DNA from: Cryomorphaceae bacterium 1068
Lineage (GTDB): Bacteria; Bacteroidota; Bacteroidia; Flavobacteriales_D; Cryomorphaceae
Assembly (NCBI GenBank): GCA_027214385.1
Contig: JAPVXR010000018.1
Location: forward strand, 1 to 64,000
Length of the DNA stretch: 64,000 nucleotides
Direction: 5' to 3'
In this document: one piece after another, positions 1 to 64,000 of the stretch
Position numbering within the stretch: the stretch's first letter is position 1
Layout: every line of letters begins with the position of its first letter
Translations under genes and position numbers: made by a program
Notes under the pieces: model-generated
Told to the model about the DNA's origin: nothing
Databases searched by the model: none
Seen by the model: only the letters and a program-made list of their open reading frames with translations

Positions 1-100
1 ATCATTGAAACTGCTACTCCCTCAAGAGGGAGACAAAATCACGGATGTTTTGAGTAGTACCTGTTGGTTACCCACTCAAAAAATGAACTTGGGCATGTGT

Positions 101-116
101 CCCCCGCTGGCGGGGG
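101..116. repeat. GC-rich REP-like hairpin in leading intergenic DNA
   Basis: Bases 1-178 hold no convincing gene. Within them a six-base-pair all-G/C hairpin (CCCCCG, loop CTGG, CGGGGG) stands out in much more AT-rich surroundings. A second copy of its right half (CGGGGGTGG) recurs near 143-151. No T-tract follows on either strand, so it is not a standard terminator. GC-rich palindromes of this kind are common as scattered intergenic repeats in Bacteroidota; that assignment is inference. Confidence 0.4.
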
Positions 117-178
117 TGGATTCTGTGAGGCACGAACAGAAGACGGGGGTGGGATTGCGGATGGTTTTTTTCTGTTCC

Positions 179-550
179 CTACAGCCGACGCCTGTCCACA
201 TGATCTATAGGAGCATCGGGCGCATCGCGCTGTATGGCGAAAATAGCCTTGTCTACAGATTGAAAACTGGTGTAAAGCTTGCTCCTGTACAAAACCTCGA
301 AAGGATCGTCGCTGACATGATCGAATAGATAGTGCTTGTCATCATGGTGTTTCTTCCGATCAAAATGACGCTTTTCGACGTGCGTTTTTATGGTATTGAT
401 ACGCTTTTCCAGTTCTGACAAAGACAAGGATACATTCTTTACCGAGACAAGGCATCGCGCGTTGACTGACCACAATTCCCAATTGTAAGTGCCGTCAGCA
501 TTGTTGGTAATCTCAAATCTTGGGTAATCTACATTCTCTGTTTGACTCAT
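179..550 (-). CDS. YegP/DUF1508-like small protein
   Basis: A 123-residue protein beginning MSQTENVDYP. Two segments resemble the beta-beta-alpha units of the YegP (UPF0339/DUF1508) family: residues about 10-50, with an aromatic strand pair (YNWELWSVNA) followed by a helix rich in Leu/Glu, and residues about 82-115, with a strand (EVLYRSKLYTS) followed by a helix with VDKAIFAIQ. The family is cytoplasmic and has no firmly established function. A Lys/His/Asp-rich linker near residues 56-72 separates the two units. The reading frame stays open upstream to 601, but the ATG at 550 starts the first recognisable unit and avoids a Trp-rich extension. Similarity is weak, so the family call is tentative. 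Confidence 0.5.
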   Translation of the reverse strand: MSQTENVDYPRFEITNNADGTYNWELWSVNARCLVSVKNVSLSLSELEKRINTIKTHVEKRHFDRKKHHDDKHYLFDHVSDDPFEVLYRSKLYTSFQSVDKAIFAIQRDAPDAPIDHVDRRRL

Positions 551-789
551 GGCAATAAGATTTTGGTTAGACCAATGCCAAATCCATTGCAGCAACGCCA
601 TCTGTGAGTGCTTTCATTCTTCTGTTTGCTCCCCTCAAAGCCTCACTGCTCGGATAGGTATGCGCAAGATAGAGAAGGAAGGTGAAAGCATAAATAGGAA
701 ATTTCCTGTTTTTTCTGAGGAAAAATCCTTAAAAAACTCAGGGTTTTTCCTGTACGCTGTTTCAAACGTAGGGCCTATGTTTGTATCGA

Positions 790-891
790 CCAAAACGCGC
801 TGTTCGGACTTGGTGAGACTTGTCTGAATATTTAAAGCGACATCTTCATAAAGGTGAAGCCCCTTCTACCGTGAGCAGAAGGGGTTTTTTT
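790..891 (+). ncRNA. candidate small RNA ending in intrinsic terminator
   Basis: A plus-strand terminator with no plus-strand gene before it implies a non-coding transcript. A TATGTTTG box (776-783) matching the Bacteroidota -7 consensus TAnnTTTG would place the start near 790 and give an RNA of about 100 nt. A second short stem (CATCTT with AAGGTG, 841-857) sits just before the terminator. The weak point is the absence of a clear TTG at -33. The start is therefore inferred and the transcript might begin earlier, for instance near the hairpin at 718-751. Confidence 0.35.
860..891 (+). terminator. Rho-independent terminator
   Basis: An eight-base-pair perfect stem (CCCCTTCT with AGAAGGGG), a nine-base loop and a run of seven T on the plus strand. 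On the minus strand no T-run follows the hairpin, so it does not serve the DUF4287 gene downstream of which it lies. Confidence 0.85.
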
Positions 892-983
892 CTTTTGGGG
901 TGGTCAAGCTTCGTTTGAACTGACAAGAGAGGCTCGAGAAGTCCTGGGTGGTAGGTTGAACTTCAAGAGTCCAAGTCTTGTTT

Positions 984-1193
984 TTATCCATTCTGATTGA
1001 GAAACAGCTTTACAATGGTTTGCGCTTGAAAATGACCAACCTGATGTTTCTCCTTGAGAAAAGCATTCATCTCCTTTTTATCTGAAAGGCTCTGATTTGC
1101 TAATAAGGCTATCCACTCTTCAAGAGATTTTCCCGTTTTATCTTTCAGATTCTTAACAATAGCATTTTCCATTTCGCGAGGTGTCAATCCCAT
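984..1193 (-). CDS. DUF4287-like small protein
   Basis: A 69-residue cytoplasmic protein. The pattern NLKDKTGKSLEEWIALL followed by a helix with EMNAFLKEKHQVGHFQAQTIV matches the DUF4287 family, whose members share TGKS-x2-W and a GHxxA-like segment. The function of the family is not established; members are small and helical. The whole protein is domain, with no signal peptide or membrane segment. It is transcribed alone and divergently from the barrel protein at 1478. The segment 1194-1477 between them carries a plus-strand promoter near its end and otherwise nothing I recognise. Confidence 0.65.
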   Translation of the reverse strand: MGLTPREMENAIVKNLKDKTGKSLEEWIALLANQSLSDKKEMNAFLKEKHQVGHFQAQTIVKLFLNQNG

Positions 1194-1459
1194 TAGTATG
1201 CGCTTTTAAGTGAAACAATAATCGGCATCCGAAAATATGATTAGAGACGGTCTTCTGCTGTCAACCACTTCCGATGACTTTTCCAAAATTAATGGAATCA
1301 TTCCACCTGCATCAAAACTGTTCTCGTTTACTTCCCTTGGCTCGGTGAGAGCGCTCCCCTGTCGCTGAGTTATAATCCTTCCTCACTCAGGCTTACTTGG
1401 TTTACAGGTGGTGATCATAAGCTCTATATTTTTCCAAAGATGCTTACCTTGCAGGTAAC

Positions 1460-1467
1460 TACTTTTG
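1460..1467 (+). promoter_or_regulatory. -7 promoter element of outer-membrane barrel gene
   Basis: TACTTTTG matches the TAnnTTTG consensus. The ATG at 1478 lies ten bases after it, so transcripts would have almost no leader. No clear TTG lies about 20 bases upstream; the nearest candidate is a T-rich stretch at 1430-1436. Confidence 0.5.
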
Positions 1468-1477
1468 AACTATCCAC

Positions 1478-2125
1478 ATGAGATTTATTGCATTTATTTT
1501 GTTCTGTACAATTAGCCTTGTAGGCATGGGACAAACAGACAGCACCGCAACGGCTGTTTCTGACCAAACGGCTGAGCCCGAAGAAACAGAAGCCGAAAAG
1601 AAAAAGCACGCACGCGTGAGTGACTTTAAGGCTTATGCGGGAGTTACGCTGAGTGACATAATCATCAACGACAGTAAGTACGAAAGCACTGGTTCTGCCG
1701 GCTACAATTTGGGTGGCTCATATAGACGCGGACGGCTATTCTATTGGGAAGTCGGAGTCAGATTTAATGGCTCGTCCATCGCTTTGGATGAAAGCAATTT
1801 TTCTAGTGAAGAGACCCTGAACATGCGGCAATTGGATTTCCCCGTTTCGCTTGGAATAAACGTCTTATCTCCATTGAGACGAGTTGTTGGCCTGCGCGCA
1901 TTTGTCGGTGGTGTACCGGGAGTGCTTTTGGACGTGTCCAACAACAAATTCGATTTGACCATTGATGATTTCAACAGTGGCCAATTTATGGGACAAATCG
2001 GAGTAGGTGTGGACGTTTTGTTCCTGTTTGTTGAAATTGGTTATAACCAAGGGGTCACTGACTTGCTGGAAGATGTTGACTCCAAACTGGCTCAAGGTTA
2101 TTTCAATCTTGGGGTTCGGTTTTAG
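1478..2125 (+). CDS. outer-membrane beta-barrel protein (PorT-like/OMP_b-brl_2 type)
   Basis: A 215-residue precursor with a Sec signal peptide (residues 1-19, cleavage after GMGQ region), then a charged Glu/Lys-rich linker (about 30-45), then alternating hydrophobic/polar strands ending in FNLGVRF. The terminal Phe is the classic signal for insertion of barrels by the BAM machinery. Repeated Gly-aromatic strand patterns (GAYNLGGSYRRG-like, EVGVRFNG, GQIGVGVDVLF) suit a small eight-stranded barrel. Such proteins in Bacteroidota range from porins to T9SS assembly factors; nothing here fixes the role. Transcribed alone, convergent with the T9SS cargo at 2228. The 102-bp gap 2126-2227 shows no strong terminator. 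Confidence 0.6.
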   Translation: MRFIAFILFCTISLVGMGQTDSTATAVSDQTAEPEETEAEKKKHARVSDFKAYAGVTLSDIIINDSKYESTGSAGYNLGGSYRRGRLFYWEVGVRFNGSSIALDESNFSSEETLNMRQLDFPVSLGINVLSPLRRVVGLRAFVGGVPGVLLDVSNNKFDLTIDDFNSGQFMGQIGVGVDVLFLFVEIGYNQGVTDLLEDVDSKLAQGYFNLGVRF

Positions 2126-2227
2126 GGGTTAGGATTTGACTTCGAAGGGTTCTCCATACTATTCCTTCGTTCCTCAGGAATCTGTCGAACTGACAAATCG
2201 ATTACTCCCCTTTGATCAGTGAGACTG

Positions 2228-2923
2228 CTACTTCGCCTTCACCATCCTTTTGACACCATAGCTCGAGCGATCTGCGCTTAGGAACTGTACGAAGTACATG
2301 CCCGCAGGAAGATGGCTCACATCTACCTTTTCAAGAAGCGATACGCTAGCGTATGATTCGATCACTTGTCCACTTAAATTAAGAAGGCTGAGCGAGTACA
2401 AATCTTGGCTGCCTTCAATTTGAAAATAAGTATCAAATGGAGAAGGAAATACCTTGAAGTCATTGTCTTCTCCACCATAATGAGCCGTGGAGGTCAGAAC
2501 TTCCTCTACACCACCGACGATATTCAGCACATCCCAGTTTCCAATAAATATCCCCGGCAGGACTTCAGTCTCTTTCCAGAATAGCGTGTCTGTCACCGTG
2601 CAGATGATTCCCTCAATGGTATTGGTAATGGCTACGGTTACTTCCATAGAATCCGTGATGGGCACCATATGATCAAATAGCACCTGTCCTTGTTCGAATG
2701 CGTCTCCCGAAGTGGCATCTTGAAAAACCACTTCACCCGAGAAGGTGGTCACTTCCCACTCGCAGGTATTGGCAAATCCCGAAGGAATAAGGAAAAAGCC
2801 CGGGTGGTACAACTGAACATAAGCCGTATCGGATGCTGACACTGAGAGTCCCATGCTTGAACACTGTCCGTTTGCAAAAAGAGTGGCTGAGACCAAGATG
2901 ATCGAGGCGATGATTTTTTTCAT
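2228..2923 (-). CDS. secreted protein with T9SS type A sorting domain
   Basis: A 231-residue precursor: signal peptide (residues 1-19, ending FANGQ), a unique domain of about 130 residues with two Cys pairs, and a C-terminal T9SS type A sorting domain from about residue 155 (FKVFPSPFD, then LNLSGQVIES, LPAGMYFVQFLS and a basic tail). The sorting domain directs export through the outer membrane and attachment to the surface. The cargo part resembles PKD-like beta domains (PGFFLIPSGFANTCEWEV) but I cannot name it. The upstream region 2924-3058 contains a 7-bp hairpin (CGGATGA/TCATCCG, 2943-2961) in the leader and a TATCTTTA box on the minus strand at 3009-3016, a possible promoter. Confidence 0.75.
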   Translation of the reverse strand: MKKIIASIILVSATLFANGQCSSMGLSVSASDTAYVQLYHPGFFLIPSGFANTCEWEVTTFSGEVVFQDATSGDAFEQGQVLFDHMVPITDSMEVTVAITNTIEGIICTVTDTLFWKETEVLPGIFIGNWDVLNIVGGVEEVLTSTAHYGGEDNDFKVFPSPFDTYFQIEGSQDLYSLSLLNLSGQVIESYASVSLLEKVDVSHLPAGMYFVQFLSADRSSYGVKRMVKAK

Positions 2924-3058
2924 AGTGGTAGTTCCTTATTTCGCGGATGACGAACTCATCCGGAGATTGGTTGTATGCCCCCTCGGAGTATTCTCGCTAC
3001 TCAGCGAATAAAGATATCGGCTATTCTTTAGAACACTTGCGGTTAAATGGCAGTTGGC

Positions 3059-3754
3059 CTACTTAAACATCTCCTTCATGGAGTCTAAACAAGGGGAGAT
3101 ATCAAAGTAGAAGCCCTCGATCTTTTCAGGATTCTTAGCAACGGTCAAGTAATCATAATGTTCGATCAAACTCTGACCGCGGAATTCGTATCCCATGATG
3201 CTAAGCACAGCGTACTCATGAGAAACATACAGCACATAAAAAGCCGTCTCTTTTTCGAGCCCGTCTCCCGAACTGAATAGTGCATCCAATACCATTTGCA
3301 TTTGACTCAATCGCTCATTAAACTTCAATATCTCCTGAAGTTCGTCCAGCGCATACAACTGGGAATTGATAGCAGTTAAGTTAAAAGGGCTCTCTACCAA
3401 AACGGAGTCTGCAAAATCACAGATTTTCTTCAGTTCAGGTTCCGTGGGGTTCTCCTTTCGCGCCAGCGTTCTCAAACTATCCTCATAATCAGATTCGCCG
3501 TAAGGAGAGTAGGCGTCTTGAAAAGAGTAGCCATAATACAGATACCTCTTTTCTTTTAAGGTCATAGTGGTATCGGCGTTTTGGAATCTTTCTAAAAGAT
3601 CAGGGTAGTAGAACTCCGACTTTTTCTTTGAAATTTCCTTTTTGATGGTTTTGTAATCGGGTTTCTCCGGCTTTACATCCTGAGTGAATCCCATAATGGA
3701 AAATACAAAAAAAACCACGGTCAGTAATTGTCCTTTTTTCATTTTCTGTTTCAT
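3059..3754 (-). CDS. DUF4919 family secreted protein
   Basis: A 231-residue protein with a signal peptide (hydrophobic stretch about residues 9-22, MGFTQ) and a helical body typical of DUF4919: KPDYKTIKKEI near the start, LYYGYSFQ around residue 72 and a C-terminal GFYFDISP segment. The family is found almost only in Bacteroidota, is predicted periplasmic or surface-exposed and has no known function. The context (T9SS cargo downstream with 135 bp between, di-haem gene cluster upstream) does not define a role. A second ATG four codons in (3742) is an equally good start, since MKKGQLL is a standard signal-peptide beginning. Confidence 0.75.
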   Translation of the reverse strand: MKQKMKKGQLLTVVFFVFSIMGFTQDVKPEKPDYKTIKKEISKKKSEFYYPDLLERFQNADTTMTLKEKRYLYYGYSFQDAYSPYGESDYEDSLRTLARKENPTEPELKKICDFADSVLVESPFNLTAINSQLYALDELQEILKFNERLSQMQMVLDALFSSGDGLEKETAFYVLYVSHEYAVLSIMGYEFRGQSLIEHYDYLTVAKNPEKIEGFYFDISPCLDSMKEMFK

Positions 3755-3855
3755 TTTATTCTGTGCCTATTCTGTCCATCCATTTCGGATGCTCTTCAAA
3801 TTGAATGGAATCTGCTGACTGTAATGTGCAGCTTCCGCAAGCTTACAAAAATACT

Positions 3856-4959
3856 TCAAAAAGGATTGGCGTATTCGGGATTGGTAGCCAGTGACTCATC
3901 GGTGAGGGTGTGCAGAAAGTTTACCAGATCCGTCTTGTCCTGATCGGTGAGGAGAAGTCCTGTAGGTTCGGTGGCAAGAAGGGCTCCATCCAATGAGGCC
4001 GATATCTTGATGCCCTCATTGTAATGATCGATTACCTCCTCTAGAGTGGAAAATCTTCCGTCATGCATGTAGGGAGGTGTCAAGGCGATATTCCGCAGAC
4101 TCGGCACTTTGAAGCGGCCTCTATCGGCAGGATTTCCGGTAGCGGCTTGGCGACCTACATCTTGAATCTCGGCATCGGTATCCATTCCATTGTTCATGTA
4201 GAGGTCGTTCTCAAAATTTGGTCCGCCGTGGCAATGCTGGCAGTCGGCTCCTGAAACTTCGGGAAAGAAAGGGTTGTATTCCGTTTCAAACAATTCCAAC
4301 CCGCGCATCTCGCTTTCGGTCAGCTCTTCCAGTCCCATTTTGAATCGGTCGTACTTTGAATTACCCGATACGATACTGAGCATAAACTGCTCCATGGCCA
4401 ATCCCATTTTCCCGGGTGTCACCTCATCGCTGCCAAAGGCTCTTATAAACTGATCGCGGTACATCTCGCTGTCGCTAAGCTTAGCCACTACATTATCCAA
4501 TGTCTCGTCCATTTCAAGCGGATCTTGGATAGGTTTCAAGGCTTGATCTCTCAATAAGTTGGAGCGTCCGTCCCAGAAGAACTCATTGGTATGCCACGCC
4601 ATGTTGAATACGGCCATCGCTTGTCTCCCTCCGGCTATGCCATCTACACCGATGGAAAATCGGGCTGTATCCGAAAATCCCGTGTTTTGGTTGTGGCAAG
4701 AGCCGCAAGACATCACATTGTTCTTAGAAAGCATAGGCTCAAAGAAGAGCATCTTTCCCAGCTTTACTCCTTCCACTGTTAGCTCATTATCTGCTTGCAA
4801 AGCTTGTGGCGGAGGTAATCCCTGCGAATCGAAAGCATATGGAGTATCGTCAAAAACTGCCGGGTCGGGCGTATCCGTTTGCTCATTGTCGTCATCGTCT
4901 TGGCAACCCACAGCCACCATGAGAATGAGAAAAAAGAAGGCGTAAGTAAAAGTCTTCAT
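3856..4959 (-). CDS. di-haem cytochrome c peroxidase/MauG family lipoprotein, third gene of MbnP unit
   Basis: A 367-residue lipoprotein (lipobox VGC, Cys19) of the bacterial di-haem peroxidase family that includes CcpA, MauG and MbnH. Two c-type haem motifs are visible: CGSCH at residues 85-89 and CQHCH at 240-244. A WDGR motif at 129-132 between them corresponds to the conserved inter-haem region, and a late PYMHDG with VPSLRN marks the usual C-terminal segment. Such enzymes act in the periplasm, either reducing peroxide or performing long-range oxidation of a partner protein. Its gene follows the second di-haem gene by only nine bases, and both follow the MbnP gene, so co-transcription is likely. 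Which of the two enzymes, if either, modifies MbnP is unknown. Confidence 0.85.
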   Translation of the reverse strand: MKTFTYAFFFLILMVAVGCQDDDDNEQTDTPDPAVFDDTPYAFDSQGLPPPQALQADNELTVEGVKLGKMLFFEPMLSKNNVMSCGSCHNQNTGFSDTARFSIGVDGIAGGRQAMAVFNMAWHTNEFFWDGRSNLLRDQALKPIQDPLEMDETLDNVVAKLSDSEMYRDQFIRAFGSDEVTPGKMGLAMEQFMLSIVSGNSKYDRFKMGLEELTESEMRGLELFETEYNPFFPEVSGADCQHCHGGPNFENDLYMNNGMDTDAEIQDVGRQAATGNPADRGRFKVPSLRNIALTPPYMHDGRFSTLEEVIDHYNEGIKISASLDGALLATEPTGLLLTDQDKTDLVNFLHTLTDESLATNPEYANPF

Positions 4960-4968
4960 GCAGTTGGT

Positions 4969-5994
4969 CTATGGTGTATGATTCGTATTGGTAATGAAAT
5001 CAGTATCGGTGAGTGAATGTAAGAAAGCTATTAAGTCTTCTCTTTCCGCATTAGTGAGTTCAAAGCCCTGAATCTGCTCTGATTTATTGGGGTGCTCCTC
5101 CCCTCCCGATTCGTAGTGTAGGATCACCTCTTGCAGCGTGGCCATAGACCCGTCGTGCATGTATGGCCCCGTGACTTCCACATTTCGCAGCGACGGCACT
5201 TTAAAAAGCGCTTCATCTGCGTCGAGTCCCGTCAATCGTTTACGCCCAATATCGGCGTAGGCGGCATAGAGTCCGTTATTGCCAAAGGAATAATCGGTGA
5301 GGTTAAATCCCGAGTGGCAAGAGCTGCATGCCAGCTCATCGCTGAAGAAGAGGTCCATCCCTCGCTTCTCAGATTCGTTGAGTGCAGCTTCATCTCCTTG
5401 AAGGAAGTATCGATCGTAGGGAGCGTTTCCGCTGATCAAGGTGCGTTCAAAATTAGATATGGCTCGTGTGATCACGAATGCGTCCGGGGCCCGATCATAG
5501 GCTTCCAGACTCATCTCCACATACTCGGGGTTTTGGTTCAGCCTTTCGGCAATGAGTAAGATATTAAAGTCAAACTCATTGTGCTCTTGGATGGGCACAA
5601 GCACCTGCATTTCAAGTGTGGGCACACCTCCTTCGCGCATGAAGTAAGGTTGGTAACCAACATTGGCCAAGGAAGGCGAATTGCGTGTTCCGGGTGCATC
5701 ATCTACCCCCAAGCTTACGCTGAACTCATCGCTAAAGGCTTTTCCCGGAAGGTGACATGAACCACAACTAATGGAAGAATCTCTGGAAAGAATGGGATCA
5801 AAGAACAGCTTCTTTCCCAAATTGTAACTGACTTTAGTGAAGGGATTGTCGTCGGGAAATTCCATGGAAGGAAATCCGTCGGGGATGACCAAGAGGGCTT
5901 CAGAGCGATCAGGGGTATTCGAATCCCCATTGTCTTTCTCACAAGAAAGCATCACTCCACAAATCAAGCCCCACAACAACCATCTCTTACCCAA
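4969..5994 (-). CDS. di-haem MauG/MbnH-like lipoprotein, second gene of MbnP unit
   Basis: A 341-residue lipoprotein (lipobox LSC, Cys18) with haem motifs CGSCH (residues 77-81) and CSSCH (223-227). The family matches the neighbouring di-haem protein, but the inter-haem WDGR motif is absent: the corresponding place reads FMREGG (about 118-123). Since electron transfer between the haems passes through this region in the family, the change suggests that the two paralogues do different chemistry. The gene lies 12 bases after the MbnP gene and nine before the third gene. In methanobactin operons an MbnP-MbnH pair forms a kynurenine on MbnP that is needed for copper binding; by analogy this gene is the better-placed MbnH candidate. 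That functional step is inference. Confidence 0.85.
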   Translation of the reverse strand: MGKRWLLWGLICGVMLSCEKDNGDSNTPDRSEALLVIPDGFPSMEFPDDNPFTKVSYNLGKKLFFDPILSRDSSISCGSCHLPGKAFSDEFSVSLGVDDAPGTRNSPSLANVGYQPYFMREGGVPTLEMQVLVPIQEHNEFDFNILLIAERLNQNPEYVEMSLEAYDRAPDAFVITRAISNFERTLISGNAPYDRYFLQGDEAALNESEKRGMDLFFSDELACSSCHSGFNLTDYSFGNNGLYAAYADIGRKRLTGLDADEALFKVPSLRNVEVTGPYMHDGSMATLQEVILHYESGGEEHPNKSEQIQGFELTNAEREDLIAFLHSLTDTDFITNTNHTP

Positions 5995-6006
5995 AACGAA
6001 AGGTTC

Positions 6007-6978
6007 TTAGTTCTTTCTGACAACGAGCTTTTTTATTGCTCTCAACTCGGTATCGTTGTACAAGCTCACCAGGTATAGCCCTTCGTGCAGGCCATTCACA
6101 TCAAGTTGATACCCTGAGTTCACTTGGTTTCTCTGCAGTACTATTTTGCCTTGAATGTCCCTTACCACTAGGTTGTAGAAATCACCTGCATCCGTAGCAA
6201 AGTTCAATTGCACTGAGCCATTATCCGTAGGGTTAGGAAACAAGTTGAATTTCAACAGTTCGTTCTCATCTTCTGTGCTCAACGGAGCCGAAGTGATAGA
6301 GAAAACACGTTCAGACATATTGATCAAGGTCTCCAGAGCTAGACCTTCTTCCCCGTGAGAAAAGACCGTACCGTCCAAGTTCATATTGTACAGAAAATTC
6401 TCCGTATCGGCCTTCAAATAGATGTTCACATCATCTTCATTGGCAGGCATGTTCACTTCAAGACTCACCTCAAAGTAATTCACATTGCCCAATCCATGAA
6501 TGCTGTATTCTTGCGAAGTGCTGACGATGTCGCCTTCTACAGCTACAAAGCGGTAACCTGAAATCCATCCCCAGTGCATAGACGGGTTCTTTGGCGCAAG
6601 CGGATGTGCAGGTGGCCATGCAGAAGGGTCTCCATTGTTGTTACCGGGATCTACTCCTACACTGAAGGAAATCATCTCAATGTTTTCAGCAAAGAGCTCG
6701 CCCAAATCGATCGTCGGAGACTCATCACCTTGTACCAAAGCGTACACATCGTCGTAGGTAGTAACATTACCACCGTCGTGTGTGACCTTAAAGCCTGATA
6801 GGTAATACTCCAATCTATTAAAAGTGAATTCTGCATCGAGATTATTTACTCCTTGAACGTTCCAAGCGAGTTCCTCTCCATTGAGAAGGTGATCAATGGT
6901 TACACTGACATTGGTTTGAGCGAAGCTCGAAGATCCGCAGAGTAAAAAAAGTCCAAGTATAAGTTTCTTCATATCCAT
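6007..6978 (-). CDS. MbnP-like copper-binding protein with T9SS sorting domain
   Basis: A 323-residue precursor with a signal peptide (to about residue 21, SSSFAQ). Residues about 23-235 match the MbnP family: the strand FNRLEYYLSGFKV (53-65), FSVGVD (105-110), HPL (125-127) and the Trp-rich block MHWGWISGYRF (134-144). In studied MbnP proteins a Trp is converted to kynurenine by the di-haem enzyme MbnH and the product binds copper. Residues about 245-323 are a T9SS type A sorting domain (FNLFPNPTDNGS, ending in a Lys/Arg-rich tail). The protein is thus predicted to sit on the cell surface, unlike the periplasmic MbnP of methanotrophs. It heads a three-gene unit with two di-haem proteins. ATG at 6972 (MKKLIL) is an alternative start. 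Confidence 0.8.
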   Translation of the reverse strand: MDMKKLILGLFLLCGSSSFAQTNVSVTIDHLLNGEELAWNVQGVNNLDAEFTFNRLEYYLSGFKVTHDGGNVTTYDDVYALVQGDESPTIDLGELFAENIEMISFSVGVDPGNNNGDPSAWPPAHPLAPKNPSMHWGWISGYRFVAVEGDIVSTSQEYSIHGLGNVNYFEVSLEVNMPANEDDVNIYLKADTENFLYNMNLDGTVFSHGEEGLALETLINMSERVFSITSAPLSTEDENELLKFNLFPNPTDNGSVQLNFATDAGDFYNLVVRDIQGKIVLQRNQVNSGYQLDVNGLHEGLYLVSLYNDTELRAIKKLVVRKN

Positions 6979-6992
6979 CTATCTTTAACACC

Positions 6993-7020
6993 ATTCAAGA
7001 CAATTCGGTTCGCCTTGAAT
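6993..7020. promoter_or_regulatory. inverted repeat in front of MbnP unit
   Basis: A perfect 7-14-7 inverted repeat (ATTCAAG ... CTTGAAT) lies 15 bases upstream of the MbnP start. A TATCTTCG box (minus strand, 7025-7032), one base off the TAnnTTTG consensus, would put transcription start inside or just before the repeat. It may be an operator or a leader hairpin; no T-run follows, so it is not a terminator for the upstream SDR gene. Confidence 0.4.
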
Positions 7021-7066
7021 CACACGAAGATAAAAAAACTTTGTCAGGACATCTCCTAACTCAAGC

Positions 7067-8614
7067 TTACCAGCTCGTAGGCTTATAATCTTTTAGAAAC
7101 TTACCACACCAGTGCTTTCCCGTGTTGATCCCGTCAAACAAGGGGTCCAAGACTCTGGCGGCACCATCTACAATGTCGAGTGGCGGCTGGAAGTCGTGAA
7201 TCTCTTGCTTTCTTTTGGCCAATTCTACTGGATCCTCATCAGTCACCCAGCCTGTATCTACGGCATTGGTATAGATACCGTATTTTGCAAAGTCAGCAGC
7301 TGAAGTCAGCGTCATCATATTGAGTGCAGCCTTGGCCATATTGGTATGTGGATGGCGGGCCTCTTTGTGGTATTTGTGGAATTTGCCTTCCATCGCCGAT
7401 ACGTTGATGATGTGCTTCATCCCTGTGTTCTCTTTTTTCATCAAGTGCACCAAGCGGTTGCAGAGTACAAATGGTGCAACGGAGTTGACGAGTTGTACTT
7501 CCAGCATTTCATTGGTGTGAATCTCACCCAACTTCAATCGCCAGCTATTGGTCGTTCTCAAGTCCACTTGCTGCAAGTCGGCATCGAGTTTCCCTGTCGG
7601 GAAAACCTCATCGGCGGGTAGCGCATGGTCTACGGTGTAGGCTATTTGAGACAATTTCGCGGAAGCGCTAAGGCCTATGCCCGGCTGGCTTCCGTGCCAA
7701 GACACGGGTAGGTTTTTCTCCTGACCGGCTACCATGGCACTAATGTCACCCAACTCTTCAAGACAGGCTTCATGGTCAGAGAGTAGGTCTTGCACCGAGG
7801 GTGGCAATTCTGAAATGGGGCGCTCCTCGTTCGGTATCAAATGCTGGTAGAATCCTGCGGGGCGTCGCACGGTCTGCGCGGCATTGTTGATCAGGACATC
7901 CAATCGATCATACTGCTGCTCAATGTAATTGCAAAAAATCTCTACACTGGGAATGTGTCTCAAATCCAATCCATGGATTTTCAGCCGATGCCCCCACTCG
8001 TCGAAATCGTCTTCTTTGGCATAGCGGATGGCCGAGTCGACGGGAAATCTCGTGGTAGCGATGACGGTGGCGCCTGCACGCAACATCATGAGGGTAATGT
8101 GGTAACCTATTTTAAGGCGAGAGCCCGTGACCAAAGCCACTTGCCCCGTAAGGTCGGCCGTTTGAAAGCGCTTGGCGTAATTGAAGTCGCCACACTCTTT
8201 GCACATCGTGTCGTAAAAGTGGTGTAGCTTGGTAAAGATGGCTTTGCAAACGTAGCAGTTTCGAGGGGCCACGATTCGTTCGGCGCGTTCGGTATCGGTT
8301 TCTGCGGGTGCGATCATTTTGGGCGCTACGAAGACCGTCGCTTCGCGGGCACTTCGTATTCCCGTTTCGTTTCGGGCATGCTTATCCCTTTCAGCCGCTT
8401 TGCGTTTGGCATTCTTCTTCGCATCTTTTTTGCGCTTTTTGAACTCGTCGCGCTGCGGACGTGAAAGTCTTCCCGCTTGTGTAATTAACTCTATTCTTCG
8501 CTCCTTAGGAATGTCAAAAATCTGATCGGTATCTCCGTTTAAAGTCTCGAGAATGGATATACAAAGCTCAATTTCTTCTTGCGTTAATTGAGTCTTTTCG
8601 TTGTTGGGTTTCAT
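7067..8614 (-). CDS. SDR-family protein with N-terminal zinc ribbon and non-canonical active site
   Basis: A 515-residue cytoplasmic protein. Residues 1-60 are a helical segment ([16 protein letters not shown]), 60-110 a Lys/Arg-rich stretch, about 118-140 a zinc ribbon with CYVC and CKEC, and about 150-500 a Rossmann fold of the short-chain dehydrogenase family ([10 protein letters not shown], then NNAAQ). Two core motifs depart from the family. The nucleotide loop has Lys in place of the middle Gly of TGxxxGIG, and the YxxxK catalytic pair reads TxxxK (Thr424, Lys428), with Ser406 kept but further away than usual. It may be a catalytically altered oxidoreductase or a nucleotide-binding protein. 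VF530 lies 71 bp upstream on the same strand. A 53-bp relative of its first codons lies before rlmF. Confidence 0.7.
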
Positions 8615-8685
8615 GTAATCGATAGGTCGTGTCGGTAGTGCAAAGGTAGGTCTCCGGGTTCAAGTCTGCGGGGACATTGTTCTCT

Positions 8686-8928
8686 TTATTTCTTCTTGAC
8701 TACTTTGAGGTAGAGTCGCTCCACCTTTTCTCTGGCCCAAGGCGTTCTTCTCAAAAACTTGAGGCTCGACTTGATTGACGGATCGTTGTTGAAGCAATTG
8801 ATATTGATTCGCATGCCCAATTCTTCCCATCCCAGTTCCTCCACAAGGACCTCCATAATGGTAACCAACTTTACTCCGTGCAGCGGGTTATTGGGTTGTT
8901 GTTCGGGCCGGGGATTTTGGTTTTCCAT
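8686..8928 (-). CDS. VF530 family (DUF2132) protein
   Basis: An 80-residue protein matching the VF530/DUF2132 family almost throughout: [24 protein letters not shown], the invariant [18 protein letters not shown] block (about residues 43-60) and a C-terminal [13 protein letters not shown]. The Vibrio fischeri member has a solved structure with a DNA-binding-like fold, and the family is often labelled a DNA-binding protein; the cellular role is unknown. Upstream bases 8929-9118 are AT-rich, with a 13-bp palindrome GAAAACAGTTTTC at 9000-9012 and no clear promoter box. It may be co-transcribed with the SDR gene downstream. Confidence 0.85.
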
Positions 8929-9118
8929 GGATGTGCTTGTTATCGTTATAAATGCTTAGGACGGAGCTTTATGGTTCAAAAAGGTAATCTGAGTTAAATG
9001 AAAACAGTTTTCTAATTGCTTTATCCACCAGTTCATGGAAATATCTTGAACAAGGAAAACTCATTTCTGATGTTAAAATTTAGATATTCGAGTAACTAAA
9101 ACGTCTTTATTGATCCAT

Positions 9119-9412
9119 TCAAGAAGAGTCTTTGAAGCTCCTGATTCCACCCCTCACCAAAAGCGTAATAACAGTTAGGAAGAATACAACTGCCCATGCT
9201 ACAATAAACTCAAATGCGATTATTGAAACAAACGAAAGGAGACTTCCGCCACCCCAGCCAACTGCAAATGCAGCAATACCTACCGGAAAATACAAATTTT
9301 GAAGAATGGCACAGGACGTGTCTGTGAGAAAAATTAATGCGGACAAAAAATATACGAAAGTTACTATTCCCGATATCCAAAACCCTCTTTTAACAATACG
9401 TTTATAATTCAT
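9119..9412 (-). CDS. small predicted membrane protein, unrecognised
   Basis: A 97-residue protein with two or three hydrophobic segments (about residues 11-31, 38-60 and 65-88) and a positively charged N-terminus (MNYKRIVKRGFW) and C-terminus (RGGIRSFKD), consistent with an inner-membrane protein. I do not recognise a family. Glycines in the central part (GWGGGSLLSF) could mark a tight helical hairpin. It stands alone, 100 bp downstream of the guanine deaminase gene on the same strand and 190 bp upstream of VF530. It could be a real but lineage-specific gene. Confidence 0.5.
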   Translation of the reverse strand: MNYKRIVKRGFWISGIVTFVYFLSALIFLTDTSCAILQNLYFPVGIAAFAVGWGGGSLLSFVSIIAFEFIVAWAVVFFLTVITLLVRGGIRSFKDSS

Positions 9413-9512
9413 GGATACGACAGCTTGAATGCTAGTCTATTTGCTACTGAATATTGATTGTGTACAGTGCAAGTAAATAAACTGAAACCGAGAAAAGCGC
9501 ATCTTCAGAATT

Positions 9513-9989
9513 TCAGTATTCCGTGCGATCTTCTTTGTCAGCCCACTGATCAAAGGCCTTTCGCGCCTCGTCTCTAAGCAATTGATCAAAGGGTATTTTT
9601 CTTTCACCAATGCTCAGGTCCAATTCATCATAGATGAACTGGTCGTCGAACTCTATGGCAGCTGCATCCTCTCTGGAGCAACCGTAGTAGACCTTTGCCG
9701 GACGAGCCCAATAGATGGCGCCCAGACACATAGGGCACGGTTCGCAAGAGGTGTAAACAGTGCATTCATTCAGCTGAAAGGTTTCCAGCTTTTCGCAGGC
9801 CTTCCGTATCGCCACCACCTCGGCGTGAGCCGTCGGGTCATTTTTGGAAGTCACGCTGTTGTAGCCTTCCGACAGGATCTCTCCATCTTTGACAATCACG
9901 CAGCCGAAAGGGCCTCCTGCGTCGTTAGTCATTCCTTCTATGGCCAGCTCGATGGCACGCCTCATAAATTTCTGATCGTATTCTATCAT
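9513..9989 (-). CDS. guaD: guanine deaminase, CDA fold
   Basis: A 158-residue zinc-dependent deaminase. Active-site residues are His55 and Glu57 (HAEVVAIRKAC) and the Cys pair Cys85/Cys88 (PCPMC), preceded by SCE. The C-terminal part FDDQFIYDEL with an R-K-IPF segment is characteristic of the Bacillus GuaD subgroup, where the last helix swaps between subunits, rather than of tRNA-adenosine deaminase TadA. It would convert guanine to xanthine and ammonia in purine salvage. The length equals that of Bacillus GuaD. It follows rlmF by 59 bases on the same strand. A cytosine/other nucleobase specificity cannot be ruled out from sequence alone. Confidence 0.85.
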   Translation of the reverse strand: MIEYDQKFMRRAIELAIEGMTNDAGGPFGCVIVKDGEILSEGYNSVTSKNDPTAHAEVVAIRKACEKLETFQLNECTVYTSCEPCPMCLGAIYWARPAKVYYGCSREDAAAIEFDDQFIYDELDLSIGERKIPFDQLLRDEARKAFDQWADKEDRTEY

Positions 9990-10048
9990 CTAAATTTTCT
10001 TTGATAAAGTCAGTGTATGGTTCCTGAAGTTGAAATGAATAGAAAGCC

Positions 10049-11026
10049 CTATTTCTTGTCCGCTTCCTTCTTCCATCTCTCCTCTCTCCATTCCTTGCGC
10101 TCGGCTTTCGACAGAAAAGACCAGGCGATCACTCGGCTCGATTTATTGCCTGTTCCCATCGGGATGGTTCTAATCTGAATGGCATCCGTCCTATCGAGCA
10201 GCGCGTGAATTCTTTTGAGATTCGACTGCTTAGAAACGATGGTCGAAAACCAAAAGCAGTTCTTGGCGAACTTTTGGCTTTCGCGAATCATATTTTGGAT
10301 GAACTTCCACTCTCCACCGGCGTAGATCAATTCGCTGTTGACTCCCGAAAAATTGAGGTCGGGGTTGTCTACTCTCTTGCCCGAAAGATTCGAAACTTTC
10401 CTTCTGGTCCCTTTTTGAGCATCTTCCGCCGAAGCGTGAAAAGGAGGATTGCAAACGTTGAAATCAATTTTATCCTCTCGTCCCAATACACCGTAGAAAA
10501 TGTCCTTCGGGTTTTCCTGCAATCGGCATTCGATCTTCCCTTTGAGGGATGGATTGGAATGGACAATGCTCTGCGCTGAATCAATGGATCTCTGGTCGGT
10601 ATCAGAACCGATAAAGCTCCAGCCGTACTCCGTATGGCCTATGATGGGGTAAATGCAACTGGCACCCACGCCGACATCAAACCCCAAGATCTTATCACCT
10701 TTCGGAATTTTGCCAAAGTTATTTTCGGCCAATAGATCAGCCATATGGTGCATGTAATCTGCCCTTCCGGGGATGGGTGGACACAAGTTCTCTTGAGGAA
10801 ATTCCCAATAGTCAATGCCGTAGTAATGCTTGAGAATGGCAGTATTCAACAGCCGCACTGCCTGCGGGTTTGAGAAATTTACAGATTCTTTCCCATACTT
10901 ATTGGGCACTACAAAGTCCTTCAAAGAAGGAGTCGCTTTGGTCAAAGCGTTTAAGTCGTATTGCTCTCGGTTCTTGTTTCGAGCATGCAGTCGGGCTTTT
11001 TCGAGATTCTTCTTTTCTACAGGCAT
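10049..11026 (-). CDS. rlmF: 23S rRNA (adenine-1618-N6)-methyltransferase
   Basis: A 325-residue SAM-dependent methyltransferase with the RlmF layout: a basic N-terminus (LHARNKNREQYDLNAL), the SAM-binding strand GFDVGVGASCIYPIIG, and the N6-adenine catalytic motif NPPFHAS. It methylates A1618 of 23S rRNA, a housekeeping ribosome modification. The ATG at 11026 (MPVEKKN) is preferred; an in-frame TTG at 11047 would add seven residues, but that extension derives from a degenerate fragment of another gene and is interrupted by a TAA further up. Followed closely by guaD. Confidence 0.9.
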   Translation of the reverse strand: MPVEKKNLEKARLHARNKNREQYDLNALTKATPSLKDFVVPNKYGKESVNFSNPQAVRLLNTAILKHYYGIDYWEFPQENLCPPIPGRADYMHHMADLLAENNFGKIPKGDKILGFDVGVGASCIYPIIGHTEYGWSFIGSDTDQRSIDSAQSIVHSNPSLKGKIECRLQENPKDIFYGVLGREDKIDFNVCNPPFHASAEDAQKGTRRKVSNLSGKRVDNPDLNFSGVNSELIYAGGEWKFIQNMIRESQKFAKNCFWFSTIVSKQSNLKRIHALLDRTDAIQIRTIPMGTGNKSSRVIAWSFLSKAERKEWREERWKKEADKK

Positions 11027-11069
11027 GATTTGCTGTGGGGTATTCAATAGTAATTTCCAAAATTCTCTG

Positions 11070-11122
11070 CAAAGCTCAATTTATTCTTGTGTTAATGGTG
11101 CTTTTTCTTTGTAGAGTTTCAT
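11070..11122 (-). pseudogene. degenerate copy of the SDR gene's first 17 codons
   Basis: These 53 bases align without gaps to 8562-8614, the first codons of the zinc-ribbon SDR gene, with 44 identical positions by my count. Read on the minus strand they give M-K-L-Y-K-E-K-A-P-L-T-Q-E-stop-I-E-L-C, against [18 protein letters not shown] in the intact gene. A single base change turned the Glu14 codon into TAA. The fragment is in frame with rlmF. It is either a leftover of a duplication or a recombination scar. Confidence 0.6.
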
Positions 11123-11215
11123 TGATCGCAAAATAAGGGCCTCAGCTCTAGCCGAGCGAATAACCTTAAAGATTGCGCTTGTTCGCTAGTACCAACATTG
11201 TCCAAAGGGGTAATG

Positions 11216-12721
11216 TCATTTGGGCTGATAATCTTCACAAAGATAAACCCAGAATTTTCTGGTCTCCTTTCCGTGAGTTTGGATAATGATAGGCGACAGT
11301 TCAGTCACATTAGAGAAGTACCTATCTAATAGAATGGAATGTTGTCCTCTCTTATTTTTGTTTGTAAAGCTATTGTCAGAATCGATAAATAATGCGTCTT
11401 TTCCGCGAAGCTTTGATAGATCATCCCCGATATAATCAGAGTGCAGTGCCTGCTTCCCAATGATATTTTGGGCATAAATTTTTTGATCGGAGTAGAAGGT
11501 CATACAAGCAGTAGTCTTGTATCCATCATCTGAGAATAGGAAGGTATTGGGGTACTTGTTTTGAAGTGCTTCAGCTTTTTCAACAAGTTCGGGCCATCCT
11601 ACCCATGTGTCATCAACTTTGATGGGCACTAAGTAAAAAAGGATTTCAAGGCTGAGCAATACATGAATCACTGCAGCAAAGTACATATGGGTTTTAACCT
11701 GTTTCTTCTTGATGACCATGGCAGTCAAAAGTATTCCCGTGATGTATGAGGGCATCATCCAGTTCAACTTAACCCAGTAGATGGGAGTCAATAAGAAGAA
11801 GCCTAAGAATGTGGGCAGGAAAAAAGCCAATAAAAACAAGGTTTTGTCAGAAGGCAATTTGAATTTGGTGACGGCTTTTTTGATGTGTTTATAAAGCAGA
11901 GTGAAAAAAGAAATGAAGAGTATGGGCAATAAGAGAAGTACTTGATGGCCTATGGCTCCAAAGAAATATTCGGGCTTGACCTCAAACTTTGAGATGCTGC
12001 CGGTTCTGTCTGAAGATTGAAACAGGAACGAGGCAAAGTCATTTTGATAGTTCCAATACCAAACGGGAAAAGTGACGAGCGCCGAGATAATCAACGAAGC
12101 CCAAACCCAAGGCGAAAGCAAGAGTTTTCTGTGCCGGTTTGAAAACAAGAGAAAACCAAGTAGGCCGATTTGCAATAACACCGCGGTGTATTTGCTATCA
12201 AAAGCAAGGCCCATGGCAAGTCCGGCCAAGAGCCAATACCATTTTTTGTTTTCGAAAATAGCCTTGCTCAGGCATATCAGAGAAAGCGTCCAGAACAACA
12301 GCAGTGGCACATCAGGTGTAGAGTTGAAGCTGAGGATAGAAATGAAAACCGTGGTACCTACAAGAGCTAAGCCGGCGTTTAATCTTGGCTTGGACAGAAA
12401 AACAGAACCCAGGCTGTAGAAACTCAGCAAGGTGAGCGAAGTGATGAAAAAGTCTGCCAGCTTTACCACAAGCACAGTCTTCCCGAAAATGGTCGTAAAC
12501 AATCGGAGTATATAACCGATCATTCCCGGGTGATCAAAATAAGAAAGTGACAAGTGCTCTCCGTAGAAATGATAGTAAGCGTCCTGCGGCATGAGGCCCA
12601 TAAAAGGGAGCAAGAAGAGTCGAAACAGCTGAAACCCCAGTACGATGGCTATGGCAGGATGGGATTTTAAAAACAGGCTAAATCTGTTCATCAGGCTTTT
12701 CAGAGTTGACTTTTTTGACAA
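11216..12721 (-). CDS. GT39/ArnT-like membrane glycosyltransferase
   Basis: A 501-residue polytopic membrane protein with about ten or more hydrophobic segments in residues 20-360. The first periplasmic loop holds the family signature acid, Asp47 in PQDAYYHF, and DHP at 63-65, as in the PMT/ArnT-type GT-C fold (GT39/GT83). These enzymes use a polyprenyl-phosphate sugar to modify proteins or lipid A on the periplasmic side. The C-terminal 140 residues form a soluble domain. The donor and acceptor cannot be told from sequence. The gene follows the acyl-CoA thioesterase gene by 27 bases on the same strand, so the two may be co-transcribed. Confidence 0.75.
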   Translation of the reverse strand: MSKKSTLKSLMNRFSLFLKSHPAIAIVLGFQLFRLFLLPFMGLMPQDAYYHFYGEHLSLSYFDHPGMIGYILRLFTTIFGKTVLVVKLADFFITSLTLLSFYSLGSVFLSKPRLNAGLALVGTTVFISILSFNSTPDVPLLLFWTLSLICLSKAIFENKKWYWLLAGLAMGLAFDSKYTAVLLQIGLLGFLLFSNRHRKLLLSPWVWASLIISALVTFPVWYWNYQNDFASFLFQSSDRTGSISKFEVKPEYFFGAIGHQVLLLLPILFISFFTLLYKHIKKAVTKFKLPSDKTLFLLAFFLPTFLGFFLLTPIYWVKLNWMMPSYITGILLTAMVIKKKQVKTHMYFAAVIHVLLSLEILFYLVPIKVDDTWVGWPELVEKAEALQNKYPNTFLFSDDGYKTTACMTFYSDQKIYAQNIIGKQALHSDYIGDDLSKLRGKDALFIDSDNSFTNKNKRGQHSILLDRYFSNVTELSPIIIQTHGKETRKFWVYLCEDYQPK

Positions 12722-12748
12722 TCTTGAAATCCATTTCGGCAGTTGGTT

Positions 12749-13144
12749 TTAATCCGAGTCGGCAATTCGATCTGCCACATATTCCACTTTTGTTTTTCCG
12801 TGGGGAGCAGGTTTTCCATCAGGACCCAAATTCACCATGATAATGCGCTCAATCTCCAAAACCTTTTCTCTGGTCATCTTATTTCTCACTTCACAACGCA
12901 GGGTGATGGATGACTTTCCGAACGCCACAACGGCGATTCCCATCTCGATAATATCGCCTTGCACAGGCGCTTGAATGAAGTTGATCTCTGAGATAAACTT
13001 GGTTACGATATGGCGGTTTTCTAATTGTACGATGGTATACAGGGCTGCTTCTTCATCTATCCATTCCAGGAGTCGCCCACCGAAGAGTGTACCATTTGGG
13101 TTCAAATCACCGGGCTTCACCCATTTTCGCGTATGAAAATTCAT
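12749..13144 (-). CDS. acyl-CoA thioesterase, hotdog fold (YciA/BFIT type)
   Basis: A 131-residue protein of the acyl-CoA hydrolase hotdog family. Family features are NPNGTLFGGRLLEWIDEEAA (about residues 15-34), with the hotdog helix, and a central GDIIEMGIAVVAFGKSS strand region. It would hydrolyse acyl-CoA thioesters in the cytoplasm as a hexamer in known relatives. The usual catalytic Asp in the helix is present as D/E (WIDEE). Gene order Zn-ribbon protein, thioesterase, GT39 runs in one direction with gaps of 79 and 27 bases. Confidence 0.85.
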   Translation of the reverse strand: MNFHTRKWVKPGDLNPNGTLFGGRLLEWIDEEAALYTIVQLENRHIVTKFISEINFIQAPVQGDIIEMGIAVVAFGKSSITLRCEVRNKMTREKVLEIERIIMVNLGPDGKPAPHGKTKVEYVADRIADSD

Positions 13145-13223
13145 GGTCTGTTTTGTTTACTGTTCGAATCAATAAAGCTAAGGATATAGGCATCAAATAC
13201 CCACAAAACTGAGTCCCAGAAAC

Positions 13224-13430
13224 TCATCTCTCTAAAAACCAATGCACAAATCCGCAATTGTCACAGATGTAGTTTTGCGCTCTTTTATTGGCCCATTCCA
13301 ATCCAAAGAAGGTCATTCCGGGTGTATTCATTAGCGTTTCTCGAAACCAGAATTTGTCATTCTCGCAAACAGTACATTGCAGTTTATTCCCTTTTATCAG
13401 CCGTTCTTTTGATTCTTCTTTCTTTGCCAT
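13224..13430 (-). CDS. small zinc-ribbon protein (DUF2082-like)
   Basis: A 68-residue protein with two Cys pairs, CTVC near residue 19 and CDNC near residue 56, separated by about 35 residues with a Thr/Gly-rich hairpin (LMNTPGMTFFGLEW). This spacing resembles the DUF2082 group of predicted nucleic-acid-binding Zn-ribbon proteins. The basic N-terminus (KKEESKERLIKGNK) fits nucleic-acid contact. A perfect TAAATTTG box lies four bases before the ATG. Confidence 0.6.
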   Translation of the reverse strand: MAKKEESKERLIKGNKLQCTVCENDKFWFRETLMNTPGMTFFGLEWANKRAQNYICDNCGFVHWFLER

Positions 13431-13434
13431 TCTG

Positions 13435-13442
13435 CAAATTTA
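13435..13442 (-). promoter_or_regulatory. -7 element directly before Zn-ribbon gene
   Basis: TAAATTTG on the minus strand matches TAnnTTTG exactly and ends four bases before the ATG at 13430, implying a leaderless or nearly leaderless mRNA. A TTG at the expected distance is not visible. Confidence 0.45.
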
Positions 13443-13555
13443 AAGAATACGGTTTCTCTGCTTTGCGATATTTTTATCTGCCTCCGAATTGAAAATAGCA
13501 GCAAGAGCTATATATTACCACTTGGAACTTTTCAATTAACCTTAAACGCAATACC

Positions 13556-14653
13556 ATGCTCCAAAACGACCCAAAACTCAGCACTGCCCTCTCCTATTCG
13601 GTAGAGATTACTATTCGGCTGAGCTTGCTGGCATTAATGATCCTTTGGTGTTTTGACATTATCGCTCCTTTTTCATCCATCATCCTTTGGAGTATAATAC
13701 TGTCCATGGCTTTTTCTCCCTTGTATAATAGAATTTCAAAACGTTTAAGAGGCAAGCGTAAAGCCGCTGCAGGGATATTGGTCGGGGGCTGTTTTGTACT
13801 TATTATCCTGCCTTCTTGGCTTATTTTCGACTCACTCTTCAAGGGGTTTCATAAAATCAAACCGTACTTGGAGTCAGAATCCTTTCAGCTTCCGTCTCCG
13901 TCAGAACAAATTAGAGAATGGCCACTAATCGGGCATGAACTCTTTGACTTGTGGACGGAAGCTCACACAAATTTGGAAGGGTTTATTATGGCTCATGAAG
14001 ACGGACTACTAATCATTGCAAAATCCATCGGCAAAGGAGTTGCCAGCATTGGTGGAGGTCTTTTTGTGTTCTTAGTCTCTATATTGATTGCCGGAGTGAT
14101 CTTAGCGACCATAGGATCTGAAGATTTCGGAAGAAAATTTTTCAAACGGCTTGTTGGGGTTCGTGGCGACGAATTTGCTGAATTGGTAGGTTCCACTGTA
14201 CGTAGTGTAGTGAAAGGTGTAATCGGAGTTGCCATCATTCAAACCTTACTTATCGGTTTAGGAATGGTGATTGCCGGGGTTCCTTACGCAGGAGTTTGGA
14301 CTCTGGTGACTTTGATATTTGCGATTCTTCAATTGCCCGTAATTATTATCATTCTGGGAGTTGTTCTTTGGATGTTCTCTTCCTTTGATACCCTTCCCGC
14401 TGTCTTATGGTCCCTCTATTTCTTAGCTTCAGGTCTTTCGGACAATGTGCTGAAGCCCCTCCTATTGGGTAAAGGCGCCAAAGTCCCAATGCTCGTGATC
14501 TTCTTCGGCGTAATCGGTGGTTTCATTGCTTCGGGATTTATCGGCCTCTTTACCGGAGCCATTGTGGTGTCCTTGGGGTATATCCTGTTTATGTCTTGGC
14601 TTAAAGCCGATGAGGCACCTGCCGATCCGGAGCCGGTTAATCCGAATAATTGA
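13556..14653 (+). CDS. AI-2E family (PerM/TqsA-type) membrane permease
   Basis: A 365-residue inner-membrane protein with about eight membrane segments in the arrangement of the AI-2E transporter family: two pairs at the N-terminus (residues 15-55 and 70-95), a long soluble loop (about 95-150), then four to five helices. The C-terminal GVIGGFIASGFIGLFTGAIV is the family signature, and LKPLLLGKGAKVP just before it is also typical. Substrates in the family range from autoinducer-2 to sodium and are not predictable here. The last 17 bases overlap the convergent patatin gene. A TATATATT box near 13510 preceded by TTG is a possible promoter. Confidence 0.8.
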   Translation: MLQNDPKLSTALSYSVEITIRLSLLALMILWCFDIIAPFSSIILWSIILSMAFSPLYNRISKRLRGKRKAAAGILVGGCFVLIILPSWLIFDSLFKGFHKIKPYLESESFQLPSPSEQIREWPLIGHELFDLWTEAHTNLEGFIMAHEDGLLIIAKSIGKGVASIGGGLFVFLVSILIAGVILATIGSEDFGRKFFKRLVGVRGDEFAELVGSTVRSVVKGVIGVAIIQTLLIGLGMVIAGVPYAGVWTLVTLIFAILQLPVIIIILGVVLWMFSSFDTLPAVLWSLYFLASGLSDNVLKPLLLGKGAKVPMLVIFFGVIGGFIASGFIGLFTGAIVVSLGYILFMSWLKADEAPADPEPVNPNN

Positions 14654-16949
14654 AACTGAAACCGTAAGAAAAGAAGTACCGGAAATTGGAATCGCTTGTA
14701 TTACGGGAAACCCCGGCACTAAACGGGCCCAGGCGGGTGCGGAAACTCCCCGATAGGCCGTAGCCGAAGGTGGTGTTTTCTTCCAATAATTCCTTCATGG
14801 AGAAGTCGCCCGTATCGTCGAGTGGCACATACCGGTATGTAGAGATGACATTGGTACCTGCCCTCAGGAAGAGATTGCCGAAAAGTACGTGCTGGTATTC
14901 CAGTCCGAGCAGACCAAAATTATCGGGCTCTATTTCAGTGTAATTGTATCCGTAGGCGCGTGCATCATCAATGAGCACCCGTTGCTGTCCGCCCAAACGA
15001 AAAGAGTTGTATGATTTACCCTGATCCTCGGTAGATAAAATGGCCCCCAATCGGAAAGCGCTGATCAGCTGATTCTTCTTATTAAGCTGCACGAATTTGC
15101 GGTAATCCACAAAGAATGTCGTGTAAAAATCGGGCTCAATTGCATCAACGAAATCGACGAAAAACTCCTTGGGTACGATTGTACTCGGATCGCCCGGTAC
15201 TAACTCCACGCCGTCAAAGCCTTCTTTGAAGCTAATGCCGTAATCATTGCTCAAGTATAATCGCGCATTGACCAGAAGCTCGGCTCCTCGAGTGGGGAAG
15301 TTGCGATCGTTGAGGCTATTCCTCAGGTAGGCACCCCGCAATCCCGCATTGGCAGAAGTAAGCTCTCCGATCTCGGCAGGAAGGGTTAGCCCCAAATCAG
15401 TTCGGTCCGTTCGTTTCGAGTAAAAACCTCCAAAGAGAAAGCTCTGCCGGAGGGATTGAGTGGTGAGAAAATTCAGCTGAACTTCTTGTTGAATGTTCGT
15501 GACTAGATCAGATACCTCGCCATTGGTATAAAGGGGAATTTCTCTAGAGATATAATCGTACCGCAAGTTGACGGCAAAGCTTTTTTCGGGTCCCGCGTAC
15601 TTGTAATAGTCGAAGCGAAACTTGGGGTTGCTGGAAATATCGGCGATAAAGACCGAGCGAGACTCACGCAAGAGTAAGTCGCGCGCGGTAAAATTGAGCA
15701 AAAAGCCCGTTGAAAATGCATTATCGATGTGTAGCGACGCTGATAAGGAATTGGGCAACTTTTCGCGCATCCTGACCTTCATCTCCGCACCACCGTCGGG
15801 CAGTGTCTTAAGCGTGTAGCCCACATCGCGAAATCCATTGATACCGTATACCCTCCTGATGGCCTCCCTAACCTTATCGCGGTTGATGGTATCCCCCCTT
15901 TCAAGACCAAGTTTGTTTTTGATCAGCTTGTTACCAAACAGGGTATTTCCCTGAAATGTTAACTCTTTCAGCACATAAGACTCAGTGGTATCTCCCACGG
16001 AAAGTGGTTTTCGATTCATCCCGATCTCATTGGCCAAAGCTTTTAAAGTGTCGGCATAAATTCTCCCTGTGCGGTGACCGATTTCCATAATCTCATCAGC
16101 ATTTCCAAAACTGGCCGTGGAATTGTCTTCCAAATCGGGATGGATGTAGATGTCGCAGAGATCGATCATGGAGGGCATCGCCCGTTCACTCTGCACCATA
16201 GCAAGATTCATCAAGATACCCACCATGCTGCCGGGTACGGGGGCGTCAGCGACGTAACTTACATCTACACCTACTACATAGTCGGCCCCAAGCGCGCGAA
16301 TGATATCCACGGGAAAGTTGTTGACCACACCCCCGTCTACCACCAAAGTGCTGTCGAGGTCTACTGCCGTAAATGCGGTAGGCAGGGCCATACTCGCGCG
16401 GATGGCTGTTTGCAAAGGACCGCCCGCAAATACGACCGGATCTCCCGATCTTACATCGGTGGCCACGCAGCGGTAAACGATCGGAAACTCATCGAAATCG
16501 GCAAAGGGCGTAGATGTCCAGGTGTAATAGTGCAGCAGCTCGTTGAGAATATGTCCCTCGATCAAGCCCGTGGGCAATTTAAGCTCCAGCCCGTCCATGG
16601 GAAACTCGAGCAGGTAACGACCGTAGTATTCCTTCTCTTCGAATGAGATGTAATTAAGCGGAACGCTGTTGGCCAAAAGCTGATTCCAGTCAATGTCTAA
16701 AATGATTTGTTCGATCTCATCGGCACTGTACCCAAGCGCGTAGAGACCTCCCACCACCGAGCCCATGCTGGTACCTGCGATGTAATCAGGACGCAAACCC
16801 GCTTCTTCCATGGCTTTGAGCACGCCCACGTGTGCAATACCCTTGGCACCGCCGCCGCTTAATACCACGCCTAGTTTGGGTTTGGATTGTGCTAATACCA
16901 AAACAGGCAGGAGCAGGAAAAAAAGAATGATGCGGGCGCTTCTCTTCAT
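14637..16949 (-). CDS. patatin-like phospholipase fused to POTRA and BamA-type barrel
   Basis: A 770-residue precursor: signal peptide (1-20), patatin domain (about 25-310), a POTRA-like domain (about 325-400) and a C-terminal 16-stranded Omp85-type barrel ending in SFNYSD. The catalytic parts are complete: oxyanion loop SGGGAKG (31-37), nucleophile Ser61 in GTSMG and the Asp of DGG near residue 209. This is the layout of type Vd autotransporters such as PlpD, in which the lipase domain is exported through its own barrel; Bacteroidota homologues are common. It would hydrolyse phospholipids at or outside the outer membrane. It overlaps the permease gene by 17 bases at the 3' ends. Confidence 0.88.
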   Translation of the reverse strand: MKRSARIILFFLLLPVLVLAQSKPKLGVVLSGGGAKGIAHVGVLKAMEEAGLRPDYIAGTSMGSVVGGLYALGYSADEIEQIILDIDWNQLLANSVPLNYISFEEKEYYGRYLLEFPMDGLELKLPTGLIEGHILNELLHYYTWTSTPFADFDEFPIVYRCVATDVRSGDPVVFAGGPLQTAIRASMALPTAFTAVDLDSTLVVDGGVVNNFPVDIIRALGADYVVGVDVSYVADAPVPGSMVGILMNLAMVQSERAMPSMIDLCDIYIHPDLEDNSTASFGNADEIMEIGHRTGRIYADTLKALANEIGMNRKPLSVGDTTESYVLKELTFQGNTLFGNKLIKNKLGLERGDTINRDKVREAIRRVYGINGFRDVGYTLKTLPDGGAEMKVRMREKLPNSLSASLHIDNAFSTGFLLNFTARDLLLRESRSVFIADISSNPKFRFDYYKYAGPEKSFAVNLRYDYISREIPLYTNGEVSDLVTNIQQEVQLNFLTTQSLRQSFLFGGFYSKRTDRTDLGLTLPAEIGELTSANAGLRGAYLRNSLNDRNFPTRGAELLVNARLYLSNDYGISFKEGFDGVELVPGDPSTIVPKEFFVDFVDAIEPDFYTTFFVDYRKFVQLNKKNQLISAFRLGAILSTEDQGKSYNSFRLGGQQRVLIDDARAYGYNYTEIEPDNFGLLGLEYQHVLFGNLFLRAGTNVISTYRYVPLDDTGDFSMKELLEENTTFGYGLSGSFRTRLGPFSAGVSRNTSDSNFRYFFSYGFSFNYSD

Positions 16950-17099
16950 ATCGAGGAGACTAATCTATGAAATTCTCAGAGTTCTAAACCCGTTCGAGAT
17001 CAGAAAGCAATGGCCCGAAACCCGCCGCTTTCATTCTGAATGAATTTCAAATAAAGTCAGAGAATGCACGTTCTTGATGCAATTCCAAAATAAACTACC

Positions 17100-17390
17100 A
17101 TGAAGTTCATTAAAATTCTGACCGCCACTCTGTGCTTTGTAGCCTTCTCATTCGGGGCTATTGCCCAAGAGGAAACTCCGAGTGCACTACCGCCGGTTAA
17201 AGACCTGCCCAAAGAAGGCGAAGTCAAAAACTACTACGAATTTGACAAAGAGACCTCCTACAAGCTATACGATAGCGAAGGCACACTAATAAAGGAAGGC
17301 ACTGAAAAAATGGTGGACGTTACCGAACTTCCCAAAGGCACCTACTTCTTTTCTTTCGATGAAAAACGGGTAGTTTACAAAAAAGACTAA
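17100..17390 (+). CDS. secreted 96-residue protein consisting of half a T9SS-like domain
   Basis: Signal peptide at residues 1-22 (FGAIAQ), a short Pro/Glu linker, then about 45 residues that read like the second half of a type A sorting domain: YKLYDSEGTLIKEG, VDVTELPKGTYFFSF and a Lys-rich end (VVYKKD). The first half of such a domain, with its NP motif, is missing. Mature mass would be about 8 kDa. It could be a surface-tethered mini protein, a decoy or partner of the sorting machinery, or simply a diverged small beta protein. The gene stands alone between the patatin gene (divergent) and the Tyr/Gly-rich gene (convergent). Confidence 0.6.
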   Translation: MKFIKILTATLCFVAFSFGAIAQEETPSALPPVKDLPKEGEVKNYYEFDKETSYKLYDSEGTLIKEGTEKMVDVTELPKGTYFFSFDEKRVVYKKD

Positions 17391-17413
17391 GGCCTTCCCG
17401 TCATGCGGGGGCC
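17391..17413. terminator. GC-rich hairpin between convergent genes
   Basis: Starting on the base after the stop codon at 17390: GGCC, TT bulge, CCCG, loop TCATG, CGGG, GGCC-complement. Eight base pairs. On the minus strand a T-run lies a few bases further on (within the convergent gene's end region), so it may stop transcription of the gene at 17434; on the plus strand there is no T-run. Confidence 0.4.
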
Positions 17414-17433
17414 AAAGTCGCAATCCTTTGGGA

Positions 17434-19746
17434 TCAGCGTCTTCTTCCACCTCCGCCACTTGGCATCGTGCGAGTACCTGGCGTCGACCTGGTTGGAGCA
17501 GTGCGCTGCGTATTGCTTCTTTGATAGTTCTGTGTGCCTCGTTGTCGGTTTTGCGCAGCGCGATTTAGGTCTGCATTGCTGTTCGAACGATTGTAAGTAT
17601 TGCTCGTAGAGGGCTGTCTGTTCGTATTTACGGGCCCTGTAGTGGGTTTGGTTTGCGTAGGTGTTTTCGTTGGAGTAGTAGCTTTATCTCTAGTAGAAGG
17701 CTGTCTGCTCGGATTATTCGCAGTTGATTTTGTTCGATCGGTCGTCTGTTTATTCCCCGCCTTGTTTGTCGCATTATTCTGTCTGTTCCCCGCAGCAGTT
17801 TTATCTCGTGAATTGCTTTTCTCTTGCCAATTACCTCCTTTATCCTTTTGATAAACATTTCCTTTTTTATCCGTGTAGAGGTCGTTCTTCCCTTTTGATA
17901 TGCGAGAGCGATCAACGTTTCCACGGTCTTTGAGAGCAGTGTTTGTAACTCCGGTTCTTTGATTGCGATAGGCATTGTTCTGCCCTGCTCTATACCCGTT
18001 TACATATCCGTTTGCCATTCCTCGATTGTAACCTTGGCGGTAACCGTGATGGTAACCGTGACCATAACCCCCTCGATAGCCATAGCGATAGCCACATGGC
18101 CCCCAATAAGGGCGATAGTAGGGGTGATAGCCCCATCCAATCCAACCTCCTGTTGAAATCCCAACGCTAAATCCCCAACCCGTGTAAGGATTGTAATGAA
18201 CATTGAATCCATAAGTCACAGGCCGCGGATAGTAAACACTCCCATACCAGTATGGGTAGTGATACCCTGTACCATACACTACCACACCATTGTACACATA
18301 AGCGTGGGTATACCCAGGTGTATAACCTACATACACCGTGGTGGGTGTAGAGTCGTAAACGTATACGTATTTGGTATTGTACACGGGAGAGTCTGCAGGT
18401 AAATCATCTACTTCCTTCGGACGCTCATCACTCACTGAGTAAGGCCCTTCGGGGTAGTCTGAAACGAACCAAATCCCGTTGTCCACAGCATAAAACTTCT
18501 GTCCTATTTTCAATATTTGCTTGTCGCTGTTCTCCGCGTAAGACACTTTGGTATCGGGTACTTGCTTGAATTTGGGCTGCCCGTCAAAATTGACTTCGAT
18601 CTTTGTATCGGCGCGAGAAACTTCGGCGGTTTGGGGAATGCTTTGCTCAAGCAATGCATCACGAGATTCGTCCGTACCGGGCACGTTGGTTCTCACAGAA
18701 GCAAGATTGCTATCTGCAGGAATTTTGGAAAACTCATCAGGCAATGATTCAGGTTCGGAAAAGGTCCATGTATCGCCAGTGAGTTTATTGGCCTTGTACC
18801 ACCTTCCCGCAAGCAGAATGTAATGCTGCTGCGCATTAATATCGAGGATGATATCGCTTTCGGTATTGGCTACATAAAGCAAGTTTGTACCATTCACAGG
18901 TTGGTAATCGGGCTCGCCGTCGGTTACAATGAGCTCCGAGGGCTTGGTTACCACTAGTATCTTTGGAACCACCGGTTCTTCTTGGGTTTTCTCTTCGGGC
19001 TCTTCTTGTTCTTCTTTTTCAGGAGCGTTGTCCTGGGCGAATTTCATCACATTGGAAGGAACCTTTTCCGTCGATGTCCAATCTGAGCTTGTGGCATTGG
19101 CAGAGGTATACCAATATTCTCCACCATTGATGTAGTACTGCTTTGACTTATTGTCTTGAACGATGAAGAAAGGACTATTGACCACGGCCTTCAAACCGTT
19201 CTGATCCATGTCTTTCCAGATGGGGTCGCCATCGATGGTGATTAATACGGTGGGTTCATTCTTGTAATAAATATCAGGCGGATTGTTGTTCAGATTATTT
19301 GACGAATTCACCTCCACTCCCGCATCGTCGAGGGATGCAATCAGCCTGTCCAGAGACATAACAATATCCATTGATTCAAGAAGTGATGCCAGTTTAGTCT
19401 TGACTGATTCTACTTGAAGGCTATCCTCTAACCCTGGAAACTTGATACTTAGGACATCTACTTGATCCAAGACCGCTACCCTCGTTTCCAAATCAGTTTG
19501 CAGGAATGCTCTGAACCAAAAGGCTCCGAATAAGGTTTCCTCGCCTTTCTTTTTGAAGCTGATCGCCGAGCGTCCTTCAAGAATATTGGCTTCGAAAGAT
19601 TCGAGTTGCGGCTGATACAAAGTGACAAGACCTTGATCTACGTCTACCTCTCGCGGCCAAGAGAGTTCTGTAACGGTTTGAGCACTTGAAAATGTAAAAA
19701 TGAAAAACAAGGCCAAAGAAATTGACCCTCTGAGTAACATTGTCAT
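17434..19746 (-). CDS. large secreted Tyr/Gly-rich repeat protein, unrecognised
   Basis: A 770-residue precursor with a signal peptide (about 1-23, FSSAQ). Residues about 150-480 contain three units of roughly 90 residues, each with a strand pattern ending in Q-YY-x-G-WY, as in KQYYINGGEYWYTS, QHYILLAGRWYKA and KFYAVDNGIWFVS, followed by W-x-lP. Residues about 480-590 are extremely rich in Tyr, Gly and His (for example YGYRGGYGHGYHHGYRQG). The last 150 residues are Thr/Asn/Gln/Arg-rich low complexity. Similar proteins occur in marine Bacteroidota and are sometimes labelled carbohydrate-binding, without proof. No sorting domain is present. It looks like a surface or matrix protein. Confidence 0.7.
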   Translation of the reverse strand: MTMLLRGSISLALFFIFTFSSAQTVTELSWPREVDVDQGLVTLYQPQLESFEANILEGRSAISFKKKGEETLFGAFWFRAFLQTDLETRVAVLDQVDVLSIKFPGLEDSLQVESVKTKLASLLESMDIVMSLDRLIASLDDAGVEVNSSNNLNNNPPDIYYKNEPTVLITIDGDPIWKDMDQNGLKAVVNSPFFIVQDNKSKQYYINGGEYWYTSANATSSDWTSTEKVPSNVMKFAQDNAPEKEEQEEPEEKTQEEPVVPKILVVTKPSELIVTDGEPDYQPVNGTNLLYVANTESDIILDINAQQHYILLAGRWYKANKLTGDTWTFSEPESLPDEFSKIPADSNLASVRTNVPGTDESRDALLEQSIPQTAEVSRADTKIEVNFDGQPKFKQVPDTKVSYAENSDKQILKIGQKFYAVDNGIWFVSDYPEGPYSVSDERPKEVDDLPADSPVYNTKYVYVYDSTPTTVYVGYTPGYTHAYVYNGVVVYGTGYHYPYWYGSVYYPRPVTYGFNVHYNPYTGWGFSVGISTGGWIGWGYHPYYRPYWGPCGYRYGYRGGYGHGYHHGYRQGYNRGMANGYVNGYRAGQNNAYRNQRTGVTNTALKDRGNVDRSRISKGKNDLYTDKKGNVYQKDKGGNWQEKSNSRDKTAAGNRQNNATNKAGNKQTTDRTKSTANNPSRQPSTRDKATTPTKTPTQTKPTTGPVNTNRQPSTSNTYNRSNSNADLNRAAQNRQRGTQNYQRSNTQRTAPTRSTPGTRTMPSGGGGRRR

Positions 19747-19862
19747 ATGGTAAATATTGGGACTACAAAGATGAGGAATTCAAATTGAATGGGAGCTGAT
19801 AAAAAAGAATGAAATATATAGAATAGAGGTTGGATAAATAGTGTATTTACAAACGAAATCAA

Positions 19863-20882
19863 CTAAGCCAATTGATGTTCCAAATGCTTCACCAGAATAT
19901 CAGCCATCGTAGTGAGTGACTCGAAAATTGGATCTTTATGGTGGTGTCCCAATTCTTTCCTCAACGTTTCTATATTTTCACGGGTAGAAATTTTGTCCTT
20001 TCTCATTCTGCTAATCAAACTTCGCATTCTTACGTGATTGGCCAGATACCTTTTTCGCATGGCATCACGCTCTTCCCTCCTGTATTGTTGAGCTACTTTA
20101 TGTGACAACATTTCAGTAGCCAGATTCACCAACTCGATATTATCTTTAAAATATTGAGGCAGATAGATACTCTTCCGTCCTTCGTAACTCTGCTGGTCAA
20201 AATCGATTGCTCTTATTCTATATTGAACCGTATCAAAATCCTGCGTAATCTCCACCACGAAGTTATATGCACGCATATCTCCCAGCAACCTGGTGAAGCA
20301 TCTTTCATTAAACTTCACAAATTCCTTCGCAAACCTCAGACGATTTTCAATTTTATTCCCGGAGTGCTTCTTAATAAACTCGTCGCAAGGGATACCAACA
20401 ATGTGCTCTTCGATCAAGGTATTACCTCCTACCAAGAATGAGACTTTATCAGGAGAAAAGATCTCTTCCAGCTCCAGTCCATAAATTCTCGAAGCATCAG
20501 CCTTCTTTACATAATAATAGTCGTGATTATCATTAATCTCATTTACCACTTTGATTCGAAAAGGCTTAGAGTTTCCGAAGGAGCAATACTGAATGCTATC
20601 TACTCTCAAATGTCTCGTAGTATCACCGCTACCCAGAAGCAATTGATACCCATTCAAGAGGTCATTTCGAATGGCCGTATTCTCCTCGGGGCTGTACATT
20701 ACCGAATACCAAAGTGTTTCTTTCCCATCGTTATCGAGGATAGGGAGAAGATCGTTGTATCGAGTTAGATCATCATATGTAAATGGTAAATCAGCTTGTC
20801 GTGAATACCTCTTCAAATGCTGACGAAGAGGTGTCCTAATAGGGAAAAAGGGTTTTTTATACTCTATTTTATTGAAGTTCAT
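19863..20882 (-). CDS. kinase-fold (APH/HipA-like) protein translationally coupled to PEP synthase
   Basis: A 339-residue cytoplasmic protein I cannot assign to a named family. The central part has the order of motifs of aminoglycoside-phosphotransferase-like kinases: a Lys strand and Glu helix (YYVKKADASRIYGLELEE, 123-140), a hinge-like EEHIVGIPCDEF (158-169), a catalytic-loop-like GDMRAYN (Gly201, Asp202, Asn207) and a metal-loop-like IDFD (Asp227, Asp229). The C-terminal 90 residues are helical and basic. Its start codon overlaps the ppsA stop as ATGA, so the two are made together. A role in modifying or sensing PEP synthase is inferred. The known regulator PpsR (DUF299) has an unrelated fold. 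A pseudokinase is possible. Confidence 0.6.
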   Translation of the reverse strand: MNFNKIEYKKPFFPIRTPLRQHLKRYSRQADLPFTYDDLTRYNDLLPILDNDGKETLWYSVMYSPEENTAIRNDLLNGYQLLLGSGDTTRHLRVDSIQYCSFGNSKPFRIKVVNEINDNHDYYYVKKADASRIYGLELEEIFSPDKVSFLVGGNTLIEEHIVGIPCDEFIKKHSGNKIENRLRFAKEFVKFNERCFTRLLGDMRAYNFVVEITQDFDTVQYRIRAIDFDQQSYEGRKSIYLPQYFKDNIELVNLATEMLSHKVAQQYRREERDAMRKRYLANHVRMRSLISRMRKDKISTRENIETLRKELGHHHKDPIFESLTTMADILVKHLEHQLA

Positions 20883-23317
20883 TGGCTTCTTTTCGATTCA
20901 ATATGATGAATTGCGCCTAGCGTCTTGAGCACCGAATCGGGAGTAACCGAAATAGTGTCGATTCCCTCTTCCACCAAAAATTCTGCAAAGTCAGGAAAAT
21001 CTGAAGGCCCTTGTCCACAAATACCCACTTTTACATTTTTCTTCTTGGCCGTTTCTATCAATTGACTGATCAATGATTTCACGGCAGGGTTTCTTTCATC
21101 ATAAAGATGTGACACTAAAGCAGAGTCACGATCCAAACCCAAAGTGAGTTGAGTCAGGTCATTTGAGCCTATTGAAAAACCATCAATATGCTCGGAAAAC
21201 TCATCAGCCAATAGAATATTGGAAGGTAGCTCAGCCATAAGGTATACTTTAAGTCCGTCTTGGCCTCTAGTTAGTCCAAACTCAGTCATAGTCGACAAGA
21301 CTCGCTGCATCTCCTCAGGTGTCCGGCAAAAAGGAATCATCACGATCACATTCTTCAAATCCATTTCAGATCTTACGCGCCGTATTGCCTCACACTCCAA
21401 ACCGAAAGCTTCTTTGTACTCTTTTGAATAATATCTTGAAGCCCCTCGCCAGCCGATCATCGGATTTTCTTCTTTGGGCTCAAAATACTTACCTCCCAGT
21501 AAGTTCATGTATTCATTCGACTTAAAGTCTGAAAAACGCACGATAACATCATTTGGATAAAACGCCGCCGCAATTCTTCCTATTCCATAAGATAACTTTT
21601 TAATGAAGAAATCGCGTTCACTATCAAATCCCGAGATGATCTGATCGATCTTTTGAGTGAGCTCAGCATCACCTACTTGAGCATGTCTTAACAATGCCAT
21701 CGGGTGCACTTTAATATAATTATTTATAATAAATTCTTCCCTTGCAAGCCCAACACCACTATTGGGTATTCGGGAAAACTTAAAGGCCAAATCGGGTGAA
21801 GCCACATTCATCATTAGTGGAGTTTCTGTTTTGGGTAGCTCCTCCAATTTAGTCACCTTTTCTTCAAAAGGCAAAATTCCACGATAAACCATTCCAACTT
21901 CACCTTCAGAGCATGATACGGTTATAGGCTCACCCTCTTGAAGAACTTCAGAAGCATTGCCTGCTCCTACAATGGCCGGAATCCCCATTTCCCTGGCTAC
22001 AATAGCTGCGTGACAGGTTCGCCCGCCTTTATCCGTAACTATAGCTGAAGCCTTCTTCATCAATGGTTCCCAGTCAGGATCGGTCATTTCGGTGACCAAG
22101 ACTTCGCCTTCTCGGAAAGAAGATTCATCTCCACTACCATCGCGACCATCAAGGGTAAATAGCTTGTGGACCTTTCCCGCTCCTATTCGATCACCCACAG
22201 CAATTCCTTTGAGAATAAGGGCATCGAGATCGGGCTTTGATTCGAATTGATATTCAGTCAAAGTCTGACTCGAACTTTGAGAATGAATGGTCTCAGGTCT
22301 GGCTTGAACAATAAATAATTCTTTCGAGAGTCCGTCCAGTGCCCACTCCACATCCATTGGAGTCCACTCCCCTCTTTTCTCGGTGTAATAATCTTCAATT
22401 TCTACAACCCACCGGGCCAATTTCAAAATCTGTTCTTCATTTAAACAAAACTGCCCGGCTAGTTTGCGTTCTACAGGAACTCTTTTTACCAATTCTGTAA
22501 GTGACGTGCCGTAGACCATTTTATGGTGCTTCTGCCCCATCTTCTTCTCTATAATCGGATTTAGACCAGGAGCTTTGAGCTTTGGCTTGTAAACAATAAA
22601 CTCATCGGGAGAAATTTCACCTTGTACGATCAACTCACCTAATCCATAGGCGCCATTGATAATGACGGCATCTTTAAAACCGCTTTCCGTGTCGAGAGAG
22701 AAAGCAACCCCTGATGCACCAAGATCAGAACGCACCATTTTTTGAACTCCCACCGATAGCAGCACTGATTGGTGGTCATAGCCGCGCTGAGTTCGATATG
22801 AAATTGCTCTATCATTATAAAGTGAAGCGAAGCAGCTTTTTACAGAATTCAATAGAGCTTGAGACCCCCGTACGTTTAAGAATGTTTCCTGCTGGCCTGC
22901 AAAGGAAGCGTCAGGAAGATCTTCAGCGGTGGCAGAAGAGCGAACGGCTACATCCGTAGCCTCGTTTCCGTATGACTTTGAAAGTTCTTTGTATCGTTGA
23001 ATGATTTCCTCTCTCAAATTATCAGGAAAAGTCCCGTCCGCAACCATATTTCGGATCATTGAGCCTTTCTTACGCAGTGAAATGATATCAGACGTATCGA
23101 GACCTTCCAATTGAACCCTGATTTTTTCATTCAAATTATTGTGCTCAAGGTAGGCCTCAAAAGCATGAACAGTAACAACAAATCCGCCTGGGACCTGAAT
23201 TTCACGTTTCGATAAATTCTTGATCATTTCACCGAGTGAAGCATTCTTTCCTCCCACGGTATTTAGCATTGATAAATCGACCTCGTGGAGGTCGAGTATC
23301 AGCGGTTTACTTGGCAT
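20879..23317 (-). CDS. ppsA: phosphoenolpyruvate synthase
   Basis: An 812-residue enzyme that makes PEP from pyruvate and ATP, releasing AMP and phosphate; the entry step of gluconeogenesis. Domain order is normal: N-terminal ATP-grasp (about 10-345, with GGKNASLGEM and RSSATAEDLPDASFAGQ), the swivelling phosphohistidine domain (about 375-460, His436 in GGRTCHAAIV) and the PEP/pyruvate TIM barrel, with GSNDLTQLTLG and the Cys in VGICGQGPSD near the end. The Thr two places before the active His (Thr434) is kept; in E. coli this residue is phosphorylated for control. It is first in a two-gene unit with the kinase-fold protein. Confidence 0.95.
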   Translation of the reverse strand: MPSKPLILDLHEVDLSMLNTVGGKNASLGEMIKNLSKREIQVPGGFVVTVHAFEAYLEHNNLNEKIRVQLEGLDTSDIISLRKKGSMIRNMVADGTFPDNLREEIIQRYKELSKSYGNEATDVAVRSSATAEDLPDASFAGQQETFLNVRGSQALLNSVKSCFASLYNDRAISYRTQRGYDHQSVLLSVGVQKMVRSDLGASGVAFSLDTESGFKDAVIINGAYGLGELIVQGEISPDEFIVYKPKLKAPGLNPIIEKKMGQKHHKMVYGTSLTELVKRVPVERKLAGQFCLNEEQILKLARWVVEIEDYYTEKRGEWTPMDVEWALDGLSKELFIVQARPETIHSQSSSQTLTEYQFESKPDLDALILKGIAVGDRIGAGKVHKLFTLDGRDGSGDESSFREGEVLVTEMTDPDWEPLMKKASAIVTDKGGRTCHAAIVAREMGIPAIVGAGNASEVLQEGEPITVSCSEGEVGMVYRGILPFEEKVTKLEELPKTETPLMMNVASPDLAFKFSRIPNSGVGLAREEFIINNYIKVHPMALLRHAQVGDAELTQKIDQIISGFDSERDFFIKKLSYGIGRIAAAFYPNDVIVRFSDFKSNEYMNLLGGKYFEPKEENPMIGWRGASRYYSKEYKEAFGLECEAIRRVRSEMDLKNVIVMIPFCRTPEEMQRVLSTMTEFGLTRGQDGLKVYLMAELPSNILLADEFSEHIDGFSIGSNDLTQLTLGLDRDSALVSHLYDERNPAVKSLISQLIETAKKKNVKVGICGQGPSDFPDFAEFLVEEGIDTISVTPDSVLKTLGAIHHIESKRSQ

Positions 23318-23502
23318 TTTTAGACAGTTTTAGTGATTAATTTTCGTAGGTGCTTCTAAGGTATTGAGAATTTTCCGCTTGTGATATTTGATTACTCAAA
23401 TTTTAGAGGAAACAGTCGAAAAAAGGATTAGATAAAACAAATTGAAACTCTCTGAAGGTATTTGTCGTAATCCCTGATTTGGAAAACGTTTTTGGAACCT
23501 GC

Positions 23503-25317
23503 ATGAAAAAATCCCAACTACTGCGTTTTCTCCCCTGCGTAATTATCGTCACTTCTGCCTTTAGTCAAAAACCCGTCTACGAAGACTTCGTGGGAGCGGG
23601 CCACAGCTCTGGTATTAATATCTCAACGAGTAGCTCTTTATCAAAACCCGGTCGCGAACAAGCTGCTACAGGAGCTTCATCGCTCGATGGCTCAGGATTG
23701 GAAAGTCGCCAAATGGAGGCTGCCAGATTTCTAGCCCAAGCCGGCTTCGGAGGAAAGCCCCATGAAATTAAAAATCTCGCCACCCATCTCAACTTTGAGT
23801 CGTGGATTGATCGCCAATTTGCCGTAAAGCCCACATCAATGCTTTACGAAAACCGACGCGCCTACCAAACTGCAAAAGAGCTAAAAGCACTTACCGACGA
23901 TGTGAGCAACTACAACAACTCATCGAGGCATTTCCACTATGCATGGTGGCAATCGGTTATGACAAACCCTGATCAGTTGAGACAAAGAGTGGCAGCGGCA
24001 TTAAGCGAAATCATAGTACTCTCAACCAATGGGCCTGTCAACAATAATGGTGAGAACTACGCTTCATTCTATGATTTACTGCTAAGGCATGCTTTCGGAA
24101 ACTACAAGGATCTTCTTTACGACGTAACCATGCACCCCGCTATGGGAGTCTACTTGACTTATTTACGGAATCCAAAAACGGATACCACTTCAAACACCTT
24201 TCCTGACGAAAACTATGCCCGTGAGGTAATGCAACTATTCAGCATAGGCCTTTATGAGCTTAACCAAGACGGTAGCATTAAGCTAGATGAAAATGGAAAT
24301 TCCATACCAACTTATGACAATGATGATATTATAGAATTATCAAAAGTGTTTACAGGATTAGCAGCGGGAGCACTAAATAAAAATGCAATAGAAAACGATC
24401 GAGTGCTCCGGTTCTCCACCAACCAAAACGACATGGACTACACCGTCCCCATGTTGATGTACGAAGATGAACACGAAGAGGGCGAGAAGTATTTGCTAAA
24501 CGGATATGTCATTCCCTCAGGACTTTCAGGAACTGAAGATATCGAAATGGCATTGACTCATTTGGTTAATCATCCAAATACGGGACCATTTATTTGCAGA
24601 AAACTAATTCAGAACTTGGTTAAATCGAACCCCAGCCCAGCCTATATTGCTGATGTTTCCGCTGCGTTTAATGACAACGGAGAGGGCATAAGAGGAGATA
24701 TGAAGGCTGTGATCAAAGCCATTCTTCTTCACGAAGAGGCGCGTGATTGCTTGTGGCAAAATGAATCGACCAATGGTAAACTGTTAGCACCCTCGCTCAG
24801 GTATACAGCATTCGCAAGAGCGATGCAACTTGATGCCGGAAACAATCTTTACTATTCAGAAGGCAGAGGTTTTTTTGAAGATACATTTCATAGGGTTTTG
24901 TCCTCGCCGTCAGTTTTCAACTTTTACTCTCCTGATCATATTCCCAATGGACCATTGAATGAAATGGAACTAGTTGCACCCGAATTCGAAATCTTCAATT
25001 CAGTAACGAGTATCGGATACCTGAATCAGGTGAATAAATGGACTGACCGCGCAGACGTTTTCACTGCACCCGAGCTGACCGGAGATGTGGAAGTCAATCG
25101 CGAATATTATTATGAAATGGCGCAAGACCCACAAGTCCTAATTAACCACTTGGACCTCCTTTTGACTAAAGGACGCCTCAGTGAAACGACACGAAACATT
25201 ATTATAGAAGCATTAGAGGGGCTGCCCGAAAACAATCAAGAAAACATGCTAAGGGATCGCTGGGAAATAGCCACGTACTTGGTCATGATCAGCCCTGAAT
25301 TCAACATTTTAAAGTAA
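23503..25317 (+). CDS. DUF1800 family secreted protein
   Basis: A 604-residue precursor with signal peptide (MKKSQLLRFL to SAFSQ). The body matches DUF1800: an N-terminal AARFLAQAGFG segment, WWQSVMTNPDQLRQRVAAALSEI split over two helices, DENYAREVMQLFSIGLYELN with the invariant Glu and His-rich neighbourhood, and HPNTGPFICRKLIQNLV. DUF1800 genes nearly always travel with a DUF1501 gene, as here (three bases apart). The pair is thought to act on an exported substrate but the biochemistry is unknown. The ATG at 23503 is preferred over the upstream in-frame ATG at 23479 because it begins the signal peptide. Confidence 0.88.
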   Translation: MKKSQLLRFLPCVIIVTSAFSQKPVYEDFVGAGHSSGINISTSSSLSKPGREQAATGASSLDGSGLESRQMEAARFLAQAGFGGKPHEIKNLATHLNFESWIDRQFAVKPTSMLYENRRAYQTAKELKALTDDVSNYNNSSRHFHYAWWQSVMTNPDQLRQRVAAALSEIIVLSTNGPVNNNGENYASFYDLLLRHAFGNYKDLLYDVTMHPAMGVYLTYLRNPKTDTTSNTFPDENYAREVMQLFSIGLYELNQDGSIKLDENGNSIPTYDNDDIIELSKVFTGLAAGALNKNAIENDRVLRFSTNQNDMDYTVPMLMYEDEHEEGEKYLLNGYVIPSGLSGTEDIEMALTHLVNHPNTGPFICRKLIQNLVKSNPSPAYIADVSAAFNDNGEGIRGDMKAVIKAILLHEEARDCLWQNESTNGKLLAPSLRYTAFARAMQLDAGNNLYYSEGRGFFEDTFHRVLSSPSVFNFYSPDHIPNGPLNEMELVAPEFEIFNSVTSIGYLNQVNKWTDRADVFTAPELTGDVEVNREYYYEMAQDPQVLINHLDLLLTKGRLSETTRNIIIEALEGLPENNQENMLRDRWEIATYLVMISPEFNILK

Positions 25318-25320
25318 GCT

Positions 25321-26739
25321 ATGGCACCGAAGAAGAGAATAATCGATAGACGGAAGTTCTTGAGTGATGCAGGCTGTGCTGCTTTGGGAACGACAACCTT
25401 GTTTTCAACCTTGGTCAATATGAAAGCCATTGCAGTTGCGGCATTGGACAAGAATCCAATACCCAAATCAGGCGGGGACTATAAAGCCCTTGTTTGCATT
25501 TTGTTGGCGGGAGGAATGGACTCCCACAATGTTCTTATCCCAAGAGGAGATAACGAGCATGCTGAGTACTTGACTACGCGTTTTAATCTGGCATTACCAA
25601 AGAGTCAAATTCTTCCTTTAAATCACGGTGGGCAAGGTGGAAGACTATATGGAGTACACCCGAATATGCCGGAGGTACAACAGCTATTCAATTCGGGTAA
25701 AGCGGCATTTGTGGCAAACGTAGGGACGCTAATTGAGCCCACAACAAAAGAACAATATCAAGGTACGGGTCATCCATTGCCGATAGGACTCTTCTCGCAT
25801 TCAGATCAAATTATGCATTGGCAGACGGGTAGACCGGGCGAAAGAGCCAACCACGGCTGGGGAGGAAGAATGGCTGATTTGATTCAAAGTATGAACTCCA
25901 ATCAGAACTTGTCTATGAATTTCTCGCTAAGTGGAAGAAACCAATTTCAAAGTGGACAGCAAACAGTTGACTTCTCCATCAATACCAACGGAAGTGTCGG
26001 GATTGACGGTTTCAACAATGACAACACCTATCACACCTTAAGAAATGCTGCCATTAACAACATGCTTGAAGCGGAATACCAAGACGTTTTTGAGCAAACG
26101 TATGTGAATACAGTAAAATCTTCGGCTGAGGGCAGCACACAGTTCCAGGAAGCGATCAATAATCTACCCGAATTCAACACAACTTTTTCAGAAACCCGAC
26201 TATCTGATCAGTTGAAAATGGTAGCAAAAGTTATCGCTTCCCGCGAAGAGCTAGGATTTTCAAGACAAACATTCTTCATCAAGTTGGGTGGATGGGATCA
26301 CCACGATGGAGTATTAGAGAAGCAAGCAGAACAGTTACCCGTTCTCAGTGCAGCTCTCGGAGAATTCAATTCTGTTCTCGAAGAGCTCGGTGTCGATTCG
26401 AATGTCACCACTTTCACCGTCTCTGACTTTGGCCGGACGCTAACCAGTAATGGAAATGGATCTGATCACGCTTGGGGAGGAAATGCGCTTGTAATGGGTG
26501 GTGGATTGAACGGTGGTGAGATTTATGGAAACTACCCATCATTAGAATTGGACAGTGACCTGATGTTGCGGAGAGGACGACTGATTCCGACTGTGTCGGC
26601 GGCAGAGTATATTGCTGAATTGGCACTTTGGTTTGGGGTATCACCAACTGACATCAACGACATTCTCCCAGATCTCCCCAATTTCTTCGACACCACATCA
26701 GGTGGCTATCCCCTCGGATTTATGAACCCAACATCATAG
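25321..26739 (+). CDS. DUF1501 family protein with Tat-type signal
   Basis: A 472-residue protein whose N-terminus has a twin-arginine motif (DRRKFLSDAG, about residues 9-18) followed by a hydrophobic stretch, so export in folded form is likely. The rest is a sulfatase-like alkaline-phosphatase-superfamily fold typical of DUF1501: LLAGGMDSHNVLIP (about 61-74), HSDQIMHWQTG, GGWDHHDGV (about 321-329) and TVSDFGRTLTSNGNGSDHAWG (split by the family's Asp and His ligands). It sits between DUF1800 and a T9SS cargo with gaps of three and two bases, so all three are co-translated from one mRNA. Confidence 0.88.
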   Translation: MAPKKRIIDRRKFLSDAGCAALGTTTLFSTLVNMKAIAVAALDKNPIPKSGGDYKALVCILLAGGMDSHNVLIPRGDNEHAEYLTTRFNLALPKSQILPLNHGGQGGRLYGVHPNMPEVQQLFNSGKAAFVANVGTLIEPTTKEQYQGTGHPLPIGLFSHSDQIMHWQTGRPGERANHGWGGRMADLIQSMNSNQNLSMNFSLSGRNQFQSGQQTVDFSINTNGSVGIDGFNNDNTYHTLRNAAINNMLEAEYQDVFEQTYVNTVKSSAEGSTQFQEAINNLPEFNTTFSETRLSDQLKMVAKVIASREELGFSRQTFFIKLGGWDHHDGVLEKQAEQLPVLSAALGEFNSVLEELGVDSNVTTFTVSDFGRTLTSNGNGSDHAWGGNALVMGGGLNGGEIYGNYPSLELDSDLMLRRGRLIPTVSAAEYIAELALWFGVSPTDINDILPDLPNFFDTTSGGYPLGFMNPTS

Positions 26740-26741
26740 GT

Positions 26742-27485
26742 ATGAAAAAGAGTCTATTCGTTTTAGCTTTCGTTCTCCCTCTCATCGGTATATCGCAATG
26801 CTACCCTGATCGACACAATACTTCGTGGAACGAGGCTTGGATATCTTGTGAAAAAAGAGAAAGTCCAAATTCTCAAAGAGGCAATGGACATTGGATTCTC
26901 TATGACTTCAGTCATACATATCGCCTTGGAAATGCGAAATTTTGGAATTTAAATGCTCCCGAATATTTGGAATCCGGGTTCAAGGGTTTCTATATTGACT
27001 ACAGTCTGGACGGGATGAACTGGAAAAACCTTGGGCAATTTACGCTTGCTCAAGCTATTGGAGAAAGCCTATATGAAGGGGAAGATATCACCAGCTTTGG
27101 CGGAGATACAGCTCGTTTCGTTCTATTCACAGCTATCGACACTTATGGTGGTGCCTGTGCGGGAATTTCTGAGGTTAAGATTGATGTTATGGAAGTCGTT
27201 GACCGACTTCAGATTTATGAAGAAGAAGAGTGTTTTGAAGTATCCATTTACCCGAATCCTCATAGCTCTGATTTCACATTGTCGCTCAAAACTCTATGCA
27301 AGGGTACCGTAGACTACGGCCTTTATGACCACACGGGAAAACTAATGAGAAAAGAAAGTTTCTCAAGCGATGAAGTGTTGAAAATAAGACGCATCGACAC
27401 CGGTGATTTACCAGTAGGGCTTTATCATTTGGTACTGACTCAAAATAAAGCTGTTGCCCGTTATCCCGTTATGAAGATTCAATAA
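26742..27485 (+). CDS. secreted discoidin-like protein with T9SS sorting domain, third gene of DUF1800 operon
   Basis: A 247-residue precursor: signal peptide (about 1-18, IGISQ), a galactose-binding-like (F5/8C) domain of about 130 residues (NTSWNEAWISC near the start, YSLDGMNWKNLG and GISEVKIDV at the end), and a T9SS type A domain from about residue 168 (SIYPNPHSSDF, then LPVGLYHLVL). The final residues YPVMKIQ replace the usual Lys-rich tail. It starts two bases after the DUF1501 stop. Being in the same operon suggests it is a surface-anchored partner or substrate of the DUF1800/DUF1501 pair. Confidence 0.75.
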   Translation: MKKSLFVLAFVLPLIGISQCYPDRHNTSWNEAWISCEKRESPNSQRGNGHWILYDFSHTYRLGNAKFWNLNAPEYLESGFKGFYIDYSLDGMNWKNLGQFTLAQAIGESLYEGEDITSFGGDTARFVLFTAIDTYGGACAGISEVKIDVMEVVDRLQIYEEEECFEVSIYPNPHSSDFTLSLKTLCKGTVDYGLYDHTGKLMRKESFSSDEVLKIRRIDTGDLPVGLYHLVLTQNKAVARYPVMKIQ

Positions 27486-27513
27486 GCAAAAGACGAACAT
27501 TAGTTGGCCATTA

Positions 27514-27545
27514 AAAAGGAAGGCCCTGTCCGAAGACAGGGCCTA
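27514..27545 (-). terminator. UUCG-loop terminator of the small RNA
   Basis: On the minus strand: ten-base-pair stem AGGCCCTGTC/GACAGGGCCT closed by a TTCG tetraloop, followed by TCCTTTTT. The plus strand after the hairpin has no T-run, so the signal points to minus-strand transcription. It lies 29 bases beyond the stop of the convergent T9SS gene and may also shield it. Confidence 0.8.
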
Positions 27546-27610
27546 AAGGTGCACATTGCTATGAATATCAGCTGAGAGCTGAATAGCGGCTAACCAAAAC
27601 CTCGCACCTT
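27514..27610 (-). ncRNA. candidate 97-nt structured small RNA
   Basis: On the minus strand, in the 261-bp gap between two plus-strand genes, all parts of a stand-alone small RNA gene are present: a promoter box TATCTTTG (27615-27622) with a TTTC 21 bases upstream, a perfect seven-base-pair closing stem (27604-27610 with 27547-27553), an inner stem of five pairs plus two G-U (27559-27563 with 27584-27588), a tip hairpin CAGCT-GAG-AGCTG within it, and an intrinsic terminator with a UUCG tetraloop. No open frame covers it. I cannot match it to 6S, SRP, tmRNA or a known riboswitch; comparison with Rfam families such as Flavo-1 and Bacteroid-1 would be needed. Confidence 0.6.
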
Positions 27611-27614
27611 ATGT

Positions 27615-27647
27615 CAAAGATAAGATATTTTATTCTTTAGATTGAAA
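27615..27647 (-). promoter_or_regulatory. promoter of the small RNA
   Basis: Minus strand TATCTTTG at 27622-27615 fits TAnnTTTG exactly; TTTC at 27647-27644 is 21 bases upstream and close to the TTTG/TTG -33 element. Start of transcription would be near 27610, where the closing stem begins. Confidence 0.6.
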
Positions 27648-27691
27648 TACAGGAACAATAAAATTCATCCTTTGATGAAGTCTTCTTCTTA

Positions 27692-27721
27692 TTGATCTTT
27701 TTCTATGTTGATGTAAATTCG
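27692..27721 (+). promoter_or_regulatory. promoter of DUF6268-like barrel gene
   Basis: TTG (27692-27694), 19-base spacer, TAAATTCG (27714-27721), one base off TAnnTTTG. Start of transcription near 27728, giving a leader of about 20 bases before the ATG at 27747. Confidence 0.6.
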
Positions 27722-27746
27722 TGATGTTTTATTTACAGACAGCAAC

Positions 27747-28841
27747 ATGAAAAAGTTTCAATTTCTTGTAATTTTAATTTTGATTAGTGTAGCCGTGCAC
27801 GCACAAGAGGATAGCACCTTTGTAGAGGAAGAATTTGATTTCTCTGATTTTGAACTTGCTACAGAACCAGCGAAAGCTTTTTGCAATAACAAGGTTTTAG
27901 GACAATCACCTACAACGCTAATCGGGGGGTTTTATGACTACATGCCCGAACATTCACTTATCGCGGGGTCGCCTGTAAATTCGGAAAACGTAGATCTATC
28001 AAATCAAGGAACAATAAATTCTTCTCAGCGACTGGCTTTGACGAGCAATTTGCCCATCGTGTCGAGAAACAACATATTAGTCAATTTCAACCTCGTTTTT
28101 CAACGTCAGTTCTATGACATCAGCGGATCAAACGGACATCCCCTTCTGGAAACACTCAACGAGAACGGACTGACACGAATGGGAGCACTTTTTACTGTCT
28201 TTAAACCTCTAAATGACAAAAACTTCTTTCTTGGTCAGATTGGTTTTGAAATAAACGGAGACTACGCGTTAAACGATATTCAGACGAGTAATGCCTTTCG
28301 ATTTCCAGTTGCTTTGCTCTACGGGTGGAAACCGAGTGACAGGTTGATGTACGCTTTCGGAATGTCGCGTACTTATTTAGGCGGAGCTTTGAACTATGTA
28401 CCGATTGTATACTACTATCACACCTTTAAAAATCAAAAATGGGGAATCGAGGCTGTCCTTCCATCAAGAGGTTCTTTGCGCTACAGGTTTGACTCAAAGA
28501 GTCTGATAAAAGCAGGTTTCACGGTGATTGGTGCTACCTATGCTTTAAACGATTGGTCAGAAAATGCCGAAGCCTACTCTCCCGAAGTGAATGAACTTTT
28601 TGCAGCAGAGGCGGTAGAATTGAGACGTTCAGAGATTAGAACAGGCCTTACCTATCAAAGGCAATTATTCGGTTTCTTCTGGTTTAGCGCAGAAGCGGGC
28701 TACAGGATCAATTACAGTTTTGAATTGGATCAAGACGGAGACTTCTTACGATTCTTTGGCAACGATGAGCCCTACTTCATCGAAAATGAATTGGACAACG
28801 CTATGTACTTCACGGTTGGAATTACCTATACCAGCCCTTAA
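27747..28841 (+). CDS. outer-membrane beta-barrel protein, DUF6268-like
   Basis: A 364-residue precursor with a signal peptide (about 1-19, AVHAQ), an acidic linker and then a barrel of roughly twelve amphipathic strands. The segments GRNNILVNFNLVFQRQFYD-like, KPLNDKNFFLGQIGFEINGDY-like and MSRTYLGGALNYVPIVYYYH are in the style of the DUF6268 family of Bacteroidota outer-membrane proteins; quoted stretches here are short excerpts. The last residues FTVGITYTSP lack a terminal Phe but end in a strand. Function unknown; a porin or lipid-transport role is possible. Convergent with DUF2147, six bases apart. Confidence 0.55.
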   Translation: MKKFQFLVILILISVAVHAQEDSTFVEEEFDFSDFELATEPAKAFCNNKVLGQSPTTLIGGFYDYMPEHSLIAGSPVNSENVDLSNQGTINSSQRLALTSNLPIVSRNNILVNFNLVFQRQFYDISGSNGHPLLETLNENGLTRMGALFTVFKPLNDKNFFLGQIGFEINGDYALNDIQTSNAFRFPVALLYGWKPSDRLMYAFGMSRTYLGGALNYVPIVYYYHTFKNQKWGIEAVLPSRGSLRYRFDSKSLIKAGFTVIGATYALNDWSENAEAYSPEVNELFAAEAVELRRSEIRTGLTYQRQLFGFFWFSAEAGYRINYSFELDQDGDFLRFFGNDEPYFIENELDNAMYFTVGITYTSP

Positions 28842-28847
28842 AAAAAA

Positions 28848-29303
28848 TCACTTCTTCTTAACCAGGCGAGTCCAAACATCGGTCCGACCAAATACTGCCG
28901 TACCTACAAATCCGCGCACTTCGATTTGATCATCTGCAGTCAAAACAATTTTGCAATTGTAAGTTGTCCCATTCTTAGGATCGTAAATTGTTCCGCCTTC
29001 CCAAAGGGCCTCTTCCTCGTTGTAGACCAAATCCTTCATCATACGGTATCCTTTCAGCGGTGTTGATCGCAAAGACTCGTCAGGATTGTTGATATCGACT
29101 CGTGGGTTTCCGTCTTCATCATTGGGTTCTTTCAGCCAAACAACCCGTCCATAAAACTTATTCCCGATTTTATCAATCTTAATATAGCTCCTTCCATCAC
29201 TCGGCTGCCAAACTCCAATTAGTTTATCTTCCTCTCCTTCATTTGCATAACTCATTGAAAAAAGAGCCAACGCTAAAACACCAAGTATCAGTTTCAATTT
29301 CAT
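28848..29303 (-). CDS. DUF2147 family secreted protein
   Basis: A 151-residue precursor with signal peptide (about 1-20, SMSYA). The mature part matches DUF2147: LIGVWQPSDG with a conserved Trp, FYGRVVWLKEPND, LKGYRMMKDL, GGTIYDPKNGTTYNCKI and RGFVGTAVFGRTDVWTR. The family forms a periplasmic or outer-membrane-associated beta-barrel-like lipocalin fold and has no proven function. It follows the lipoprotein gene at 29313 by nine bases, so the two form one unit on the minus strand. Confidence 0.88.
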   Translation of the reverse strand: MKLKLILGVLALALFSMSYANEGEEDKLIGVWQPSDGRSYIKIDKIGNKFYGRVVWLKEPNDEDGNPRVDINNPDESLRSTPLKGYRMMKDLVYNEEEALWEGGTIYDPKNGTTYNCKIVLTADDQIEVRGFVGTAVFGRTDVWTRLVKKK

Positions 29304-29312
29304 ATCAGTTTT

Positions 29313-29828
29313 TTAATTTGCGGTAGGTACGTAATCAACATTTAGACTTACGGCGGCCGAGATATTCATCTCGTCCATATGTTCTTCGGTTATATTTAAA
29401 TCAAGAACCCAAGTGGTGCCTTCGTCTTTCAAGTAATTGAGAATAGCAGGTTCCTCGGCTAGAGAGAGAGTCATTTTATTCCCTTCAGGCAATGGACTCA
29501 AAGTACCGATAGTAATCAACTCATTATTGTCGCTTACAATCTGCAGAAGCAAACTCTCAGTAATGGCTCTGGTAGGATCGTCAAGAGTCAAAATTGCCGA
29601 TGACACGAGTGCGCTTTCCAAAGCCTCGCTATTTATATTCAATTCACTTGTAATCACTTCCAATTGTGATTCTCCTGAAAATTGCAAGGTATTGGCTCCT
29701 TCAAAAAGCATATCACCACTCAAGGCGAGATCCATCTCTACAGTTTTACGCTCAGTTGAAGGAGCGCAGGAAGCTAATTGTAAAGCAAATAAAAGGATGA
29801 CGATTCTGATGAGATTAAAAGTCTTCAT
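29313..29828 (-). CDS. predicted lipoprotein, unrecognised
   Basis: A 171-residue lipoprotein: signal sequence with lipobox LASC (Cys about residue 21) after MKTFNLIRIVILLFALQ. The mature part is acidic and rich in Leu/Ser/Glu, with alternating strands (KTVEMDLALSGDMLF, TWVLDLNITEEHMDEM) suggesting a beta-sandwich. I recognise no family. The open frame extends six codons further, but the ATG at 29828 gives the cleaner signal sequence. The gap 29829-30107 upstream holds no gene; it includes weak hairpins and AT-rich sequence only. Confidence 0.65.
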   Translation of the reverse strand: MKTFNLIRIVILLFALQLASCAPSTERKTVEMDLALSGDMLFEGANTLQFSGESQLEVITSELNINSEALESALVSSAILTLDDPTRAITESLLLQIVSDNNELITIGTLSPLPEGNKMTLSLAEEPAILNYLKDEGTTWVLDLNITEEHMDEMNISAAVSLNVDYVPTAN

Positions 29829-30107
29829 AATTGAAGTAAATATCATTAAGATTCAGAGCAATGGAAAAAAAGCTTTCCCATTTTCGCGCCAAACTAATTC
29901 AAATGATCAAAAAAATGAAACACCTCGATATAGTTTCTTCTCTTTTTGATTAATCATTGCTTCAGTAATAACTGCTGAAACCTCCGGTGGTTCATAAACC
30001 CGATTACAAAGGATAGCCCAAAGCAATAACAGGCATAATTGCACCCCGACAAACGTAACAATCAAGGCTGATTCCGAGTATATGAACCGAATATATTCAC
30101 TTGAAAT

Positions 30108-33100
30108 ATGAGGCTCCCCTTCCTTATTCGCAAGTCGACTTTTAAAGCAAAAGTCGCTAAGCTATGCTGCTTAATTTGCACAGCTATTTTGGTATCGACC
30201 TTAAATATTGACACTTACGCACAGTGTTACATTTCTATTCAACCATCAAACACTGAGGTCTCTTGCCTGGAAGCGGTAACACCAATCGTTTGGACTGATC
30301 TGGTCAATGTAACTTCAAATGGATCGACACTTTCGAAAATAAACGGTGGCAATAATTGGAATGGGGGTGCCGCTTCAGCAACATCTATTGGTTATGGTGG
30401 CTCAGTCATTTTGATCGTAGAATCAACCGGTTTCCGTAGGATGTTCGGTCTCGCCATCTTCAATACCGGGGCCGACCAAAATTCAATAAGACATACCTTC
30501 CACCTTGAAAACAATGGGACTTTGCGCATTCGCGAATTCTCCTCAAATCGCGGCACTTTCGGAACTTACAACGTAGGAGACACACTGAGGATTGAACATA
30601 CATCTGAAGGCGCTCATTACTACCGCAATGATCAATTGCTATACGTCAGTTCACTCACCCCTATTCCGAGTTTAATTGTCGACGTTTCATTACGCGACAA
30701 TAACGCTACTCTCGGGCCGATCTTTCTGATAAACCCAACTGACGGAAGATTTACCTTTGAGTTAGAAGGTGAAGGAACAGGATCATCATATCAGTGGTTT
30801 CGGAACGGTACTACTGTCGGCACGAGTAACGCAGAACTAAACCTCGCTATACCAGAGCCTGGAGATACCATAGCTTGCCTACTGATGCCTGGTTCGGCAA
30901 GCTGTTTCGGATCGGATACATTGTCAAATTATACCATTCTACGAGATAAGAGAGCTCCCGATTATAGCGACTTTTACATTACGTCCACTCCCACGGCTGC
31001 CGGCTGTCTCACTTTTCTTGAAGAAGTGATCTGGGACAAGAGTGAAAATGACAATCTTGAAATCACCGAAAATGATCTGAAAAAAGTTCAATTCAACGGA
31101 AATTGGAACGGTGGCATAGCGTCGTTAAACACAGTTCACAATAATGGTTATTTCGAGTTTGTAGCCTCAGAAACGAACCGACGTCGTATGGCGGGTATTT
31201 CTGACTCTAACATAAACAGTAATTATAACACAATCGATTACGCTTTTTACCTTGACCTTGACGGCAATCTTAGGATTTACGAAAATGGAAGCAACCGCGG
31301 AAGCTTTGGCACATATAGTACAGGAGACACCTTGCGTATCGCCATAGAAAATGAGACCGTTCACTACTACCAAAACGGAATGCTCCTTCGAATAGCCCCA
31401 AGTCCGGCAACTACTTCTCATCTAGTAGACGTTTCGATAAGGGACATAAATGGAACCATTCAAGGGGGAGTCATTGCTAATCTGGGAGGCGGAAGCTTTT
31501 CAGCTTTTGCAGGCAGCCCGGGCAGCTCTCCAACCTACCAATGGTTTTTGAATTCGAATCCCGTTGGAACGAATTCTCCTAATTATGTCAATACCACCTT
31601 CCAAGATGGAGACTTGGTGACTTGCCAGCTTACACCTGATGCGCAAGGTTGTCAATCGAACAGCTATGTTTCTACGGAAGTAGAGGCCACAACAGTAGAT
31701 CAACCTTTGGCTTCAAACTTTTATATTTCAGGAAGCACTATTCCCTCTGCTTGCCAGCAAATAACAGAGGAAGTGGTCTGGGACAGAAATGAATTACTCA
31801 ATGTTGAAGCGACAGGAAACAGTCTGAGCAAAGTCCAAAACAATGGATCGTGGAATGGAGGTGCAGCGTCTTTAAATAGAATTGGCGACAATGGTTATTT
31901 TGAATTCGTAGCCTCTGAAACGAACAAGCGCAGGATGGCAGGTCTTTCTGACTCCAATATCAACAGCAATTTCAATACGATTGATTTTGCATTTTACCTG
32001 GATCAAAACACTTCTTTGCGGATTTATGAAAATGGTTCCAATCGAGGAACATTTGGCAATTACAGCACAGGTGACACTTTGAAAATTGCAGTTATCAACC
32101 AAACAATTCACTACTACAAAAACAGCACTTTGCTCAGGATTGCGCCGGCCACTCCAACCCTCCCCTTACTTGCTGATATTTCTATTAGGGATATTAACGG
32201 AACGATTACCGATGCAACAGTAACCAACAACAATGCAGGAGCATTTGAAGCCTTTGTTGAAAATGCAGGGCCAAGCCCTTCTTATCAATGGTTACTAAAT
32301 GGTAATCCCGTAGGATCAGATTCACCCATTTACACTAACACGTCAATTGAGACGGGCGATGTAGTAACCTGCGAGCTAAATCCTGATATAGCCGGGTGTA
32401 CTTCCGTTATCTACCAGTCAAATTCCATCACATGCGAATTAATTGAAAATCAGTTGGCAATAAACTTTTACATTTCAAATGCCCCCACCTCATCGGCCTG
32501 CCGACAAGTATTGGAGGAAGTTGTTTGGAATAACGATGAACTGGTAAACTTAGTCGCAAACGGAAACAACTTGATGAAAATACAAGGAGGTAACAGTTGG
32601 ACAGGTGGTGCCGCATCTTCAAATACGGTCAACGCTGACGGATACTTCGAATTTGTAGCAACTGAGACGAATTCTCGGAGAATGGCGGGGCTATCAGATT
32701 CCAATGTCAACAGCAATTTCAACACAATCGATTTTGCCTTTTATCTGCAGTCCAATTCCAATTTGGGTATCTATGAAAATGGAAGCAATCGAGGCAATTT
32801 CGGCACCTACTCTACCGGCGATACTCTGAGAATTGCCGTGAAAAACGGTAGCATTCACTACTATCGAAATCAGGAACTGCTGCGCATTGCAACTGCTACA
32901 CCGTCACTCCCCTTACTGGTAGATGTTTCCATGAGAGATGTCAATGGTACAATTTCAAAAGCTGCCATCGCCAATTTTAGTGGTGGTGACTTTACCGCTC
33001 ATATAGAAAATGCGGGTGCGAGTCCAACTTACCAATGGTATCTCAATGACAATCCGGTTGGAGGCAATTCCAATACATATAGCAACCCGAATATTGAAGA

Positions 33101-35390
33101 AGGGGATGAAATCACTTGTGAAGTTACACCTGACCTGGGTGGATGTACAGAAACGATTTATACTTCAAATGTGCTAACCGTCTTGGAAGAAGCGCAGGTG
33201 CAGCCCGTTGATCAATTTATCGCAACAACGCAAACCACAGTAGGATATGCATACGCAGAGGAAGACATTGTTTGGGATACAGAATCTCTGGAAAATGTAG
33301 AAGCCAATGGAAACTCTCTCGTAAAAGTGCAATCAAACAACAACTGGAATGGAGGCGCAGCGTCCAAAAACACCGTTTATCAAGGCGGCTACTTTGAATT
33401 CACCACAGCCGAAAATGACGAACGAAAGATGGTGGGCATTAGTACTTCAAACACTTCGAGCAATCAGAGCAGCATCGACTACGCATTTTACCTGGAAGGA
33501 AATGGAAATATCAGAATATTTGAATCGGGTGCACAAAGGGGCTTCTTTGGGACCTACAGCGCGGGTGATTTATTCAGAATCAGTTTAGAAAATTCAACAA
33601 TCCGGTATTTCCGAAATGGTGCGTTGCTCAGGGAAGTAGCAACAATGGCCAACAGTTTACTCGCCGATGTGAGTATTCGTGACATAGACGGAACGGTGAC
33701 TGATGCGATTATTGGAAATTTAACTAATGGAGATTTTATCGCAAGTATAGCCGATGCCGGGGCTTCTCCAGACATACAATGGCAATTGAATGGATCAAAT
33801 GTAGGTTCGGGAAATACTTCATATTCCAATACAAACTTAGTGGATGGAAATATTATTACCTGTTCTACTACTCCTGATTTTTCAGGATGTACCAACGCAG
33901 CATTCACGTCAAACCAAATCAGAATAATCGGGCCAACTGCCCTTACGACATGGACCGGAGCCGTCAATTCGAATTGGAGTATTGAAGGAAATTGGACGAT
34001 GGGAACTCCTAATCAGTTTATTTCGGCCTCCATACCCGGAGCACCTTCAAATCAGCCCGAACTTACAGAGGTATCGGAAGTAAACGATATAGAAGTTCAG
34101 GCCGGAGCCAGTTTAAGTTTGGATGACAATAGCCTGCTGGTTTCGGGAGATTTCGACTTGAACGGAACTTTCAGTGCAGAGACCGGTACGGTCGTTTTCA
34201 GAGGACTCGGCGAAACAGAAGTTTCAGGATCAGAGGTCACTTTCAATCGCCTGGTGATGAACAAGACAAATCTCGGAGAAGGCATCACCTTGAATACACC
34301 CATTCGTATTCAGGATGAAACCGTATTCATCAGAGGAAACATCAGAGCTACTACAAATGATATCATTTACGAAAATGATGCTGATTCAAGAACCGGTTTA
34401 AACATCAGTCATGTCGAAGGGTTTGTGAGAAAAATAGGAAATGATTCTTTCACCTTTCCTGTGGGATCAAATGGCATTTATGCCCCTATTTCAATCTCCT
34501 CACCAGATAATATCACCGACGAATTTGTGGCTTCTTACTACGATACCTCAGCAGATGAAGCAGGATATAACACCTCAGATCGCGACCCTTCGCTTGTTAC
34601 TTTAAGTCAATGCGAATACTGGATTCTAGATCGCGAAGCAGGTAATTCATCTGTTGCTGTTTCACTGGCATACGAGTATGAAAGAAGCTGCGGAACCTCA
34701 GAACCGGCCGACCTCCGCATCGCGAGATGGAGTGGCTCATTGTGGCAAAACCACGGTTATAGTGGCCATCAAGGGGATTCTCTTTCAGGCTCTGTTCGTT
34801 CAGGAGAAGAAATAACTGAGTTTAGCCCTTTCACATTCGGTTCAGGTTCTTTCAATAATCCATTACCGATCGAACTGATTTTCTTTGATGCGTATCCTTC
34901 AGATAAAGCGGTAAAAATTGATTGGACTACCGCCACTGAATTAAACAATGACTTCTTCACCATAGAACGAAGTGCAGATGCTGTACATTTTGAAAGAGTG
35001 GGTTTTGTAAATGGAAACGGTAACTCCACTGTAGAAATCTCATACTCATTCATAGATGATGATCCTCTAAGCGGGACATCATACTACCGATTGAAACAAA
35101 CGGATTTCGACGGCCAATTCGAAATTTACCCGATGGTTCCTGTTACAATTCAAGAGCCAATAGACCTTTTAGTATTTCCTAATCCGGCACTAGAAAAAGT
35201 GACCATTCAAGCTGTCGGGAGAGGCGAAAAATTGATTCGACTAATCAATTTCTCAGGTGTTGAAATCACAGCTAAGAGAACATCTGATCAAACCGTCGAA
35301 TTTGATGTTTCTGACTTAGCTGGTGGACTGTACATCGTAGAGGTGAGCAATGGGTCAACTGTCCGGTTCAAAAAACTGATCATTCAATAG
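30108..35390 (+). CDS. giant surface protein with five lectin/Ig-like repeats and T9SS sorting domain
   Basis: A 1760-residue precursor. After a signal peptide (to about residue 39, DTYAQ) come five repeats of about 249 residues, then a beta-helix-like linker (about 1280-1400, with WTGAVNSNWSIEGNW), a domain seen in many T9SS proteins (IELIFFDAYPSDKAVKIDW), and a type A sorting domain (FPNPALEKV, LAGGLYIVEVS). Each repeat has a lectin-like beta-sandwich half (NWNGGAAS, YFEFVASETN, RRMAGLSDSN, IYENGSNRG, STGDTLRIAV, HYYRN) and a short Ig-like half (PSYQWLLNGNPVG, DGDxVTCxLTPD). The protein is likely an adhesin or glycan-binding surface fibre. It is alone in its transcription unit and faces GT4 downstream. 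Confidence 0.8.
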   Translation: MRLPFLIRKSTFKAKVAKLCCLICTAILVSTLNIDTYAQCYISIQPSNTEVSCLEAVTPIVWTDLVNVTSNGSTLSKINGGNNWNGGAASATSIGYGGSVILIVESTGFRRMFGLAIFNTGADQNSIRHTFHLENNGTLRIREFSSNRGTFGTYNVGDTLRIEHTSEGAHYYRNDQLLYVSSLTPIPSLIVDVSLRDNNATLGPIFLINPTDGRFTFELEGEGTGSSYQWFRNGTTVGTSNAELNLAIPEPGDTIACLLMPGSASCFGSDTLSNYTILRDKRAPDYSDFYITSTPTAAGCLTFLEEVIWDKSENDNLEITENDLKKVQFNGNWNGGIASLNTVHNNGYFEFVASETNRRRMAGISDSNINSNYNTIDYAFYLDLDGNLRIYENGSNRGSFGTYSTGDTLRIAIENETVHYYQNGMLLRIAPSPATTSHLVDVSIRDINGTIQGGVIANLGGGSFSAFAGSPGSSPTYQWFLNSNPVGTNSPNYVNTTFQDGDLVTCQLTPDAQGCQSNSYVSTEVEATTVDQPLASNFYISGSTIPSACQQITEEVVWDRNELLNVEATGNSLSKVQNNGSWNGGAASLNRIGDNGYFEFVASETNKRRMAGLSDSNINSNFNTIDFAFYLDQNTSLRIYENGSNRGTFGNYSTGDTLKIAVINQTIHYYKNSTLLRIAPATPTLPLLADISIRDINGTITDATVTNNNAGAFEAFVENAGPSPSYQWLLNGNPVGSDSPIYTNTSIETGDVVTCELNPDIAGCTSVIYQSNSITCELIENQLAINFYISNAPTSSACRQVLEEVVWNNDELVNLVANGNNLMKIQGGNSWTGGAASSNTVNADGYFEFVATETNSRRMAGLSDSNVNSNFNTIDFAFYLQSNSNLGIYENGSNRGNFGTYSTGDTLRIAVKNGSIHYYRNQELLRIATATPSLPLLVDVSMRDVNGTISKAAIANFSGGDFTAHIENAGASPTYQWYLNDNPVGGNSNTYSNPNIEEGDEITCEVTPDLGGCTETIYTSNVLTVLEEAQVQPVDQFIATTQTTVGYAYAEEDIVWDTESLENVEANGNSLVKVQSNNNWNGGAASKNTVYQGGYFEFTTAENDERKMVGISTSNTSSNQSSIDYAFYLEGNGNIRIFESGAQRGFFGTYSAGDLFRISLENSTIRYFRNGALLREVATMANSLLADVSIRDIDGTVTDAIIGNLTNGDFIASIADAGASPDIQWQLNGSNVGSGNTSYSNTNLVDGNIITCSTTPDFSGCTNAAFTSNQIRIIGPTALTTWTGAVNSNWSIEGNWTMGTPNQFISASIPGAPSNQPELTEVSEVNDIEVQAGASLSLDDNSLLVSGDFDLNGTFSAETGTVVFRGLGETEVSGSEVTFNRLVMNKTNLGEGITLNTPIRIQDETVFIRGNIRATTNDIIYENDADSRTGLNISHVEGFVRKIGNDSFTFPVGSNGIYAPISISSPDNITDEFVASYYDTSADEAGYNTSDRDPSLVTLSQCEYWILDREAGNSSVAVSLAYEYERSCGTSEPADLRIARWSGSLWQNHGYSGHQGDSLSGSVRSGEEITEFSPFTFGSGSFNNPLPIELIFFDAYPSDKAVKIDWTTATELNNDFFTIERSADAVHFERVGFVNGNGNSTVEISYSFIDDDPLSGTSYYRLKQTDFDGQFEIYPMVPVTIQEPIDLLVFPNPALEKVTIQAVGRGEKLIRLINFSGVEITAKRTSDQTVEFDVSDLAGGLYIVEVSNGSTVRFKKLIIQ
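30225..33945 (+). repeat. five in-frame repeats, period about 747 bp
   Basis: The conserved motif WNGGAAS (or variants) is encoded near 30354, 31101, 31853, 32600 and 33346, that is, every 744-752 bases. Unit borders set on the N/DFYI strand fall near 30968, 31717, 32463 and 33212. Units 2-4 are the most alike at protein level; unit 1 and unit 5 are diverged (unit 1 has FGLAIFNTGADQ in place of the SDSNINSN region). DNA identity has drifted, so expansion is not recent. Confidence 0.8.
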
Positions 35391-35414
35391 AACTGAACTA
35401 GCTAGCATATTCTG

Positions 35415-35422
35415 TACTTTTG
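35415..35422 (+). promoter_or_regulatory. -7 element just before GTG start of GT4 gene
   Basis: TACTTTTG, exact to TAnnTTTG, followed by five bases (ACCGC) and the GTG at 35428. A transcript from here would be leaderless. No clear -33 TTG. Confidence 0.45.
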
Positions 35423-35427
35423 ACCGC

Positions 35428-36567
35428 GTGAAGCCACTTAATATTTTGGCCCTTTCTTCGTGGTATCCCAGTGATGCAGACCCCTTTCTCGGAAACTTTG
35501 TAAAAAGGCATTGCGAAGCTATTTCTGCCGTTCACAAGGTTTGGGTGATCTTTGTTGCAGCCGTTGACGAAAAGTCAAAAGAGCGAATTGAAAAAACGCA
35601 TTCCGGAAATCTGACTGAGATTATCATTTACCAAAAGCCGGGTAGGAATGACTGGGTTAAATACATTCAGAAGCGAAAGGTTGTTCTTCAGATGATTGAA
35701 GAAATTGGAATTGAATTTGACATCATTCACGCTCATACCCTATTTTCATCGGCACCACTTTTCTCCTTTGTTTCTAAGAAGCTTGGTATCCCTTGGGTGT
35801 TCTCTGAACATTGGTCGGGTTTTCACGAAAAATTTCGACCGGTAATAAATCCGTTAAAATGGAAGTGGATCATGGATGCCGGAAAAACGGCAAAAATGGG
35901 ATTCCCGGTTTCAGAAAATCTATCAGCTTCCGTTCAGAAAGTATTTCCCAATCTTGAACTTCGTTGTGTTCCCAATGTGGTGGAAGATGTTTTCTTCCAG
36001 TCGCTGCAGAACCCTGAGCAGCACAAAAAAATTCGCTTCTTGCACGTATCCACCCTCGTAGAAGTATACAAGAACATGCGCGGCACGCTCGAAGCTTTTT
36101 CAATGCTGAAAAAAGCGGGACATGACTTTGGCTTTTTGATTGTATCTGACGGTGATTTTAGTGATGCTAAAAAATGGACGAAAGAATTTGACCTCACCGA
36201 TAGAGTCGATTTCAAAGGGCCACTTTCTTCCGATGAAATTGCCAAAGAAATGGCTCCTGCCGATGCGCTCGTTCTTTTTTCGAATACCGAAAATCAACCC
36301 TGCGTGGTTTTAGAATCGCTCTCTATGGGTCTCCCTGTAATTGCCTCTGCGGTCGGCGACATTCCAAATTTGGTTTCGGATGGAAAAGGATTTCTAGCTC
36401 CTCCGGGTGATGTGAATGCTTTGCACGAAAGCCTAACCAAGTTCATCGAAATCAGATCACGGTTTTCTCGATCTGAAGTGGCGAAGGGTACTCAAGATCG
36501 ATTCTCCAAAGAGGCTGTCGCCCGAATGTATTCAGAGGCTTACGCTAATATCTTGAATAGAGATTAG
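35428..36567 (+). CDS. glycosyltransferase family 4
   Basis: A 379-residue GT-B enzyme. The N-terminal Rossmann half begins with LNILALSSWYPSDADPFLGNFV, of which the WYP and GNFV parts are typical, and includes FDIIHAHT (about 95-102) and WVFSEHWSG. The C-terminal donor-binding half has FLHVSTLVEVYKN, the family Glu/Lys region VLFSNTENQPCVVLESLSMG (about 287-306) and GLPVIASAVGDIP. It uses a nucleotide sugar to extend a lipid-linked or surface glycan. No signal or membrane segment; it acts at the cytoplasmic face. Start is GTG at 35428; its stop is directly adjacent to the convergent dinB stop with no spacer. Confidence 0.9.
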   Translation: MKPLNILALSSWYPSDADPFLGNFVKRHCEAISAVHKVWVIFVAAVDEKSKERIEKTHSGNLTEIIIYQKPGRNDWVKYIQKRKVVLQMIEEIGIEFDIIHAHTLFSSAPLFSFVSKKLGIPWVFSEHWSGFHEKFRPVINPLKWKWIMDAGKTAKMGFPVSENLSASVQKVFPNLELRCVPNVVEDVFFQSLQNPEQHKKIRFLHVSTLVEVYKNMRGTLEAFSMLKKAGHDFGFLIVSDGDFSDAKKWTKEFDLTDRVDFKGPLSSDEIAKEMAPADALVLFSNTENQPCVVLESLSMGLPVIASAVGDIPNLVSDGKGFLAPPGDVNALHESLTKFIEIRSRFSRSEVAKGTQDRFSKEAVARMYSEAYANILNRD

Positions 36568-37776
36568 TCATTGCCGTCGGTTCGCCAAAAGTGGCGGCGG
36601 CTCCCCGTTGAATGGATTGAAGCGCCCTATCGTTCTTGCCCCAATACCCGAAGCTCGAATCACCGCCCTATCACCGTAGCGATCGCGCATCTTGTCCATG
36701 GCTTGGTAGAGGTTGATGAGCTCCTCGGTATCGTCAAAAATATTGATCTGGTGCCCACCATTGACCAAGTGGCTAAACCGCACTCCGATTAAGCGCACCA
36801 GCAACCGACGGTTGTACAGTTTTTCAAAAAGCTCTTTTACTCTGGGAATAATCATGTGATCAGCAGAGGTATATGGCACGCGTACCTGCATGGTTCGCGT
36901 ATCGAAATCGCTGTAGCGCATTTTCACGGTAATACAGGCGGTGAGCTTCTCCCCTCGTCTGAGCTGGAAAGCCAAATTCTCGGCCATGGCCACCAAAATA
37001 CCACGTAGCTTCTCTACGTCGGTGGTATCGCGGTCAAAGGTTCTCTCAGTAGAAATGCTCTTTCGCTCGGTATAAGGCACCACAGGCGATCGGTCAATTC
37101 CATTGGCTTTTTTCCAGATGATGTCTCCGTGCTTTCCCAAGACGCGTCCCATCATATCTTGAGGCATCTCCTGCACGGTCTTGATTTTCTTTACCCCAAG
37201 GTTGCGTAGCGTCTGATAGGTTTTGGCGCCCACCATCGGGATTTTCCTGACGGAAAGCGGAGCCAAAAAAGGCTTCTCAGTGCCATGCGGAACGTGAAGT
37301 TCGTTATTGGGCTTGGCCAAGCCCGTGGCAATTTTTGAAACGGTTTTATTGGCTGCCAAGCCAAAAGAAATAGGAAGCCCCGATTCTTTTATAATAGCAT
37401 GTCGAAGTTCCGAAGCCAGTTTTAGACAACCGAAAAATTTGTCCATCCCCGTAAGGTCAACGTAGAATTCATCGATAGAGGTTTTTTCAAAAATGGGTAC
37501 ACGCTCTCGAATGATTTCGGTCACCATTTGCGAGTACTTGGTGTAGTTTGCCGTGTTTCCGCGAATCACTACCGCCTCGGGACAGAGCTCGCGAGCCATC
37601 CGCATGGGCATGGCCGAGTGAATCCCGAAAGACCTGGCTTCGTAGCTGCACGAAGCCACCACTCCCCTGTCGGTCACTCCTCCGATCAAGACGGGGCGCC
37701 CATTGAGGCGACTATCCATAAGCCGCTCCACCGAAACAAAAAATGTATCCAAGTCGAGGTGACTGATCGTCAACAT
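36568..37776 (-). CDS. dinB: Y-family DNA polymerase IV
   Basis: A 402-residue translesion polymerase. The palm carries both metal motifs: HLDLDTFFVSVE (Asp8, Asp10) and TSIDEFYVDLTG (Asp/Glu near 103-104). The fingers (YEARSFGIHSAMPM), the thumb helix-hairpin-helix (GAKTYQTLRNLGVKKIKTV) and the little-finger domain (about 230-370, with ISTERTFDRDTTD) follow in the normal order. It copies damaged templates in the SOS response. The gene follows a LexA-like repressor gene on the same strand by 176 bp, a linkage that supports damage-controlled expression. The C-terminal beta-clamp motif is not obvious. Its stop codon abuts the GT4 stop. Confidence 0.92.
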   Translation of the reverse strand: MLTISHLDLDTFFVSVERLMDSRLNGRPVLIGGVTDRGVVASCSYEARSFGIHSAMPMRMARELCPEAVVIRGNTANYTKYSQMVTEIIRERVPIFEKTSIDEFYVDLTGMDKFFGCLKLASELRHAIIKESGLPISFGLAANKTVSKIATGLAKPNNELHVPHGTEKPFLAPLSVRKIPMVGAKTYQTLRNLGVKKIKTVQEMPQDMMGRVLGKHGDIIWKKANGIDRSPVVPYTERKSISTERTFDRDTTDVEKLRGILVAMAENLAFQLRRGEKLTACITVKMRYSDFDTRTMQVRVPYTSADHMIIPRVKELFEKLYNRRLLVRLIGVRFSHLVNGGHQINIFDDTEELINLYQAMDKMRDRYGDRAVIRASGIGARTIGRFNPFNGEPPPLLANRRQ

Positions 37777-37840
37777 ATCAATTAAAGTTTAATCGTTCAA
37801 GAAAGTGTCTGAACCAGAGAGTTCATTAGCAAGCGCTGTG

Positions 37841-37855
37841 CTGAGCCTGTCGAAG
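37841..37855. repeat. REP-like intergenic sequence
   Basis: CTGAGCCTGTCGAAG (reverse: CTTCGACAGGCTCAG) belongs to a class of short intergenic repeats seen in many bacterial genomes. Here it is framed by GCGC on both sides (37833-37836 and 37857-37860), allowing a stem. A degraded relative may lie at 2176-2190. It sits between the repressor and dinB genes. Confidence 0.4.
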
Positions 37856-37884
37856 TGGCGCACGTAGTTTAAAAACCAAAGAGT

Positions 37885-37903
37885 TGACTGTAGTCAGTGA
37901 CTG
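37885..37903. promoter_or_regulatory. overlapping small palindromes before dinB
   Basis: GACTGTAGTC (37886-37895) and AGTCAGTGACT (37892-37902) overlap, and TGACTG occurs twice, 13 bases apart. They lie about 110 bp upstream of dinB, between it and the S24-type repressor gene. They could be operators of that repressor; no consensus is known for this subfamily, so this is a guess. Confidence 0.3.
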
Positions 37904-37952
37904 TTTTTAAAACAAGTGCATCGCAGATGATAAAGAACTCTCCAGACAGACA

Positions 37953-38708
37953 CTAAAGCTTTTTTTCAATGCGTTCAATAGCCTCCAAAACCTCCTTCAT
38001 GGAAGCAGGTGCCGAGTGGAAGGCATCCAAATCGAAACCGATGATTCCGCGCACTTTCCACACTTCAAGCACCTGAGACTGTTTGATAAAATAGGGTTTG
38101 AAAGCAGGATTGTCTGAGATCAATTCGTAGCTACGCATATGCGGATGTATCCGAACACGCTTAAAAACAACACCTTCATCTTTGGTGAGAAAGACGTAGC
38201 GCTCATCTGTTTTGAGATCAGTCCAATCCTGAACATACTCCGAAATAACGTAAGACTTAGCAGGTATGGGAAGCATACTCTCGCCCTCGATTTGAAAAAC
38301 GCGATAAGTACGATCCGGTGGAAGCTCAGGAAAAGGCATAGAAAACTGAGGCAATGAGCCGACAAACTCCATATCTCCAAAGCCCGAAAGGTATCCTGCC
38401 GCGGCTTTCACTGGTACCAAGGTTGCTCTCTCTTCTGTATCATCATTGACGGCTACAGCCAAAACACGCAAACTCTTGCCTGAAACATCAGCTGAATGCT
38501 CACCCGTGGAGAGGTCTTTGTCGAGTATATCGTCTACGGATACTTTGAAAAAATGAGCCATTAGCTTAAGCGTTTGTATGCGAGGCTCGGCTCTACCCTC
38601 TTCGTATGCCCCGATTACGGGACGATTGACGCCTACACGCTCTGCCAATTCTGACTGCGTAAGACCGACTTCTTTTCTTAAAAAACGAATATTTTCACTC
38701 AGTAACAT
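37953..38708 (-). CDS. XRE/S24 LexA-like self-cleaving repressor
   Basis: A 251-residue regulator. Residues about 6-62 are an XRE helix-turn-helix (LTQSELAERVGVNRPVIGAYEEG). The C-terminal half is an S24 peptidase domain with the Ser-Lys dyad Ser144 (IEGESMLP) and Lys183 (VFKRVRI), and an Ala-Gly bond at 104-105 (KAAAGY). Spacing of bond, Ser and Lys (40 and 39 residues) is close to that in LexA and UmuD, so RecA-stimulated self-cleavage is plausible. dinB lies next downstream on the same strand, pointing to SOS-type control. A helical C-terminus (EVLEAIERIEKKL) may mediate dimerisation. It is divergent from the Crp/Fnr gene. Confidence 0.8.
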   Translation of the reverse strand: MLLSENIRFLRKEVGLTQSELAERVGVNRPVIGAYEEGRAEPRIQTLKLMAHFFKVSVDDILDKDLSTGEHSADVSGKSLRVLAVAVNDDTEERATLVPVKAAAGYLSGFGDMEFVGSLPQFSMPFPELPPDRTYRVFQIEGESMLPIPAKSYVISEYVQDWTDLKTDERYVFLTKDEGVVFKRVRIHPHMRSYELISDNPAFKPYFIKQSQVLEVWKVRGIIGFDLDAFHSAPASMKEVLEAIERIEKKL

Positions 38709-38821
38709 AGATCAAAACCTTTTCGCTAAGATACAAATCATACTAAATTAATTTGCATTTTGAATAGAATTCTTATTTCCTTGAAAACGAGGATTCTCAA
38801 AAACGGGAGTAGCATATGAAC

Positions 38822-38841
38822 AGGTGAAAAGCTTTTCACCT
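38822..38841. promoter_or_regulatory. perfect 20-bp palindrome in the Crp/Fnr promoter
   Basis: AGGTGAAAAGCTTTTCACCT is its own reverse complement. It is centred near base 38831.5. A TAACTTTA box (38857-38864) downstream would start transcription near 38871, so the palindrome is centred at about -40, the position typical of class II activator sites for Crp/Fnr proteins. The half-site GGTGAA differs from both E. coli CRP and FNR boxes. It could serve auto-regulation of the gene at 38883, or belong to the divergent repressor gene. Confidence 0.55.
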
Positions 38842-38882
38842 TATACAAGTAAATCCTAACTTTAGCCCTTTAGCCAAAGCAT

Positions 38883-39560
38883 ATGAATACACAAAGATTG
38901 TGGTACTTAGAGGGTGTTGATTTATTTGGAAAGCTGTGTCCGATCAAGTCAAAAAGTAACGAATCAGTTTCTGATCCTCGTCAATTCAAGGCATCAGAAA
39001 TCATCTACTTCCAAGATTCTGAGGCAAAATACCTGCACGTAATTGTACAAGGAAGGGTGAAAATCGGAACATACTTGGCCGATGGAAAGGAAGTCACTAA
39101 ATCGATTTTGGGAGAAGGCGAGGTTTTTGGAGAGATGGCTTTGGCAGGTGAAGAGCTAAGACGAGAATTCGCTGAGGCGATGGAAAATAACACCTTAATA
39201 TGTATGCTAAGTCTTGAGGACATCAGGGAGCTAATGATGGATGAAAAGGACTTAAGCCTCCGCATAATGAAGTGGATGGGCCTTCGATTGAGAAAATTGG
39301 AACGAAAAATAGAGCTTCTCGCCTTCAGAGATGCCAGAACGCGAATTATAGAATTTCTCAAAGATGCCGCTGCATGGAAAGGAAAACCCATCGGCCATGA
39401 AGTACTGATTCGCACTAAACTGACCCACTCAGATATTGCAACACTTACTGCTACTTCTCGACAAACGGTAAGCGAAGTTCTGAATCAACTCAAGTCAGAG
39501 GATCAGATCTATATGGAAAGAGGCAAAATTCTGATAAGGGATATTGGAAGTCTAAACTGA
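38883..39560 (+). CDS. Crp/Fnr family transcription regulator
   Basis: A 225-residue regulator. The N-terminal cyclic-nucleotide-binding-like beta roll covers about residues 30-120 (IIYFQDSEAKYLHVIVQGRV, GEVFGEMALAGEE), followed by the dimer helix (LSLRIMKWMGLRLRKLERKI) and a winged helix-turn-helix (about 155-222; LTHSDIATLTATSRQTVSEV). The phosphate-binding cassette lacks the Arg-Ser-Ala of true cAMP binders, and there is no Cys cluster of FNR, so the ligand is unknown. A perfect palindrome lies at the expected activator position of its own promoter. It is convergent with the TerB-like gene. Confidence 0.9.
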   Translation: MNTQRLWYLEGVDLFGKLCPIKSKSNESVSDPRQFKASEIIYFQDSEAKYLHVIVQGRVKIGTYLADGKEVTKSILGEGEVFGEMALAGEELRREFAEAMENNTLICMLSLEDIRELMMDEKDLSLRIMKWMGLRLRKLERKIELLAFRDARTRIIEFLKDAAAWKGKPIGHEVLIRTKLTHSDIATLTATSRQTVSEVLNQLKSEDQIYMERGKILIRDIGSLN

Positions 39561-39563
39561 CGC

Positions 39564-40046
39564 TTACTTATCGTCAGAAAAACGGAAATGTCCTGCTTTT
39601 TTATCTAGCCTGTTTGTAATAACGGGTAAAGCGAAATACTGAAAGAAACTCTGATGAGAGCTGAAGACGTGTTCGTAGAAACTTTCCAAACTTTCCTCTA
39701 AAGAAGAAGTGATATCGGGATCGAGCTTTAACATAATGTCATGTACTCTTTTAAGCTGTCGCTCGAGATAAATCTCTTTATCCTTAGCAGAAGAGGGCAA
39801 CCTTAAATTCAAAATGTGAAATCGCTGGGCAAATTGGGTATCTACCAGCTCATAGAACTCCCGAAGAGATTTTGGAGCTGTATACCTTCTTAAGTGAGCT
39901 AGCTTTATTGCTTCCGCTTTCTCATCTTCATCTACTATGCCATCACCCGCATAAGCAGCAGCAAGAGATATCCAAACCGGTGAGTCTAAAAGTTGACTAA
40001 ACTCTTCCGCGGTAAGATTTTGAAAGGCTTTTTTAATTTCGATCAT
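39564..40046 (-). CDS. small helical protein, possibly TerB-like
   Basis: A 160-residue, mostly helical cytoplasmic protein. The segment SLAAAYAGDGIVDEDEKAEAIKL (residues about 27-49) has the acidic helix-loop-helix look of TerB-type domains, with Asp/Glu residues that could bind a metal; excerpts exceed no known motif exactly. The remainder contains a His/Phe-rich C-terminus (FYEHVFSSHQSFFQYF). I do not recognise a closer family. The gene has its own promoter (TTG, 21 bases, TAGCTTTG) and ends three bases from the convergent Crp/Fnr stop. Confidence 0.5.
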   Translation of the reverse strand: MIEIKKAFQNLTAEEFSQLLDSPVWISLAAAYAGDGIVDEDEKAEAIKLAHLRRYTAPKSLREFYELVDTQFAQRFHILNLRLPSSAKDKEIYLERQLKRVHDIMLKLDPDITSSLEESLESFYEHVFSSHQSFFQYFALPVITNRLDKKAGHFRFSDDK

Positions 40047-40066
40047 GGTGGATTTTTCTCGTGCTG

Positions 40067-40098
40067 CAAAGCTAAATACTTCTGTTAAAACCTACCAA
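40067..40098 (-). promoter_or_regulatory. promoter of TerB-like gene
   Basis: Minus strand: TTG (40098-40096), 21-base spacer, TAGCTTTG (40074-40067), exact to the Bacteroidota consensus. Leader would be about 15 bases to the ATG at 40046. Confidence 0.7.
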
Positions 40099-40375
40099 TT
40101 GATTCGGACCTTAATACAAGATAGTTTTTAGCGAAGAAATCAACCGTTTGGTCGAAAAAACAAAATAAAAAAAATCAGGAAGAGCCCGAGATAAGATGAT
40201 CTTCAGCAGGTTCTGCCAAAATTTGAACGATAAAGCCCTTGTTTCTATAGTTGATTTAACTTAATTTCACGCTCGTTAAAATCAAGAGTTTACGTGCTGA
40301 AGATTCCTGCGTGCCGATGATTAACAGAATACCCTTTTACTTAAAGTCTCACTAAAAGAACAAAATTCGCTGTTT
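40099..40375. other. remainder of the 329-bp gap before the metalloprotease
   Basis: No gene. Two small hairpins lie side by side (AAGATGATCTT, 40193-40203, and GCAG-GTT-CTGC, 40206-40216). TTG at 40239-40241 followed after 20 bases by TAATTTCA is a weak promoter candidate for the metalloprotease gene, which would give a leader of about 100 bases. Confidence 0.35.
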
Positions 40376-42751
40376 ATGAAAATAATTAGACAATTATTAT
40401 TCGTTTGTATTGCCTTATTTGCAACTAGTACCTTGATGGCTCAAGAAGCAATAAAAAAGAACATCCTCAAATACCAAGAATCGGGTAAGGTATTTGAAAA
40501 AATCTCACCATTTAAAGCTGCAACTGCAAAAGGTTCCGAAGCTCTTCGGAATTTAGGTGTAGAAGAATCGGCTCTTCTCGACGGTACAGCATTCTTCCTT
40601 GATGAATCTAAATCTTCCTCATCAGAACTTTCGGAATTTGTAAAAATGCAATTACCCGTTGGTGAAGAACCCTTTGAGGTATTGCTTTATGAGCAGAGTA
40701 TATTTACTGAGGATGTGAAAATCTCAACAAGTGATGCTCCCGACTCGTACCTACCTCTTCCAGATGTTCGATTTTACAGAGGAATAGTAGTTGGACAAGA
40801 ACATTCGCTGGTAGCCATGACCATTTCAGAAGATGAAATCAACGGTTTGGTTTCTTACGGTTCAGAAACTTACGTAGTAGGAAAAATAGATGGATCGGAA
40901 ACAAATGCACACATCTGGTATAAGGATCAAGATCTTTTATTGGATGAAACTTTTTCATGCAATGCAATCCCTTCTGAGGATCACGATGATTCTGAAAAAA
41001 TTGAAACATTCGGAGCACCAAAGACTGTACAATGTGTAAGGATGCGTATCGAGATAGACAGTGACATCGTGAACGATTTTGGCGGAACCGTCGGAGCGAC
41101 AAATTACACCACTGCTCTTTTCAATCAAGTAGTTATTCTATTTGCCAACGATGACATTGACATCGCTATATCAGAAATATTTGCATGGAATGGAAGTAGC
41201 CCATATTCTGGCGACTTAGAGAACAGACTCTTTCAAATGTCCAATAACTCTCCAAATGCTGATCTAACTCAACTCATTACCGGAGCTGGAGGTGGAGGTA
41301 TTGCCTTCCTTTCAGGCCTTTGCTCCGTTAGTAATGGAGTGAGTGTTTCAGGAATCTTTGGCTTTTTCAACAATATTCCAAGTTACTCTTGGGATGTAAA
41401 TGTTACTGCTCATGAGATTGGTCATAACCTTTCGTCTCCTCATACACATGCTTGTGCGTGGAATGGCAATAGTACGGCGATTGACGGATGTGGATTTGCA
41501 GCTGGCTTTAGTGAAGGTTGTAATGCTTCTATACCATCAGGGGGGGGAACAATCATGAGCTACTGCCACTTATTGAGTACTGGTGTTAATTTCAATTTAG
41601 GATTTGGCCCTCAACCAAGCACTAGAATGGCAAACTACATCGATTCTCGTTCATGCTTGGGAACGACATGTGTTACAAGCCCACCGACTGAATGTGAAGA
41701 TGAAAGTCTGGTTTTGACAATTAACACTGATGATTATCCAGATGAAACCACATGGCAGATTACTGACGGTGGAACTATCGTTGCATCTGGTGGTCCTTAC
41801 GCTTCTGATTTCACAACTTTTACAGAAAATATTTGTGTTCCTGTTGGTTGCTACGATTTTGAAATACTTGATTCATTTGGTGACGGAATTTGTTGTTCTC
41901 AAGGAGCAGGTAATTACTCTCTTGCAGATGCAGCTGGTAATGTTTTAGCTTCAGGTGGTAGCTTTACTTTTTCTGAATCTACTTCTTTTTGTCTTGACGA
42001 CCCGGAGGCATGTGCTTTCATCAATTTCAATGAATTTTCTATTCAGTCGTACATTCCATCTAGAGACAATGGAAACTGGGCCATTCAAGAAGGCGGAACG
42101 GCTATCTTCTTAGAAGATAATTCCCTGAAATATATACCTATTAATTACGATGTAACTGCAAATACCAATTTGTCATTCGAATTCAGAAGCACCGATCAGG
42201 GATCAATCCACGCTATTGCCGTTGAAACGAATAATTCGCTAACACTTCCAGCACTCTTTAAGCTGCACGGTACTCTTAATAATCCACAAGTCATTTCTGA
42301 TTTTGATAATTACTCAGGTTCCTCATACCAATCATACGTCATCCCTGTGGGAACGTACTTTACAGGAAATGATCTTGATTTGGTTGTTTTGTCTGCCAAT
42401 GTGAATGGATCACCAGGTAACAATTCTTACTTCAGGAATATCAGACTTTACGAAGGCGATGCTTGTGGTGGCGCTGCTTCTCCTCAAGGATTATCAGCAG
42501 CGTCAGTAGACGCTGACTTTGTGCTATTCCCTAACCCAACAAGAGATAATGTGGAATTATCTTCCATGTCAGGAGTAGACATTGAGACGATTCAAGTATT
42601 CAGTATTACTGGTGCTCTTATTGATCAGATCGTAGTAAACGGACCAAGAGGAATGTTGGAATTCTCTGATAAGTCTCAGGGTATATACTTGATAAAATGG
42701 ACTGATGAGAACGGTCAAAATCATCAAGAAAGATTGATTAAGACGCAATAA
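40376..42751 (+). CDS. secreted M12B-like (reprolysin) metalloprotease with T9SS sorting domain
   Basis: A 791-residue precursor: signal peptide (1-22, STLMAQ), a propeptide (about 25-210), a zinc-metalloprotease domain (about 215-430) with HEIGHNLSSPH (His346 first) and a later Met-turn IMSYCH, a Cys-containing beta domain (about 440-545, with DSFGDGICCS), a further carbohydrate/lectin-like domain and a type A sorting domain (FPNPTRDNVEL to the basic end). The Met-turn and HExxHxxxxxH zinc motif place it among metzincins close to reprolysins. It should degrade proteins outside the cell. A perfect terminator follows. Confidence 0.88.
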   Translation: MKIIRQLLFVCIALFATSTLMAQEAIKKNILKYQESGKVFEKISPFKAATAKGSEALRNLGVEESALLDGTAFFLDESKSSSSELSEFVKMQLPVGEEPFEVLLYEQSIFTEDVKISTSDAPDSYLPLPDVRFYRGIVVGQEHSLVAMTISEDEINGLVSYGSETYVVGKIDGSETNAHIWYKDQDLLLDETFSCNAIPSEDHDDSEKIETFGAPKTVQCVRMRIEIDSDIVNDFGGTVGATNYTTALFNQVVILFANDDIDIAISEIFAWNGSSPYSGDLENRLFQMSNNSPNADLTQLITGAGGGGIAFLSGLCSVSNGVSVSGIFGFFNNIPSYSWDVNVTAHEIGHNLSSPHTHACAWNGNSTAIDGCGFAAGFSEGCNASIPSGGGTIMSYCHLLSTGVNFNLGFGPQPSTRMANYIDSRSCLGTTCVTSPPTECEDESLVLTINTDDYPDETTWQITDGGTIVASGGPYASDFTTFTENICVPVGCYDFEILDSFGDGICCSQGAGNYSLADAAGNVLASGGSFTFSESTSFCLDDPEACAFINFNEFSIQSYIPSRDNGNWAIQEGGTAIFLEDNSLKYIPINYDVTANTNLSFEFRSTDQGSIHAIAVETNNSLTLPALFKLHGTLNNPQVISDFDNYSGSSYQSYVIPVGTYFTGNDLDLVVLSANVNGSPGNNSYFRNIRLYEGDACGGAASPQGLSAASVDADFVLFPNPTRDNVELSSMSGVDIETIQVFSITGALIDQIVVNGPRGMLEFSDKSQGIYLIKWTDENGQNHQERLIKTQ

Positions 42752-42773
42752 GCAATTCTGATTTAATTACTGA

Positions 42774-42799
42774 AGCCGGATTTAAATCCGGCTTTTTTT
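42774..42799 (+). terminator. terminator of metalloprotease gene
   Basis: A 20-bp perfect palindrome AGCCGGATTTAAATCCGGCT followed by six T. It separates the protease gene from the prp operon. Confidence 0.9.
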
Positions 42800-42827
42800 G
42801 TGCATCATATTTTCCTGCTTGATTCAT

Positions 42828-42835
42828 TATCTTTG
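42828..42835 (+). promoter_or_regulatory. prp operon -7 element
   Basis: TATCTTTG, exact to TAnnTTTG, 31 bases before the prpD ATG at 42866. A TTG lies at 42819-42821, closer than usual, and a T-rich stretch at 42810-42813 lies at the normal distance. Confidence 0.6.
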
Positions 42836-42865
42836 CGGCAAATTTCAAAGCATAAACCACCTTTC

Positions 42866-44377
42866 ATGAAAAATCATTCAGTTAAAGTTTATCCATCAAA
42901 AGCTAACCTTCCGAAAGAAGAGCAACTCGCTTATAAATTGGCGAAAATGGTAACCGATGACGTCGCGATCAGCGCTGAAGTTGAGGATATGGTTATCAAC
43001 CGTATTATCGACAATGCCTCAGTCGCCATAGCTTCTGTAAATCGAACACCTGTGGTGAATGCAAGAGCTCAAGCTTTGTGTCATAAACGAACTGATAAAG
43101 GGGCCAATATCTTTGGAATGCCCGCAGATTTTAAAGTACATGCAGAATGGGCGGCATGGGCCAATTGCGTTGCCGTGAGAGAATTGGATTATCACGATAC
43201 TTTCTTAGCTGCGGATTATTCGCACCCCGGCGACAGTATACCCGCAGTAATTGCTGTTGCGCAGCAAATGGGCAAAAGTGGAAAAGATATCCTCAGAGGT
43301 ATTGTTGCCTCTTACGAAGTACATGTAAATTTGGTAAAAGCCATTTGCCTTCACGAGCACAAGATTGACCACGTAGCTCACCTTTGCCCGGCACAGGCCG
43401 CGGGAGTTTGCGCCCTTCTTGGGTTGGATACGGAGACAACGTATCAAGCCATTCAGCAGGCACTCCACGTTTCGGTTTCGACACGACAGAGTCGTAAAGG
43501 AGAAATCTCAAGCTGGAAAGCTTACGTCCCGGGGCATGGAGCAAAGCTGGCCATTGAGGCGGTAGACAGAGCCATGCGTGGAGAGAAGAGCCCCTCCCCC
43601 ATTTACGAAGGAGAAGACAGCGTAATCGCATGGGTACTCGATGGTCCCGATGCGCATTATACCATTCCACTTCCAGAAGTGGGTGAAGAGAAAAGAGCGA
43701 TTCTTGAAACGTATACAAAGGAGCACTCCGCCGAGTATCAATCACAGGCACTGATTGATTTAGCAGCGAGAATGAAAGAAAGAATCAATGACTTCTCGCA
43801 AATCGAAAGTATCTTGATAGAGACATCGCACCACACGCATTACGTGATTGGGACTGGGTCCAACGATCCACAAAAATTTGATCCACATGCTACCCGAGAA
43901 ACACTCGATCACAGTATCATGTACATCTTTGCCGTGGCGCTTGAAGATGGTACTTGGCATCACGAACTTTCGTATGCTCCTTCACGCGCTCAGCGACCTG
44001 AGACTGTTGAGCTTTGGAAAAAAATCTCTACCGTTGAAAAGGAAAAATGGACGAAACTCTACCACGATTCTGATCCTGACAAGAAGGCTTTTGGTGGTAA
44101 GGTGATCATAACCATGAAGAACGGTGAAGTCATCGAAGACGAAATCGAAAGAGCCAATGCTCACCCTGCAGGTGCCCGTCCATTCGTACGTCCAAATTAC
44201 ATTGGGAAGTTCGACATGTTAACCGAGAAGCTGATCACGAAAGTCGAAAGAGATCGCTTTATTGGAGTAGCCGAAAGATTAAAAGACCTCACAGCCGCGG
44301 AAGTAAATGATTTGACCGTGGAGATGCCATTCGACCAAGTGAAAGAAAACACACCAAATACTAAAGGAATTTTCTAA
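42866..44377 (+). CDS. prpD: 2-methylcitrate dehydratase (MmgE/PrpD family)
   Basis: A 503-residue enzyme that dehydrates 2-methylcitrate to 2-methylaconitate in the methylcitrate cycle. Family segments include [20 protein letters not shown] at the start, [32 protein letters not shown] (about 120-134), and the conserved [17 protein letters not shown]. The first ATG of the open frame (42800) lies in or before the promoter, so the ATG at 42866 (MKNHSVKV) is taken as start. The stop overlaps prpB by one base (TAATG). The gene pairs with prpB and prpC and points to use of propionyl-CoA from odd-chain fatty acids, Val, Ile or Met. Confidence 0.93.
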
Positions 44378-45270
44378 TGATCATAAGCGATAAAAGTCCT
44401 TCCGAAAAAAGAGCCGCTTTCCGAAAGGAATTGGCTAGTGGGAAACTCCTTCAATTTCCTGGAGCATACAACCCAATGGTGGCTATGCTTATCGAGCAAA
44501 AAGGCTTCGACGGCGTCTATGTTTCGGGAGCCGTAATGGCAAATTCTTTAGGTCTCCCTGATATTGGGATGACCACATTGACGGAAGTAGCGCAATTTGC
44601 TTCTGCTATTGCACGGGTTACTTCGCTTCCATCCATTATGGATATTGATACAGGTTTCGGTGAAACCATGAGCGTAGCACGTACCATCAAAGAATTAACT
44701 TACTTGGGAATGGCGGGATGCCACATCGAAGATCAAATCAACCCCAAGAGATGCGGACACTTAGACAATAAGGAGTTGGTCTCAGTTGATGCGATGGTTC
44801 AAAAAGTAAAAGCAGCGGCTGACGCCAAAACTGATGAAAACTTCCTCTTGATTGCCAGAACCGATGCACGCGGAGTGGAAGGGTTGGACAAAGCACTTGA
44901 CCGAGCAAAGGCCTACGTCGATGCGGGAGCCGATATGATCTTTCCCGAAGCGATGAAAGATGAATCAGAATTTGAAGCTTTCCGAAATGCGGTAGATGTG
45001 CCATTGTTGTCAAATATGACCGAGTTTGGTAAGTCGCGACTTCTGAATAAATCAGAATTGGAAAGCTTGGGATATAACTTGGTCATTTATCCAGTTACCA
45101 CCCAGCGATTGGCCATGCACGCGGTAGAGAAAGGTTTGGATATCATTTCAAGTGAAGGAAGCCAAGAAGGAGCCCTCGAAATGATGCAAACTAGAAAGCG
45201 ACTCTACGAAGTATTGCACTACGAGGACTACAACGCCTATGACAGTTCGCTGTATAATTTCAAACTATAA
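44377..45270 (+). CDS. prpB: 2-methylisocitrate lyase
   Basis: A 297-residue TIM-barrel lyase cleaving 2-methylisocitrate to succinate and pyruvate. Motifs: the substrate-binding IMDIDTGFG (about 88-96), metal-binding region IEDQ, and the catalytic Cys in KRCGH (about 125-129), which distinguishes methylisocitrate lyase from isocitrate lyase (KKCGH). Start overlaps the prpD stop by one base. Pyruvate formed here could feed the PEP synthase encoded at 20.9 kb. Confidence 0.95.
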   Translation: MIISDKSPSEKRAAFRKELASGKLLQFPGAYNPMVAMLIEQKGFDGVYVSGAVMANSLGLPDIGMTTLTEVAQFASAIARVTSLPSIMDIDTGFGETMSVARTIKELTYLGMAGCHIEDQINPKRCGHLDNKELVSVDAMVQKVKAAADAKTDENFLLIARTDARGVEGLDKALDRAKAYVDAGADMIFPEAMKDESEFEAFRNAVDVPLLSNMTEFGKSRLLNKSELESLGYNLVIYPVTTQRLAMHAVEKGLDIISSEGSQEGALEMMQTRKRLYEVLHYEDYNAYDSSLYNFKL

Positions 45271-45293
45271 CCACCCCTTAAAAACACCTACTG

Positions 45294-46424
45294 ATGAGTG
45301 ATAAAATAATTGCCCCAAAAGGTCTCGCAGGAGTAATAACCGACGAGACATCGATTTCTAAAGTGATGCCCGAAATCAATTCGTTGGTTTACCGAGGCTA
45401 CAAGGTTCAGGATTTAGCAGAAGAGTGCTCTTTCGAAGAAGTCGCCTACTTGATGACTCATCCTGACTTGCCAAATGCGCAGCAGCTAACAGAATTTTCA
45501 GCAAAGGAAAAGAGCTACCGTGATTTGTCAGGAGACCTTCTTGAAGTGATCAAGAAATTTCCAAAAGAGGCTCACCCCATGGATACTTTGCGCACAGCGG
45601 TGAGTTTTATCGGGATGGAAGATCCACGTATTTGGGATGATTCTCCCAAGACAAACATGGACAAGTTTATCAGCTTGCTCGCTAAAATTCCAACGGCCAT
45701 TGCTGCGGCATACCGCCACTCTAAAGGACTGGATTTCATTGCACCAAACAAGGACTTATCCATCAGTGAAAACTTCTTTCACATGTGCTTTGGAAAAGTC
45801 CCTGCCAAGGAAGTTGTGAAAGCTTTCGACGTTTCATTGATTCTTTATGCTGAGCATAGCTTCAATGCCTCCACTTTTGCTACTCGAGTAATCACCTCTA
45901 CTACCAGTGATATATACAGTGCGGTAGTGGGCGGAATCGGCGCTTTGAAAGGCCCACTTCACGGTGGGGCAAATGAGCAAGTAATGCATATGCTCAAAGA
46001 AGTTGGCGAACCGGATGTAGCCAAAGAATGGATGCTGGAAGCGTTGGCAGAAAAGAAAAAAGTGATGGGATTCGGGCACCGCGTTTACCGAAAGGGAGAC
46101 TCCCGCGTACCTACCATGAAGAAGTACACAACGAAAATGGCCGATTTTACGGGCGAGAAAAAGTGGCTGGAAATTGCCAATATATTGGAAGAAACGATGG
46201 TTTCTGAAAAAGGTATCTACCCCAACCTGGACTTCCCGGCAGGTCCTGCATATTACATGATGGGATTTGAAATCGATATGTTCACTCCTATTTTCGTAAT
46301 GAGTCGCATCACCGGATGGTGTGCTCATATTATGGAGCAACAAGCCCACAACCGTATTATTCGCCCACTAAGCGATTACATTGGAGAGCCTGAAAGAGCG
46401 GTTAAAGAATTGTCTGCACGATAA
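45294..46424 (+). CDS. prpC: 2-methylcitrate synthase / citrate synthase family
   Basis: A 376-residue type II citrate synthase-like enzyme, condensing propionyl-CoA with oxaloacetate. Catalytic His are seen in LKGPLHGGANEQV and GFGHRVYRKGDSR, and Asp in the later YPNLDFPAGPAYYMMGF. Length (about 375) and position with prpD/prpB fit 2-methylcitrate synthase rather than the longer TCA-cycle enzyme. It ends the operon; a terminator follows at 46458-46483. An aconitase for the hydration step is not encoded nearby. Confidence 0.93.
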   Translation: MSDKIIAPKGLAGVITDETSISKVMPEINSLVYRGYKVQDLAEECSFEEVAYLMTHPDLPNAQQLTEFSAKEKSYRDLSGDLLEVIKKFPKEAHPMDTLRTAVSFIGMEDPRIWDDSPKTNMDKFISLLAKIPTAIAAAYRHSKGLDFIAPNKDLSISENFFHMCFGKVPAKEVVKAFDVSLILYAEHSFNASTFATRVITSTTSDIYSAVVGGIGALKGPLHGGANEQVMHMLKEVGEPDVAKEWMLEALAEKKKVMGFGHRVYRKGDSRVPTMKKYTTKMADFTGEKKWLEIANILEETMVSEKGIYPNLDFPAGPAYYMMGFEIDMFTPIFVMSRITGWCAHIMEQQAHNRIIRPLSDYIGEPERAVKELSAR

Positions 46425-46457
46425 AAAGAGAACTTCCTTCTTTTAGAATAAAGATAG

Positions 46458-46483
46458 ATGGCCCCTCAATGGCGCCATTTTTT
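46458..46483 (+). terminator. terminator of prp operon
   Basis: Stem ATGGC(C)CC / GG(C)GCCAT with one internal mismatch and loop TCAAT, followed by six T. The potential ATG start at 46458 of the next reading frame lies inside this stem, which argues that translation of the next gene begins downstream. Confidence 0.8.
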
Positions 46484-46485
46484 CA

Positions 46486-46512
46486 TTGATTATTTATTCT
46501 TTGCCTATTTTG
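46486..46512 (+). promoter_or_regulatory. promoter directly before AsmA-like gene
   Basis: TTG (46486-46488), 17-base spacer, TATTTTG (46506-46512, one base shorter than TAnnTTTG). It ends five bases before the GTG at 46518. Confidence 0.4.
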
Positions 46513-46517
46513 TCGAA

Positions 46518-48134
46518 GTGAAAAAGCACCGCAAACTTCGATTGGCGATTTTGATATTACTGGGACTAGTCATTGTTATTGGCACGTCAGCCGTTCTATA
46601 TTTAAACGCTCATCTGGAAGATCTTCTCAGAGAGCAAATTAAACTTCATACAGAAGAAGACTTTGATATCGACTTCAAAAGTATTTCCATCAATGCCTTA
46701 ACTCAATCAGCAGAAATTGATGAAGTCGAGGTATTTAAAAGTGATTCAGGAATCGTTGCATGGAGTGCCAGAGTGGAACAACTGATCATCAAAGAGCTCT
46801 CTGTAACCTCTCTGATTCGTAGTGAAGGGGTTAAAATAGATTCTATCATCCTTTATGGAGTGGACGCTGTTTTGCATGAAAGCCCAAAAAAAGGAACAAA
46901 TAAGGACAGCATTTCTGTTGAAACTGAATTGAAACAAAAGCCACCACTTCAGGTGAATGGCATCCGTATCTCTGCCGGAAATTTTGACTACGACCCGCCG
47001 GGACCCACAGAAGTTTCAGGGCGTTTTAGCTTTTCGCTCAGCGAATTTCAAAGAGATTCATCCGCGGCTATAGACCTTAAGGCTCAGTTTTTAAACTCGC
47101 AATTCGCTATCCATTTGGATAAGCTGATTTCGGAAGACTCTCTTTACTCAGTTGATATTGGATCCATTCGGAAACCGCTCGGAGATAATCTGTTTATTGA
47201 TAGTCTTTCTCTTTCCCCTACTCTATCGTTGGGAGCGTTTACGAAGTATTATGGCTGGAACAAAGGAATGATCGAAGCGCATATTCCTGAAATTAAGACG
47301 AGAGTCGACCTAGCTAGTTTTCCTGATTCTATTCGAATTCCCTTTTGCTCGGTAAAACAGGCTCAACTCCATGTAAATAAGGATAACCGTTGGCCATTTC
47401 CTGACCGAGTCACTTTGATGCCTCAAGAGATGCTTTCCCAGTTGCCTTTCAAATTTAGACTGGACTCCCTTGCAATAACAGAGGCTGAGGTGACCATAAA
47501 TTTAATTCAAGAAAATGGCAAGGAAGCATCTTTGAATATTCAAAACGCTGATGCAACTGTGGCAGTACAAAATATTAATGAGGCAGAACCCGCCCTCATT
47601 TTAAACGCAAGACATTCGTTAATGGGAAAAGCATCGGGAGGAATTGAAACAACCTATTATTTCGGAGATGACTCACCGTTTGATTGTTCTATTATGATGG
47701 AAAATAGCAAACTTGATTTGATGAGTGAATTCCTTCAAAAAGCTATCGGTATTGAAATTAAGGCGGGAGAGTTAAACCGACTGAATCTGGATATGATAGG
47801 AAACAAGTATAGCTGTTCGGGAGAATTAATTTTCGAATATAGCGACCTTTCAATTGCAGCAGTAGATAAGGAAACGGGAGAAGAGAAGAAAATGCTGAAT
47901 GCCTTGGCGACCGTTTTAGGAGGCTTGGTATTTTGGAAAGATAACCCTGCACATGAAGAATACCGAAAGGGCGCCTTCTTCGTTGAGAGAGATGTTCGAA
48001 AGGCCTTCATGGCTCAATGGTTTGAAGGGTTGGAAGCGGGTATTATTAATGTGGTGGCGAAAATTGACCCACTTAAAGCCAGAGGCAAAGCTGAAAAGGA
48101 CAATGGTAAGCACAAGCATAAGAAGAAAAAGTAA
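46518..48134 (+). CDS. AsmA-like envelope protein
   Basis: A 538-residue protein anchored by one N-terminal membrane helix (LAILILLGLVIVIGTSAVLYL, split at about residues 10-30) with a long periplasmic part rich in beta strands, Asp/Ser and amphipathic repeats. The pattern KLRLAILILL then LEDLLREQIKLHTEEDFDI and NADATVAVQNI is like AsmA/DUF748 proteins, which form long grooves that move lipids between membranes. The C-terminus is a Lys/His tail (KGKHKHKKKK-like). The GTG at 46518 is preferred as start because the upstream ATG is inside a terminator. Family assignment is by general features only. Confidence 0.6.
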   Translation: MKKHRKLRLAILILLGLVIVIGTSAVLYLNAHLEDLLREQIKLHTEEDFDIDFKSISINALTQSAEIDEVEVFKSDSGIVAWSARVEQLIIKELSVTSLIRSEGVKIDSIILYGVDAVLHESPKKGTNKDSISVETELKQKPPLQVNGIRISAGNFDYDPPGPTEVSGRFSFSLSEFQRDSSAAIDLKAQFLNSQFAIHLDKLISEDSLYSVDIGSIRKPLGDNLFIDSLSLSPTLSLGAFTKYYGWNKGMIEAHIPEIKTRVDLASFPDSIRIPFCSVKQAQLHVNKDNRWPFPDRVTLMPQEMLSQLPFKFRLDSLAITEAEVTINLIQENGKEASLNIQNADATVAVQNINEAEPALILNARHSLMGKASGGIETTYYFGDDSPFDCSIMMENSKLDLMSEFLQKAIGIEIKAGELNRLNLDMIGNKYSCSGELIFEYSDLSIAAVDKETGEEKKMLNALATVLGGLVFWKDNPAHEEYRKGAFFVERDVRKAFMAQWFEGLEAGIINVVAKIDPLKARGKAEKDNGKHKHKKKK

Positions 48135-48188
48135 ATTGAAATGAGCTGAACCCATTCTTTAGGTCAAAAAAAAGAACCAATGTCCAGT

Positions 48189-48223
48189 AAAAAAGGGCTG
48201 CTTTCTCGAGGAAAGCAGCCCTT
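48189..48223 (-). terminator. strong 13-bp-stem terminator
   Basis: Perfect stem of 13 pairs (48193-48205 with 48211-48223), loop TCGAG. On the minus strand six T follow at once, closing the hydrolase gene at 48246; on the plus strand a shorter ATTTTT follows a few bases later, so it may work both ways for the AsmA-like gene. Confidence 0.9.
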
Positions 48224-48245
48224 GCAATTTTTAGTTATCAAAGAG

Positions 48246-49931
48246 CTAGATAGCTCTCAAAAAGAATCTGATACTTTCATATCCTTCTAAGTGCAATATG
48301 ATTGTTCGGTTACGAGGTAAAACGGAGGGCACGGGAACAGTATTTATTCCTGAGTAAATTCTTTCATTGACGGTTAGAAGCTCTTTTCCCTCTTCTGAGT
48401 AATAGGTAAAACTAACGACGTATTCTTCATTGGACGAAAATTGCAAGCACAGACCCTCTTCACATTTTACAAGCCCAATATTTGAGGTGATCCTACTCTG
48501 TTCGAAAAAGTCATCTGATAGAGGTATCAATTCACAAATGGAGTCCAGATCACATTCATTCATAAATTGGCAACCTGGCATGCTTATGTATGGCAGATCT
48601 ACGACTTCGAAAGGGTTGTCAGGTTCACAGTTGCACTTATTAAGGTAAGAATACTCTCCTTCACCGAGCTCACAACACTGATTCGAGTAATTCTCAAATT
48701 GGTATCGATACACCTCGTCATACTTCTCAGTATTATCAATTTCCTCTTTCAATATGGATGTTACAAACCTTACCTCGGCCGCATTAATATAATCTAAAAC
48801 ACAAGGATTAGTCGTATGGCCACCGTTACAAAAAGTAATGAGCTCATGATAAATATCGGCCTCGTCCATGGCATCTGAAATATATTGTGGACCATAGAAG
48901 GTGATGGTAGTATCGCTGGTTCCATCAGGAAAAGTAACACGTGCATCACAAAGACCCTCGTCATTTACAAACGTCCTTTCTTCATATGGAATAATTTGAT
49001 CACACGTTCCACAGACGATTTGAACGGGAACTTTAACGGGGCTCAGGTCATAACTCAACTGCTCAGGTTTGAAAATGGCCGCAGTTCGAGACATTACTCC
49101 TTTTATTCTTTCGTAGGGGAATTCATAGTTATCAATAAAAACGCGACCCGTTGAATGAAGCAACCCACCGTCACCTAGTTCAACTAAGCCATCTTCTCCA
49201 TCTACTTGGTATTCATCTCCCGCTCCTAAATAGGGCTCCCACTGTTCTTGTGTCATTCTGCTCGCTGCATGAAATCCTGCGGAGCCTCCGTAACTGAAGC
49301 CCGTGTAAAAAATTGATTCTCCGTCCACAGGTCTTTCGTTCAAAGGATTGTCCTCAACCATTGAGACAGGCAATTGACTGTCATCATAGAGAAAGCTAAA
49401 AGATCTCACTACTGCCGAAATGTCTTGAGCAGCCAAATACAAAGACTTGGTGTATATATAGCAATAGTCTGCACCCAATCTGTCAGAACGGATAGAAGGA
49501 ATTACTACAATATATCCTCTCCGAGCCCACGCCAAACCGTTGGGCGCAGCGCTATCTTTATCCCCCTGACCCGAATGTAGTATAACGACAACCGGCAAAG
49601 CATTTATATCACCTCCTGAATATTTAAATGAAAGCGAGTCATCTGGCAGATAGATATCAAATCTCCGAGAGACAGGAACTTCCTGTCCGTTTCGATTTGT
49701 GATCACTGTATCTGTATCATACCTAAAAGTGAAAATATCAAGCTGATCTTCGGTGAGAATATCCTCCATGAGTAGATTACCCGTATTCACAGTATCCCCG
49801 TCAATATTTGTAACATAGCAGGTCTGATCTAAAAAGCTGTAATCAGCCTGCCCGGTCAACTGTAGTCCAAAATGAGAGAGCAATATCGATAGGACAACAA
49901 TTTTAAAATCTTTACTTCTAGTACTTTTCAT
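48246..49931 (-). CDS. secreted alpha/beta hydrolase with Cys-rich C-terminal part
   Basis: A 561-residue precursor with a signal peptide (about 1-28, LTGQA). The alpha/beta-hydrolase domain (about 85-400) shows the nucleophile elbow GFSYGGS, a probable acid in CGTCDQIIPYE and a His in CNGGHTTNP; VVVILHSGQGDKD holds the oxyanion region. Residues about 400-480 are rich in Cys (CCELGEG, CNCEPDN, CDLDSIC), suggesting disulfides. The last 75 residues (YYSEEGKELLTV, GINTVPVPS) resemble a diverged sorting domain. It may be an esterase or polymer hydrolase outside the cell; the substrate is unknown. The upstream region contains a good promoter overlapped by an inverted repeat. Confidence 0.7.
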   Translation of the reverse strand: MKSTRSKDFKIVVLSILLSHFGLQLTGQADYSFLDQTCYVTNIDGDTVNTGNLLMEDILTEDQLDIFTFRYDTDTVITNRNGQEVPVSRRFDIYLPDDSLSFKYSGGDINALPVVVILHSGQGDKDSAAPNGLAWARRGYIVVIPSIRSDRLGADYCYIYTKSLYLAAQDISAVVRSFSFLYDDSQLPVSMVEDNPLNERPVDGESIFYTGFSYGGSAGFHAASRMTQEQWEPYLGAGDEYQVDGEDGLVELGDGGLLHSTGRVFIDNYEFPYERIKGVMSRTAAIFKPEQLSYDLSPVKVPVQIVCGTCDQIIPYEERTFVNDEGLCDARVTFPDGTSDTTITFYGPQYISDAMDEADIYHELITFCNGGHTTNPCVLDYINAAEVRFVTSILKEEIDNTEKYDEVYRYQFENYSNQCCELGEGEYSYLNKCNCEPDNPFEVVDLPYISMPGCQFMNECDLDSICELIPLSDDFFEQSRITSNIGLVKCEEGLCLQFSSNEEYVVSFTYYSEEGKELLTVNERIYSGINTVPVPSVLPRNRTIILHLEGYESIRFFLRAI

Positions 49932-49962
49932 AAGAGAGAGTTAATACAGCGAGATTCAAACA

Positions 49963-50014
49963 CGAAGTTAGTTTAAATCCATATTGGTAGCAATCCGACT
50001 GAATATGATTTAAA
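49963..50014 (-). promoter_or_regulatory. hydrolase promoter overlapped by an AT-rich inverted repeat
   Basis: Minus strand: TTG (49993-49991), 20-base spacer, TAACTTCG (49970-49963), one off consensus. An inverted repeat, TTTAAATCCATATT (49972-49985) with AATATGATTTAAA (50002-50014), fits apart from one bulged G. One arm fills the spacer between the promoter elements and the other lies upstream of -33, the layout of a repressor operator. The rest of 49932-50091 holds nothing more. Confidence 0.55.
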
Positions 50015-50091
50015 TCTCTAAACGAATCTTGTTCCATTAATAATTTGAATTCCTTCATACGATTTTGGCTATAACAAATGCTGTTTTTCTT

Positions 50092-52044
50092 TTATTCCAT
50101 TTTTATGAATCTTACAGAATAATCCGAAAACCCTTGAAATCTTACGATATAAACGGCAGGCTCTAACTCAGAAATATCCATTCTAAAACCGTTTAGAATC
50201 CCACCTTCCGGCTCTATGCTTTTGCACAACTTACCATTGACATTATAAACTTCAGCAGTCTTCAGACCGCTGATTGGGGTAGAAGAGAAAAACCGTACCT
50301 CTGTAGAAGCAGGATTCGGATAGGCTTGAAACAAGTTCTCATATTCATCATTGATATCAGGATCAATTCCAACTTCACTTAAAGCCAGTATCCATCGATC
50401 AGGATCAAACTCTAGTGAATTGACAACAAAGTCCACTTCTAAAAAATACATCTGGCCCTGAATAACATTATCCAAAACCACCGTAGTATCAGACTCTGCA
50501 CCAACTAGCCTAATGGGAATTGGGATTTCAAAAAAGTCTACTGATTGGTGACTAGGTGACTGATTGATCTTCACAAACACCCCTCCGTCCGTCTGGGCAT
50601 ACCAAATTTTGTAATTGGGAAAACCCTCTCCGTAATACCAGTCGCTAAAAAATTCCGAAAGGTCTTTTCCGGAAACCTCTTCCATGATTTGAATAAACTC
50701 ATCCGTATGAGCATATGAAAATGAATGATCAGGATCGTTTAAATAGTTCCGACAGCCTTCAAAAAATGATTCATCGCCGATAACCCACCTTAACATGTGT
50801 AGTAAGTAGGCACCTTTATTATAGCTGAGGCGCCCGTTAAATATTCGATCTCTATCCAAGGTATCCGTCACAAATACCGACCCATCAGGCTGACGAGTAA
50901 TACTCGATATTCTAGCGGCTTTCCATTCATCAAACTCATCAGGCCTCAGGTACTCTATAGCCAGCCCGTTCATATATGTCGCAAAGCCTTCGTTCAGCCA
51001 TATATCCGACCAGCTCCCGCAAGTCACCTTATTGCCAAACCATTGATGAGCCAATTCATGAGCCGATAAATTGAATGACAGCCCCGACATTGTGCTCATT
51101 GTGCTATGTTCCATCCCTCCCGGAATACTGGCTTGAGCATGCCCATACTTCTCGGAGGCATAGGGGTACTCGCCGAATAAATCTGAAAAGAGTTCCATCA
51201 ATGAGACTATTTCCAGCCCTCTGTCCATTTCATCTTCCATCCGCTCAGGATATACATAATTCAGAATCTCTACAGTGTCATTTTCCAATTCAGCGAAATA
51301 GCTGAATTCAGCGTAGTTCGTGACTGCCATAGACACCAAATAGAAAGGAATGGGGTAACGATGCGTCCAAACATAGGTGCTCGTTTGATCGGGATTTAGG
51401 ATGACTTCTTCAAGAACTCCTTGAGATGCAGCCTTATTTCCGGCAGAAACGGTAATCTCTATTCTTATGCTATCGAGCTTATCACTTAAAGACATTTTAC
51501 AAGGCCACCAATCAGCCGCCCCAAAAGGTTGAGAAAGGGTCCATATCTCGGGAACACTACTCCCGTGAAAACCCTGATTGAAAGAAAGGTAATTATTCTG
51601 TCTCGGCTGTCCCTCATAGACTATTCGGATCTCATGCTCCAAATTGCTTTGCAATAAGTCTGACTTTATAAAAATTGAGTTTTCCTGAGTAAAGCCATAA
51701 TGACTTGCTTCTTCTCCATCTACCCAAACTCCACTTACATCAAGCTCAGAACTAAAGTCAAAGTCAATTGAATCTGTCGTAGCATAGAGCTCAATGGTAT
51801 TCGTCACCTCTCCCTCAATTCGTCTTTGCCAAGGGTCAATCTCCCACTTACAAACTGCATATTTCCAGTCGTATGATTGCCCCACATCAGATGTGGCACT
51901 CTTTGATTCGTGCTGAATGAAACGGCGAGACTCCATTTCTGAAATTTTTTCGACTGACCATTCTTCACCCTGAGCAAGGCATTGAATTGATGCTAACAGA
52001 AGTATTACTAAAAGGAACCCTTTGTGCATTTGGTCAAAATACAA
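50092..52044 (-). CDS. M1 family aminopeptidase with T9SS sorting domain
   Basis: A 650-residue precursor with signal peptide (about 1-25, IQCLAQG). The gluzincin zinc site HELAHQWF (about 329-336) is followed 18 residues later by NEGFATYMNG, and the M1 exopeptidase motif appears as PGGMEHSTM, with His in place of the usual Asn of GxMEN. After the catalytic and helical domains comes a type A sorting domain (FQAYPNPASTEV to the end). It should remove N-terminal residues from peptides outside the cell, complementing the M12B-like protease. Its upstream region 52045-52174 also holds the divergent promoter of the propeller gene. Confidence 0.9.
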   Translation of the reverse strand: MYFDQMHKGFLLVILLLASIQCLAQGEEWSVEKISEMESRRFIQHESKSATSDVGQSYDWKYAVCKWEIDPWQRRIEGEVTNTIELYATTDSIDFDFSSELDVSGVWVDGEEASHYGFTQENSIFIKSDLLQSNLEHEIRIVYEGQPRQNNYLSFNQGFHGSSVPEIWTLSQPFGAADWWPCKMSLSDKLDSIRIEITVSAGNKAASQGVLEEVILNPDQTSTYVWTHRYPIPFYLVSMAVTNYAEFSYFAELENDTVEILNYVYPERMEDEMDRGLEIVSLMELFSDLFGEYPYASEKYGHAQASIPGGMEHSTMSTMSGLSFNLSAHELAHQWFGNKVTCGSWSDIWLNEGFATYMNGLAIEYLRPDEFDEWKAARISSITRQPDGSVFVTDTLDRDRIFNGRLSYNKGAYLLHMLRWVIGDESFFEGCRNYLNDPDHSFSYAHTDEFIQIMEEVSGKDLSEFFSDWYYGEGFPNYKIWYAQTDGGVFVKINQSPSHQSVDFFEIPIPIRLVGAESDTTVVLDNVIQGQMYFLEVDFVVNSLEFDPDRWILALSEVGIDPDINDEYENLFQAYPNPASTEVRFFSSTPISGLKTAEVYNVNGKLCKSIEPEGGILNGFRMDISELEPAVYIVRFQGFSDYSVRFIKME

Positions 52045-52101
52045 TATTGTGATTCAAAACCCGAACACTTGGAGACCTACCTTGGTTATAATGACAATTC
52101 A

Positions 52102-52147
52102 TTCGTCGATATTATTTTGACTTTCATCGAAAAGCACTTTAAATTCG
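52102..52147 (+). promoter_or_regulatory. promoter and direct repeats of first propeller gene
   Basis: TTG (52117-52119), 20-base spacer, TAAATTCG (52140-52147). Around the -33 element two copies of TTCRTCG (52102-52108 and 52123-52129) are spaced exactly 21 bases apart. The same arrangement precedes the paralogue at 55548. Confidence 0.65.
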
Positions 52148-52174
52148 TAACCTTAACGCAACAACAAAATCGCT

Positions 52175-55100
52175 ATGCAAAAATTCAACTTTAAAAATTC
52201 CTTTCTCACCGCCTTCGCCTTTCTCTCAGGCTTAATGGCTTTTGGACAAGGGGTGTGTACACAGTTTTCCTACTACTACGCTGATATTAATTATCCGCAG
52301 TCGGGAGGTACAGAAACAGATATCTATTCTGTTACTCTTGATGGAGAGAACGCAATCCTATCTCCAATTGTTGAAGATTTAGGTTACGCTGCGCATATTG
52401 CGTACAATCAAATTGATGGATTGATTTATGTTGTAAATGGAAATAACGGCGCAATTAGTACTCTAGACCCTTCAACTTTTGTATTATCTGAGGCGGTAAG
52501 CGTTAGTCCGAGTATCTCAATCACTGTTGCTGCCTTCAACGACGAAGGAAATCTATTGATCGGTGGTTCTGCTAACAGTGGTCAACTTTACTCAGTAGAT
52601 TTTGGATCAGAACCTTACTCCTTGTCAGAATTTTCAGGATCAAATGACATTGAAGGTGGAGACATCACTTTCTCCGAGGCAGGAAATCTCTATTTGGCCT
52701 CCAAGCCCGAGGGGAAACTTTACGAAGTTATTCCCGGTTTTGAAAACGACTTGAAAGGAAACGTAGACGGTCAGGTAACCGGTATGGCAACATTTGAAGA
52801 TGGTGAGAGTGTTATTGTCTCCTCTCGGAACAACGATCGATTCTTAGTGTACAGCCTTGACGGCGAAGTAACAGTAAGTGGAGAGTACAATGCAATTCTC
52901 GATGATGAGCCTTTTTCTTTAGAGAATGGCGACATGGCGTCAGGATGTTCTGAGCGCAGCACTTCAGTAGAAGGATGCGATGACCTAAGAACTTATTACA
53001 TCCACAACGCCCAAGGCGCAGGGCCAGTTATTCTATACGCCGTTGATTTCAACGAAATGGGAGGAGCAAATCTTTCTGTTCTTGTAGATAATCTTGGCGG
53101 TGGATCACACATGGGCCTTGGTGAAGATGGCTTCATTTATATTGTCCGTCACAACAACGGAATGCTAAGCAGGGTCAATCCACTCAACCCTATCGTCGAA
53201 ACCATTGGTCAAATCAATGTTGATGGAGAAAACGTTACCAGCATTCCTGCTGTTGTAGTAGGAGATGATGGATTTGTTTATGTAGGCTCAAGCGCTACGG
53301 ACATGATTTACAAAGTCAATCCAATGACGGCCGAAGCTGAAGTATTTGGTGAAGGAAATGTCGCAGGTGGAGACTTGGTATTTGTTGGGAATGACCTTTG
53401 GTTGGCCAACAGATCACAGGGGCGTTTCTACGAGATCAATGGTGAAGGCCAATTTGATGTGGATGCTGAAGAAATCAATGGTGTTTCTGTTTTGCCTGAT
53501 GGAAATCTTTTGATTGCAAATGGAAACTTGAACGGTTTGTTCGAGGTTTACGAGCCGGGAACAGGAGCTGCCACAGGCGAAGTATTTGAAACAGGTCTAG
53601 CCCTATTCAATGGTGACTTAGCCACTCGTTGTTTCGACGGACAACCCGTATTCCAAGGATGTGATGATTTCCAAACTTATTACATTCATACCCCACTTGG
53701 TGGAGGAGACGTAATTCTATACAACGTTGAATTGACCGATTTGGGTGAAGCAAACCTAACAGCAATTAGAACGCTTGATGGAGACTCTCACCTAGGATTG
53801 GGTCAAGATGGCCTATTGTACATTGTACGGGTGAGTACAGGGATGATGACTATTCTAGATCTTGATACAGATACTGAAGCTCAAGTTCAGATAAATCTGG
53901 ATGGAAATAACATAACTAGCATTCCTGCCGTAGTGGTAGGCGATGATGGATTCGTTTATATTGGTTCGGGGAATACAATCTACAAAGTTGAACCGAGCAC
54001 AGGTGATGCTGAAGTATTCGGAAATGAGAATATTAGCGGTGGAGACTTGGTGTTCGCAGGTGGAGCTTTATGGTATGCAAACAGATCCAACTCTACTTTC
54101 TATGAAGTAAATGGTGAAGGCCAGTTTACTGTGGGAGCAGCTGAAATCAATGGCGTTTCAACACTACCTAACGGTAACCTACTAATAGCCGATGGTGACT
54201 TAGGAAATACGTTTGAAGTTTATGAACCACTTACGGGAAATGCGACAGGCGAAGAGTTTGATTCTGGCCTTGAGCTTTACTGGGGAGACCTTGCCGGTAG
54301 ATGCTTTGACAATAACAATGAAGAAGGAGAATGTGAAAACTTCCAGTTGTTTTTAGCGGCAAACGGCAACCAAGACGGAGATATTTACAGAGTCAACCTT
54401 GAAGAAGGAACGGTTTCACTAGAGCTACTCCTGGAAGACCTTGGTCGTCCACACATCGCTTATGACGAAAGCAATGGACTTATGTACATCATCTTGGGAC
54501 CAACAGGGGAAGTAGCAGTTTACGATCCTGTAGCTGATATTTTGACAACCTTCTCTAACATTACGATGGGACAGATGGATATTATTGATACTTACTCTGC
54601 AGTCGTAACAAATGAAGGTACCCTATTGGTAGGCTCAAACTTCGGCGTGGTTTATGAAGTTGATCCTGCTACAGGAGCAGCCTCTAACCCAATGGATGCT
54701 AATGTTGACGGTGGAGATCTCATTCAAACCAATGATGGTGATGTTTGGGTTATTAACCGGGGTCAAGGACGTTTTTACAACCTGACTGATGGTGTGACTG
54801 AATTCGATGTGGAGCTTGACGGAATCTATGGTGCTGCAGTAATGCAAAGCGGAATGATTCTAGTTGGTGACCAAGGAAACCAACTACGAGTTGTAGACCC
54901 CGCGGTTCCGGGATTGACAGAAACTATCTTCGAACTTGACTTTTCTCTAACTGCAGGAGACCTTGCTGGTGGATGCGGAGACAACTACGTAGGATTGGAG
55001 CAACCTCCTACAGCTGAGAATACAGCTGTGGTGATTGGAGAAGGCGCTACTTCTTTCGTAACATACCCAAATCCAACGGAAGGAATCTCCAATGTTCAAA

Positions 55101-55306
55101 TAGTGCCAGGTTCTTCTGAAAGAGCAGTAATTGAAGTATTCGACATGAGCGGGCGCTCTGTAGCTACTTTACTTAATCAAGATGTACAAGAAGGAAATAC
55201 TTATAGAATGACCTTTGACGGAACACTTCTTCCTAACGGAGTCTATGTTGTGAAGTACGTTACTCATAGTGAAACGGCAATTCAGAAAATCATGATTGCC
55301 AGATAA
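52175..55306 (+). CDS. propeller-like T9SS surface protein, first of tandem pair
   Basis: A 1043-residue precursor: signal peptide (about 1-25, LMAFGQG), four units of about 225-240 residues and a type A sorting domain (TYPNPTEGISN to KIMIAR). Each unit begins with a Cys before an aromatic strand (CTQFSYYYAD, CDDLRTYYIH, CDDFQTYYIH, CENFQLFLAA) and ends in GDxAxxC, so each is probably closed by a disulfide. Inside are YVTN/NHL-like blades (SILDPST, GNLLIGGSANSG, GDLVFVGNDLWLANRS). The protein should be a multi-propeller surface protein, possibly for adhesion or glycan binding. A terminator at 55331 ends the unit. Its paralogue follows. Confidence 0.75.
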   Translation: MQKFNFKNSFLTAFAFLSGLMAFGQGVCTQFSYYYADINYPQSGGTETDIYSVTLDGENAILSPIVEDLGYAAHIAYNQIDGLIYVVNGNNGAISTLDPSTFVLSEAVSVSPSISITVAAFNDEGNLLIGGSANSGQLYSVDFGSEPYSLSEFSGSNDIEGGDITFSEAGNLYLASKPEGKLYEVIPGFENDLKGNVDGQVTGMATFEDGESVIVSSRNNDRFLVYSLDGEVTVSGEYNAILDDEPFSLENGDMASGCSERSTSVEGCDDLRTYYIHNAQGAGPVILYAVDFNEMGGANLSVLVDNLGGGSHMGLGEDGFIYIVRHNNGMLSRVNPLNPIVETIGQINVDGENVTSIPAVVVGDDGFVYVGSSATDMIYKVNPMTAEAEVFGEGNVAGGDLVFVGNDLWLANRSQGRFYEINGEGQFDVDAEEINGVSVLPDGNLLIANGNLNGLFEVYEPGTGAATGEVFETGLALFNGDLATRCFDGQPVFQGCDDFQTYYIHTPLGGGDVILYNVELTDLGEANLTAIRTLDGDSHLGLGQDGLLYIVRVSTGMMTILDLDTDTEAQVQINLDGNNITSIPAVVVGDDGFVYIGSGNTIYKVEPSTGDAEVFGNENISGGDLVFAGGALWYANRSNSTFYEVNGEGQFTVGAAEINGVSTLPNGNLLIADGDLGNTFEVYEPLTGNATGEEFDSGLELYWGDLAGRCFDNNNEEGECENFQLFLAANGNQDGDIYRVNLEEGTVSLELLLEDLGRPHIAYDESNGLMYIILGPTGEVAVYDPVADILTTFSNITMGQMDIIDTYSAVVTNEGTLLVGSNFGVVYEVDPATGAASNPMDANVDGGDLIQTNDGDVWVINRGQGRFYNLTDGVTEFDVELDGIYGAAVMQSGMILVGDQGNQLRVVDPAVPGLTETIFELDFSLTAGDLAGGCGDNYVGLEQPPTAENTAVVIGEGATSFVTYPNPTEGISNVQIVPGSSERAVIEVFDMSGRSVATLLNQDVQEGNTYRMTFDGTLLPNGVYVVKYVTHSETAIQKIMIAR

Positions 55307-55330
55307 TTTCTAAAAGTTTATACAACCAAA

Positions 55331-55357
55331 AGCCTTCCCACAACGGGGAGGCTTTTT
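55331..55357 (+). terminator. terminator of first propeller gene
   Basis: Nine-pair stem AGCCTTCCC/GGGGAGGCT with one T-G pair, loop ACAAC, followed by seven T (55353-55359 region). From 55360 to 55470 only AT-rich sequence and a weak CTTTGC/GCAAAG stem are seen. Confidence 0.88.
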
Positions 55358-55470
55358 TTATATCAGTCTAGGTTAATTGACCCCAAACCTTTGCTAATTC
55401 AGGGTTCGGCAAAGACTATCACAACAAATTATATCTCGCAATGCCAAAGACTTAAAGAGAAAAATCATCA

Positions 55471-55516
55471 TTCGTCGTATAAATATTGACTTTCGTCGAA
55501 ATCCGCTATACTTTTG
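55471..55516 (+). promoter_or_regulatory. promoter and direct repeats of second propeller gene
   Basis: TTGAC (55486-55490), 20-base spacer from TTG, TACTTTTG (55509-55516, exact). TTCGTCG occurs at 55471-55477 and 55492-55498, 21 bases apart, the same as upstream of the first paralogue. Bases around TTGACTTTCRTCGAAA and GTAACC after the -7 box are also shared. Confidence 0.7.
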
Positions 55517-55547
55517 TAACCATAACAAACAATCAAAAATACCAGCT

Positions 55548-58493
55548 ATGATAAAAATTGACATGAAAAAAGGTATGCTTACTGCCTTTACATTCCTTTC
55601 GGGAATGACACTCCTTGCTCAAGGAGTCTGTACTAATTTCTCTTATTACTATGCAGATATTAACTATCCTGCATCGGGTGGAACAGAAACTGACATTTAT
55701 TCAGTCTCACTAGAAGGTGAGGATGCAATTCTCTCAGCTATTGTTGAAGATATTCCAAATGCAGCACACATCGCTTATAATGAGATGAACGGGCTCATTT
55801 ATGTAGTAAACGGAACGAATGGTTCTATTAGTACACTGGACCCTTCTACCGGAGTTCTATCCGAAGAGGTAAGTGTTTCTCCAAGTGTGGGAATTACAGT
55901 TGCTGCTTTTGACGCTGAAGGAAACCTCTTGATCGGCGGATCTGCCAACGATGGAAAAATCTACGTGGTTGATTTGGGATCAAATCCATATACTCTTTCT
56001 GATTTCTCTGATGGGAATGATATTCAAGGTGGAGACATCACTTTTGGCGCTTCAGGTAGCCTTTACTTGGCTTCAAAGCCTGAAGGGAAATTATACGAAG
56101 TAATTCCAGGTTTTGAGAATACCGTTCTTGGAAATGTAAACGGTGAAGTGACGGGTATTGCCACTTTAGAAGATGGCGGAAGCATTATTGTTTCCTCAAG
56201 AAATAATGGACAATTCTTGACATATGATGTAGATGGAGGATTTAGCGAAAGCACTGCATACAACGCCATTCTAAACGGAGAACCATTCACACTTGAAAAT
56301 GGAGATATGGCTTCAGGGTGTTCTGAAAGAAGTACATCAATTGAAGGTTGTTCAGACTTACGTACCTACTACATGGAAGATGCAGTAGGTGGTGGAAGCG
56401 ATATCCTTTATTCAGTTAACTTCAATGAAATGGGCGGAGCTGATCTAGTGGAGCTTGGTACTTTTGGTGCTGGAAGCCACATCGGAGTTGGTCCAAACGG
56501 ATTGATTTACATCGTAAGATACGGCTCTGGAATGCTGACAACTTGGGATCCTGAAACGCTTGCCTCAGTAAATGAAGTACAAATCAACGTAGACGGAAGT
56601 AACATCGGTCAAATTCCAGCTGTGGTTGCAGGTGACGACGGATTTGTATATGTTGGATCTCAAGCCGGAGATATCATCTACAAAGTAGACCCTACCACAG
56701 GAAACGCTACTATTTTTGGTGAAGCCAATGTTGGTGGTGGAGACCTCGTATTTGTTGATGGTGCGCTATGGTGTGCTAACAGAGGATTAGGTCGTTTCTT
56801 TGAAGTAAACGGAGAGGGTGAGTTTGACGTTGCCGCCGAAGAAATCAACGGTGTTGCAAATCTACCCGATGGAAACCTACTGATTTCCAATGGAAACTTA
56901 AATGGACTATTCGAAGTGTACGAGCCTGGAACAGGTATTGCTACAGGCGAGACTTTCGAAACAGGTCTGGAACTATTCAATGGTGACTTGGCGAGCAGAT
57001 GCTTCGATGGAAACCAAGGATCAGAATGCGAAAACTTCCAATTGTTCCTTTCCGCTAATGGAAATCAAGGTGGAGACATCTACCGTGTTACTTTAGGTGA
57101 TGGTTCTGCTTCTTTAGAACTTCTTCTTGAAGGTCTCGGAGATCCTCACTTGGCTTATGACGAAATCAATGGATTGCTTTACATCGTAAAAGGAAGTGGT
57201 GACGTAGCCATCTATGACCCCGTAACAGATGTTTTGAGCACTTTCTCAAACATAGCTATGGGCGACATGAATGTAGCCCAAACTTATGCTGCTGTTGTAA
57301 CTGAAGAAGGAACACTTCTAGTTGGTTCAGCAAACCAAAACAAAGTCTACGAAGTTAATCCTGCAACAGGAGAAGCCTCAAATGCTGTCGACGTACCGGT
57401 TAGTGGTGGAGATATTATCCAAACCAATGACGGCGACGTTTGGTTGATCAACAGATCACAAAATCGCTTCTACAACATCACAGACGGTGTTTCTCAATTT
57501 GATGTAGACTTGAATCAAATGTATGGAGCAGCTGTAATGGAAAGTGGAATGATCCTAGTCGGTAATGCAGGAACTCAACTTAGAGTTGTTGACCCTGCTA
57601 CTGCTAGTGTTACTGAAACTGTATACAACATTGACATCAATGTAAGTGCAGGAGACCTTGCCGGTGGATGCGGTGATGCTAATCCGGAAGTTACTCCTGA
57701 ACCAGGAGAGTGCTATGTAGCTGAAGCTTTCGATTATGTAGAAGGTGTGCGAAGCAACGGTGGTGCAATAGCTACTAACCGCACTGACTCAACTCAAGCT
57801 GAAGGAATGCCTGAAGGAATTGATCAATTGGTATTCGTAACTCTAGGTTACGGAGGAAGCATTAAGCTGGACTTCAACGGTGCAGTTCCAAACCTTGATG
57901 GCGATGACCTCGAAGTTGTAGAAACTTCATACGGAAACCCTGGTTGTGACGCTTATCCTGAGTATGCAGATGTTTATGTTTCTCAAAACGGAGTAGACTT
58001 CTTCTTCGCCGAAACAGTTTGCAAAAGCGACAATGGAGTAGATATCAGCGCAGCCGGCGATTTTGACTACATTACCGTGGTTGAGATCAGAAACAACGAT
58101 ACGTTGACTTCAACTCCTGATGGTTATGACCTTGACGGTGTAAGAGCAATCTGGAACTGTGAAGGAACGACAGAGGAAGAAAATGAGCCTGGTCAAAGTG
58201 AAGGTGACGTTGTTCAATTTGTAACAACTCCTTCTACGATTATCAACTCATACCCGAACCCAACTGAAGGTCAAGCAACAATTGAGTTCAGTGTAGGGCA
58301 AACAGAGCGTGCAGTAGTTGAAATCTTCGACATGAACGGACGCTCAGTTGAGACGTTGTTCAACCAAGATGTTCAGGCAGGAAACACTTACCGCTTGGCA
58401 TTTGATGGTGGTGCGTTGCCTAATGGAATCTATGTTGTGAAATTTGTAACCGAAAGCCAAACGGTTATCGAGAAGATCATGATTGCGAGATAA
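55548..58493 (+). CDS. propeller-like T9SS surface protein, second of tandem pair
   Basis: A 981-residue paralogue of the preceding protein, with the same signal peptide region and first unit (FSYYYADINYPASGGTETDI). It has three units, matching units 1, 2 and 4 of its neighbour; unit 3 is missing. In its place before the sorting domain lies an extra domain of about 155 residues (57700-58170; CYVAEAFDYVEGV, GYGGSIKLDFNGA, YADVYVSQNGVDF) that resembles a cell-surface discoidin-type sandwich. The sorting domain ends KIMIAR, as in the neighbour. Start ATG at 55548 is supported because its N-terminus aligns residue for residue with that of the paralogue. Confidence 0.78.
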   Translation: MIKIDMKKGMLTAFTFLSGMTLLAQGVCTNFSYYYADINYPASGGTETDIYSVSLEGEDAILSAIVEDIPNAAHIAYNEMNGLIYVVNGTNGSISTLDPSTGVLSEEVSVSPSVGITVAAFDAEGNLLIGGSANDGKIYVVDLGSNPYTLSDFSDGNDIQGGDITFGASGSLYLASKPEGKLYEVIPGFENTVLGNVNGEVTGIATLEDGGSIIVSSRNNGQFLTYDVDGGFSESTAYNAILNGEPFTLENGDMASGCSERSTSIEGCSDLRTYYMEDAVGGGSDILYSVNFNEMGGADLVELGTFGAGSHIGVGPNGLIYIVRYGSGMLTTWDPETLASVNEVQINVDGSNIGQIPAVVAGDDGFVYVGSQAGDIIYKVDPTTGNATIFGEANVGGGDLVFVDGALWCANRGLGRFFEVNGEGEFDVAAEEINGVANLPDGNLLISNGNLNGLFEVYEPGTGIATGETFETGLELFNGDLASRCFDGNQGSECENFQLFLSANGNQGGDIYRVTLGDGSASLELLLEGLGDPHLAYDEINGLLYIVKGSGDVAIYDPVTDVLSTFSNIAMGDMNVAQTYAAVVTEEGTLLVGSANQNKVYEVNPATGEASNAVDVPVSGGDIIQTNDGDVWLINRSQNRFYNITDGVSQFDVDLNQMYGAAVMESGMILVGNAGTQLRVVDPATASVTETVYNIDINVSAGDLAGGCGDANPEVTPEPGECYVAEAFDYVEGVRSNGGAIATNRTDSTQAEGMPEGIDQLVFVTLGYGGSIKLDFNGAVPNLDGDDLEVVETSYGNPGCDAYPEYADVYVSQNGVDFFFAETVCKSDNGVDISAAGDFDYITVVEIRNNDTLTSTPDGYDLDGVRAIWNCEGTTEEENEPGQSEGDVVQFVTTPSTIINSYPNPTEGQATIEFSVGQTERAVVEIFDMNGRSVETLFNQDVQAGNTYRLAFDGGALPNGIYVVKFVTESQTVIEKIMIAR

Positions 58494-58519
58494 TCTAAAA
58501 TCTTGTTCATAGCTGAAAA

Positions 58520-58550
58520 GGAGATCGCCAACATTGGTGGTCTCCTTTTT
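58520..58550 (+). terminator. terminator of second propeller gene
   Basis: Ten-pair stem GGAGATCGCC/GGTGGTCTCC with two wobble pairs, loop AACATT, five T. A TATTATTG box (58553-58560) starts directly after the T-run and ends four bases before the next ATG. Confidence 0.8.
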
Positions 58551-58564
58551 GCTATTATTGACCT

Positions 58565-60076
58565 ATGAACAAAATTCTTTTTTTGCTATTCAGCTTCTTA
58601 GCGATTACCGTCAGTGCCCAAAATCCGGTTATTGAAATCTCAGCGACTGACAATCCCAATGAAATTTCTATCTGTATTGATGAGAGGCATCCACATCGAC
58701 TCTTGGCAGGCGCAAACATCTACAGCATCTACCTGAGTGAAGATGGTGGGTTATCGTGGTCAGAGAAAAAGCAGTTATCACCATACGGAGTGTGGGGAGA
58801 CCCTGTGATTATTCAAGATACGACAGGAAGTTTTTACCATTTTCACTTATCAAAAGTCCCTGACGGAAATTGGATTGACCGTATGGTTTGCCAGCGATCA
58901 GACGATGGAGGGAAAAGCTTTAATGATGGCAGCTATTTTGGATTGAACGGAGATAAAGCACAGGATAAACCTTGGGCTGTGGTGAATCCCGAAAACAACG
59001 AAATCTATGTTACCTGGACTCAATTCGATGAGTACGATTCAAAAGATCCGGCGGATCGATCGAATATTCTATTCTCAAAATCAACTGATAAAGGGGAAAC
59101 ATGGAGCCATCCTATTCAAGTGAATAGTGTGGATGGAGATTGTTTGGATGATGACGAAACTGTGGAAGGTGCAGTTCCGGCAGTCGGTCCTGATGGACAA
59201 ATTTACGTTGCCTGGTCAGGCCCAAATGGATTGGTATTTAACTGCTCTTTCGACGCAGGTAAAACTTGGGAAGAGGAAGAACTACCAATTGCCGAACATG
59301 TGGGAGGGTGGAATATTAACATTCCCGGTATTTACCGTGTCAATGGAATGCCTGTTACAAAGTGTGACCTTTCTGAAGGGCCAAATCAGGGAACCGTTTA
59401 CGTCAATTGGGCTGATCAACGAAATGGTGTCGACAATACCGACATCTTCCTCTCAAAAAGCACAGACCAAGGATTATCATGGTCGGAGCCGATCAGAGTC
59501 AATCAGGACTCATCCCAAAACCATCAGTTTTTTACTTGGATGGATATTGACCAAACCAACGGAAACTTATGGTTTGTCTACCATGACCGAAGAAACGGCG
59601 ATGACAACGGAACTGATGTTTATGCTGCAGTAAGCCAAGATGGAGGTTCAACTTTTACAGAGGTCAAAATCAGCGAAAGTCCATTTTACCCCAATCCGGA
59701 AATTTTCTTTGGTGATTACAACAATATCGCTGCTCATGGCAATGTCGTCAGACCGGTTTGGACGCGGCTAGATGACGAGCAGCTTTCCGTGCGCACCTCG
59801 ATTATTGATACCTACTCGATTATCAATGAGCAATCAAACTCGCTGACTATCCAAGAAGAAACGAATGGGGAATTGATAATTACGCACTCATTGAAGGGTA
59901 AAGTCTCGGTGAAAATACTGGCCTTAACCGGAAATGAAGTACTGAATATTGATAGACGGAAATCAAAAAAAGGCACCTTAAGAATAACGGAAGCTTCCGA
60001 CTTGAATACGGGTATCTATCTAGTGGAACTTGATAATGGATCAACAGGTGCAAAAGGCCAATGGATCAAGCTTTGA
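58565..60076 (+). CDS. sialidase-like BNR/Asp-box protein with T9SS sorting domain
   Basis: A 503-residue precursor: signal peptide (about 1-19, TVSAQN), a six-bladed propeller of the sialidase type with repeated Asp boxes (SEDGGLSW, SDDGGKSF, STDKGETW, SFDAGKTW, STDQGLSW, SQDGGSTF) and a short sorting domain (from about residue 420; LALTGNEVLNI, LNTGIYLVELD, ending GQWIKL). The Arg triad and Tyr/Glu of true sialidases are not clearly visible, so it may bind or cleave another glycan. It sits 71 bp after the tandem propeller genes. Its last 11 bases overlap the convergent hemF gene. Confidence 0.8.
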   Translation: MNKILFLLFSFLAITVSAQNPVIEISATDNPNEISICIDERHPHRLLAGANIYSIYLSEDGGLSWSEKKQLSPYGVWGDPVIIQDTTGSFYHFHLSKVPDGNWIDRMVCQRSDDGGKSFNDGSYFGLNGDKAQDKPWAVVNPENNEIYVTWTQFDEYDSKDPADRSNILFSKSTDKGETWSHPIQVNSVDGDCLDDDETVEGAVPAVGPDGQIYVAWSGPNGLVFNCSFDAGKTWEEEELPIAEHVGGWNINIPGIYRVNGMPVTKCDLSEGPNQGTVYVNWADQRNGVDNTDIFLSKSTDQGLSWSEPIRVNQDSSQNHQFFTWMDIDQTNGNLWFVYHDRRNGDDNGTDVYAAVSQDGGSTFTEVKISESPFYPNPEIFFGDYNNIAAHGNVVRPVWTRLDDEQLSVRTSIIDTYSIINEQSNSLTIQEETNGELIITHSLKGKVSVKILALTGNEVLNIDRRKSKKGTLRITEASDLNTGIYLVELDNGSTGAKGQWIKL

Positions 60077-60971
60077 TCCAATCGATTTCTTTCTTTAGCA
60101 ATGCGAGAGTTTTCTCCTCTTCAGACCCTTGTTCAGGATAGAAATCATAAAACCAATTGGCTTCTTTCGGAAGACTCATCAAAATCGACTCTGTTCGCCC
60201 ATTGCTCAATAAACCAAACCGAGTCCCGCGATCATAAACCAAGTTGAATTCAACGTAGCGGCCTCTTCTGAGTTTCTGCCATTCCTTTTGGGAATTACTA
60301 AAAGCCTTATCTCTGTTTTCATTTATCAAAGAGGAATAGACTTCAGGAAAAAGTCTTCCGAGCGCGAGTGAAAATTCCAGAATCTCTGATTTTGACTGAT
60401 TCGAGTCTTCCGACTCATGGTCATAGAAGATGCCGCCGATTCCTCTTGTCTCATTCCGATGAGGAATATAGAAATAATCATCTGCTTGCTTTTTAAAGCG
60501 TGGGTACCAACTCGAATCAAACCGGTCACATACTTCCTTCAGACTTCTGTGAAATTGCTTGGCTTGCTTTTCGACTACATAATGAGGAGTAAGATCTATT
60601 CCGCCACCAAACCAATAATCACCTTTATCCGTTTCGAAATAGCGAATATTCATATGAATAATCGGAACATGAGGGTTGTGCGGATGCATAACAATGCTGA
60701 CACCTGTGGCAAAAAACCACTTGGCATCCATCCCTAGATTCTTGGCCATCATCGGAGTTACTTCTCCTTCTACAGCTGAAAAATTTACTCCTGCTTTCTC
60801 CAAGACACTCCCTTCTGACATAACGCGTGTGAGTCCGCCACCGCCGCCTTCGCGTTTCCAGCTATCCTTTATAAACTTACCCGCTCCATCAGTTTCTTCG
60901 ATTTTCTCGCAGATCAGGGATTGAATCTGACGGTAAGAAGCTTCAATTTCTTTTCGATCAGGTGTAGACAT
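60066..60971 (-). CDS. hemF: oxygen-dependent coproporphyrinogen III oxidase
   Basis: A 301-residue enzyme converting coproporphyrinogen III to protoporphyrinogen IX with oxygen, in haem synthesis. Conserved parts are all present: GGGLTRVMSEG near residue 44, FSAVEGEVTP, PHVPIIHMNIRYFE, GGGIDLTPHYV, YIPHRNETRGIGGIFYD and the C-terminal YDRGTRFGLLSNGRTESILM. The start overlaps the stop of the LysM gene by one base (TAATG), so translation is coupled. Aerobic metabolism is implied; the demand for haem fits the di-haem proteins at 4-6 kb. The 3' end overlaps the sialidase-like gene by 11 bases. Confidence 0.95.
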   Translation of the reverse strand: MSTPDRKEIEASYRQIQSLICEKIEETDGAGKFIKDSWKREGGGGGLTRVMSEGSVLEKAGVNFSAVEGEVTPMMAKNLGMDAKWFFATGVSIVMHPHNPHVPIIHMNIRYFETDKGDYWFGGGIDLTPHYVVEKQAKQFHRSLKEVCDRFDSSWYPRFKKQADDYFYIPHRNETRGIGGIFYDHESEDSNQSKSEILEFSLALGRLFPEVYSSLINENRDKAFSNSQKEWQKLRRGRYVEFNLVYDRGTRFGLLSNGRTESILMSLPKEANWFYDFYPEQGSEEEKTLALLKKEIDWIKA

Positions 60972-62812
60972 TAGTTCACCCTTTTTATTTCAAAGTCCTC
61001 ATACTGCAAGATGTAGGCTTCCTTATTTTCAAATTCTTTTCCCGTGGTTGATTTGCCAAAACGGTAAGAGCCGGCCGTTCCCTCCAACTTTAATCGGTCA
61101 AATGCCAACGGGAATCCCAATCCCTCTTTTAGAAGAGCTTCACCAAAAAACAATGTCAAATCATACCCCTTAAATCCATAATCAAAATGAGAGGGCTCAG
61201 TGCCATATGCCTCACGATATAATTTTAAAAACTGAATAGTCGTAGGACTTTCAAAATCGACGTATGAGGGAACCACCAATCTTAACTTCAACCGATTCTT
61301 GTATTCAGCTTCGATATTTTCATAATTGATCCATTTGTCGAGTCCATATACTTGGACTTGGTAGTCGTTTTCGAGCAATGATAACCTCGTCATCACATCA
61401 CTTACGAAAGCCAAATCGTTAGAGGGTACGACAATCACATTGAGCGTATCCTTTTTCAGAAATTCGACAATTTTGCCTCCCCCTCCTTCTCTATTAAACA
61501 TGTCTTTCGTGACACTTCGCAATGAATCGGAGTAGATATTATTAAAAGTTGAAACGGCGGTATTGTAGTTATTAATGAATTCCTTTCGCATTGGCCATTC
61601 CTTGGGCGACTCACTATTCAACATCAAAACATTGTGATCTTGATGGTTGATAGCAATGTAATTTGCCAAGTATCTGAGTAGTGTCTCTCTCGAGGTCAAA
61701 GCTCTCAATAAATAAGGGTTATCCTCAAAGACCTCGTTTGTAAAAGAGTTCGGCGAAACCAAATAGATCTTCTCATCAATGGTCATATCACTCACCAATG
61801 CCAAACTAGCCTTGTGCATCGGACCAAAAATCATATCCATTTCACGAAGCTCTTTCTTCTTCAAAGTCTCTCGGGTTCTGACAATATCCTCCCCTACTTC
61901 GTAAACATGCAGGTTTGCGCTCAACCCTAACTTCGCTAATGAATCAAGTGCCAATCTCGTTCCCCGATAGTATTCCAACGCAATTTCGGTAAGAATATAA
62001 AGGTCCTCACCTTTGGTCAATACTTTTTCAATACTGTCATTTAACTCCAATTCAAAAGGCAACATCAAGGCTAGGTCATACACCTCTTGTGTGCCAACAG
62101 GAATATCCAGTTCACTCAAAATTGATTCGCGTTCTTCCGCTGAACGCTTTTCCAGGAACGACTCGGTATAAGTCGGTATAATCAAGTATTGATCTTTTTT
62201 TACTCCAAGTGCCAAATCAGGATTCATGGTCAAAAGACTATCCTGAGAAATTCCGTATTGCTTGGCAAGAGAAAAAATCGTTTCACCCGATTGAATCTGA
62301 TGAACAATGAACGAATCATTTCGAGCAGGCTCCAAAAATTTCTCTTGAACGTTTGAGCTCTTCGCTGAAGGAACTCTCAAAATAACTCCTGTGCTCAAAG
62401 TCTGCGCTGATTCAGGGTTCATTTCCATCAGTTCATTCACAGATACTCCATAATCCTTCGAGATGGAGAAAAGCGTTTCTTTCTTTTGAACGGTATGCAA
62501 AATGACGTCTCCGTCTACCTTAACTTCTTTTTTCTTGGCTTCTCGCTTATTTACTTCTCCCAGAGGAACGAGTATTTCCTGACCAATTTCCAGACCTTGC
62601 TCTGCAGAAGGGTTGGCAGTAACCAAAGCATCCACTGGAACCGAGAACATCTTTGATATCGCATAGAGCGTATTTCCAGGCTCTACATAGTAGAGATAGT
62701 AATCGTTTCCATCAATCGTGCGCTGGGCATAATTCTGAGCCGAAACGCCGGAGGCAATCATTGCCGCTACGGCGACAAAGATGAATCTTAACAGTCCGTT
62801 TTTTACTCCCAT
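60971..62812 (-). CDS. LysM protein fused to type 1 periplasmic-binding domain
   Basis: A 613-residue precursor with signal peptide (1-25, GVSAQN), three LysM domains (about 39-83, 104-148 and 169-213) that bind peptidoglycan, and a C-terminal domain of about 370 residues with the fold of type 1 periplasmic-binding proteins ([14 protein letters not shown] at the start, [28 protein letters not shown]-like, [19 protein letters not shown]). A receptor-like domain tied to the cell wall suggests sensing or binding of a small molecule or muropeptide. It overlaps guaA by ten bases and hemF by one, an arrangement also seen in other Bacteroidota. Confidence 0.85.
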
Positions 62813-64000
62813 TCTATAGTTGCAGGTGGTTTTGAACTAATGTCGTAAACCACTCGGTTTATGCCCTTAACTCGATTTATGATCTCGTTTGAAATCTTTG
62901 CCAATAGTGGATAAGGCAAATGACACCAATCGGCGGTCATTCCGTCTGTAGAAGAAACAGCTCTAAGGGCAACTGCCTTCTCATATGTCCGTTCATCACC
63001 CATCACGCCTACACTTTGAACGGGAAGCAAAATCGCTCCTGCTTGCCATACATTATCGTATTCTCCCGATTCTTTCAAGTTTGAAATAAAGATATGATCA
63101 ACCTCTTGCAAAATACGGACCTTTTCTTCCGTTATGTCTCCTAAAATTCGAATGGCCAATCCGGGGCCGGGGAAAGGGTGTCTCCCCAAGATGGCTTGAG
63201 AAATCTCCAAATCCTTCCCTACTAAACGAACCTCATCTTTAAAAAGTGCGCGCAATGGTTCTACGACTTTCAACTTCATAAAGTCAGGTAGGCCACCAAC
63301 ATTGTGGTGACTTTTAATCGTAGCTGATGGTCCTTTTACTGAAACAGATTCGATTACATCAGGGTAGATCGTTCCTTGAGCAAGCCATTTTACATCTTGC
63401 ACCTCGTGAGCTGCGTCATCAAATACTTCAATAAAAACACGGCCGATGGCTTTGCGTTTTTCTTCAGGATCACTTATTCCCTTCAATGCATCGTAAAAGC
63501 GTGACTTGGCGTCTACCCCGCGAACATTCAGCCCCATATCTTGATACGAGTGCAAGACATCCTCAAACTCATTCTTACGCAGAAGACCGTTGTCAACGAA
63601 AATGCAATAAAGGTTTTTGCCGATAGCATGATGCAGCAAAACGGCAGCAACCGAGCTATCCACACCTCCGCTCAATCCGAGAATTACCTTATCATCTCCT
63701 AATTGAGCCTTTAACTCTGATACGGATTGCTCTACAAAGCTATGAGGTGTCCATGACCCATTGCAACCACATATATCAATCAAGAAATTATGCAGCAGCT
63801 GTTTACCGTCAGTGCTATGATACACTTCAGGGTGAAATTGAATTCCAAAAGTGTTTTCTCCTTTTACTTCATAACCTGCGACTTCCACATCATGGGTAGA
63901 TGCAACGATTCTTGCATGATCGGGTAGAGAAAAAATAGTATCGCCATGAGACATCCACACTTGAGATCCAATGTGAATATCTTTAAACAAAAGAGATTCG
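62803..64000 (-). CDS. guaA: GMP synthase (glutamine-hydrolysing), 5' end outside the window
   Basis: The visible 399 codons hold the end of the class I glutaminase domain (GIQFHPEV with catalytic His and Glu), the ATP pyrophosphatase domain with P-loop [10 protein letters not shown], and the dimerisation domain ([14 protein letters not shown], ending KPPATIEWE). The frame continues unbroken to base 64000, so the N-terminal part, with the catalytic Cys, lies beyond the window; the apparent TTG start at 63990 is internal. It makes GMP from XMP and glutamine. The 3' end overlaps the LysM gene by ten bases. It is the first visible gene of the guaA-LysM-hemF unit. Confidence 0.95.

Follow-up and report, generated by a model that had tools for sequence, protein, structure and literature searches.

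A probable small RNA family of Cryomorphaceae that shares one invariant hairpin

It is very probable that an intergenic stretch in the genome of Cryomorphaceae bacterium 1068 encodes a genuine bacterial small RNA of ~97 nt that has not been catalogued before. The RNA lies on the minus strand of the window, the 64,000-nt stretch of DNA that was analyzed as a whole. The first-pass annotation had proposed a possible new structured RNA at this place, and this proposal stands, but the account was incomplete: the genome holds a set of four RNAs, this one included, that carry an invariant 16-nt hairpin. Comparison of the copies establishes a conserved, structured and non-coding element, in which the invariant hairpin (P2) sits on scaffolds that have diverged in sequence and retained their fold, with a terminator behind every copy. 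We are highly confident that this is a structured RNA gene and that it represents a new sRNA family. With roughly even confidence, we further propose a paralogous, trans-acting family specific to the Cryomorphaceae that would use the shared hairpin as its interaction module, base-pairing being the most likely mechanism.

The predicted transcript at the window locus

The minus strand from 27622 to 27513 reads TATCTTTG-ACAT-AAGGTGCGAGGTTTTGGTTAGCC...GGCCCTGTCTTCGGACAGGGCCTTCCTTTTT, and the parts that we assign to it are collected in Table 1. The first-pass annotation had described an exact -7 box, a closing stem that begins at the predicted start of transcription, an inner two-part stem and a UUCG-loop terminator, all of which we recovered. 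The box is the sole exact TAnnTTTG on the minus strand within 27400-27800, and such words occur in the window at a frequency of 0.37 per kb per strand. Its presence is meaningful here, because TAnnTTTG-type k-mers constitute the strongest upstream signal in the start regions of the organism's own genome (ATCTTTG, 20 occurrences versus 2 expected). In Flavobacterium psychrophilum, the TAnnTTTG box occupies positions -12 to -5 (PMC9723704). With the box placed in this way, the predicted +1 is the first base of the closing stem P1, and P1 therefore begins at the start of transcription. P1 comprises 8 bp including one G-U, and 6 bp are retained in the congener G001. The inner two-part stem corresponds to the bulged hairpin P3, and between P1 and P3 lies a second small hairpin, P2, which the annotation had left unnamed. 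The minimum free energy of type A is -43.5 kcal/mol compared to -26.5 +/- 3.1 for 200 dinucleotide shuffles, none of which reached as low a value (z = -5.4). No open reading frame of at least 60 aa overlaps the RNA, in keeping with the earlier remark that none fits.

Table 1. Predicted features of the type A RNA in the window and position of the type B RNA
Feature	Position	Strand	Basis or remark
Small RNA type A, ~97 nt	27514..27610	-	predicted +1 = A27610; fold z -5.4; syntenic G001 copy 81% identical
-7 promoter box TATCTTTG, consensus TAnnTTTG	27615..27622	-	sequence, k-mer signal, published consensus and spacing
Closing stem P1, 5' strand AAGGUGCG	27603..27610	-	fold and paralogue comparison
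Closing stem P1, 3' strand UGCACCUU	27546..27553	-	fold and paralogue comparison
Invariant 16-mer GAGGUUUUGGUUAGCC containing hairpin P2	27588..27603	-	exact-match search of genomes
P2 parts	GGUU 27601-27598, loop UUGGUU 27597-27592, AGCC 27591-27588	-	
Variable hairpin P3 with bulge	27558..27587	-	sequence differs in every paralogue, hairpin retained
Junction strand AAUG, P3 to P1	27554..27557	-	AAU common to A, C and D (alignment)
Intrinsic terminator AGGCCCUGUC-UUCG-GACAGGGCCU, then UCCUUUUU	27513..27544	-	hairpin 27544-27521, U5 at 27517-27513
Type B RNA	L024:4870-5046	-	G000:C14; orthologues L026-L031

Type A has one orthologue, located in the syntenic gap of G001, with 81% identity over 100 nt (E = 2e-16) and one mismatch in the 16-mer. 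Nearby alignable coding blocks are 65-72% identical between the window and G001, while the intergenic DNA around type A hardly aligns. Judged from these alignments, the conservation of type A is above chance. Retention of the stems in a close relative, which had been named as a check on the proposal, was found in G001, where two terminator pairs are changed on both sides. Compensatory changes in the closing stem were borne out in part: they are absent between the orthologues, in which P1 is unchanged, and present between paralogues. The RNA had also been introduced by its place between a DUF1800 operon and a barrel gene. This describes the window correctly but is irrelevant, since the G001 copy sits between ppsA and a large surface-protein gene in a region that lacks the DUF1800/DUF1501 operon, the barrel gene and the DUF2147 gene; type A is thus not tied to these neighbors. 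The window segment 23479-29846, located between ppsA and a 1760-aa gene, holds the DUF1800/DUF1501 operon with a T9SS-tail protein as well as the barrel and DUF2147 genes, and these genes are missing from the corresponding place in G001.

Four RNAs with one hairpin and their distribution

The 16-mer GAGGTTTTGGTTAGCC is found exactly at four intergenic loci of the organism's own genome (G000), which we term A (the window copy, C18), B (C14), C (C13) and D (C3). About 0.002 matches would be expected at random (8.6 Mb, both strands). A terminator hairpin and a U-tract follow each of the four copies. RNAs A, C and D fold alike into a three-way junction of P1, P2 (GGUU[UUGGUU]AGCC) and P3, followed by the terminator. 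The sequences of P1 and P3 differ among the three, and between A and D five of six P1 pairs are changed on both sides. Shuffling of the sequence on both sides of the motif leaves the three-way junction intact in just 0.55-0.85% of trials per RNA (A, A', C and D). Fold z-scores range from -3.7 to -6.3 across A, A', B, C and D, and the P2 loop has an unpaired probability of at least 0.98 in A, B and C and of 0.68-0.97 in D. A covariance model (R2) recovers A, C, D and the G001 copy of A. In A, C and D, the terminator has no overlap with P1 and so resembles, in each of them, the end of a separate transcript. For A and B, the sequence provides an own promoter and an intrinsic terminator with no open reading frame; no exact -7 box was found in C, D or the G001 copy of A, where promoters are degenerate only. 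At the D locus (G000:C3, L033 5010-5290), two further TTTTTGGTTA words are located in the same intergenic gap and on the same strand as the motif, one of them at the divergent gene's start codon.

The larger type B RNA (~165 nt) is present in seven of eight Cryomorphaceae genomes, the eighth being 81% complete. It consists of a 5' hairpin, P2, P3 and a terminator stem holding an invariant insert of ~50 nt (UCUUUAAUGGUUGUUUUAGAUUGAUUGGUUAUCGAUUC...), which is nearly identical in the seven genomes and contains a second UUGGUUA. Beyond G000, the 16-mer is exact in the type B RNA of 6 further genomes, and in each of the seven the motif is preceded, at a distance of 28-31 nt, by an exact TAnnTTTG box, and the 13-bp terminator stem is retained. 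Covariation in type B is significant, with two-sided changes in 9 pairs and a score of 0.217 versus 0.127 for shuffled controls (0/500). The P2 stem is invariant including its U-G wobble, as is expected if the letters themselves are read. Across the family, type B is retained down to the exact letters.

Sequence comparison restricts the RNA family, in all the genomes sampled, to the Cryomorphaceae. An exact motif search of 84,980 species returned seven Cryomorphaceae records and six scattered single matches in unrelated phyla. Since these six are no more than chance gives, only the Cryomorphaceae stand above chance. Nothing similar to type B was found in 391 other Flavobacteriales, and neither RNA model had a match outside the family in the sampled order except for two weak, coding-like matches of R2 (G157 and G248) in which the motif is not intact. 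Copies with two mismatches within the family and with one mismatch outside it have no RNA-like context and are mostly coding-like. Viral contigs and plasmids gave no match. The statement that the RNA does not look like 6S, SRP or tmRNA agrees with a scan of Rfam 15 (4,227 families including these three, Flavo-1 and Bacteroid-1), in which no family reached its gathering cut-off. Permissive thresholds yielded chance matches only, the best being a greA leader with 18.2 bits against a cut-off of 60. Being absent from Rfam, the present RNAs are overlooked by annotation pipelines.

Possible modes of action and alternative explanations

The occurrence of a common hairpin on otherwise different bodies points to one shared binding partner. 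We tentatively picture a regulatory system specific to the Cryomorphaceae, with an invariant 16-nt hairpin grafted onto several unrelated scaffolds, namely the three-way junctions of A, C and D and the larger B with its ~50-nt insert, that could be read by an RNA-binding protein or a common RNA target in bacteria in which neither Hfq nor RRM_1 was found. Hfq (PF17209) was detected in none of the eight family genomes and in all five control genomes; RRM_1 (PF00076) was likewise found in 0/8 family genomes and was positive in a control Bacteroides genome. Little is understood of post-transcriptional control in Bacteroidota, and a family with an invariant hairpin provides a ready bait for the missing partner, be it protein or RNA.

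In the mechanism that we favor, sigma-A-type transcription would start from A27610 and yield the ~97-nt transcript, which would act in trans via P2, the interaction module common to all paralogues. The UUUUGGUUA segment might base-pair with sites of the UAACCAAA type in a restricted group of mRNAs and alter their translation, with neither Hfq nor an RRM_1 protein involved. The different scaffolds of the paralogues could provide the same seed with separate expression control and stability, like FopS of Bacteroides. Against base-pairing, P2 is a closed hairpin that would have to open before a seed longer than the 6-nt loop could pair. P2-complementary sites also show no enrichment at start codons: in 864 kb of the own genome, sampled without bias, TAACCAA was found at 5/699 start codons versus a permutation mean of 4.1 (rank 29 of 105). 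A first count of 16/343 before start codons was biased by the choice of stretches that contained pattern hits, and the effect was gone in the unbiased sample. Genome-wide, P2-complementary sites show no excess over a reversed-pattern control, and the only 12-nt perfect complement to P2 elsewhere in the genome is an intergenic site on C10. A limited set of targets for P2 base-pairing is possible.

An explanation that we regard as less probable retains the same sRNA family and lets P2 bind a protein, so that the RNAs would titrate or guide an RNA-binding protein in the manner of CsrB and CsrA. CsrB-type RNAs titrate CsrA, and they resemble the present RNAs in that small shared hairpin loops are the recognized unit. 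The invariant unit described here, a small hairpin on unrelated scaffolds whose loop is fully exposed, is consistent with this explanation, as are the lack of enrichment of complementary sites at start codons and the second UUGGUUA inside the invariant insert of type B. Sponges are usually multi-site, however, and whereas CsrB and CsrC present many GGA loops, each RNA has one P2 here (with two sites in B). A protein that reads the loop usually lets the pairs of the stem covary, which those of P2 never do, and a protein partner would have to be of another kind than RRM_1 or Hfq, neither of which was found in the family.

It is unlikely that the RNAs are cis-acting leaders (riboswitches or attenuators) of the genes that follow them, that is, the SBF-family gene for B, a transglycosylase/solute-binding lipoprotein gene for D and ppsA for A in G001. 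In the four genomes whose flanks were examined (G000, G001, G002 and G005), the gene immediately downstream of type B is the SBF-family (bile acid:sodium symporter) gene, whose apparent TTG start is under ~100 nt from the terminator. D ends about 50 nt before the ATG of the lipoprotein gene, and in G001 ppsA lies ~300 nt downstream of A in the same orientation. Against a leader function, type A is conserved although in the window the next three genes (23479-27485, 4 kb) are on the opposite strand, C has no clear downstream gene, and ppsA of G001 has its own exact box (TACATTTG) near its ATG. P1 and the terminator do not compete in A, C and D, with only a possible 3-bp GCG/CGC alternative in B, whose 13-bp terminator stem is kept in every genome that has it. 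A cis role is unlikely because the window copy has no gene to control and its P1 does not compete with the terminator; cis effects of B and D are possible.

We consider it highly improbable that the four intergenic copies are a dispersed repeat or mobile element (REP/MITE-like) instead of RNA genes, given that they share only ~16-22 nt, their flanking stems pair in spite of different sequences, terminal repeats were not observed, every copy has a terminator of its own, and the type B loci that were examined are syntenic. Equally remote is membership in a known family (6S, 6S-Flavo, Flavo-1, SRP or tmRNA) or a short coding mRNA, for which size and position would be unremarkable, but Rfam gives no match at gathering score, the TTG frame in A has only 9-12 codons and differs between copies, and G001 has no counterpart of the ATG at 27556.

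Related systems and candidate targets

By analogy, the trans-acting family that we favor would work most like the FopS paralogous sRNAs, although we do not claim membership. FopS of Bacteroides thetaiotaomicron comprises 14 copies, each ~65-70 nt long with a seed region at the 5' end, and is bound by the RRM protein RbpB (PMC11697453). Shared with FopS and GibS are the occurrence in Bacteroidota, several paralogues per genome, a single conserved block close to the 5' end and sigma-A-type promoters (PMC11697453); in G000, there are four loci, and the motif is no more than ~30 nt away from the predicted 5' end. In contrast to FopS/GibS, there are four copies of ~90-165 nt here, what they share is a hairpin carried by unrelated scaffolds, and no RRM_1 partner was found in any of the eight family genomes. 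Rfp18 of F. psychrophilum is described as an sRNA conserved in the genus Flavobacterium (PMC9723704). Like Rfp18 and other Rfp sRNAs, the present RNAs are structured, stand-alone sRNAs of the same order with TAnnTTTG-type promoters (PMC9723704), but in the sampled order their models matched outside the Cryomorphaceae only in two weak, coding-like cases, which would set them apart from Rfp18. Flavo-1 (RF01705) and 6S-type RNAs are small structured RNAs of Flavobacteria as well; their covariance models do not match type A.

Two paralogous secreted-protein genes that lie in tandem in the own genome (G000:C11, L157) and a homologue in G001 (C27, L165) share the leader UUAUUAACCAAAAACAAUUCUUAUG. 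The leader AUUAUUAACCAAAAACAAUUCUUAUG is identical in these genes, and the DNA further upstream is divergent. The ...UAACCAAAAACAAUUCUUAUG leaders of the two C11 genes and the G001 homologue are candidate targets of the RNAs; their likeness could reflect targeting or shared ancestry. In Cryomorpha ignava (G005; L167, L168 and L169), four genes whose proteins are alike at the N terminus have near-identical leaders, UUAACCAAAAAACC(A/U)AUUAUUAUG. Some of these genes are located at contig ends, and the arrangement looks like a repeated gene cassette.
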